Part shown: in pieces, positions 1 through 44,042 of the stretch
Position numbering within the stretch: position 1 is the stretch's first letter
Layout of the letters: every line of letters begins with the position of its first letter
Source of the DNA: an uncultured Pelagibacteraceae bacterium
GTDB lineage: Bacteria > Pseudomonadota > Alphaproteobacteria > Pelagibacterales > Pelagibacteraceae
Length of the DNA: 44,042 bases
Reading direction: 5' to 3'
NCBI GenBank assembly: GCA_902601705.1
Contig: CACKNV010000002.1
Coordinates: 1 to 44,042, forward strand
Translations under genes and position numbers: made by a program
Notes under the pieces: model-generated
Database searches by the model: none
What the model saw: the letters and a program-made list of their open reading frames with translations, nothing else
Told to the model about the DNA's origin: nothing

Positions 1-2352
<2,352 letters not shown>

Positions 2353-2454
2353 ACTTAAAACTTTTGTTAATTCAAAAGCCTCTCATAATACAATCAAAGA
2401 TAGAATATGCAAATTATTATATAAAAAATAAAGCCCTTAAAGAGTCAGATTGGG

Positions 2455-4033
<1,579 letters not shown>

Positions 4034-4034
<1 letters not shown>

Positions 4035-5803
4035 TAAACTAAAGTTTTTCCTTCATCAGAAACTTCTTCTTTTTCATCCTCTGGACCAAGAAGCATTTGA
4101 TTATGGGGTTTTCCAGATGGTATCATTGGATAACAGTTCTCTACTTTGTCAACTACACAGTCAAAAATTACAGGTTTATCTGTATTGATCATTTCTTTTA
4201 TCTTTTCATCAAGTTCATCGGGAGTTTTTGCTCTAATTCCTACCGCACCATAAGCCTCAGCTAACTTAACAAAATCTGGAAGAGCTTCTGTGTAACTTTC
4301 GGAGTAATTTTTATCGTGTAATAATTCTTGCCATTGACGTACCATTCCCATGTACTCATTGTTTAGTATAAAAATTTTAATAGGTAATCTATATTGTATT
4401 GCAGTCGACATTTCTTGAATATTCATTAAAATTGAAGCTTCTCCAGCAATATCTACTACTAGTTTTTTAGGATGAGCTATTTGAACACCAATAGCTGCAG
4501 GTAGACCATATCCCATAGTTCCAAGACCTCCGGAAGTCATCCATCTATTTGGCTTATTAAACTTATAATGTTGAGCAGCCCACATTTGATGCTGTCCAAC
4601 TTCTGTTGTAATAAAAGTATCTTGGTCTTTAGTTAATTCATAAAGTCTTTGCACAGCATGCTGCGGTTTAATTGTTTCTTTGCTATTAATAAAATTTAAA
4701 GATTTTTTTTCTCTCCATTTATCAATTTGACTCCACCACTTTGCAGTTTTTTGTTTATTAGAAGTAATAAAGTTTTTATTTTTTTCTTTAAATCTTTTTA
4801 TTACCGCATGTAATAATTCCGTAACATCACTTGTAATAGCTAAATCAACTTTTACATTTTTTCCTATTGAAGATGGATCAATATCAATATGAATTTTTTT
4901 TGATTTAGGAGAAAACTCATCAATTTTTCCTGTTATTCGATCATCAAACCTTGCTCCAATATTTATCATCAGATCACAATCGTGCATTGCATTATTGGCT
5001 TCATAAGTTCCATGCATTCCTAGCATTCCTAAAAATTGAGGATCATCTCCAGGATACGCGCCTAAACCTTGTAAAGTGGATGTAATAGGAAATCCAGTTA
5101 ATGAAACTAATTCTCTTAGAAGTTCACTTGCTTTTGGACCTGAATTAATTACACCACCACCTGTATAAAAAATAGGTTTGGAAGATCTTTTTATCATCTC
5201 AATAAAATTATCTACTTCTTTTAAATTTATTTTATCAGAGAGGGCGCCATTTAATTTTTTTTCTAATTTATTTTTATTTATTTTATAAATCCCTCTATTA
5301 AATTGAATATCTTTTGGTATATCAACCAAAACCGGTCCGGGTCGACCTGTTGTTGCGATTTTAAAAGCTTGATTCATAATATCAGCCAAATCGTTTACAT
5401 TTTTCACCAACCAATTATGTTTAGTACAAGGCCTTGTTATTCCTGTTGTATCACATTCTTGAAACGCATCAGTTCCAATTAAATGTGTTGGAACTTGTCC
5501 CGAAATACAAACTACAGGGATTGAGTCCATATAAGCATCTGTTAATGCAGTTACTGCATTTGTTGCACCGGGGCCTGATGTAACTAATAATACTCCTGGC
5601 TTACCGCTTGACCTAGCGTAACCCTCTGCAGCATGACCCGCACCTTGCTCGTGTCTTGCCAAAATATGTTTAATTTTTTTATGATTTTTTAATTCATCGT
5701 AAATTGGAAGCACTGCTCCACCAGGATAACCAAAAATGTACTCAACTTTTTGGTCCTCCAATGCTTTAAATACTATTTCTGCTCCACTGAATAATTTTGG
5801 CAT
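4034..5803 (-). CDS. ilvB: Acetolactate synthase large (catalytic) subunit
   Basis: ThDP-dependent enzyme joining two pyruvates (or pyruvate and 2-oxobutyrate) to start valine and isoleucine synthesis. At 589 residues it has the three-domain AHAS layout. The N-terminal ThDP-pyrimidine domain has GYPGGAVLPIYDEL and the activating glutamate Glu52 in RHEQGAGHAAEGYA. A central FAD-binding domain covers about 205-350, and the C-terminal ThDP-PP domain starts near 390. The metal-binding motif, normally GD(G/A)S with a distal NN, reads GEAS at 454-457 with NN at 481-482. The DNA codon at 4441-4439 is GAA, so the usual Asp ligand is Glu here. A promoter-like sequence lies just before the start, in the 37-base gap after miaA. 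ilvI would be an equally fair symbol. Confidence 0.95.
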
Positions 5804-5809
5804 TCATAC

Positions 5810-5837
5810 AATCTAGCCTAGAAATACCAACCGTCAA
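5810..5837 (-). promoter_or_regulatory. Candidate sigma70 promoter for the ilvBHC-leuA-mreB run
   Basis: Reading the minus strand, TTGACG (5837-5832) is followed after 16 bases by TAGATT (5815-5810). This sits in the 37-base gap between miaA and ilvB. Transcription from it would begin about six or seven bases further on, at or next to the ilvB ATG (5803), so the message would be leaderless or nearly so. The -35 match is good and the -10 match is partial. This is inference from consensus only. Confidence 0.35.
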
Positions 5838-5840
5838 GTT

Positions 5841-6758
5841 TTAGCTTGTAACTTTTAATGTTTTTTTCAAGAGAATAGAGAAATTTTTAGAATATACCTT
5901 GTTCCAATTCCTCATATGTCCTCGAGCCCATGTATTTTGTCTTTTAGCGTACTGCCTTGTCTTTATATTGATAAGTTCTTTACATTCGTCCAACGAGATA
6001 TTGTCTTTAATTAATTGATTAATTTCTTGAACTCCTATCAATTTATTAGCTGATAGACTCTTATTCAGCCTAATTGAGTTGAATTTTTTAACCTCTTTTA
6101 GACAATTTTCTTTAAACATAAGTTCTGTTCTTTTTGAAATATTCGGAAGTAAATCCATCTTAGGGATATCAATAAAAACTTTTCTTAAATCAAATTCTAG
6201 AAAATCTGATTTCGTTTTTGCAAACCAATCAAATAAAGATTTTTTCGTTTTAAGTTTTACTTCATAGGCTCTTTGCATCCTTTGGGAGTCTTTTGGATTA
6301 ATTCTATTTTTAACTTTAGGATCTAGCTCTAAAAGTTTTTCATAAAACTTTTTAGAGCCGATTTTCTCAAATAAAACTCTCACATTTTTTCTTGTTTTAA
6401 TGTCTATTTCTGGAATTTTACTAATTCCTTTTGTAATAGTATTGAAATACAAACCAGTACCCCCAACAATAATTGGAATTTTTCTTTTCTTAAAACATAA
6501 ATTTACTTTTTTTTTTACTTGTTTGAGCCAATCGCCTACTGAGAAATGTCTTTTAACCGAAATTATGCCATACAAGTGATGTTTAATTTTTTTTATTTCA
6601 GATCTTTTTGGCCTAGAAGACAAAATAGTAAATTCTTTATAAATTTGCATGCTATCTGCATTTATAATTTCTCCATTTATTTTTTTTGCTAGATAAAGAG
6701 CTAGTTTTGATTTTCCTGAAGCTGTAGGTCCCGCTAAAAGAATTATTTTTTTTGGCAA
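5841..6758 (-). CDS. miaA: tRNA dimethylallyltransferase
   Basis: Transfers the dimethylallyl group to N6 of adenosine 37 in tRNAs that read codons starting with U, which supports decoding accuracy. The 305 residues match the family. The P-loop GPTASGKSKLA lies at about 10-20, followed by the catalytic INADSMQIYKEF, SSRPKR, HHLYGI and GGTGLYFN (substrate and nucleotide pocket). The C-terminal tRNA-recognition part contains RQYAKRQNTWARGHM. It lies one base after the DegP-type protease stop and is followed by the ilv genes. Isoleucine-rich codon use typical of the window suggests no recent transfer. Confidence 0.95.
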   Translation of the reverse strand: MPKKIILLAGPTASGKSKLALYLAKKINGEIINADSMQIYKEFTILSSRPKRSEIKKIKHHLYGIISVKRHFSVGDWLKQVKKKVNLCFKKRKIPIIVGGTGLYFNTITKGISKIPEIDIKTRKNVRVLFEKIGSKKFYEKLLELDPKVKNRINPKDSQRMQRAYEVKLKTKKSLFDWFAKTKSDFLEFDLRKVFIDIPKMDLLPNISKRTELMFKENCLKEVKKFNSIRLNKSLSANKLIGVQEINQLIKDNISLDECKELINIKTRQYAKRQNTWARGHMRNWNKVYSKNFSILLKKTLKVTS

Positions 6759-6759
6759 A

Positions 6760-8163
6760 TTAATTTATCTTTACACCAAGGTATCTTCTTCGATTATTGT
6801 TATTAATGATAGTCAATAATAAAGTTTTTTCACCTTTTTTGAAAATACTATTCACAATATTATTTAGATCCGAAGAATTTTTTACTGATTTTTTTTGAAC
6901 CTCAATAATTATGTCATTCACATTTAAAAGACTCACTAAAGGACTTCGATTTGAAATTTCGGTAATTACAACTCCTTTAATTTTTTTATTTAAGTTTCTT
7001 GTTGTGATATCCTCATCATTTAAATCTCGTACTGCAATTTTTAAACTTTGGATATCTATATCTTTTTTAACAATTTTTGGTTTTGTTTCTTTAAATTCTT
7101 CAGATGTTTCAAGTCTTCCTAGAATTAATCTTTTTGAAATTAGTTTTTTATTTCTCCAAATTTTAAGCTCTACACTTTTTCCTACTTCTGTACTTGCAAC
7201 AACGTTCGGAAGTTTTTTCATTGTATTTATTTTTTTTCCATCAAATTCTAAAATAATATCACCTGCTTTAATTCCAGCTTTTTCTGCTGGACTATTTTGT
7301 CCTACACTTGCCACAAGAGCTCCCTCAGGTTTTTTAAGTTTTTCAACGTCTGCTATTTCTTTTGTTACTTCTTGAATTCTTACTCCTAACCATCCTCTTT
7401 TTGTTTCACCAAATTTTATTAATTGATCAATTACATTAGATGCAGCGTTGGCTGGAATTGCAAAACCAATTCCGATTGATCCTGATTGACCTGGAGCTAT
7501 GATGGCAGTATTAACTCCGATTACTTCTCCTTTGAGATTAAATAGAGGACCGCCAGAATTTCCCTGGTTAATGGATGCATCAGTTTGAATAAAATCCTCA
7601 TATCTTGTTAAACCAATTTGTCTATTTCTAGCTGATATAATTCCAGAGGTAACAGTACCTCCTAAACCAAAAGGATTACCGATGGCGACAACCCAGTCGC
7701 CCACTCTTGCTTTAGTAGAGTCACCGAACCTTACAGGTTTAAATTTATCTTTCGTCTTCATTTTCAAAACCGCAAGATCCATATAAGGGTCTGCTCCTAT
7801 GACTTCTGCATTATATTCTTTATCACCAACTCGTATTAAAATATCTTCAGCATTTGCAATCACATGATTATTTGTAATTACGATACCATCCTCTTTAATT
7901 ATAAAACCAGATCCTAAAGAAGACGCTTTTCTCTCCGTAGGTCTTTCAAAATCTTTAAACATTTCACCAAAAGGTGATCCTGGAGGAAACTGAAAAGGAA
8001 ATTGGTTAGTTGTTGTTTTAACGGTTTGGGTAGTTGAAATATTGACCACTGATGGTATTAATTTTTCAGCTAAATCGGCAAAAGAGCTTGGAACAGCTTT
8101 TGCTTTTACTAATGAAAAATTCAAAACTATAAAAAAGAAAAATAATTTTTTTAAATAACTCAT
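6760..8163 (-). CDS. degP: Periplasmic Do/DegP-type serine protease with two PDZ domains
   Basis: Envelope quality-control protease of the HtrA family. An N-terminal signal sequence (MSYLKKLFFFFIVLNFSLVK, cleavage near AKA) sends it to the periplasm. The trypsin-like domain has the complete triad: His100 in TNNHVIA, Asp129 in DPYMDLAVL and Ser203 in GNSGGPLFN. Two PDZ domains follow at about residues 265-355 and 375-467, the first with the GWLGVRIQEV carboxylate-binding start. The 467 residues fit the Do family. The hflK-hflC-DUF2065-protease order is a conserved alphaproteobacterial membrane-proteostasis operon. degQ or mucD would also be defensible symbols. Confidence 0.93.
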   Translation of the reverse strand: MSYLKKLFFFFIVLNFSLVKAKAVPSSFADLAEKLIPSVVNISTTQTVKTTTNQFPFQFPPGSPFGEMFKDFERPTERKASSLGSGFIIKEDGIVITNNHVIANAEDILIRVGDKEYNAEVIGADPYMDLAVLKMKTKDKFKPVRFGDSTKARVGDWVVAIGNPFGLGGTVTSGIISARNRQIGLTRYEDFIQTDASINQGNSGGPLFNLKGEVIGVNTAIIAPGQSGSIGIGFAIPANAASNVIDQLIKFGETKRGWLGVRIQEVTKEIADVEKLKKPEGALVASVGQNSPAEKAGIKAGDIILEFDGKKINTMKKLPNVVASTEVGKSVELKIWRNKKLISKRLILGRLETSEEFKETKPKIVKKDIDIQSLKIAVRDLNDEDITTRNLNKKIKGVVITEISNRSPLVSLLNVNDIIIEVQKKSVKNSSDLNNIVNSIFKKGEKTLLLTIINNNNRRRYLGVKIN

Positions 8164-8349
8164 TTAATTTTTTATATACCAAATTATTAAAAACCCGATA
8201 ATCAAAAAAAACAATCCAAACGATCTAAGTTTATTTTCTGGAGTATTCTTAATTATCTCGAGCATATTTTTGATTCTTGACGGGAAAATGGCAAGGAATA
8301 GACCTTCAATAAAAAAGAGTAATCCAACTGCTGTAATTAGCTCTTTCAC
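8164..8349 (-). CDS. DUF2065 family small membrane protein
   Basis: A 61-residue protein with two predicted membrane helices (about residues 4-23 and 43-58) separated by a short polar stretch with FPSRIKNML. Length, the two-helix layout and the GLFFLIEGLFLAIFP-like pattern match the DUF2065 (YjeT) family, whose members typically sit directly beside hflC. It starts 14 bases after hflC ends and abuts the DegP gene (stop at 8164, next ATG at 8163). Its function is not established; the context suggests a role alongside the HflKC complex in the inner membrane. Confidence 0.85.
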   Translation of the reverse strand: MKELITAVGLLFFIEGLFLAIFPSRIKNMLEIIKNTPENKLRSFGLFFLIIGFLIIWYIKN

Positions 8350-8363
8350 TATATATTTGCTAC

Positions 8364-9239
8364 TTATCTTTTTATATTTGGTTTAACGGACTTGCCAAAA
8401 AATTTAAAGAATTCGCTGTCCGGAGATAATACAAGTGAAGTTTCTCCGCCAATAAGAGCTTTTTCATAAGCTTGCATTGCTCTATAAAATGCAAAAAACT
8501 GAGGGTCTCTTCCAAATGCATTGGCGAAAATTTTATTTCTTTCTCCATCTCCCTCACCTTTCATAATTTCAGATTTTTTATTAGCCTGAGCTAAAATAAC
8601 GGTCACATCTTTATCTGCTGTTGATCTAATTTTCTGAGCAATCTCTGCTCCTTGAGCTCTAAACTCCTTTGCTTCTCTCTCCCTTTCAGTTTGCATTCGT
8701 TTATAAATGGCTTCACTGTTTGCTGGAGGTAAATCGGCTCTTTTAATTCTAACATCTACAATTTGAATTCCAAAATTCTGTGCCTCCTCATTTACTTGAG
8801 ATTGAATGATTTGCATTTGTCTTGCTCTATCAGTTGATAATAAAGTAGCTAATTCTTGTGTACCTAATACACCTCTTATTCTAGAGTTTATGATCGTAGA
8901 AAGTCTTGATCTTGCAACTCTTTCATTTCCAACTGAAATATAGAATTTTAATGGATCAACGATCTTAAATCTTGCAAAAGCATCAACAATTAGTCTTTTC
9001 TGGTCTGCAGCAATTACTTCTTCTGGATCATTGTCTAAGTTTAAAATTCTTTTGTCTAAATAAACTACGTTTTGAATAAATGGTAATTTGAAGTTTAATC
9101 CAGCTTTAGTTACAATTTTTTTAGGGTCACCAAATTGAAGAACTATTGCTTGGCTTATCTCTTGAACTACAAATAAAGATTGAAATACAACAACTGCTAC
9201 TAAAATTATTGCTGGAATTATAAGTTTGATGCCTTTCAT
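8364..9239 (-). CDS. hflC: HflC, SPFH/band 7 membrane protein
   Basis: Partner of HflK in the large membrane-anchored, periplasm-facing assembly that surrounds and modulates the FtsH protease. The 291 residues begin with one membrane helix (about 5-22). The SPFH/band 7 domain follows, with FVVQEISQAIVLQFGDP and the conserved VDAFARFKIVDP and RSRLSTIINSRIRGVLG segments. A long helical stretch (about 185-235) contains the typical ERERE and FRAQGAE pattern. Its ATG at 9239 shares one base with the hflK stop, so the two subunits are coupled. The order hflK then hflC is the usual one. Confidence 0.95.
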   Translation of the reverse strand: MKGIKLIIPAIILVAVVVFQSLFVVQEISQAIVLQFGDPKKIVTKAGLNFKLPFIQNVVYLDKRILNLDNDPEEVIAADQKRLIVDAFARFKIVDPLKFYISVGNERVARSRLSTIINSRIRGVLGTQELATLLSTDRARQMQIIQSQVNEEAQNFGIQIVDVRIKRADLPPANSEAIYKRMQTEREREAKEFRAQGAEIAQKIRSTADKDVTVILAQANKKSEIMKGEGDGERNKIFANAFGRDPQFFAFYRAMQAYEKALIGGETSLVLSPDSEFFKFFGKSVKPNIKR

Positions 9240-10354
9240 TAATTATTTACTCCTGATTTTTTTAATTCAGGCAGAGGCAAGTAAGGAACAACTCCTGATC
9301 CAGACTCTTTATCTATAATCACTTTATCGATATCAGCCAAAACTTTTTCCATAGTTTCTAAATACATTCTTTCTTGAGTTACTTGTTTTGCGTTTTTATA
9401 TTCATTATATATTGCTAAAAATCTACTCGCTTCACCCTCGGCCTTTGCAACAACTTCTTTTTTATAAGCTTCAGCTTGTTGTAAAACTTGCTCGGCTTCA
9501 CCTCGTGCTCTTGGAATTACATCGTTAGCATAAGCTTCAGCTTCGTTTTTTGATCTCTCTCTATCAGCTCGTGCTGCCTGCACATCTCTAAAAGCATCGA
9601 TTACTTGTTCCGGCGGATCGGCTTGTTGAGTTTGAACCTGAGTGACTTGAATACCTGAGCCATACTCATCTAAAATTATCTGTGTGATATCTTGAACTTC
9701 TATTTCGATTTTCGATCTACCCTCTGTTAAAATATTTTGAATTCTATTTTTTGCTATAACTTCTCTCATAGCTGTTTCTGACGCTGCTTTAACAGTTTCT
9801 ATTGGACTTTGAATATTAAATAAAAATTTTTGTGCGTCCTTGATTACCCAAAATACAGAATAATTTATATCTACAATATTTTCATCTCCGGTAAGCATTA
9901 AACTTTCTTCAGGAACATTTCCAACTCCAGAAGATCTTCCAGAATCACTTGCAGGTCTAAAACCTACATCAACTCTATTCACTTTTGTAACTTTAGGAGT
10001 TAATACTCTCTCGAATGGAGTTGGAAAGTGATAATGTAATCCTGGTTGAGTAGTGTTCACATATTTTCCAAATCTTAAAACTACCCCTTGCTCATCTGGT
10101 AAAACTCTGTAAAGACCGCTTGCTACATAAAGCAAAGCTAGGATTAACAATCCAATAATTATTGGACGTGAGCTCCCTGATTTTCCTCCAGAAAATTTAT
10201 TAATCGTCTTCTGAAAGTTTTTAATTATATCGTCAAGATTTGGTGGATCTTGTCTTGAGCCTGATCCATTTCCACCTGGCATGCGTCCACCGCCACCTGG
10301 AGGGGGTGAACCCCAAGGAGATTGGTTTTTAAATATCTTGTCTTTGAAACTCAT
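9239..10354 (-). CDS. hflK: HflK, SPFH/band 7 membrane protein
   Basis: Second subunit of the HflKC-FtsH assembly. The 371 residues start with a Gly/Pro-rich cytoplasmic leader (SPWGSPPPGGGGRMPGGNGS), as in most HflK proteins. One membrane helix follows at about 66-82, then the SPFH domain beginning VLPDEQGVVLRFGKYV and a long charged helical region with DVQAARADRERSKNEAEAYA. The protein ends in a short unstructured tail. It is the first gene of the minus-strand run and lies 83 bases from the divergent mrp gene. A promoter-like sequence is present immediately upstream. Confidence 0.95.
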   Translation of the reverse strand: MSFKDKIFKNQSPWGSPPPGGGGRMPGGNGSGSRQDPPNLDDIIKNFQKTINKFSGGKSGSSRPIIIGLLILALLYVASGLYRVLPDEQGVVLRFGKYVNTTQPGLHYHFPTPFERVLTPKVTKVNRVDVGFRPASDSGRSSGVGNVPEESLMLTGDENIVDINYSVFWVIKDAQKFLFNIQSPIETVKAASETAMREVIAKNRIQNILTEGRSKIEIEVQDITQIILDEYGSGIQVTQVQTQQADPPEQVIDAFRDVQAARADRERSKNEAEAYANDVIPRARGEAEQVLQQAEAYKKEVVAKAEGEASRFLAIYNEYKNAKQVTQERMYLETMEKVLADIDKVIIDKESGSGVVPYLPLPELKKSGVNN

Positions 10355-10361
10355 TACGCTT

Positions 10362-10389
10362 TATATAGTGACTTTTGCTCTAAAAACAA
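10362..10389 (-). promoter_or_regulatory. Candidate sigma70 promoter for the hflK operon
   Basis: On the minus strand TTGTTT (10389-10384) is followed after 16 bases by TATATA (10367-10362). This lies inside the 83-base spacer between the divergent hflK and mrp genes. The predicted start of transcription is within a base or two of the hflK ATG at 10354, the same near-leaderless geometry as the ilvB promoter candidate. The spacer must also hold the mrp promoter, for which I see only AT-rich TATTAT-like boxes without a convincing -35. Confidence 0.35.
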
Positions 10390-10437
10390 GTTATGTAAGA
10401 GCGTTATTATGTCTAAATCGATTATTATATTAAAAAG

Positions 10438-11232
10438 ATGAGCCAAAAACCTCCTCCAAAACAATTTGTTAAAACTCCAATCAATGGTGCTAAGTCTGTT
10501 ATCTTGGTTTCAAGTGCTAAAGGTGGAGTTGGTAAATCTACTTTAGCTATTAATCTTGCATTTTCTTTGCAAAATTTAGGATTAAAAATTGGTATTCTTG
10601 ATGCTGACGTTTACGGTCCATCACTTCCAAAATTAATAAACTTGAATGAAAAACCAAAAAGTGAAGATGGAAAAGCTATGATACCGTTAGAAAAATATGG
10701 TGCACAATGTATGTCTATGGGTTTTTTAGTTGATGAACAAACTCCGATGATTTGGAGAGGTCCAATGGTAATCAGTGCAATCAAAACAATGACGCAAAAA
10801 GTTTTATGGAAAGATCGAGACGTGATCATAATTGATATGCCGCCAGGAACTGGGGACACACAATTAACATTTGCTCAAGAGGTAAAAGTTGACGGAGCAA
10901 TTATTGTATCTACCCCTCAGGACTTAGCTTTAATGGATGTAAAAAGAGGTATTCAAATGTTCGATAAAACAGGTATTAAAATTTTAGGCTTAATAGATAA
11001 TATGAGTTTTTTTAAAGGTGATGATGGCAAAGAGTATAAAATTTTTGGGGAAGGTGGTGTAGAAAAAACTGCAAAAGAATTTAATAAAGAATTTTTAGGT
11101 CATTTACCAATTCACCAAGATTTAAGAAGCTCTGCGGATAAAGGCGATCCTTTAACGCATTCTAATCCTGAACACGAAGTTTCAAAACTATTTTTAAACA
11201 TAGCAAAAAAAATAAAATTAAATCTTAATTAA
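10438..11232 (+). CDS. mrp: Mrp/ApbC-type P-loop NTPase (Fe-S cluster carrier family), short form
   Basis: Member of the Mrp/NBP35 ATPases, which help assemble or transfer iron-sulphur clusters. The deviant Walker A motif KGGVGKST lies at about 28-35. DADVYGPSLP, the switch segment IDMPPGTGDTQL and the STPQDLALMDVKRG signature follow. The 264 residues lack the N-terminal MIP18/DUF59 domain found in longer Mrp proteins. The spot where many family members have a CxxC cluster ligand reads DNMSFFKGDDGKEYKIFGEGG, with no cysteine pair. It may therefore be an ATPase or carrier with other ligands. It is transcribed divergently from hflK and ends two bases from the convergent methyltransferase gene. 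Confidence 0.9.
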   Translation: MSQKPPPKQFVKTPINGAKSVILVSSAKGGVGKSTLAINLAFSLQNLGLKIGILDADVYGPSLPKLINLNEKPKSEDGKAMIPLEKYGAQCMSMGFLVDEQTPMIWRGPMVISAIKTMTQKVLWKDRDVIIIDMPPGTGDTQLTFAQEVKVDGAIIVSTPQDLALMDVKRGIQMFDKTGIKILGLIDNMSFFKGDDGKEYKIFGEGGVEKTAKEFNKEFLGHLPIHQDLRSSADKGDPLTHSNPEHEVSKLFLNIAKKIKLNLN

Positions 11233-11245
11233 TTTTATTTTTTTT
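11205..11245. terminator. Bidirectional A/T-only inverted repeat at convergent gene ends
   Basis: A perfect 17-bp inverted repeat: the left arm is 11205-11221 (eight A, T, four A, TT, AA), the loop is the seven bases 11222-11228, and the right arm is 11229-11245, ending in eight T. It spans the stop codons of both mrp (plus) and the methyltransferase gene (minus). An RNA from either strand folds into the same stem ending in U8, so it could end transcription in both directions. The stem has no G or C, so its strength is uncertain. Confidence 0.55.
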
Positions 11246-12413
11246 CATAAATGTAGAAAAAAATATTATTATCGAAATCTAATTTATTTCTAGTATAAGT
11301 TAAGTGCCCAAAGTCTGGATATCTTATTAATTCCATAAATTTTTTATCAATATTATATTCTTTATTAATCAAAGATTTTTTACCATCGTTAAAGTTATTT
11401 CTAAAATACTCATGATTCATCGAAAAAAAATATTTCGAAGTTCTATGAATATGTTTGATGTAATTTCTAGCTGTTTCGGGGTTCATCTCACCTAAACTAT
11501 TTTTATTAATAGCTAGATTAACAGTGTTATCCTGAATAGTTTCTATTTCCCATGGGGGAAGAAAAATTAAATCATATTCATTAAGAATATTATTATTAAA
11601 ATTTCTTTCACCATAAAAAAGATTTTTTTTATTGGGAAAACTTTTAGATAGAAAGTAAGAGGCAAGTGTCAAAGTTTCAGGGATATCGAGATCAATATAA
11701 GTATAATTATTAATATTTTTTAATAAATAATAAGCTAATTTTCCATATCCACCACCAAGTTCTAGTATTTTATTTTTCTCACTTTTAAGGTTTAAGTAAT
11801 TTGACAAAATTTTAGAATATATGTGATTTGTAAAACTGCCGATAACCATAAATTTATTATTAATTACTGCTCCAATCTGATTTCCATATTTAGGAATATC
11901 AAGATCGTCCAAGTCTTCGTTTTTGTCTTTATTAAAATACTTCCACAATTCAAACTGACCACCAAAAATTTCATTCGATAAAAATTTTTTTAGGAAAATA
12001 TTTTTATTATATTTATTAATTAAGTCTTGATTCTCTACACCAAGATATTTTTCCCAATTTCCAAAGTTTTGAAGAAAAAATAAAAATTTTTCAACATCGT
12101 CATTTTTATATGCCTCCACTAAGAAACTAAAATCATTGTCTATTTGAGACTGCCAAAGAGATGAGGGTTTATAAACTACAGACTTTGCATCCTGTTCACT
12201 TTTAGTTAATTTGTAAGATTTAAATATCCTATTGGCTAACGGTAGATCTTTTTTATCAATCTTTTTTAATTTTGAAGTGTAAATTTTAATTTCATTATCA
12301 TTAAATTTAAATAACAATAGGAAACCTTTTAGATAAGGGTAAAATTTTTTTTTTAAAGTTTTAATAAATCTTTTTTCTAAAATAATTCTTTTTAATTTTA
12401 GAAATAAGTTCAT
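11235..12413 (-). CDS. Probable SAM-dependent (sugar O-)methyltransferase
   Basis: A 392-residue soluble protein. A class I SAM-binding motif ILELGGGYGKLAYYLL lies at about 216-231, followed by the acidic strand YTYIDLDIPETL. LIFLPPWEIE and NSLGEMNPETARNYIKHI come after it. This set resembles proteins annotated as putative sugar O-methyltransferases in polysaccharide loci. The N-terminal 200 residues are basic and helical and I do not recognise a domain there. The gene lies between core genes mrp (convergent, two bases) and thyX, and abuts thyX with no gap. Its function fits the surface-glycan genes a few kilobases away, so it is probably accessory. The substrate is unknown. Confidence 0.65.
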   Translation of the reverse strand: MNLFLKLKRIILEKRFIKTLKKKFYPYLKGFLLLFKFNDNEIKIYTSKLKKIDKKDLPLANRIFKSYKLTKSEQDAKSVVYKPSSLWQSQIDNDFSFLVEAYKNDDVEKFLFFLQNFGNWEKYLGVENQDLINKYNKNIFLKKFLSNEIFGGQFELWKYFNKDKNEDLDDLDIPKYGNQIGAVINNKFMVIGSFTNHIYSKILSNYLNLKSEKNKILELGGGYGKLAYYLLKNINNYTYIDLDIPETLTLASYFLSKSFPNKKNLFYGERNFNNNILNEYDLIFLPPWEIETIQDNTVNLAINKNSLGEMNPETARNYIKHIHRTSKYFFSMNHEYFRNNFNDGKKSLINKEYNIDKKFMELIRYPDFGHLTYTRNKLDFDNNIFFYIYEKK

Positions 12414-13361
12414 TTATACGATTTTATCTTCAAAAGAAAATGAGGTCATTAATTCATTCCATTCTCGTTTTGAAAGCCCTGAATTTTCAAAACTTATTTT
12501 TTCACCATTAACCATTTGTTGAATAATTTTCTTACCTTTGGCTGAAACATGAACAGCCCCTACTCTATAATCTAAAAATGCAGAATGGGTGATGGGAACC
12601 CACTTTTTTACAGTGTCCAACATTGTTTCAGCATAAACTCTTATTTCATACTGAGCGTGACTATCAGCTCTTAAAAATAAAAAATTAAGTAAATTTAATA
12701 AATCTGTTTTCCAATACCATTGTGTATAAGAATTTAAGGTAAGGTTCATTCTAGCAAGTTCCCTTGCAAGACCGGCTTTGCCTTCGTCTATTGTAGTACC
12801 ATCAAATTTTTCGTTGAGCATTTTTTCGTAATTTTCGTAGGTTCTTGTAGCATCGTCTTTTAAAATTTTTAAAACTTCATCAGCTTGCTCTCCTGTAATT
12901 AAATCTCCTCTACCTTGTCTATTTGATGTAGATTGGGCTGAAAGTTGATCTTTTGAAGGAATATAAAATTCTTTATCAAGTATAGAATACCTAGCTGAAT
13001 ATTCATTTACATTCGCTGTTCTATGTCTAATCCATTGGCGCGCAATAAAAATTGGAAGTTTAACGTGATATTTTATTTCGCACATTTCAAATGGAGTTGA
13101 ATGCCAGTGTCTCATTAAATATTTTATTAAACCTTCATCGGTTGAAACTTTTTTTGTTCCTTTGCCATAAGAAACTCTTGCAGATTGCACTATTGAACTA
13201 TCATCCCCCATATAATCTACTACACGAACAAAACCGTGATCCAGAACTGGTAATGCTTCATAGAGAATTTTTTCCAATTCAGATGAAGTTACTCGTTTAG
13301 TAGAGTTTTTTTGAGCTTGTTGGTCTGCAATTTCTTGCTTTTGTTCTGGTGTTAGTTTCAT
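12414..13361 (-). CDS. thyX: Flavin-dependent thymidylate synthase ThyX
   Basis: Makes dTMP from dUMP using methylene-tetrahydrofolate, FAD and NADPH; it replaces ThyA in many compact genomes. The 315-residue product starting at [14 protein letters not shown] has the ThyX signature [14 protein letters not shown] at about 112-125. [10 protein letters not shown] precedes it, and the C-terminal segment carries [15 protein letters not shown]. The open frame extends upstream to 13490, but that extension is antisense to the tmRNA acceptor piece and does not resemble ThyX, so I place the start at ATG 13361. The gene is divergent from ssrA, and the short gap (13362-13408) must carry promoters for both. 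Confidence 0.94.
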
Positions 13362-13375
13362 TTTGAAATAATTTA

Positions 13376-13403
13376 TTGAATCTCTGCATAAGAGTTTTAT
13401 ATT
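13376..13403 (+). promoter_or_regulatory. Candidate sigma70 promoter of ssrA
   Basis: TTGAAT (13376-13381) and TATATT (13398-13403) are 16 bases apart. The expected transcription start (about 13408-13411) falls at the first base of the AGTTGG-TTTT-CCAACT hairpin (13409-13424), which I take as the 5' end of the tmRNA precursor. Good agreement with the predicted RNA end supports it. Confidence 0.5.
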
Positions 13404-13408
13404 AATAG

Positions 13409-13489
13409 AGTTGGTTTTCCAACTATGACGATAAACGAATTTCGTAATAAACATTACGGACGTGGGGGCAGTACCCACCACCTCCACCA
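13409..13489 (+). ncRNA. ssrA: tmRNA acceptor piece (permuted two-piece ssrA)
   Basis: In the circularly permuted tmRNA of alphaproteobacteria the tRNA-like 3' half lies upstream of the coding half. Here the 3' half of the acceptor stem is CACCTCC (13479-13485), then discriminator A and an encoded CCA (13487-13489). The T arm has stem GTGGG (13462-13466) and CCCAC (13474-13478) around a seven-base loop. CACCTCC pairs over all seven positions with GGGGGTG at 13502-13508, the 5' end of the coding piece, with one G-U pair. The 5' boundary is estimated from the hairpin at 13409-13424 and the promoter candidate. The piece is antisense to the false upstream extension of thyX. Confidence 0.88.
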
Positions 13490-13583
13490 TTTACAACTTA
13501 TGGGGGTGAATTAGGATCGACGGGTGTCTAAAGGCTATTCTTTCGTACGAGACGGTTCCGACGTAACGGGCCAATTTACAAAT

Positions 13584-13613
13584 GCTAACGAAAGTTATGC
13601 ACTTGCAGCTTAA
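13584..13613 (+). other. tmRNA proteolysis-tag reading frame (ANESYALAA)
   Basis: Codons GCT AAC GAA AGT TAT GCA CTT GCA GCT TAA encode Ala-Asn-Glu-Ser-Tyr-Ala-Leu-Ala-Ala and stop. The C-terminal LAA is the typical degron read by ClpXP-type proteases, and the initial Ala codon is the usual resume codon. At nine residues the tag is close to the usual minimum length. Confidence 0.85.
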
Positions 13614-13641
13614 TTAACTTTGTTAATTAAGTAACGGGGTC

Positions 13642-13670
13642 CGGGGCACCTGGCAACAGAACGCCCCTTA
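13642..13670 (+). repeat. Copy 1 of the tmRNA-end repeat (original, inside ssrA)
   Basis: A 29-base unit: CGGGGCACCTGGCA followed by ACAGAACGCCCCTTA. It folds as GGGGC/GCCCC with an inner CTG/CAG stem closed by a GCAA (GNRA) tetraloop. This copy is the 3' hairpin of the ssrA coding piece. Copies 2 and 3 lie 1.6 and 2.0 kb downstream in the same orientation. Confidence 0.85.
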
Positions 13671-13704
13671 CATATTTTCAATTGTCTTTGATTTTTACTG
13701 GTTT

Positions 13705-13725
13705 TGTTAGTTATGCAATCTAACA
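13705..13725. other. Small inverted repeat after ssrA
   Basis: TGTTAG (13705-13710), a nine-base loop and CTAACA (13720-13725) form a perfect 6-bp stem one base before the GTCGTA repeat pair. No T run follows on either strand, so I do not call it a terminator. It may be a protein-binding site or part of an attachment region. Confidence 0.3.
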
Positions 13726-13746
13726 GGTCGTAGTGTAGTCGTAATT
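13726..13746 (+). repeat. GTCGTA pair, copy A
   Basis: GTCGTA occurs at 13727-13732 and 13738-13743, 11 bases apart, within a 21-base block that matches the block at 15149-15169 at 17 positions. The four mismatches are all in the spacer. It overlaps the stop codon region of the protease gene. Possible roles are integrase arm-type or accessory sites, or a repressor operator. Confidence 0.5.
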
Positions 13747-14911
13747 ATTTGCAAAAAGTATATACAGTACTTTTTTCTAAAAGATCGACTAATTTATCAT
13801 CATTCATTCCCAAACTCATAAAACTCGATGATGCTTTTATTTTATTTGAGTTTAAGAAGTTTTTTACTGCAGAAACTTTTATCCCAAAGTTTAAACCTTC
13901 AGTAATTTCTTTAGACATTCCTGAAACAGCAATAGCTACTAATTCTCCATCTTCATTTACAATAGGTCCTCCGCTATTACCTGGGTTAATTGGGATATCG
14001 TGCTGAATTTGAAAACTATTATCCTCAAAACCTTTTAGGGCACTAATTCTTCCATCGTTTATTTTTAAATCATCGCTTAAAAATTTTCCTAGAGGATAAC
14101 CAGCTGCTGTAACTCTTTGTCTTTTTTTTGGTTCATCATTTGTGACTGAGATATAAGATTTAGGTCTTATGTCGGCTTTGAGTAATGCTAGATCTAAAGA
14201 TTTGTCTGATGCAATTATTTTAACATCTATTTCTTTTTCTCCATAATTTATCTTCTGTTCTTTGCATCCATCTATTACGTGATGATTAGTGAGAAGATGT
14301 CCTTTATTGTTTATAAAAAAAGCTGTTCCACTTGATCCAGAGGCAGTTGATGTATCGCTTGAAGGAAATTCCTCACACATTTCTAATCCCTCTGATTGTT
14401 CATCAAGCGAGGTTAGTCCTCTTTTTCCCTCTCTTTTAAATTGTCTAGTAACTTTCCCTGTTTCAATTTCAATCAAAATAGTTTCAGTAGAGATTGAGAA
14501 ATCATCTTGAGATAATTTTTTTGCTGTGACTAAACCAGCTGCAAAATTTACCATTCTAAAAGCCTCCTGAGTAATTGTTGTTAAATTTTTTACATGTTTT
14601 GGCAATAAACCATCTTTACGTAAATCATCATAACCTTTGTTAATTTTATCAACGTGTTCTTGAGAAAATTTTTGGGTGTAAGTAACTACTTTTGATACGG
14701 GATTCACCGTATAAGTTGACGCCAGATAACCAGGAACTTTTTTTGTCTTTTCTTCCCAGTTAGCGCTCTTATCTCCTCTAAATTTAGTCGTTTTTCCTTG
14801 GAAAGTTATAGTCTTACCTTTTGAAAGACATTTTTTAAATTCGTACACCTCAGCATAAACATTACCATTCCACAACAAACCCAGAACCACGATCGCTAAA
14901 AGTTTTTTCAT
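13745..14911 (-). CDS. Secreted trypsin-like serine protease without PDZ domains
   Basis: A 388-residue exported protein. The signal peptide MKKLLAIVVLGLLWNGNVYA is followed by about 165 residues of unrecognised region with repeated short Lys-rich strands. A trypsin-like domain then has a complete triad: His211 in TNHHVI, Asp240 in SDKSLDLALL and Ser313 in PGNSGGPIV. It ends shortly after the fold (VYTFCK) with no PDZ domain, unlike DegP at 6760-8163. Four cysteines in the mature protein (about 28, 179, 216, 387) could form disulphides. Its ATG overlaps the stop of the upstream 71-residue gene (ATGA). The gene lies between copies 1 and 2 of the tmRNA-end repeat and is probably imported cargo. 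Substrate unknown. Confidence 0.8.
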   Translation of the reverse strand: MKKLLAIVVLGLLWNGNVYAEVYEFKKCLSKGKTITFQGKTTKFRGDKSANWEEKTKKVPGYLASTYTVNPVSKVVTYTQKFSQEHVDKINKGYDDLRKDGLLPKHVKNLTTITQEAFRMVNFAAGLVTAKKLSQDDFSISTETILIEIETGKVTRQFKREGKRGLTSLDEQSEGLEMCEEFPSSDTSTASGSSGTAFFINNKGHLLTNHHVIDGCKEQKINYGEKEIDVKIIASDKSLDLALLKADIRPKSYISVTNDEPKKRQRVTAAGYPLGKFLSDDLKINDGRISALKGFEDNSFQIQHDIPINPGNSGGPIVNEDGELVAIAVSGMSKEITEGLNFGIKVSAVKNFLNSNKIKASSSFMSLGMNDDKLVDLLEKSTVYTFCK

Positions 14912-15123
14912 TTAGATGCGTTGCAATTATCTAACTTCCAGCTTAAAGATTTATTGCTATAAACTCCTTCACCTAAAGTTTTCACACATGCCTGAACACT
15001 AGCATTCTGTTTGTTATATCTTTCGATAACTACATTCTTCTCTGCAGTATCTTCATATCCAAACACAGCAATTAAAATTAATACTACCAAAGCTATGCCG
15101 ACCCACTTAAAAAGTTTTTTCAT
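14908..15123 (-). CDS. Small membrane-anchored or secreted protein of unknown function
   Basis: I choose ATG 15123 (MKKLFKWVGIALVVLILIAV), which puts a Lys-rich start directly before one hydrophobic helix (about residues 7-21). The frame is open six codons further up, to 15141. The 71-residue product has a short periplasmic-facing tail with two cysteines (in VQACVKTL and LDNCNASK) that could pair. It overlaps the protease start by four bases (ATGA), so the two are translated together. No family recognised. A role as a partner, anchor or inhibitor of the protease is a guess from the coupling alone. Confidence 0.6.
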   Translation of the reverse strand: MKKLFKWVGIALVVLILIAVFGYEDTAEKNVVIERYNKQNASVQACVKTLGEGVYSNKSLSWKLDNCNASK

Positions 15124-15148
15124 GTTCCACGACTCTAGCATAAATTTT

Positions 15149-15169
15149 GGTCGTAGCTAGGTCGTAATT
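15149..15169 (+). repeat. GTCGTA pair, copy B
   Basis: GTCGTA at 15150-15155 and 15161-15166, again 11 bases apart and ending GTCGTAATT as in copy A. It lies 26 bases upstream of the start of the 71-residue gene, so it could be an operator of the protease pair. Because a near-identical block lies at the far end of the same module, a mobility role is also possible. Confidence 0.5.
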
Positions 15170-15235
15170 TTCATTAAAGTTTTAGATTTTAAACAATTGC
15201 GAATGGCGTATAATAAGGAATAATGTTACAAAGTT

Positions 15236-15264
15236 CGGGGCACCTGGCAACAGAACGCCCCTTA
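15236..15264 (+). repeat. Copy 2 of the tmRNA-end repeat
   Basis: All 29 bases are identical to copy 1 in ssrA (13642-13670). There is no tmRNA sequence upstream of it, so it is a fragment and not a second gene. The stop codon of the DUF2784 gene (TAA on the minus strand, 15264-15262) is formed by the last three bases of the repeat. A TATAAT box lies on the plus strand at 15209-15214, so a short RNA across the hairpin is conceivable. Confidence 0.85.
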
Positions 15265-15624
15265 ACCTCTCTTAAAATTTTTATAAATTAATACGTAAAT
15301 TAAAATATTAATAACTATCAGCGATATGCCAAGATAAATTTGAATTTCAGCAGTTAAGTCCTCAGGATAAATTATTGGAAAAAGATAATTATTGATAAAA
15401 TCATTAGAATAAGTTGATAGCTCACCTTTATGTAAAAACCAATTTTCTAGATAAGTTAATGGGCAAACAGAATTAGTTAGTTCTATGTAAATTCCCCATA
15501 ATAATGCTGGAAGGTGTATATAAATGATTTTTGGAAAAATAAAAAAAATAAGACCACCAAAAACAACAAATAAGATAAAAATTAAATGTACAATTAAAGT
15601 AAGATTTGCAAAAAATTCGTACAT
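15262..15624 (-). CDS. DUF2784 family membrane protein
   Basis: A 120-residue integral membrane protein. Hydrophobic stretches lie at about 5-30, 36-48 and 95-113. The DUF2784 pattern is visible: LIVHLIFILFVVFGGLIFF near the start, HLPALLWGIYIELT, and CPLTYLENWF. The function of the family is unknown. The gene stands alone between copies 2 and 3 of the tmRNA-end repeat, and its stop codon lies inside copy 2. That single-gene, repeat-bounded arrangement is the clearest sign that the region is built from inserted modules. Confidence 0.8.
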   Translation of the reverse strand: MYEFFANLTLIVHLIFILFVVFGGLIFFIFPKIIYIHLPALLWGIYIELTNSVCPLTYLENWFLHKGELSTYSNDFINNYLFPIIYPEDLTAEIQIYLGISLIVINILIYVLIYKNFKRG

Positions 15625-15647
15625 TCAATATATTAACTAAAACTATA

Positions 15648-15671
15648 GGCATCTGGCAACAGAACGCCCCC
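15648..15671 (+). repeat. Copy 3 of the tmRNA-end repeat (partly decayed)
   Basis: GGCATCTGGCA then ACAGAACGCCCCC. From GGCA to the C run it matches copies 1 and 2 with one change (C to T). The outer G run has decayed, leaving a GGC/GCC stem around the intact CTG-GCAA-CAG hairpin. It lies nine bases past the stop of the GT17-like gene (minus strand). The decay suggests it is the oldest copy or is free of the RNA function that constrains copy 1. Confidence 0.8.
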
Positions 15672-15680
15672 TTTTGATAT

Positions 15681-16577
15681 TTAATCAAACCATTCTGAAT
15701 ATTTTTTTCTATTTTCTACTATAAACTCAGGTAACAAATCCTCATTTACTTTTGTAAGCTTAACTCTTACATCTTTGCCCCATCTTTTATTTAAATCTTT
15801 CTTATCCGCTTTATGATTATAATGAATATACCTATTTTTAATCATATTTTTTACATCATCTAAATTTATACCAGTAAGTTCAAATTCATCGTGATGCTCA
15901 TCATTTATATGTTTTTTATATATTTCCTCTGGAGATTTAATTTCGGAGAAATGCCATCCACCATTTTGAACTATTTGCAGATCGATAAATTTTTCTTTTT
16001 TAAATAACGTATCCAACCTCCACCAAGAGTATTTTTTTGTTTTGATATTACGCAAATGAGTTATAGAAACTAAATCTTTTACTCGGCAAGCTTTTGATCC
16101 ATACCATTCATTGTCAGAAAGACATAAATTAAACTTATAATAAAATAATCTTTGATTAAATATTACTATTTTTTTATTACATTTTTCTAAACTAAAATTT
16201 TTAAGGTTGGGAATTTCATCACTATCACTGTATATAACCCAATCCTCATTATTATTTTTCTTAACTTCTTCAAAAATTGCCTCTCTTTGATGAAAAATTC
16301 TTTTCTGTGCGTTAATTCTATAAATTAAATTTTTTGGACCATCTGCTAAATTTATTTCTTTTAAATCTTTTGGCTCATTATCAACAACAATATAATTGAT
16401 TTTATTTTTAAATTTTTTAAATCTATTAATATCAAAGTTAAGCTCTTTTTTTCGTCCAGCGTGAGTGTATTTAGCTTCGCAGACTACGAACTCATCAACA
16501 AAATTATTTAATATATTCAGCCTTAGTTCGAACAATAAAGGTTCGTTAAAATATGTTATACAATCAATAGTTTTCAT
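15681..16577 (-). CDS. Glycosyltransferase family 17-like protein
   Basis: A 298-residue soluble protein with the features of GT17 (beta-1,4-N-acetylglucosaminyltransferase-like). It starts MKTIDCITYFNEPLLFELRL and continues with FVVCEAKYTHAGRKKEL, QREAIFEE and VIYSDSDEIP, a likely nucleotide-sugar and metal site. YYKFNLCLSDNEWYGSKACR and a GGWHFSEIKSPEEI segment follow. No signal peptide or membrane helix is present. It probably adds a sugar to a surface polysaccharide. It ends nine bases from copy 3 of the tmRNA-end repeat and is divergent from the methyltransferase gene with a 24-base gap. Acceptor and donor cannot be told from sequence. Confidence 0.8.
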   Translation of the reverse strand: MKTIDCITYFNEPLLFELRLNILNNFVDEFVVCEAKYTHAGRKKELNFDINRFKKFKNKINYIVVDNEPKDLKEINLADGPKNLIYRINAQKRIFHQREAIFEEVKKNNNEDWVIYSDSDEIPNLKNFSLEKCNKKIVIFNQRLFYYKFNLCLSDNEWYGSKACRVKDLVSITHLRNIKTKKYSWWRLDTLFKKEKFIDLQIVQNGGWHFSEIKSPEEIYKKHINDEHHDEFELTGINLDDVKNMIKNRYIHYNHKADKKDLNKRWGKDVRVKLTKVNEDLLPEFIVENRKKYSEWFD

Positions 16578-16601
16578 AATTGAAATTTGTTATATTAGGT
16601 C

Positions 16602-17450
16602 GTGAATTTCAAATCATTTTATATTGTCTACTATAAGCACAGAGTAAAGAAATCTCACTTTTTATTAAGATTATACATTTTTTTGATACTTCCAATAAGT
16701 TACATAATTAATAAAATTTTGTATCCCTCTATTATTGATTTGGATAAATTTTCATTGAAAAACAGCGATCTATATAAAAAAGACTTAAACTATCTTTTTC
16801 AACATTTTAATAGTGATAAAGGTGAGAAGCTTATCAATCAATATCGAAAACCATTGAATAATGTTGATAATCCTATTGATGGGCATTGTTATCATGAGCA
16901 TTATGAAAAATTTTTTAGTTTAAAAAAGAACGAGAATATTGATTTATTAGAGATTGGCGCATTTAAAGGTAATGCAGCCGCATCTTTCTTTTTTTATTTT
17001 AAAAATGCAAAAATAACTTCTTGTGATCTACTGCCAGATTTATTTTTATACAAATCAAAAAGAATAAAAAATTTCCAAATTGATAATAGTTCTGAAATTG
17101 AGATAGAAAAAAAAATAATTAAACCAAAGTTGAAGTTCGATATTATAATTGAAGATGCGGGTCATTATTTGAAAGATCAAATAATTACTTTGTTTATGTT
17201 GTTTGAGTGTTTAAAAACAAATGGAATATTTGTTATAGAAGAATTGGATTTTCCTGATACTAGAAAAGACATGAATATTTTTGACGAAAAACCAACATTA
17301 AGAGAAATTTTATTGGCAATAAAAAATAAAAAAGATTTTGAGTCTAAATATGTTTCTGTACAACAAAAAAAATATTTTTTAGAAAATCTAGGGGAAATAA
17401 ATATTTTTAAAGGAGCTCATAATGAAATTGCTTTTATCACAAAAAAATAA
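16602..17450 (+). CDS. Class I SAM-dependent methyltransferase-like protein
   Basis: A 282-residue protein starting with GTG at 16602; no in-frame ATG gives a better start. A hydrophobic segment at about 22-40 suggests membrane association. The methyltransferase core shows DLLEIGAFKGNAAASFF (about 114-130), an acidic strand ITSCDLLP, and IIIEDAGHYLKDQI, which resembles methyltransferases and hydroxylase-like proteins of sugar and antibiotic pathways. It is followed two bases later by the DUF4422 gene and is likely co-transcribed with it. The probable role is modification of a surface-glycan residue. TAGGTCGTG at the start resembles part of the GTCGTA repeats, a weak match. Confidence 0.7.
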   Translation: MNFKSFYIVYYKHRVKKSHFLLRLYIFLILPISYIINKILYPSIIDLDKFSLKNSDLYKKDLNYLFQHFNSDKGEKLINQYRKPLNNVDNPIDGHCYHEHYEKFFSLKKNENIDLLEIGAFKGNAAASFFFYFKNAKITSCDLLPDLFLYKSKRIKNFQIDNSSEIEIEKKIIKPKLKFDIIIEDAGHYLKDQIITLFMLFECLKTNGIFVIEELDFPDTRKDMNIFDEKPTLREILLAIKNKKDFESKYVSVQQKKYFLENLGEINIFKGAHNEIAFITKK

Positions 17451-17452
17451 AA

Positions 17453-18295
17453 ATGAATTTATATTGTATCACTCATAAAAAAATTGATTATATAGAAAAA
17501 CTCAATTTAATACCGTCTGGAGTTGGAAACTACAATTATCCTGATAACTATGAAAATGAGAAAAAGGGTGAGAATATAAGTGAAAAAAATTCTTCTTATG
17601 GAGAATTGACTTTTCACTACTGGTTCTGGAAAAATAAGATCGATAAACTCAAAAAAAATGAGTGGTTTGGTTTTTGTCATTACAGAAGATTCTTTGTTAA
17701 AGATAATTTTTCAGATTTAATTCAAAATTCTGAAAATAGACAAGGATATATAAATAAAAAATTGAATTTGAGCACTCTTAAAGAAATGTTAATTCTTGAA
17801 CCCAAAAAAGATTGGGAAAGCAAAGATGTAATTTTATGTAAACCAATTGACTTACAAAAACCAAAAAGAATGAAAATTTTAAAACATGGATTTAAATCAT
17901 TGATTAGAAATCCTTTAATTTTATTTAATAAAAAAAAATGTACTGTTAAACTACAGTTCGAAATGTCTCATGGATATGAAAACTTAAAAATGGCAATAAA
18001 TTTATTACCTAAAAATGAAAGAATTGATTTCTTAGACTATATTAATACAAAAACAAGTCTTAGTCCGAATTGCATGTTTATGACCAAAAACACAAAATTA
18101 ACTAAAGATTTTTACGAGAGTGTTTTTCCTTGGTTGCAAGATTGTGAAAAAGTTTTTGGTCTAGAGAAAAAAAATAATTATGGAACACAAAGAATGTATA
18201 ACTTTCTTTTTGAAAGATACATGCCTTATTGGTTCGAAAAATACTCTAAGGTAAGTTTTAGTTCCTGGTTATATTGTGATTTAACGAAGGAATAG
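17453..18295 (+). CDS. DUF4422 family glycosyltransferase-like protein
   Basis: A 280-residue protein with the DUF4422 pattern found in capsule and O-antigen loci. The opening IPSGVGNYNYPDNYENEKKG is followed by NSSYGELTFHYWFWKN and WFGFCHYRRFF. The central GYENLKMAINLLP comes next, and later NCMFMTKNTKLTKDFY and GTQRMYNFLFERYMPYWF. The family is regarded as glycosyltransferase-like, some members transferring galactofuranose; I cannot assign a sugar. It lies two bases after the methyltransferase gene and converges on the small ORF at 18308. Confidence 0.75.
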   Translation: MNLYCITHKKIDYIEKLNLIPSGVGNYNYPDNYENEKKGENISEKNSSYGELTFHYWFWKNKIDKLKKNEWFGFCHYRRFFVKDNFSDLIQNSENRQGYINKKLNLSTLKEMLILEPKKDWESKDVILCKPIDLQKPKRMKILKHGFKSLIRNPLILFNKKKCTVKLQFEMSHGYENLKMAINLLPKNERIDFLDYINTKTSLSPNCMFMTKNTKLTKDFYESVFPWLQDCEKVFGLEKKNNYGTQRMYNFLFERYMPYWFEKYSKVSFSSWLYCDLTKE

Positions 18296-18307
18296 TGGGA
18301 GTTAATT

Positions 18308-18391
18308 TTAAAAAATATATTTATCTAAAATATACAAAAATATTCCTATTCCTATACCAAGAAGTATCCAGTAAAGATTATTTTTTATCAT
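18308..18391 (-). CDS. Tiny single-helix membrane peptide (27 residues)
   Basis: An ORF of 27 codons reading [16 protein letters not shown] then IFLYILDKYIF. Nearly the whole peptide is one membrane helix with a GxGxG face. Its ATG overlaps the TGA of the MazG-like gene (ATGA at 18391-18388), the same coupling seen for many real gene pairs in this window. It fills the gap that otherwise separates the MazG-like gene from the glycan genes. Coding status rests on the overlap and the clean hydrophobic composition only. Confidence 0.45.
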   Translation of the reverse strand: MIKNNLYWILLGIGIGIFLYILDKYIF

Positions 18392-18759
18392 ACTAAAAAT
18401 TTATTTAAATCTGGTTTGAAATATTTAGGTCCTTTCATTACTTTACCCTTTTCATTGTAAATTGGTTTGCCATCAATTCCTAGTTTACTCATATTTGAAC
18501 TTTGAACTTCTTTAAAACACTCATCTAAATTTATGCCGAAAGCATGACCTGCTCCATATGTAACATACAAGATATCTGTTAAGGCGTCTGCAACTTCTTT
18601 AATGTCTTTTTTATCAATTGCGTCTCTCAATTCACTCAATTCTTCATTTATTAAATCAAAACGCAAGGAGGTAATTTTTTCATCGGGAAAACACGCTTTT
18701 TCTTTAATTTCTTGGCCGAAGGTTTTCATAAAAATTTTAACACTTTCAAAATTTGTCAT
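18388..18759 (-). CDS. MazG-like nucleotide pyrophosphohydrolase
   Basis: A 123-residue all-helical protein of the MazG/PRA-PH superfamily, whose members hydrolyse NTPs to NMP and pyrophosphate. The metal-binding pattern is visible as [13 protein letters not shown] followed about 18 residues later by [17 protein letters not shown]. The C-terminal part [20 protein letters not shown] with GPKYFKPDL resembles phage-type and housekeeping single-domain members. A house-cleaning role on damaged nucleotides is likely; the substrate is unknown. It is divergent from fumC across a 60-base spacer. Confidence 0.8.
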
Positions 18760-18819
18760 TTCTCATCCTTTATGTTTTATAATTTTTTAATAAAAGTGTA
18801 TTATAACAATGATTCAATT

Positions 18820-20208
18820 ATGAAATATAGAATAGAATTCGATAGTATTGGTAAAATAAAGGTACCTGGTGATAAGTATTGGGGAGCATCAACTGAGAGA
18901 TCAAATAAGTATTTCAATATTGGAGATTTCTTAGTAAGGCCTTTGGTTATTCATTCTATAGCGATAATTAAGAAAGCTGCAGCAATAGTTAATTCAAAAA
19001 ATAAAGATTTAGATCCAAAATTAAGTAAATATATTATTAAGGCGGCTGAAGAAGTAATTAAAGGAAAGCATGATAGTCACTTTCCACTTAAAGTTTGGCA
19101 AACAGGTTCTGGTACTCAAACCAACATGAATGTAAATGAGGTGATAGCTAACAGAGCAATACAAATGATGGGTGGTAAGCTTGGGTCTAAAAAACCAATT
19201 CATCCAAATGACCATGTAAATAAATCACAATCTACCAATGATGTTTTTCCTACGGCCATGCATATAGCTATTGCTATTAAAGCAAGAGAAAAACTTTTAC
19301 CTTCATTAAAATTATTAGAGAAAGAATTGGCTAAAAAGTCTAAAGAGTTTAAAAATATTGTTAAAGTTGGCAGAACCCATTTACAAGATGCTACACCAAT
19401 CACTTTAGGTCAAGAGTTTTCAGGTTATCATTCACAACTAAAAAAATGTGTTTCAAGAATTGAAGCCGCATTAAAGGAAGTTTATTATTTAGCACAGGGA
19501 GGAACTGCAGTTGGAACTGGTCTTAATACAAGAAAAAACTTTGATAAAAAAATTATTAAGCAAATTAGTAAAATTACTAAAATACCTTTTAAGCCAGCTA
19601 CAAATAAATTTGCTGCCTTAGCAGCCCACGATGAGATTGTTAATTTTTCTGGCACCTTAAATACTACAGCGGTTTGTCTAATGAAAATAGCCAATGACAT
19701 AAGATTTCTTGGATCTGGACCAAGAGCAGGATATGGAGAACTTATACTTCCTTCAAATGAACCAGGTTCTTCTATAATGCCTGGTAAGGTTAACCCAACT
19801 CAATCTGAAGCGGTGACTATGGTTTGTGTAAAAGTAATTGGTAATCATAATGGTATCACTATGGCTGGTTCTCATGGCCATTTCGAATTAAATGTTTTTA
19901 AACCATTGATCATTCATAATATATTACAATCAATTGAAATTATGAGTGACTCAGCGAGAACTTTTTCACTTTACTGCGTAAAAGGAATTAAGGCGGATAA
20001 AAAAAGAATTAAAACCTTACTAGATAACTCTCTAATGCAAGTAACTGCTTTAGCGCCTATAATTGGCTACGATAAGGCAGCTAATATAGCAAAAACAGCT
20101 CATAAAAATAGTACTACACTTAAATATGAAGTTATAAAATCTGGATTAGTTAAAGAAAAAGATTATGAAAAAATTATGAGCCCTCTAAAAATGACAAAGC
20201 CAAAATAA
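18820..20208 (+). CDS. fumC: Fumarate hydratase class II
   Basis: Hydrates fumarate to malate in the TCA cycle; homotetramer, no Fe-S cluster. I start at ATG 18820 ([20 protein letters not shown]), giving 462 residues; the frame is open upstream but that part overlaps the MazG-like gene on the other strand. The substrate-binding motifs are [39 protein letters not shown] and [19 protein letters not shown]. The catalytic-loop signature [16 protein letters not shown] is also present. Aspartase is related but less likely given the fumarase-type HPNDHVN and FumC-like length. Confidence 0.94.
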
Positions 20209-21612
20209 TTAAGAAATTTCTAATATAAATTTTTTTATCTTTTTTAGATTAAAAATTTCAAAAAAATTTTCATCAAAAAGGATATTTTCAAAAGCTTCCT
20301 TGAAGTATTTTAAATCTTCTTTTGTGGCTTTGTATTGTTTATTTAAGGATACTTTCTTCAAATTAATTTTTTTATTAATAATATTTAGATTACCTGATAC
20401 GTCTACATCAAATGGTGCATCTTCTGTTTTTGTTTTAATTGAAAATTTTTGTAAAAACTTTTTTTTATTATTAGACAAAAGAGAACAATCAAAATAAATT
20501 AAAGGTTTTTCCTCTAATAAATTTAAATTTCCATTACATTTTAAAGAACTATCATAAATTGAAATTTCTTTTAAATAATTAACTCTACCGTATGCTAAAT
20601 CAATTTTTATATAAGCGCTATCGATTGGATTACGACTAAATTTGTTAGATATAAAGTTGATTTCACTGTTACTATTTATCTTTTTTAAAATATTTTTTGC
20701 CTCAATTAATTTTTCTAAGTTTAATTTTTTAAAGATATGAATATCAAAATGCTCTACAATAAATTTAGAATTTAAATAAAAAAATGGTTCAAAAGTTAAA
20801 ACACTTTCATTATTGAAAGAGAGATTCTTGCCCCTTAGATATGAATTGAAGATGTTTAATACCTTATTATCATATATGAAGTTAAATTTTAAATTTGTGT
20901 TTAATATTTTTGATCTAAAGGTTCCTTTAAAATAATCATTATCTTTATACTCTTTTAAAATAATATCTGCCTTAATTCCAGAATTTAAAAACTTAAAATT
21001 AATGTTTTTAAAATCATTGTTAATTTCTATTTTAAAACTTTTATCAAAAATTTTTCCTTTAATTGAATTTTTGTTATATCCATGATTTGCAAAATAAAAA
21101 TTTTTGACTTCTAAAATAAGTTTTTCTTTATTAAAAATCTTTAGATTTAAATTTCTTAAAGATAATTTTTTTTCTTGATTAAAAAAATATTTTGTTATTA
21201 ATTTTAAATCTGGGACTTCTAAAGAAATTAAATTATTTTCTAAAGTTGTTTTATTTATTTCAAAATTATTGTAATTATAAATGCTAAATATTTTTGGATA
21301 TACTCTTAAATTTTTAATATTTAAATCCACATCAGAGTTTTCAAAATTTACTAAAACATTTTTTAATTCTAAGCTAGGGATTGGTAAAGCTATAAATTTA
21401 ATATTATCATATTTATTGATCTTTAAATTATAGTTATAAAGTAAACCCTTTTTTATAATTTCTGCTTTTTTTTCATAATTAAAAAAACTTGGAATTATCA
21501 AAAATAAGGCAATAGAGATAAAGAAAATTGCAAGTAAGTATCTTAGGAAAAAAATAAACCTAAAAAATTTATTATATTTATTGTGAGTAATTTTAAAAAT
21601 TTTATTAAGCAT
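20209..21612 (-). CDS. AsmA-like membrane-anchored protein
   Basis: A 467-residue protein from ATG 21612 (MLNKIFKITHNKYNKFFRFI). The frame is open to 21693 but that would cross the uvrD start, so I prefer the shorter form. One membrane helix lies at about 24-45. The rest is a long, mainly beta-strand region with lengths and repeats of alternating hydrophobics (SLELKNVLVNFENSDVDLNI, LSLRNLNLKI) typical of AsmA or related bridge-like lipid-transport proteins. The opening after the helix (KAEIIKKGLLYNYNLKI) matches the AsmA start. A role in outer-membrane lipid handling is inferred from the family. It converges on fumC with no gap. Confidence 0.6.
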   Translation of the reverse strand: MLNKIFKITHNKYNKFFRFIFFLRYLLAIFFISIALFLIIPSFFNYEKKAEIIKKGLLYNYNLKINKYDNIKFIALPIPSLELKNVLVNFENSDVDLNIKNLRVYPKIFSIYNYNNFEINKTTLENNLISLEVPDLKLITKYFFNQEKKLSLRNLNLKIFNKEKLILEVKNFYFANHGYNKNSIKGKIFDKSFKIEINNDFKNINFKFLNSGIKADIILKEYKDNDYFKGTFRSKILNTNLKFNFIYDNKVLNIFNSYLRGKNLSFNNESVLTFEPFFYLNSKFIVEHFDIHIFKKLNLEKLIEAKNILKKINSNSEINFISNKFSRNPIDSAYIKIDLAYGRVNYLKEISIYDSSLKCNGNLNLLEEKPLIYFDCSLLSNNKKKFLQKFSIKTKTEDAPFDVDVSGNLNIINKKINLKKVSLNKQYKATKEDLKYFKEAFENILFDENFFEIFNLKKIKKFILEIS

Positions 21613-21655
21613 TTTTTTATTTTTGCAACTAGTATATAAATGAAAATTCTCACAT

Positions 21656-23688
21656 ATGAATAACATAGATAATTTAATTGAAAACCTAAACAAAGAGCAA
21701 AAAGAAGCTGTTCTAAGTACGGAGGGACCTAATTTAATTGTTGCAGGTGCGGGTTCAGGAAAAACAAGAGTTTTAACTACGAGGCTTATCCATATTATTA
21801 ATCAGAAAAAAGCTTGGGCTAATCAAATCTTATGTGTGACTTTTACAAACAAAGCTGCAAAAGAGATGCAAAATCGTGTCATGCAATTCGTTAAGGGAAG
21901 TTCTAACGCTGTGCCATGGTTAGGTACTTTTCATTCTATAAGTGTGAAATTTTTAAGAAGACACGCAGAAGCTCTTGGTTATAAAAGCAATTTTACTATA
22001 TTGGACACGGATGATCAAAAAAAATTGATCCGCAATATAGTTAAAGGAGAAAATTTAGATGCCAAAAAATTTTCCCCTCAGCTGATCATGTATCATATTG
22101 ATCAATGGAAAAACAAAGGTCTATTACCAAAAGATGTTAGTCCAAAAAAAACAAGTAATATAATAAAATCAATATTGAAAGTTTATGAAATATATCAAAA
22201 TAAAACAAAAGATTTAAATGCCTTTGATTTTGGAGATTTAATCCTATTTTGTGTTAAACTTTTTGAAGATCACAAAGATATAAGGGAAATTTATCAAAAA
22301 AATTTTAAATATATTCTTGTTGATGAATTTCAAGATACAAATTTCATTCAAAATAAATGGCTAAATTTATTAGTAAATGAAAAAGAAAATATTTGCTGTG
22401 TAGGTGACGATGACCAATCAATTTATAGTTGGAGAGGTGCAGAAATAAAAAATTTTCTTACTTTCGATCAAATTTATAAAAATTGTAAAGTTTTTAAACT
22501 TGAACAAAATTATAGATCCACAAAAAATATTTTGGAAACAGCCTCAAGCCTGATTTCAAATAATTCAAGTAGAGTTGGTAAAAAATTGTGGTCTTCAGCT
22601 AATCAAGGAGAATTGGTAAAACTTAATTGTTACAGATCAGGTAAAGAAGAAGCACAAGGAATAAGCGATATTATAGAGCAAAAAATAAAAAAAAAATATT
22701 CATTAAACGATGTTTCAATTTTAGTTAGAGCAATTTATCAAACGCGGGAATTCGAAGAAAGATTTCTTCAAGTTGGAATTGGATATCGTGTTCTTGGTGG
22801 AATTAAGTTTTATGAAAGAGCAGAAATAAAGGACGCTGTATCCTATTTAAGAATAATTAATCAAAAATTTGATGATTTAGCATTAGAAAGAGTAATAGGA
22901 GTGCCGAAAAGAGGAGTTGGTGAGAGCACAATTAATCAAATTTATACTTATGGAAAAGAACATAAGTTATGTCTTGAAGACTCAATTATGATGATAATTG
23001 AAAAAGGGAAATTTAAGCCTAAGATAAAAACTGCGCTAAGCCAATTAATAAATATGATCCACAAATGGCGTAATGACTCGATTAAAATGAAACATTTTGA
23101 TTTATTAAAATTAATACTTGATGAGTCAGGATATTCATCAATGTTAAAAAACAAAAAAGATTTAGATAATGAAAATAGATTAGAAAACTTGAAAGAATTA
23201 CTTAGAGCCATGCAAGATTATGACAATCTGCAGAGTTTTTTAGAACATGTGGCCTTGGCAACATCAATAGATCAGGAATGGGAAGGAGCTAAAATAAATT
23301 TAATGACAATGCATGCAGCCAAAGGTTTAGAATTCGATGTTGTGTTTCTTCCAGGATGGGAAGAAGGCTTATTTCCTCATCAAAAATCATTGGAAGAAAA
23401 AGGTGATTTTGCTTTAGAAGAGGAAAGAAGGCTTGCTTATGTAGGGATAACAAGGGCTAAAAAAGAGGCTTATTTATCGTTTGCGATGAAAAGAGCTTAC
23501 CACGGTGACTGGATGGATGCTTTGCCTTCAAGATTTATTAATGAAATACCTGAAGAGAGTGTAGAAAAAAATGAGATTAGTTTAAGTGAAAATGATGACT
23601 TTGAGTTTAATCAAGACAATTCGATTGAGTTTGATGAAGAATACAGAAGTCCTGGATGGGATCGATACAAAAAAAACAAAATGCTAAA

Positions 23689-23701
<13 letters not shown>
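21656..23701 (+). CDS. uvrD: UvrD/PcrA/Rep-type superfamily 1A DNA helicase
   Basis: 3'-5' DNA helicase for repair and replication. The 681 residues contain all SF1A motifs: Q-motif region LNKEQKEAVL, Walker A GAGSGKT (31-37), CVTFTNKAAKEM (Ia), VDEFQDTN (II), GDDDQSIYSWRGA (III), EQNYRS (IV), TMHAAKGLEFDVVFL (V) and ERRLAYVGITRAKK (VI). The acidic tail (ENDDFEFNQDNSIEFDEEY) is followed by a basic end with a Pro-Gly-Trp segment, as in PcrA/UvrD interaction tails. The stop overlaps the next gene by 13 bases. UvrD versus PcrA is a naming choice. Confidence 0.94.
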
Positions 23702-27429
<3,728 letters not shown>

Positions 27430-27435
27430 TTAATA

Positions 27436-28269
27436 TTATTTAATAATATTAATTATTTTCTCTAAAAAGTTCTTTTCTGCTTCTTTGTAATTTTCATTGT
27501 TACTTGTTATATTTTTTATTTTATAATCTTTATTTAAGATTTTATATGATTTTTGATACCATTCACTTGAATTATAATTATAGCCTAATATTTTTGCAAA
27601 TTCTTTCGCCTCGTTATCTAATCCTAAATGATAATTTATTTCCACAAGTCTATGTAGTGCTTCTTCAACGAAAATGGTTTGATCATAATTTTTAACTATA
27701 TTTTTTAATCTTTTAATTGCAGGAATCCATTTCTTAATTGAAATATAATATCTAGCAATAAATAATTCTTTGGCGGCTAATTGATTTTGAATTAAATCTT
27801 TTTTAAACCTTAAATCTATTGAGTAATCACTATTCGGATACTCTTTTATAAAGAAGTCTATTTTTTTATTTGCTTCTAATAATGGTTTGAGATCCTTTTT
27901 TTCATCATCAATTTGCTCAAAAAAAATTATTGCTTCTAGATAATGAGCATAAATAACATTTTTATCTGCTGGATAATTTTTTAAAAATCTTCTTAAGCTC
28001 TCTTGCGCCTCGATATAAAAGTTAATTGCATATAATGAAAAACTAGACATTATTGCAGATTTGGCTGCTAGTTCTGGCTTATCAAAATTTAATTCTGCCT
28101 CTGAAAATTTTTTATTTGCGAGAAAAAAATTACTATTCTCAAATGCATCGAAACCTTCTTGATATAGCTTAAATGGATCTTTTGCTTCATCTTTTATATA
28201 TGTAAGCTCATTCTTAGAACAAGATGTTATAACTAATGTTAAAATTAATATTATTATTGAACGCCACAT
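27436..28269 (-). CDS. bamD: BamD, outer-membrane assembly lipoprotein
   Basis: Essential lipoprotein of the BAM complex that inserts beta-barrel proteins. The 277-residue precursor has a lipoprotein signal with Cys17 in VITSCSKNE. TPR-like helices follow: LYQEGFDAFENSNFFLANKK, AAKSAIMSSFSLYAINFYIE and VIYAHYLEAIIFFEQ. DFFIKEYPNSDYSIDLRFK and the C-terminal VEEALHRLVEINYHLGLDNE complete the set. The place between lpxC and ligA is the expected one for alphaproteobacterial bamD. Sequence is divergent but the architecture and location agree. Confidence 0.88.
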   Translation of the reverse strand: MWRSIIILILTLVITSCSKNELTYIKDEAKDPFKLYQEGFDAFENSNFFLANKKFSEAELNFDKPELAAKSAIMSSFSLYAINFYIEAQESLRRFLKNYPADKNVIYAHYLEAIIFFEQIDDEKKDLKPLLEANKKIDFFIKEYPNSDYSIDLRFKKDLIQNQLAAKELFIARYYISIKKWIPAIKRLKNIVKNYDQTIFVEEALHRLVEINYHLGLDNEAKEFAKILGYNYNSSEWYQKSYKILNKDYKIKNITSNNENYKEAEKNFLEKIINIIK

Positions 28270-28319
28270 AATATCTAAATTAATATCAGATTAATTTAAA
28301 ATTAATATGTAAAAATCTA

Positions 28320-29246
28320 TTAAGCGTTGACTGCTATTTTAACAGAAGGTTTAATAGCGTTTTTCTTTGAGATTATATGACTCGAATTTTCAATAGAAGA
28401 AAGAATTGAATTATCTTTGAATAACTCTCTTAAAAACATATTTGTTAATTCGTGACCTCCTTGAACACACTTAATTCTTCCGATTACCCTATATCCAGAC
28501 AAAAGGAAGTCACCTGCTAAATCTAAAATTTTATGATTTACAAATTCTTTTTGATTTCTTAGTCCACCATCATTTAAAATTTTATTTTCTTTAACTACTA
28601 TAGCGTTATCAAGAGATCCACCTTTAGCTAGACCGGCTTTTTTAATTCTTTCTATATCCTCAAATAAACAAAAAGTTCTCGAGACACTTACATCTTTCAA
28701 ATCATCTTTTTGAAAATCAACAACATTTTTTTGTTTTCCAATCAATTTATTTTCATAATCTAATTGAAAATCTACCTCTAAGGAATTGTTATTAGGTTCA
28801 ATTGAAATCTTTCTTCTTCCATCCACAAGCTCAAACTTTTTTGAAATTTTCAAATATTTTCTCTTTTCTGAAAGAGTAGTAATTTCTGTGTTTCTTAAAA
28901 TTTTCAAAAACTCTTTAGCTGAACCATCCATTATTGGTACTTCTTCAGAATTTATTTCTACCAAGACGTTGTCAATACCACATATGTAAAATGCCGCTAA
29001 TAAATGTTCTACTGTTGAAACTTTAACTCCGTTTTTATTTTCAAGTGTAGTGCATAATTTTGCCGATGAAACATTTTGAAAGTTAGCTTTAATTAGATTA
29101 TTTTCTTTTAAATCTGTTCTTTTGAAAATTATACCTTCGTTCACTTTCCCAGGGTAAATACATATTTTAGATTGTTGCCCAGTGTGAAGTCCAATACCCT
29201 CAAAATTTACAGGTTTTGCTATTGTTTTTTGAAAATTATTTTGCAT
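28320..29246 (-). CDS. lpxC: UDP-3-O-acyl-N-acetylglucosamine deacetylase
   Basis: Committed step of lipid A synthesis, zinc-dependent. The 308 residues show GIGLHTG near 17-23, the zinc and substrate motif STVEHLLAAFY (His81), GSAKEFL, and the second zinc site HKILDLAGD with FLLSGYRVIG. It implies an outer membrane with lipid A. It follows the ftsA-like gene after 67 bases, a position normally taken by ftsZ. A weak TTGTTT and TATCTA pair in that spacer could be its own promoter. It precedes bamD by 50 bases. Confidence 0.95.
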   Translation of the reverse strand: MQNNFQKTIAKPVNFEGIGLHTGQQSKICIYPGKVNEGIIFKRTDLKENNLIKANFQNVSSAKLCTTLENKNGVKVSTVEHLLAAFYICGIDNVLVEINSEEVPIMDGSAKEFLKILRNTEITTLSEKRKYLKISKKFELVDGRRKISIEPNNNSLEVDFQLDYENKLIGKQKNVVDFQKDDLKDVSVSRTFCLFEDIERIKKAGLAKGGSLDNAIVVKENKILNDGGLRNQKEFVNHKILDLAGDFLLSGYRVIGRIKCVQGGHELTNMFLRELFKDNSILSSIENSSHIISKKNAIKPSVKIAVNA

Positions 29247-29313
29247 CTCGAAACTTATAGATAATTAATGATTTAATCTTAAAACAACTATTATTACTAA
29301 AAATAACAATAAT

Positions 29314-30510
29314 TTAATTAAATATAGCTTCAAAAAATCTTGCTAATATTGATTTTTTTACTTGAGACACTGGTATAGCCTCTTTCCTCCAACCGTATTG
29401 TAATAGGTTATTAGCTGTGTGTAGCATGCTTTCATTGCTTAAGGTATCCAAAAAATTAACTTCTAACGAGTTGTTTGCTGAAAAAACTTTTCTAAATATA
29501 TCTTTCAAACTTTCAAAATGTAACTTGTTTTCTATTTCTAAAAAAACCGTATTTTGCTTACTACTGATACCCTTCAGGTTGATATTCTTAAATATCAATA
29601 TTTCTGATAACTCTTTAATTCTAGCTAATGCTATCTCATAAATTAATTTCTTTTTAATCCTTCTATATTTATCTTGATTAAAAAACTTTTCCTCAATTAG
29701 TTCGTTTTCTAAAATTGCCTCATTGAAATTCATATTTTTAAAAATTGTATTGATATTTTCTTTTTTTAAAAAAGTTATTTTGGTTATATCATTTAAAATT
29801 ATCTCAGATCCAAAATTAAAGCACTGCTCATATTTTAACGAATCATTCTCAAAATAAAAAATTTTTGAATTATTCGAATTCATTTCTAAATGTAAAAAAG
29901 TTTCATTATTTTTACTATTATCACTTATATTTGCACCTTTTATAAAACTTTTGAGAAAGATTTTTTTTATCTTTAAATTTAGATTTGAAAAAATATTTTG
30001 TAAATTTTTATAGTCGTTTGAACTAATTAATGAAAAAGATAATTCATGTGAATATAAATTACCAAAGAGACCAATAGGCAAATTAACTATTGGCTTTTTA
30101 TCTAAAGAAAAACTTGAATTGAAAATATGAAGTATTGTTTTGTTTGACTCATTTCTTTCAACATAGGATTTCAAAGAATTTAAAATATATATAATGTTTT
30201 CTCTTAAAATTTGCGATCCATTTAAAGTTTTATATCCTGACAAATTTAAAAACGTAGGATTAAAGTTTTCAAGAATTAACACTACTTCCTTAAAGGTATA
30301 ATCAAGCTTTTGTTCAATTGAATAAATATTTTCTTTTATGATATTATTAAATTTTTCAAAATTTGATATTCTGTTATCTTCAACTCCAGAAACAGGCAAA
30401 CTTAATTCATTGATTATTTTAATTTCATTACTTTCATTTTTTTTTAAAACAAAAAAAATAAGACTTAAATTGTTTATCTCTAAAAAAAGAGTTAGATCAG
30501 ATTTTTTCAT
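29314..30510 (-). CDS. ftsA: Highly divergent FtsA-like division protein
   Basis: Identified mainly by position, length (398 residues) and remnants of the FtsA layout. FtsA is the actin-like protein that tethers FtsZ to the membrane. Normal nucleotide motifs are not recognisable: the phosphate-1 strand reads LTLFLEINNLSLIFF instead of a DIGTTKV-type loop. The phosphate-2 strand reads TFLHLEMNSNNSKIF (about 204-218) instead of DIGGGTTD. The adenosine loop near 313-318 lacks the GG pair. FNFGSEIILNDITK fits the segment after phosphate-2. The end, KKSILARFFEAIFN, looks like the C-terminal membrane-binding amphipathic helix. It lies three bases after ftsQ. A non-FtsA actin-fold protein cannot be excluded. 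Confidence 0.65.
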   Translation of the reverse strand: MKKSDLTLFLEINNLSLIFFVLKKNESNEIKIINELSLPVSGVEDNRISNFEKFNNIIKENIYSIEQKLDYTFKEVVLILENFNPTFLNLSGYKTLNGSQILRENIIYILNSLKSYVERNESNKTILHIFNSSFSLDKKPIVNLPIGLFGNLYSHELSFSLISSNDYKNLQNIFSNLNLKIKKIFLKSFIKGANISDNSKNNETFLHLEMNSNNSKIFYFENDSLKYEQCFNFGSEIILNDITKITFLKKENINTIFKNMNFNEAILENELIEEKFFNQDKYRRIKKKLIYEIALARIKELSEILIFKNINLKGISSKQNTVFLEIENKLHFESLKDIFRKVFSANNSLEVNFLDTLSNESMLHTANNLLQYGWRKEAIPVSQVKKSILARFFEAIFN

Positions 30511-30513
30511 ATC

Positions 30514-31170
30514 CTATTTTAAAATGAGTTGATTTTCTATCCTATAATCAAATACTTTATAATTTTCAAAATTTTTTTTAGTTCTTAAATTTAAATAATT
30601 TTTTAAACTTTTGACATAATTATTTGTAGGAAGTTTAATTACTTTTTGATTTATTGTTTCAATATCCCATCTGTTTGACTCATATAATGTATATTTATTA
30701 ATAATCTCAAGAGGAAAATTTATCTCATTTAAATTATTGTAAAAAATTTTAAATTTTTTTTCCTCTCCTAAGACAAGTGGAAGTTTTCGATATTTTTTAG
30801 AATTATTAAATTCAATTAAATCAAGTTTTTCACTTAAAAGGTATTTTTTTTTTTTATTTTGAAGAATAGCTATTGGTTTTTTTTCAACGATATTAATTTT
30901 TAATGTGCTAGGGTATTTCTTTTTAATGTTAAAACTTTCAATAAAGGTTTTTTTTGATAATTTGTCCTCAATTTCCCTGTAATTTAGATTTACTAAATTT
31001 TTATTGTAAATTGGTTTGAGGGATTCAATTATATCCTCTGTCTCGAGCAATAAATTATTTTCTATTATTATTTCTTTTATATTAAATTTTGAAATAATTA
31101 TTTCTTGTTTTGAGGTAATAGTAGTTAACAAAATAAATAAGATGAATGCAATAATTGATCTTTTTTTCAT
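30514..31170 (-). CDS. ftsQ: FtsQ-like division protein
   Basis: Bitopic inner-membrane protein of the divisome that binds FtsB and FtsL. The 218 residues have a short cytoplasmic start, one membrane helix (about 4-20) and a POTRA domain (about 28-95) with FNIKEIIIENNLLLETEDII and KKYPSTLKINIVEKKPIAIL. The FtsQ/DivIB beta domain (about 97-200) follows. The cytoplasmic tail is shorter than in typical alphaproteobacteria. It overlaps ddl by four bases (ATGA). POTRA plus location support the call, though overall similarity is low. Confidence 0.82.
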   Translation of the reverse strand: MKKRSIIAFILFILLTTITSKQEIIISKFNIKEIIIENNLLLETEDIIESLKPIYNKNLVNLNYREIEDKLSKKTFIESFNIKKKYPSTLKINIVEKKPIAILQNKKKKYLLSEKLDLIEFNNSKKYRKLPLVLGEEKKFKIFYNNLNEINFPLEIINKYTLYESNRWDIETINQKVIKLPTNNYVKSLKNYLNLRTKKNFENYKVFDYRIENQLILK

Positions 31171-32105
31171 CTATTAACACTTGCGTCTAGAAGAATTTTT
31201 TCAACTAAATTATTAAAAGTTAAACCCTTATAACTGGCAATTTCTGGTACTAAAGAAAGATTGGTCATTCCAGGTTGCGTGTTTAATTCTAACAGGTAAA
31301 ACACATTGTTTAAAAATTTAAAGTCCGATCTCGTAACCCCTCTACAACCTAAAATGTGATGTGATTTATTTGCGATTTTTAAAACTTCTTGATATTTTTT
31401 TTTTGTTAATCTTGCTGGCATCACATGTTTTGTTTTTGCCTTTTTTGTGTACTTGGCTTTATAATCATAAAATAATCTTTTAGGAATAAGTTCTATTGCA
31501 CCAAGTGGTTTACCATTTATTACAGCTACCTGAATTTCTTGCCCACCAATATATTCCTCAAGCAATAATTCACCATATTTTTTAAATTGAGATTGGATCG
31601 ATCTTAATAATTTTACTTTGTTATCACAAACTTTTACACCTAAGCTAGATCCCTCATTTATTGGCTTTGAAACTATTGGAAATTTAATTTTTTTATTCAT
31701 AATATTTTCCAAAAGAAATCTTTTATTAAAATTTTTTTTATTTATTACTAAAAATTTAGGGGTTTTTATTTTGTGTTTAATAAAAATTTCTTTTGAGTGG
31801 ATTTTATTCATTGAATTAAATGAACTAATTACACCTGAATGTGTATATGGAATATTCAAATACTCAAAATAACTTTGAGCAACTCCATCTTCGCCATCTC
31901 TACCATGTAATGCATTGAAAATAACATCTACATTTTTTTTATTAATTAAATTAAAATTTTTTATTTTAGGATCAAAAGTTGAGACCTTATATCCTTTTTC
32001 TTTAAGGGCTTGAATGCAGGCTCTACCACTTTCTAAACTTACAGCTCGTTCACCTGATGTGCCACCTAAAACAACTAAAACATTTTTAAATTTTTTTTTA
32101 CTCAC
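31167..32105 (-). CDS. ddl: D-alanine--D-alanine ligase
   Basis: ATP-grasp ligase making D-Ala-D-Ala for the peptidoglycan stem. The 312 residues begin with VLVVLGGTSGERAVSLESGR (substrate loop Glu). FNALHGRDGEDGVAQ, FPIVSKPINEGSSLGV (ATP site) and EEYIGGQEIQVAV follow. The terminal metal and substrate loop is CRGVTRSDF with ELNTQPGMTNLSLVPE. It overlaps murB by eight bases and ftsQ by four, so the whole set is tightly coupled. Confidence 0.95.
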   Translation of the reverse strand: MSKKKFKNVLVVLGGTSGERAVSLESGRACIQALKEKGYKVSTFDPKIKNFNLINKKNVDVIFNALHGRDGEDGVAQSYFEYLNIPYTHSGVISSFNSMNKIHSKEIFIKHKIKTPKFLVINKKNFNKRFLLENIMNKKIKFPIVSKPINEGSSLGVKVCDNKVKLLRSIQSQFKKYGELLLEEYIGGQEIQVAVINGKPLGAIELIPKRLFYDYKAKYTKKAKTKHVMPARLTKKKYQEVLKIANKSHHILGCRGVTRSDFKFLNNVFYLLELNTQPGMTNLSLVPEIASYKGLTFNNLVEKILLDASVNR

Positions 32106-33003
32106 CGATTATTTTAATCTCTAATTCAAGATTTACCCCCGTTTTTTCAAATACTTTTTGTTTTACTTTTTTAATTAAATTTTCAATATCTCTCGCTGTA
32201 GCATTGCCGTTGTTTACGAAAAAATTACAGTGTTTATGTGAAATAGATGCATCGCCCTCTGTGAACTGCTCACAACCAGCTTGTTTAATCAACATCCAGG
32301 CTTTTTTTTCCTCACTTAAATTTTTAAAAGTACTTCCACATGTTTTAATTTGACTTGGTTGTGAAAGTTTTTTTCTTTCAATCAAATCTGATTGCTTTTT
32401 TTCTATCTCAGCTTTATTTCCAATCAAACCCTTAAGTTTTGCTGATATAATAATTAAATTTTCTGCCAAATCAGTTCCTCTATATAAAAACTTAATATCA
32501 TCTCTATTAATCTCTATTTCTTTTAAATTGTTTATATCTATAGCCTTAATAGATAATAAAACTTTTGAAATATCGTTGTTATAACAGCCGCTATTCATTA
32601 CTATTCCTCCTCCTACTGATCCTGGTATACAAGATAGAAACTCTAAATTTTTTAAATTATTATCTTTTGCAAAATTTGCTATTTGACGATCTAAAGTTGC
32701 TGCGCCAGCATCTATCACATCTTTTTTAAGCAGTTTAATATAGGAAAAGTCTTTCCCTAACTTTATAACTGCTCCAGAAACACCATTATCTCTAAACAAT
32801 GTATTTGATCCAGCACCTAAAATTGTTAATTTTAAGTTTCTTTTTTTAATTTCTGCTAGAAATTCCAATAATTGCTCCTTGTTATTGGCCTTAAAGAAAT
32901 ACTCTGCATTTCCACCTAGATTGAACCAACTATAGTTAGAAAGATTAACGTTAACATTTAATGTATCTCCAAATTTTTTAAGTAAATTATCTGCTAGCTT
33001 CAT
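32098..33003 (-). CDS. murB: UDP-N-acetylenolpyruvoylglucosamine reductase
   Basis: FAD enzyme that reduces enolpyruvyl-UDP-GlcNAc to UDP-MurNAc. The 301 residues are a type II-like short MurB. FAD-binding motifs are LGGNAEYFFKA, LGAGSNTLFRDNGVSG and SCIPGSVGGGIVMNSGCY. The catalytic Ser lies in KTCGSTFKNLSE, and the end carries FVNNGNATARDI and the conserved Glu in LELEIKIIGE. Overlaps murC by four bases and ddl by eight. Confidence 0.95.
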   Translation of the reverse strand: MKLADNLLKKFGDTLNVNVNLSNYSWFNLGGNAEYFFKANNKEQLLEFLAEIKKRNLKLTILGAGSNTLFRDNGVSGAVIKLGKDFSYIKLLKKDVIDAGAATLDRQIANFAKDNNLKNLEFLSCIPGSVGGGIVMNSGCYNNDISKVLLSIKAIDINNLKEIEINRDDIKFLYRGTDLAENLIIISAKLKGLIGNKAEIEKKQSDLIERKKLSQPSQIKTCGSTFKNLSEEKKAWMLIKQAGCEQFTEGDASISHKHCNFFVNNGNATARDIENLIKKVKQKVFEKTGVNLELEIKIIGE

Positions 33004-34397
33004 AATGAAAATTTCAATCTAGCCATCCATTTTGATATAGCGCCAGCTCCCATACCAATTATTAATTCATTACTTACTAAGTTTTTTTGAAAAAATTTAG
33101 TAAGTTCTACTTCATTTTTAACTATTAAAACTTGCGTTTTAGAATTTTTAGCAATCAAATTCGCAAAATTAATTGGATTATATTTTAAATTTCTTTTTTC
33201 CCCAGCAGCGTATAATGGGCACATAATTACCAAGTTTGATTTAATAAAACACTTTGAAAATTCATTTTTTAATGACATCACTCTTGAATATCTATGAGGT
33301 TCAAAGACACTTATGATTTTTCTTTTAAGATTTACTTTTTGAACACCTTCTAAAATAGAGCTTATTTCAGTCGGATGATGAGCATAATCATCGTAAAAGT
33401 CATTATTATTTTTAGAAAAAACTTTAGTCATTCTTCTTTGAACTCCTGAGAAATTTTTTAAAGATTTCTTAGCTAAATTTAAATTTGCACCTAAGTTAAT
33501 ACACACTATTAAAGCTGCTGCTGAATTAAGAATATTATGTTTTCCTAATAATTTTACATTAATATTTTTAATACTCTGAGCCTTTTTTTGTTTATCTTTA
33601 AATTTTAAAGTGAATGAAGTGCTATCAAAATTATATTTAATTTTTTTAATTTGATAATCTGCCTTTTTATTTTCGCCATACGTTACAATATTTTTGTTCT
33701 TTATTTTATACAATATTTTTCTAATGTTATTATTATCTAAACAAATTATCGACTTTCCAGTTGGAGGCGTTTTATTTATAAAATTAATAAATGAATTTTC
33801 TAAATTTTTGTATTTTTTGTAAAAGTCTAAGTGTTCATAATCTATATTTGTTACAATTGAGTAGTTAATCGGTAATTTTAAAAAACTCCCATCTGACTCA
33901 TCAGCCTCCAATATTGCCCAGTCTCCTTTTCCAAGTTTTGCGTTGTTTTTTAGGGAATTGATAACTCCACCATTAATTATAGTAGGATCTAATTTTTGAT
34001 CCGATAGTATTTTTGCAACTAATGAGGTTGTTGTAGTTTTTCCATGTGATCCGGTAATAATTATATTCTTTTTTAGTGATACAACGTCTGCTAACACTTC
34101 TGCTCTTGAATAGATTGGTATTTTATTTTTTTTTGCGTATTTTAATTCTGGATTATTATTTTTAATCGCACTAGACTTTACTAAAATTGTAGCTCTTTTT
34201 ATATTATTAGATAAATGACCAATAAAAACTTTAATGCCTGATTTTTGGCAATTGATAGTATTTTTATTTTTGTTTTGATCGCTCCCCTGAATTTTAAAAC
34301 CCATATTTTGCATTATTTGAGCAAGACCACTCATCCCGATGCCTCCAATACCTACAAAATGGATTATATCTTTCTGAACTAAATTAATTTTTTCCAT
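33000..34397 (-). CDS. murC: UDP-N-acetylmuramate--L-alanine ligase
   Basis: Adds L-Ala to UDP-MurNAc. The 465 residues show the N-terminal UDP-binding HFVGIGGIGMSGLAQI, the ATP loop TGSHGKTTTTSL (about 115-126), the metal-site EADESDGSF and NIDYEHLDFY. The C-terminal domain carries DDYAHHPTEI and FEPHRYSR. These are MurC-specific (HHPTE). It overlaps murG by 14 bases and murB by four. Confidence 0.96.
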   Translation of the reverse strand: MEKINLVQKDIIHFVGIGGIGMSGLAQIMQNMGFKIQGSDQNKNKNTINCQKSGIKVFIGHLSNNIKRATILVKSSAIKNNNPELKYAKKNKIPIYSRAEVLADVVSLKKNIIITGSHGKTTTTSLVAKILSDQKLDPTIINGGVINSLKNNAKLGKGDWAILEADESDGSFLKLPINYSIVTNIDYEHLDFYKKYKNLENSFINFINKTPPTGKSIICLDNNNIRKILYKIKNKNIVTYGENKKADYQIKKIKYNFDSTSFTLKFKDKQKKAQSIKNINVKLLGKHNILNSAAALIVCINLGANLNLAKKSLKNFSGVQRRMTKVFSKNNNDFYDDYAHHPTEISSILEGVQKVNLKRKIISVFEPHRYSRVMSLKNEFSKCFIKSNLVIMCPLYAAGEKRNLKYNPINFANLIAKNSKTQVLIVKNEVELTKFFQKNLVSNELIIGMGAGAISKWMARLKFSL

Positions 34398-35466
34398 TTA
34401 TAATTTCCTCAATTTGAATATTTAAATTTCTAAAGATATCTTTGTCAGAATATTGTCTTTGTTTTAATAAAATATTGTTAACAAGTGATTTATCATTAAA
34501 TATTGAGTTTATAAGAGCAAATAATTTACTATTTATATCTTTTTCCTCTAATAAATATCCGTAACCTTTTTTTTCATAAAACTCAGCATTTTTGTGCTGA
34601 TGGTTATCGGCTGATGAGGGAAGAGGAATTGAGATAAAAGGTATCTTCATATTAATTAACTCCCCCAAAACAGAGGCACCTGATCGCGTGATAACTAAAT
34701 TTGCTTCAGAATAATATTTACTTATTTTTTCAGTAAAATTAAATATCTCAAAATTTATCTCAGCGTTTTTATAAAACTGTGATAATTGACTGTTTTGTTC
34801 TTTTTGGCATTGTTGATAAATCTTGAGAGGAATATTAGAATTTTTTAATTGTGCAAAAACTTGAGGAAGTTGATCAGCAAAAATCTTAGCTGCTTGGCTT
34901 CCTCCAAGAACCAAAATTTTTAAATGATCAAAATTTTTTTTAATATCACGTTCATTTATTATCTCCTCTCTTACTAAATTTCCTATTTCAAAAATCTTAT
35001 TTTTATACTTTTTAGAAATTCCCTCGAGCTCTTTATAAGAAACAAATATTTTTTTTGCAAAAAATAGTAAGTATTTATTTGCTTTTCCAATAATCAAATT
35101 ATTCTCATATATAACAAATTTTATTCTTAAGATTGATGCAGCTATACATATTGGGAAAGAGGAGTAACCACCCATTCCAAAAACAATAGAGGGTCTTTCA
35201 AATAAAAGTAAAAAAAATGATCTGGCTATTGAATAAATAATTACTAAAAAAGAAAATAATAATTTTAAGATATTTCCTTTTGCTAATGGTGAAGAGGGTA
35301 TTTTTACAATATTAAGATTTTTAATATTCTTTAGGTATTTAAGACCTCTATAGTCAGATGTTAATTTTACATTGTATTTTTTTCTTATCAAATAATTTGC
35401 AAGACTATATGCAGGGAAAATATGCCCGCCGGTTCCTCCAGTAGCAATTAATATTTTTTTAGTCAT
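34384..35466 (-). CDS. murG: MurG, undecaprenyl-PP-MurNAc-pentapeptide GlcNAc transferase
   Basis: Makes lipid II from lipid I at the cytoplasmic face of the membrane. The 360 residues have the GT-B fold marks: the N-terminal glycine loop TGGTGGHIFPAYSLA (9-23), FGMGGYSSFPICIAA, and YENNLIIGKANKYL. The donor-site segments are LVLGGSQAAKIFADQLP and ITRSGASVLGELINMKIPFI with PLPSSADNHQHKNAEF. Hydrophobic patches around 70-87 fit membrane binding. Overlaps ftsW by eight bases. Confidence 0.95.
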   Translation of the reverse strand: MTKKILIATGGTGGHIFPAYSLANYLIRKKYNVKLTSDYRGLKYLKNIKNLNIVKIPSSPLAKGNILKLLFSFLVIIYSIARSFFLLLFERPSIVFGMGGYSSFPICIAASILRIKFVIYENNLIIGKANKYLLFFAKKIFVSYKELEGISKKYKNKIFEIGNLVREEIINERDIKKNFDHLKILVLGGSQAAKIFADQLPQVFAQLKNSNIPLKIYQQCQKEQNSQLSQFYKNAEINFEIFNFTEKISKYYSEANLVITRSGASVLGELINMKIPFISIPLPSSADNHQHKNAEFYEKKGYGYLLEEKDINSKLFALINSIFNDKSLVNNILLKQRQYSDKDIFRNLNIQIEEIINGKN

Positions 35467-36586
35467 ATAAGTATGCTTTGTTTTTAGTATAATTCAAAAT
35501 TATCCCAGCTAAAATTGCACTTCCAATTAAAGATGATCCACCATAACTTAAAAAAGGCAAAGTCATTCCAGTCGTTGGTAATAAATTAATGTTAACCCCT
35601 GCATGGATAAATGTTTGAAAAATCATAAGTGTTGCTAATCCAATTAAAGAAATTTTTAAGAATTGATTATCTTGATTAAAACAATTTTTAATTATTCTGA
35701 AAGAAATATACAAAAAAATTACTAATATCATTATTGAAACAATTGACCCATACTCTTCAGATATAACAGCTATAACATAATCAGTGTGGGCCTCAGGCAC
35801 ACTCTCTTTTAAAATACCCTCTCCCATACCTTGACCAGTCAGCCCACCAAGTTTTATCGCATCAAGAGCAGAGGAAGACTGAAATTTGTCACCTTGGCTA
35901 GGATCGAAAAATGCAATTAATCTTTTAGTTATATATCCAAATTTCTCTGGGAAAAAAAATAAAATTGAAGTCAGTGAAGCTAAAAATATTGAAAAAAAAA
36001 TAAACATGTAAACTAAACTAACTCCAGATATAAAAACAGTCGCTACCCAACTTCCCACTAATAAAATTGATTGACCCAAATCAGGTTGGTCAATTAGTAA
36101 GATTAGAACAGAGCTTAAAATAATAAAGCTAAAGAAATATTTTATTTGTGTCTTCTTTAGTCTCTCAAAAGTTAATATTTTTACTGTTATTAAAATAAAG
36201 AAAGGTTTTACTATCTCGATAGGCTGCAACCTAAAGAAATAAAAATCAAGCCAACGTTTAGCACCCTTAGCCTCTACTCCAATTATAGGTACCAATGCTA
36301 AAAAAATAAAAGTAATTATAAATGATGGTACAACAAGTTTTATAAGTAATTCAGTTTTAATTAGTGAAATTACAATCATGAAACCAAGAGCTAGAAATGT
36401 AAAAAAAAGATGTTTTGTAAAAAAAAAATAATAATCTTTATTAAGCCTCTCGCCTGCAAGGGATGAGGTAGAGGAAAATGAAAAAAATAAACCTAAAAAA
36501 AATAAAATTAAGAAACAAAATAAAATTTTTTTATCTAAGCTTCTCCAATAATTAATAAATAAAAATTTAAATGTATTTTCTGCCAT
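35459..36586 (-). CDS. ftsW: FtsW, SEDS-family peptidoglycan polymerase
   Basis: Septal glycan polymerase that works with FtsI. From ATG 36586 (MAENTFKFLFINYWRSLDKK) the product is 375 residues with about ten membrane helices. SEDS motifs are visible: FSFSSTSSLA, GAKRWLDFYFFRLQPIEIVK with DQPDLGQSILL, and the catalytic-loop region DAIKLGGLTGQGMGEGILKE with PEAHTDYVIAVISEE. NLLPTTGMTLPFLSYGGSSL lies near the end. The frame is open to 36646, which would give a longer overlap with murD; even the chosen start overlaps murD by 20 bases. Confidence 0.93.
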   Translation of the reverse strand: MAENTFKFLFINYWRSLDKKILFCFLILFFLGLFFSFSSTSSLAGERLNKDYYFFFTKHLFFTFLALGFMIVISLIKTELLIKLVVPSFIITFIFLALVPIIGVEAKGAKRWLDFYFFRLQPIEIVKPFFILITVKILTFERLKKTQIKYFFSFIILSSVLILLIDQPDLGQSILLVGSWVATVFISGVSLVYMFIFFSIFLASLTSILFFFPEKFGYITKRLIAFFDPSQGDKFQSSSALDAIKLGGLTGQGMGEGILKESVPEAHTDYVIAVISEEYGSIVSIMILVIFLYISFRIIKNCFNQDNQFLKISLIGLATLMIFQTFIHAGVNINLLPTTGMTLPFLSYGGSSLIGSAILAGIILNYTKNKAYLYD

Positions 36587-37844
36587 AAATTTTGCATAAC
36601 CTTTTAAATTCTTCACCTCGCTTTTCAAAATTTTTAAATTGGTCAAAAGATGCTGCGGCTGGACTTAATAAAATATTATAATGTGAGTTTTTGTGTACTC
36701 TGCAGTCTTTAAATATCTGAATAATTGAATCTTTTAAATTTTTTGTCGATGAATAGACTAATTTACCTTTTAATTGTTTTTTAAAAAAATTAATGTTTTG
36801 CCCAATTAAATAACATTTAATAATATTTTTCTTAAATCTTGAAATTTTAATTTTGTCACCTTTTTTTGGCAATCCACCTAGTATCCAGAAAATACTTTTT
36901 AAACTTGATAAAGCTAATTGTGTTGATTTAAAAGAGGTAGCCTTTGAGTCGTTTATAAAAGTAAAATTTTCTTTTTTCAGAAATATTTCAAATCTGTGTG
37001 GTAAACCTTTAAATGAACCCATTGCGTCTATAAAAGATTTTTTACCTACCTTAATTAATTTTGCAAATGCATAAACAAAACTCATATTTTCGTCATTAAT
37101 ATTCGACTCCAAATAATCATTTTTGATTTTATTTTTAATTTTTTTATATTCTTTTTCTGAAGGTAAAGTGAGTTTACTTAAGAAACCTTTTCTTTTAAAA
37201 ATCTTTTTAAATTTTTTATTTACAATTGCATAATGATTTTTATCTTGATGTTGAAAAATTTTAAGTTTGGAATTTAAATAGTTTTTCTTATTTCCATGCC
37301 AATCAAGATGATCATTTGATAAATTAAGAAAAAATGCAAAATTTGGACGAATAAATTTTGAATGTGAAAGTTGAAAAGATGAGGCCTCGATAATTATAAG
37401 TTCGTTGTTTGAATTTTTTATGTCTAAAATTGGAGTCCCTATATTCCCACCAAGTGAGTATTTTATCTTATTAATTTTTAAAAGATGAGCTATCAGTTTA
37501 CAAGTTGTAGACTTCCCGTTAGTTCCAGTAATAACAATACTTTTTAAATCTTTATTTGAAAGATAAAGCAAATCTATATCTGTAATTATCTTTTTTTTAA
37601 ATTTAAAAAGTTTTTTATTTTTTAATAAACTTATCCCCGGCGCTAAAACAATATAATCAACTCTAATTAAAGTTTTTTTTAAATTTTTTGTTCTTAAATT
37701 TTTATATAATTTTTTTTCTTTGTCATCCCAAACTTGAAAGTTATTTATTCTATTTTTTTTAAAAAATTTAACTACTGAACATCCAGATAAACCTAGACCA
37801 TAAACAAGGAACGATAGTTCTTTGAGTTTAGGATTTTGGAGCAT
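36567..37844 (-). CDS. murD: UDP-N-acetylmuramoyl-L-alanine--D-glutamate ligase
   Basis: Adds D-Glu to the growing stem. The 425 residues have the N-terminal VYGLGLSGCSVVKFF loop, the ATP loop VITGTNGKSTTCKL (104-117), and LGGNIGTPILD. NLSNDHLDWHGN (metal-binding His) and NDSKATSFKSTQLAL with WILGGLPKKGD complete the set. These are MurD hallmarks. It lies three bases after mraY and overlaps ftsW. Confidence 0.95.
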   Translation of the reverse strand: MLQNPKLKELSFLVYGLGLSGCSVVKFFKKNRINNFQVWDDKEKKLYKNLRTKNLKKTLIRVDYIVLAPGISLLKNKKLFKFKKKIITDIDLLYLSNKDLKSIVITGTNGKSTTCKLIAHLLKINKIKYSLGGNIGTPILDIKNSNNELIIIEASSFQLSHSKFIRPNFAFFLNLSNDHLDWHGNKKNYLNSKLKIFQHQDKNHYAIVNKKFKKIFKRKGFLSKLTLPSEKEYKKIKNKIKNDYLESNINDENMSFVYAFAKLIKVGKKSFIDAMGSFKGLPHRFEIFLKKENFTFINDSKATSFKSTQLALSSLKSIFWILGGLPKKGDKIKISRFKKNIIKCYLIGQNINFFKKQLKGKLVYSSTKNLKDSIIQIFKDCRVHKNSHYNILLSPAAASFDQFKNFEKRGEEFKRLCKIYGRKYI

Positions 37845-37847
37845 TCT

Positions 37848-38933
37848 TTACCTTAATTTTAATGTTGCTAATCCGATCAATGCTAAAATTATAGCTATTA
37901 TCCAAAATCTAATTACTATAGTTGACTCAGCCCACCCTTTTTTTTCGAAATGATGATGTATCGGTGCCATTCTAAAAATTCTTTTACCAGTCAATTTATA
38001 AGACGCTACCTGAATAATTACTGATACTGTTTCTAAAACAAATAAACCTCCAACGATAGCCAAGACAATTTCATGTTTAACGATTATTGCAATTGCTGCT
38101 AACGAGCCTCCTAAAGAAAGAGAACCAGTGTCTCCCATAAAAATTTTTGCCGGAGGAGCATTATACCAAAGAAATCCTAAACAAGCGCCAACGATCGAGC
38201 CACAAAAAATTGATAATTCTCCTACATCAGGAATGTATTGGATCTGCAAATATTCAGAAAAAATTGTATTACCTACTACGTAAGAAATTAAAGTAAATGA
38301 AAGTGCCACTAACATTACAGGTACTGTAGCGAGTCCATCTAAACCGTCAGTTAGGTTAACAGCATTAGAAGCTCCGATAATTACAAACAGCCCAAATGGT
38401 ATAAAAAATAAACCCATATGCCATATTAAATTTTTAAAAAAAGGAAAATAGAGGTTATACAAAAATTCATGTTCTGAATATTTTATTAATATTAATAATG
38501 TTATTACGCCTATTATAATCTGACCAAGAAACTTATATCTTGATTTTAATCCACTGGAATTCTTTAATTTAATTTTCAATATATCGTCAAGTAATCCCAA
38601 AGCGCCTAACGACAGTGAGACAAAAATTAATGTCCATACATAAATATTTTTCAAATCTGCCCATAAAATTGTACTACTTATAATTCCAATAATTATAATT
38701 ACACCTCCCATTGTTGGTGTTCCAGATTTTTTAATAATATGATCTATTGGACCATCTTGTCTTATTGGGCCAGTTATCATTTTTTCTGAAAAAAATTTTA
38801 TTAAAGGACCCCCAATAATAAATACTACCATCAAGGACGTCACAACAGATAAGCCTGTTCTGAAAGTTAAGTATCTAAATACGTTTAAAAACGAATATTG
38901 ATCAATTAGTGAAGTTAACAAACTAAATAACAT
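37848..38933 (-). CDS. mraY: Phospho-MurNAc-pentapeptide transferase MraY
   Basis: Integral membrane enzyme making lipid I. The 361 residues carry about ten helices and the family motifs GPLIKFFSEKMITGPIRQDG, KSGTPTMGGV, and GLLDDILKIKLKNSSGL. The catalytic NLTDGLDGLATVP, MGDTGSLSLGG and APIHHHFEKKGWAES (the HHH motif) are all present. It abuts the murE-murF fusion (next base) and precedes murD by three bases, the usual order. Confidence 0.97.
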   Translation of the reverse strand: MLFSLLTSLIDQYSFLNVFRYLTFRTGLSVVTSLMVVFIIGGPLIKFFSEKMITGPIRQDGPIDHIIKKSGTPTMGGVIIIIGIISSTILWADLKNIYVWTLIFVSLSLGALGLLDDILKIKLKNSSGLKSRYKFLGQIIIGVITLLILIKYSEHEFLYNLYFPFFKNLIWHMGLFFIPFGLFVIIGASNAVNLTDGLDGLATVPVMLVALSFTLISYVVGNTIFSEYLQIQYIPDVGELSIFCGSIVGACLGFLWYNAPPAKIFMGDTGSLSLGGSLAAIAIIVKHEIVLAIVGGLFVLETVSVIIQVASYKLTGKRIFRMAPIHHHFEKKGWAESTIVIRFWIIAIILALIGLATLKLR

Positions 38934-41696
38934 TTATGTTCCCCTTATCATTTTTTTACTAAAATTGTTAAGTCCAGTAGCATTAGATCCTTTAATCATA
39001 AGACAATCATTATTGCATATGATCTCTCTCAAACTTAAATCTATATCTTCAATATTATGTAAAATATTTCCTCTTTTTTCTTTTTTTAAATGTTTATAAG
39101 TGAAAATTGTTTTTTTTCCTTTTACGAAAACTTTATCTATATCAGAGTTGTTAATAACTTTTGACAATTCTTCATGGTATTTTTTTGAATGAGGACCTAA
39201 TTCAAGCATGTCTCCAAGGATTAAGTATTTTTTTAAATTTGTTTTTTTTATCAATTTTAATTTGTTGATAGCATTTTTTACAGACAATGGATTAGCATTA
39301 TAACTTTCATCGATTAATTGAAATCTTTTATTGTATCTCGAAATTTGATATTTTTTCCCTCTACCATCTGGAGATTCTAGGTATTTAAATTTTGATATTA
39401 TTCTTAAAAAATTTATTTTTAATGCTTTAAGAACACATAGAGAAGCTAGAATGTTATAAACATTTAAATCTTTATATCTAAAAGAAATAATCTGGTTATT
39501 AATATTAATATAAATCTTTGAAAATACTTTTCCTTTAATAATTCTGATCAAACGAATATCTGATTTTGTGTGTTTGCCAAAAGATAAAGTATTTAAATTA
39601 TATGATCTTGCTTTCTTTAATAAATAATTAAAAAACTTATCATCTCTATTTAAAACAATCGTTCCCCCTGGTTCAATATTTTCAATAATTTCTGATTTAG
39701 CTTTTGCTATTCCTCGAATATTTTTAAAATTTTCTATATGTGCCTCTCCAATATTAGTAATGACACCTAAGTGTGGTTTAATTAAATTTGTGAGTTTTCT
39801 TATCTCACCAAATTTACTCATTCCTACTTCAAAGACAGCAAATTTATTGTTAATACTTAAATTTGATAGACTAACAGGCACTCCATAATGATTATTGAAA
39901 GACCTTGGTGAGAAATGAGTTTTTCCAAAACTACTTAAAAGATCTTTGAGTAAATTTTTTAAAGATGTCTTTCCCGCACTTCCAGTAATTGAAATTATTT
40001 TTGCATGCGTATGTTCTCTTTTTAGCTTTCCGAAATGACTAAGAAATTTAATTGGATTTTGGACTTTTATAATTTTATTTTTATAACCTTTAATAGCAGA
40101 TGAAGAAATGATTCCTCCAGCACCTTTTTTTATTGCGTCTTTAATAAATCTATTTCCGTCATTTTTTTTTCCTTTAAATGCAACAAATAAATTATTTTTT
40201 TTTAAAGTTCTTGAGTCGATAGAAAGACCATTTATTTTTCGAAATTTTAGTTTACCAAAAATTTTATTTAAAATAATTTCATTTTGTAAATAATTTTGTT
40301 TTTTTTCTGATAACTTACCAAGACCAATTTTTATTTTCTTAACAATTTTTTTGTCGGAAATATTATAAATTTTATTTTTATAAATTTGTTTTTGTTCATG
40401 TCCTTTGCCAGCAATTAAAAGAATATCAAAAGGACTAGCATCTTTTATTGCTTTTTTAATAGCTCGAGATCTATCTCCAATATCAAAATATTTATTTTTT
40501 GAAATATATTTTGCAAGCTGATCTCTAATTTTTTTTGGATTTTCATTTCTAGGATTGTCGTCAGTAATATAAATTTTTTTACAATTATCATTAGCTATTT
40601 TTGCCATTAAGCGCCTTTTTTTCTTGTCTCTATCACCCCCGCATCCAAAAACTAAAGAAACATTGTTTCCGTAATCTTTTTTTAAAGATTGAATAACTTT
40701 TAATAATGCATCTGGTGTATGAGCATAATCAATAAATACTTTTAAATTATTTTTATATTTTTTCGCTAATTCAAGTCTTCCGTTGACATCTTTGATTTTC
40801 TTGCAAGAGGAGAATATTAAACTTTCTTTTAATCCACATAGTTTTGCTGATTGGATCGCCATAGCTAAATTCTTGATTTTGAAATCATTAGATGTATTTA
40901 AAAATGTATTATTAATTATATTTATCTCTTTTTCTATATCTATTAGTTTAAGTTTTTTTTGCTGTGCAATCCTACTTAAAAATTTAAAAGGTTTAATTTT
41001 TTTGTCAGAGATTATAGTAGAATTTTTATGTAAGATTTCTTTGAACAATATAAGTTTTGAATTTAAATAAGATTTCATACTTTTATGATAATCTAAATGG
41101 TCCTGGCTAAAATTTGTAAAAACCCCAGCTTTAAATTTAATATTGTGAAGTCTCTTTTGATCTAAGCCATGACTTGATGCTTCGATGATTACATTGTCGA
41201 TATCTTTCTTTTTGAGATAATTTAAATATTTATGAAGGCTAATTGTGTCTGGTGAAGTAAGATTAGTCTTTATAATTTTATTGCGATATTTAATCCCAAA
41301 AGTTCCAATAGAGGCTACAGGAATATTACTTATTGTTAGTATTTGGTAAAATAAATCAGCTACTGAAGTCTTTCCATTAGTCCCAGTAACTGCAATAATA
41401 TTTTTTGGTTTATAAGTATAAAATTTCGAGCATATTTCACTCAAGAAAAATCTAATATCATCTGTTTTAATTACTAAAATATTTTTCGATTTAAAATTAC
41501 ATGTTTTTGAACAAATGACAACTTTTGCACCTCGCTTAATAGCCTCTTTAATAAATTTTTCACCGTTAATTTTGTTACCTTTAATAGCAAAGAATATATT
41601 ATTTTTTTTAACCTCTTTGCTATTAACTGAAATTCCAGAAATAATAATATTTTTTAAATTACTTGGAACAAATCTAATTAAATTTTTCAACAACAT
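38934..41696 (-). CDS. murE-murF: Fused MurE-MurF ligase (UDP-MurNAc-tripeptide and pentapeptide synthases in one chain)
   Basis: A single 920-residue frame holding two complete Mur ligases. The MurE half (1 to about 460) has the ATP loop VTGTNGKTSVADL (103-115), SSHGLDQ, NFSQDHLDYH and DYAHTPDALL. DDNPRNENP follows (DNPR at 380-383, the meso-diaminopimelate specificity motif), then AGKGHEQKQIY. A linker near 460-485 leads to the MurF half, with SIDSRTLKKNNLFVAFKG, the ATP loop TGSAGKTSLK (571-580), SFNNHYGVPVSL, EVGMSKFGEI, NIGEAHIE and DESYNANPLSV. The two reactions are non-consecutive neighbours of D-Ala-D-Ala addition, so the fusion may channel the UDP-tripeptide. It overlaps ftsI by 23 bases. 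Confidence 0.95.
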   Translation of the reverse strand: MLLKNLIRFVPSNLKNIIISGISVNSKEVKKNNIFFAIKGNKINGEKFIKEAIKRGAKVVICSKTCNFKSKNILVIKTDDIRFFLSEICSKFYTYKPKNIIAVTGTNGKTSVADLFYQILTISNIPVASIGTFGIKYRNKIIKTNLTSPDTISLHKYLNYLKKKDIDNVIIEASSHGLDQKRLHNIKFKAGVFTNFSQDHLDYHKSMKSYLNSKLILFKEILHKNSTIISDKKIKPFKFLSRIAQQKKLKLIDIEKEINIINNTFLNTSNDFKIKNLAMAIQSAKLCGLKESLIFSSCKKIKDVNGRLELAKKYKNNLKVFIDYAHTPDALLKVIQSLKKDYGNNVSLVFGCGGDRDKKKRRLMAKIANDNCKKIYITDDNPRNENPKKIRDQLAKYISKNKYFDIGDRSRAIKKAIKDASPFDILLIAGKGHEQKQIYKNKIYNISDKKIVKKIKIGLGKLSEKKQNYLQNEIILNKIFGKLKFRKINGLSIDSRTLKKNNLFVAFKGKKNDGNRFIKDAIKKGAGGIISSSAIKGYKNKIIKVQNPIKFLSHFGKLKREHTHAKIISITGSAGKTSLKNLLKDLLSSFGKTHFSPRSFNNHYGVPVSLSNLSINNKFAVFEVGMSKFGEIRKLTNLIKPHLGVITNIGEAHIENFKNIRGIAKAKSEIIENIEPGGTIVLNRDDKFFNYLLKKARSYNLNTLSFGKHTKSDIRLIRIIKGKVFSKIYININNQIISFRYKDLNVYNILASLCVLKALKINFLRIISKFKYLESPDGRGKKYQISRYNKRFQLIDESYNANPLSVKNAINKLKLIKKTNLKKYLILGDMLELGPHSKKYHEELSKVINNSDIDKVFVKGKKTIFTYKHLKKEKRGNILHNIEDIDLSLREIICNNDCLMIKGSNATGLNNFSKKMIRGT

Positions 41697-43395
41697 GCTG
41701 GTTAGTAAATTCTTTGTTATTTATGGCTAAAATTGGCCCAATTTTTTCTATCATTTTGCCTGCTACATAAACAGCGTTCCAACCAGATGTATTATAAGGG
41801 GCTTTAGTCTTAACGCCTCTATAATCGTAAATTAGATTTTTGTTAATTTTGGGATTTTCTAGCATTACAAATAAAGTGTACTTAGGTCTATTAGATGGAA
41901 AAATAGATATAAATGTGTTAATTCTATTTTTTTTATTACCATAACTTTCTGCTGTACCAGTTTTTCCGCCTACATAGTATCCGTTTGTATCAGCTAAGCT
42001 AGCAGTTCCATCTTTGCTGCTAACAACCTTTCTTAATATATTCCTTAATTGATAACTAGTTTCTTCACTTATAATTTTATTTTTTTTCTGTATTATTCTA
42101 TCCTTTACTAAACTAGGTGTAATTAATTTCCCCCCATTAACCATTGCAGCGTATAATGCTGTAGCTTGTAAAGGTGTTGTAGTAATACCATGACCAAATG
42201 ATATGGTCTCTAATTTACATCTATTCCATTTTAAGTTATGTGGTGTACCAACTTCTTCAAGCTCAATAGATGGATTTTTAGTTAGATTTGTTTTTTTTAT
42301 AAAATCTTCATATTTTTGCTTACCTATTTTTTTTGCTAATATAACTGAACCGACATTTGAAGATCTTACTAAAATTTCTTCTATAGATAAATCTTTTGGA
42401 TGTTGCTTCATATCTGTAATTTCATAAATTGAACATTGAATTTTTTTAGGTATGTTCTCAATTATTGTAGTTGTATCTACTAAATTATGATCAAGTGCTA
42501 GTGCAATGGTAAATGTCTTAAAAATTGATCCAAGCTCGTATATGCCTTTTGTGATTTTGTTAATATATTTTTTATCGATTATATTTGTTCTTATATTAAT
42601 ATTAAAATTAGGAAGTGATACTAAAGAAATAATATCTCCATTATTTACATCCATCAATAACGCTCCTGCTCCAGTAGCGTCAAATGTCTCAATAGCATTC
42701 TTTAATTCCTTATTGATGACGTATTGAATATTACTGTCTAAAGTAAGTTTTAAAGGTTGATTTAAAAGATCTTTTTTTTTTAGCTCTTTATCAAAATATT
42801 TTTCTATACCCGAAACACCATAATTATCGTAATCAACTTGTCCAATTATATGACTAAATAAGTTTCCATGGGTATACATTCTCGCCTGAAAGGGCTCAAA
42901 TTTTATACCTTTTTCCCCTAACGCCCAGAATTTTTCTTTTTCAATTTGATTAATCCTTTTCTTTATACGAAAATATTTTTTTTCATTAATTTGCTTTTCT
43001 ACTTTTTCAAAAGGTAAATTTGGGAAATTTAATCTTAATTTAATTAAAAAATTCTTTTTATCTTTTATTAATTTTGGGTCTATTGCTGCGTGAAAGGTAT
43101 TAACGTTTCTTGAAATGATTATTCCATTTCTATCAACAATATCTCTTCTTAATAAGGTAAATTTATTTTCTTGCTCTTTAAAATTGAAAATATCTTTCTT
43201 ATCTAAAGATACATAGGTGATTTTAATTGAAAAAATTAACACTAAAGAAAAAAAGAAAAAAAACAATAAATAAATTCTATCCTCAAAGTTATTAAACTTT
43301 TGAATTTTTTTCTTTTTATTATTTGACTCTAAAAAATCTTCAAAAAAAAAGCTTGTTTGGTTAGTATTGTTATTTTTTTTCAATTTTTTTTTCAT
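41674..43395 (-). CDS. ftsI: FtsI (PBP3), septal peptidoglycan transpeptidase
   Basis: Class B penicillin-binding protein that crosslinks septal wall with FtsW. The 573 residues comprise a basic cytoplasmic start, one membrane helix (about 42-60), a pedestal domain with RRDIVDRNGIIISRNV, and the transpeptidase domain. The active-site motifs are SIFK (Ser290), SSN (345-347) and KTG (478-480, in VGGKTGTAESYG). Its ATG overlaps the ftsL-like stop by 26 bases, and its end overlaps the murE-murF start by 23. It is standard for the dcw cluster. Confidence 0.95.
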   Translation of the reverse strand: MKKKLKKNNNTNQTSFFFEDFLESNNKKKKIQKFNNFEDRIYLLFFFFFSLVLIFSIKITYVSLDKKDIFNFKEQENKFTLLRRDIVDRNGIIISRNVNTFHAAIDPKLIKDKKNFLIKLRLNFPNLPFEKVEKQINEKKYFRIKKRINQIEKEKFWALGEKGIKFEPFQARMYTHGNLFSHIIGQVDYDNYGVSGIEKYFDKELKKKDLLNQPLKLTLDSNIQYVINKELKNAIETFDATGAGALLMDVNNGDIISLVSLPNFNINIRTNIIDKKYINKITKGIYELGSIFKTFTIALALDHNLVDTTTIIENIPKKIQCSIYEITDMKQHPKDLSIEEILVRSSNVGSVILAKKIGKQKYEDFIKKTNLTKNPSIELEEVGTPHNLKWNRCKLETISFGHGITTTPLQATALYAAMVNGGKLITPSLVKDRIIQKKNKIISEETSYQLRNILRKVVSSKDGTASLADTNGYYVGGKTGTAESYGNKKNRINTFISIFPSNRPKYTLFVMLENPKINKNLIYDYRGVKTKAPYNTSGWNAVYVAGKMIEKIGPILAINNKEFTNQHVVEKFN

Positions 43396-43708
43396 TTAAA
43401 TCTCTTAGATTTGTTATTTTGTTTTCCATTTTAATAAAATCAGAAATCGTATAAAATATTTTAGAATGTTCAATCGGTTGATAATTATTAAATCCAATAA
43501 TATTTAATTTATTTTCTATCTCTTTAGGTGATGTTAAATAATAAAAATCTAGTTGAGTCTCATTTAGATCTTTCTCTTTTGAAAAAATTTTAGTTTTCAA
43601 ATTGTAAATTTGTTTTTCGATTACCCTTGTTTTATTTTTAATTATAGATGTGATAATCAGAAAAATTAAAAAAACCAATAAAGATGCTATCAACTTAGTT
43701 TTAAACAT
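43370..43708 (-). CDS. ftsL: FtsL-like small division protein
   Basis: A 112-residue bitopic protein: one membrane helix at about 6-24 and a coiled-coil-like stretch with heptad hydrophobics (VIEKQIYNLKTKIFSKEKDL) up to about 60. A short region with LTSPKEIENKLNIIGF resembles the FtsL end, and a charged tail follows. FtsL sequences are poorly conserved, so the call rests on architecture and the rsmH-ftsL-ftsI position. It overlaps rsmH by eight bases and ftsI by 26. Confidence 0.75.
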   Translation of the reverse strand: MFKTKLIASLLVFLIFLIITSIIKNKTRVIEKQIYNLKTKIFSKEKDLNETQLDFYYLTSPKEIENKLNIIGFNNYQPIEHSKIFYTISDFIKMENKITNLRDLNEKKIEKK

Positions 43709-44042
43709 TTATAGCCTCCAAATTTAAATATTTTTGAAACTTTTCAATAAATTTTTGAGGGTGCTCAAATTTATCTTTATTTCTTATTGCGAATCTTAAT
43801 TTGGCAGATCGTGATCTATTATTAATTGAAATTTCTTTTTTTGAGGGTCTGATTACTTTATTTTTGTACTCTTCAAATAAAACTAACTCTTCAGAATTAC
43901 TTTCTGGGAAATATCTAGAGGATTTTGCCTTATTTTTAGAATAATTAGAAAAAAAATATTTGATTATTCTATCCTCTAATGAGTGAAAGCTAATAACCAA
44001 AATTTTACCACCTGGTTTCAATTTTTTAGTTGCATTTATAAT
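43701..44042 (-). CDS. rsmH: 16S rRNA C1402 N4-methyltransferase RsmH (C-terminal part; 5' end outside window)
   Basis: Methylates N4 of C1402 in the ribosomal P site. The frame is open through base 44042, so only the last 113 residues are here. The RsmH C-terminal signature is clear: LKPGGKILVISFHSLEDRII, then RPSKKEISINNRSRSAKLRF. The gene is the first in this strand's dcw run as seen here, and mraZ or other upstream genes would lie off the right edge. Overlaps the ftsL-like gene by eight bases. Confidence 0.93.
   Translation of the reverse strand: MINATKKLKPGGKILVISFHSLEDRIIKYFFSNYSKNKAKSSRYFPESNSEELVLFEEYKNKVIRPSKKEISINNRSRSAKLRFAIRNKDKFEHPQKFIEKFQKYLNLEAINV

Follow-up and report, generated by a model that had tools for sequence, protein, structure and literature searches.

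A relocated ftsZ at the dcw cluster head in a SAR11 lineage with a divergent FtsA

In the SAR11 lineage considered here, the cell division gene ftsZ has not been lost; it has moved to the head of the division and cell wall (dcw) cluster. The window, i.e., the whole stretch of 44,042 bases that was analysed, covers positions 1-44042 of contig C2 in a draft genome of 1.08 Mb (15 contigs, 94.85% complete). An intact ftsZ coding for 495 amino acids lies on the minus strand of the same contig at C2:44730-46217, 688 bases beyond the right end of the window, and is the single match to the tubulin family in the whole genome. Its product is recognized as a GTPase-domain protein by PF00091 (163.6 bits, cut-off 33, E 6.6e-49) and scores 118.4 bits against the C-terminal domain PF12327; it carries the GGGTGTG motif and the T7-loop NLDFAD, and keeps the C-terminal docking peptide EIPAFLRKQ in the tail DFEIPAFLRKQKF. 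All these features are shared with known FtsZ proteins, and only the place of the gene differs. The protein is at most 86% identical to the FtsZ of the named uncultured Pelagibacteraceae loci, on which the assignment of the window to SAR11 is based. The gene is flanked by mraZ (C2:46217-46678, minus strand, also outside the window) and rsmH, and is read from the same strand as the rest of the cluster, which runs mraZ-ftsZ-rsmH-ftsL-ftsI-murEF-mraY-murD-ftsW-murG-murC-murB-ddl-ftsQ-ftsA-lpxC-bamD. The original prediction, made from the window, was that ftsZ had moved elsewhere or been lost; the move stands, while the loss, and with it a division system without FtsZ, is refuted by this gene, and the whole-genome search for FtsZ that the prediction proposed thus reduces the finding to a relocation. 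The explanation that best fits the data as a whole, and which we consider very probable, is a relocated ftsZ in a cell that divides by an ordinary FtsZ ring.

Within the window, gene calls and a domain scan bear out the described order on the minus strand of ftsQ, an ftsA-like gene, 67 gene-free bases and lpxC. In particular, the 3' part of rsmH (mraW; 43701..44042) is cut at the window edge and is followed by ftsL, ftsI, a fused murE-murF, mraY, murD, ftsW, murG, murC, murB and ddl (together 31167..43708), where murD, mraY, ftsI and ftsL are named from sequence and place without a domain scan. Then come ftsQ (30514..31170; PF08478 and PF03799), a divergent ftsA coding for 398 residues (29314..30510), assigned by homology and place, and lpxC (28320..29246; PF03331, E 3.5e-94), all on the minus strand. 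The ftsA-lpxC junction (29247..29313) is 84% A+T and is the place of ftsZ in most alphaproteobacteria examined. The tubulin-type motif was rightly described as missing from the window, as a six-frame search of its 44,042 bases gave no GGGTG[TS]G. Compared with the known alphaproteobacterial dcw cluster, the genes, their order from rsmH to lpxC and the single strand are shared; the difference is that ftsZ stands between mraZ and rsmH and ftsA directly before lpxC.

The comparison with other SAR11 genomes that had been suggested for this junction gave lengths of 50-73 bases in 80 of 93 entries, some genomes being counted twice. The junction is therefore not peculiar to the assembly of the window. 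The other 13 measure -32 to 41 bases, which is put down to start-codon choice as a whole and not case by case. Within the window's family, 148 genomes were searched, with an ftsZ match in 137, an lpxC match in 140 and both in 131. Both genes lie on one contig in 101 of these 131 genomes; in all 101, lpxC is encoded downstream of ftsZ on the same strand, and the starts of the two matches are 15.6-17.9 kb apart. In the other 30 they are on separate contigs. The gene mraZ adjoins ftsZ in all 12 named uncultured Pelagibacteraceae loci (L063-L073, L077), and rsmH comes next in all 11 loci that extend beyond ftsZ. Two clusters of f2, which together with f1 makes up the SAR11 families sampled, could be read end to end (L106, L107) and have the same layout. 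Taken together, the layout in 101/101 family genomes and 2/2 f2 clusters points to an old relocation and not to an assembly gap, and since it is common to f1 and f2, the move would be older than their split, as far as the samples reach. Against this reading, an ftsZ match is missing in 11 of the 148 family genomes, two of which (G122, G176) are more than 90% complete, and in one of 16 relatives (G039, 98% complete); all of these genomes are drafts of at least 20 contigs.

These results decide between relocation and its two rivals. A loss of ftsZ, with division in its absence, would agree with the window, where no ftsZ is found, but an intact copy 688 bases further along the same contig makes this reading exceedingly improbable. 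It is just as improbable that the assembly has dropped an ftsZ truly present at the junction: the genome is indeed a draft of 15 contigs, but a like junction recurs in the 80 of 93 SAR11 entries, which come from independent genomes and include single-contig ones, and the one ftsZ match of the window's own genome sits elsewhere. Both rivals were rejected on the own-contig gene, the 80 junctions and the layout found in 101/101 family genomes.

The order ftsQ-ftsA-ftsZ-lpxC had been taken as widely kept in the class, and this was confirmed. Searches with the FtsA and the FtsZ protein family each covered 192 class genomes, and the places of both ftsA and ftsZ were among the matches listed for 126; ftsZ follows ftsA on the same strand within 1.5 kb in 116 of these 126, a sample that leans to canonical FtsA because the FtsA matches listed are the best-scoring ones. 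Among the same 126, ftsZ is 1.6 and 4.0 kb downstream of ftsA in two genomes, 308 kb away in one, on a different contig in six, and, in one (G348), on the opposite side of ftsA at a distance of 14 kb. In this last genome, of another family, the cluster (L201, G348:C12:93000-112000) reads mraZ-rsmH-ftsZ-ftsI with ftsA adjoining lpxC, and is another, comparable move of ftsZ to the cluster head. The ftsZ loci of Rickettsiales and other alphaproteobacterial MAGs (L074-L095), several of them on short contigs, mostly have no other dcw match nearby, and ftsZ seems to stand apart from the dcw cluster in most of them too. An FtsZ match is missing in 7 of the 192 class genomes. These include G246 and G345, which belong to one genus, measure 0.9 Mb and are 99-100% complete, and whose FtsA-profile matches are weak (E 7.9e-25 and 2.0e-22); they, rather than the window's genome, may be genuine cases without FtsZ.

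The gene at 29314-30510 is FtsA, an assignment made by homology over most of its length and by its place after ftsQ. The protein aligns end to end with an FtsA profile (hhalign probability 97.6%, 388 columns), and a 15-row profile matches the PDB FtsA 7q6d at E 2e-19, the PDB FtsA chains ranging from E 2e-19 to 8.5e-06. It scores well under the curated cut-offs of TIGR01174 (93.1 bits against 175.85) and PF02491 (20.6 against 25.4), and PF14450 gave no match at E 0.1. On the minus strand, residues 11-16 (EINNLS, 30463..30480) align to the E. coli phosphate-1 motif E14-K19 with loss of the glycine, residues 209-215 (EMNSNNS, 29866..29886) to the phosphate-2 motif from D210 onward, and R297 (29620..29622) to E. 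coli R300. By alignment, the C-terminal helix KKSILARFFEAIFN (29317..29358, minus strand) is the presumed membrane anchor. Its hydrophobic moment is weakly above that of shuffled tails, 57 of 500 of which reach the value (E. coli 15/500); the corresponding counts in genus g7 are 113/500 for a short-form and 141/500 for a long-form example. An AlphaFold2 model of the protein alone was uninformative (pLDDT 34). Before the helix, residues 373-380 form a GWxxEAxP motif that has no counterpart in the aligned E. coli FtsA and whose G373, W374, E377, A378 and P380 are invariant in 15/15 aligned FtsAs of g1, the genus of the window, and g5.

Loss of the nucleotide motifs was followed across SAR11 by profile alignment of its FtsA groups to 30 class FtsAs and that of E. 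coli. The 88 sequences counted comprise f1 genera g6 and g8-g13 (18), f2 (11), the long form of g7 (15), g5 (10) and g1 (34, the remaining g1 matches being outside the alignment); repeat genomes (L033, L105) and fragments (L061, L118, L121) were dropped, L133 was kept out of the motif counts and the tree, and L127 out of the tree. In that order of groups, position E14 is acidic in 18/18, 9/11, 15/15, 10/10 and 31/34; G16 is kept in 18/18, 1/11, 15/15, 1/10 and 1/34, D210 in 18/18, 8/11, 12/15, 0/10 and 1/34, and G212 in 18/18, 0/11, 14/15, 3/10 and 5/34. The phosphate-2 glycine G214 is kept in none of the 88, and T215, as T or S, only in 1/10 of g5 and 3/34 of g1 (0/18, 0/11 and 0/15 in the others). 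G336 is kept in 18/18, 11/11 and 15/15 of the first three groups and in 0/34 of g1, the position being unaligned in g5. R300 is kept in all 88 full-length SAR11 FtsAs aligned. Apart from the acidic residue at E14, little is thus left of the nucleotide pocket in g1 and g5. With known FtsA, the protein of the window shares the place after ftsQ, the length, the SHS2 (1C) region, the arginine at R300 and an aligned, presumed C-terminal helix; in g1 and g5 the phosphate-1 glycine, the phosphate-2 and the adenosine motifs are largely lost.

Judging from these sequences, FtsA of g1 is probably a functional adaptor that has become independent of nucleotide. R300, which we take to be part of the FtsZ-binding surface of FtsA, drew no literature in our search. 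The FtsA of the window may bind the C-terminal peptide of FtsZ, the conserved arginine at R300 being what is seen of this contact. Division probably proceeds via an ordinary FtsZ ring; the 2B surface of FtsA would dock the FtsZ tail and the C-terminal helix would hold the membrane without an ATP-driven switch. G16, D210, G212 and G336 remain in just 1, 1, 5 and 0 of the 34 g1 proteins, yet R300 is found in 34/34. These losses also count against a less likely reading, put at about one chance in a few, in which FtsA still binds ATP through altered motifs and is fast-evolving but mechanistically ordinary. In its favour, and against ATP independence, the acid at E14 is kept in 31/34; moreover, G16, G212 and G336 are retained in other SAR11 genera though all lack G214, so that a changed loop can persist. 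That FtsA is functionless and on its way to a pseudogene is highly unlikely: motifs and domains are indeed lost stepwise across genera, and a g7 genome (G110) reads only 174 residues, but the reading frames are intact, of near-constant length and fixed in place, and dN/dS is 0.15-0.16 in three g1 FtsA pairs, indicating purifying selection, and 0.18-0.32 in the best 8 of 13 short-form pairs of g7 (those above 75% identity).

A further reduction is present in g7, 54 genomes of which are in the family sample. A gene can be read at the ftsQ-lpxC place in 48, the other six lacking a readable FtsA (contig ends; G126 left out). The readable FtsAs include 15 long ones of 368-391 residues and 33 short ones of 174-244, mostly 232-236, which differ from known FtsA by the absence of a single internal stretch of some 150 residues in the g7 alignment. 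This stretch begins immediately ahead of the phosphate-2 motif and ends a short way ahead of the C-terminal helix, and corresponds, as we understand FtsA anatomy, to the actin subdomains 2A and 2B. The direct match of the short form to canonical FtsA is weak (hhalign probability 71.6%, E 3.5e-05, residues 51-210), and its homology follows from matching the profile of the long forms at E 4.1e-22 to 8.8e-8, from the g7 alignment and from its place. Neither another copy of FtsA nor a separate 2A-2B fragment turned up in the six short-form genomes searched, five in a single contig and one in five contigs; in all six the long-form profile matched only the short gene at this place. In a tree of LpxC and Ddl, the long and short forms of g7 are interleaved and g1 is split in two, while two changes are required in a tree built on the FtsA columns in common; in both, several nodes are weakly supported.

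PMC7613929 places the longitudinal contact of FtsA filaments at IIA-IIB and has the tail of FtsN bind in the cleft between IA and IC. We tentatively propose, at somewhat under even chances, that the actin fold of SAR11 FtsA has been dismantled in steps, giving an ATP-independent pseudo-actin in g1 and g5 and, in g7, a half-actin made of 1A, 1C and the C-terminal helix, without the filament-forming and FtsZ-docking half. The acid kept at E14, the weak hydrophobic-moment signal of the helix and the weak direct match of the short form to canonical FtsA speak against this picture. The FtsZ tail of g7 is the canonical EIPAFLRRQ in 19/19 genomes read, of which 10 have the short FtsA and 9 the long one, and probably still binds something; we infer that short-form g7 uses another FtsZ tether. 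SepF was rejected as such an alternative, being absent from 19/19 genomes searched, with a control that matched in 7 of 14 known genomes. SPOR matches were found in 6/15 genomes, five of them over the cut-off, and no SPOR or FtsN-like protein in the window's own genome; the SPOR proteins begin, by eye, like lipoproteins and thus lend no support to an FtsN link.

Neither the move of ftsZ nor the decay of FtsA came up in a literature search on FtsA, FtsZ and dcw order in SAR11 or Pelagibacter, among the titles and abstract openings of the matches listed. SAR11 cells are among the most numerous in the ocean. For the lineage of the window, division without FtsZ is struck off, and the position of ftsZ at the dcw head in both SAR11 families sampled provides a clean marker of gene order. 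FtsA, decaying step by step, offers a natural test of whether it needs ATP and actin-like filaments, and of how the Z ring stays held at the membrane in cells whose FtsA lacks the FtsZ-binding half. In the excerpt of PMC2877005, Pelagibacter is mentioned only for its missing ctrA.

The cluster also differs among SAR11 genera in its Mur ligases. In the window, murE and murF are fused in one gene coding for 920 residues (38934-41696, minus strand) with two sets of Mur ligase domains. The remaining g1 clusters and both g7 clusters that were read also have the fusion, and murE and murF are separate in g11 (L195), g8 (L196), g13 (L197) and f2.
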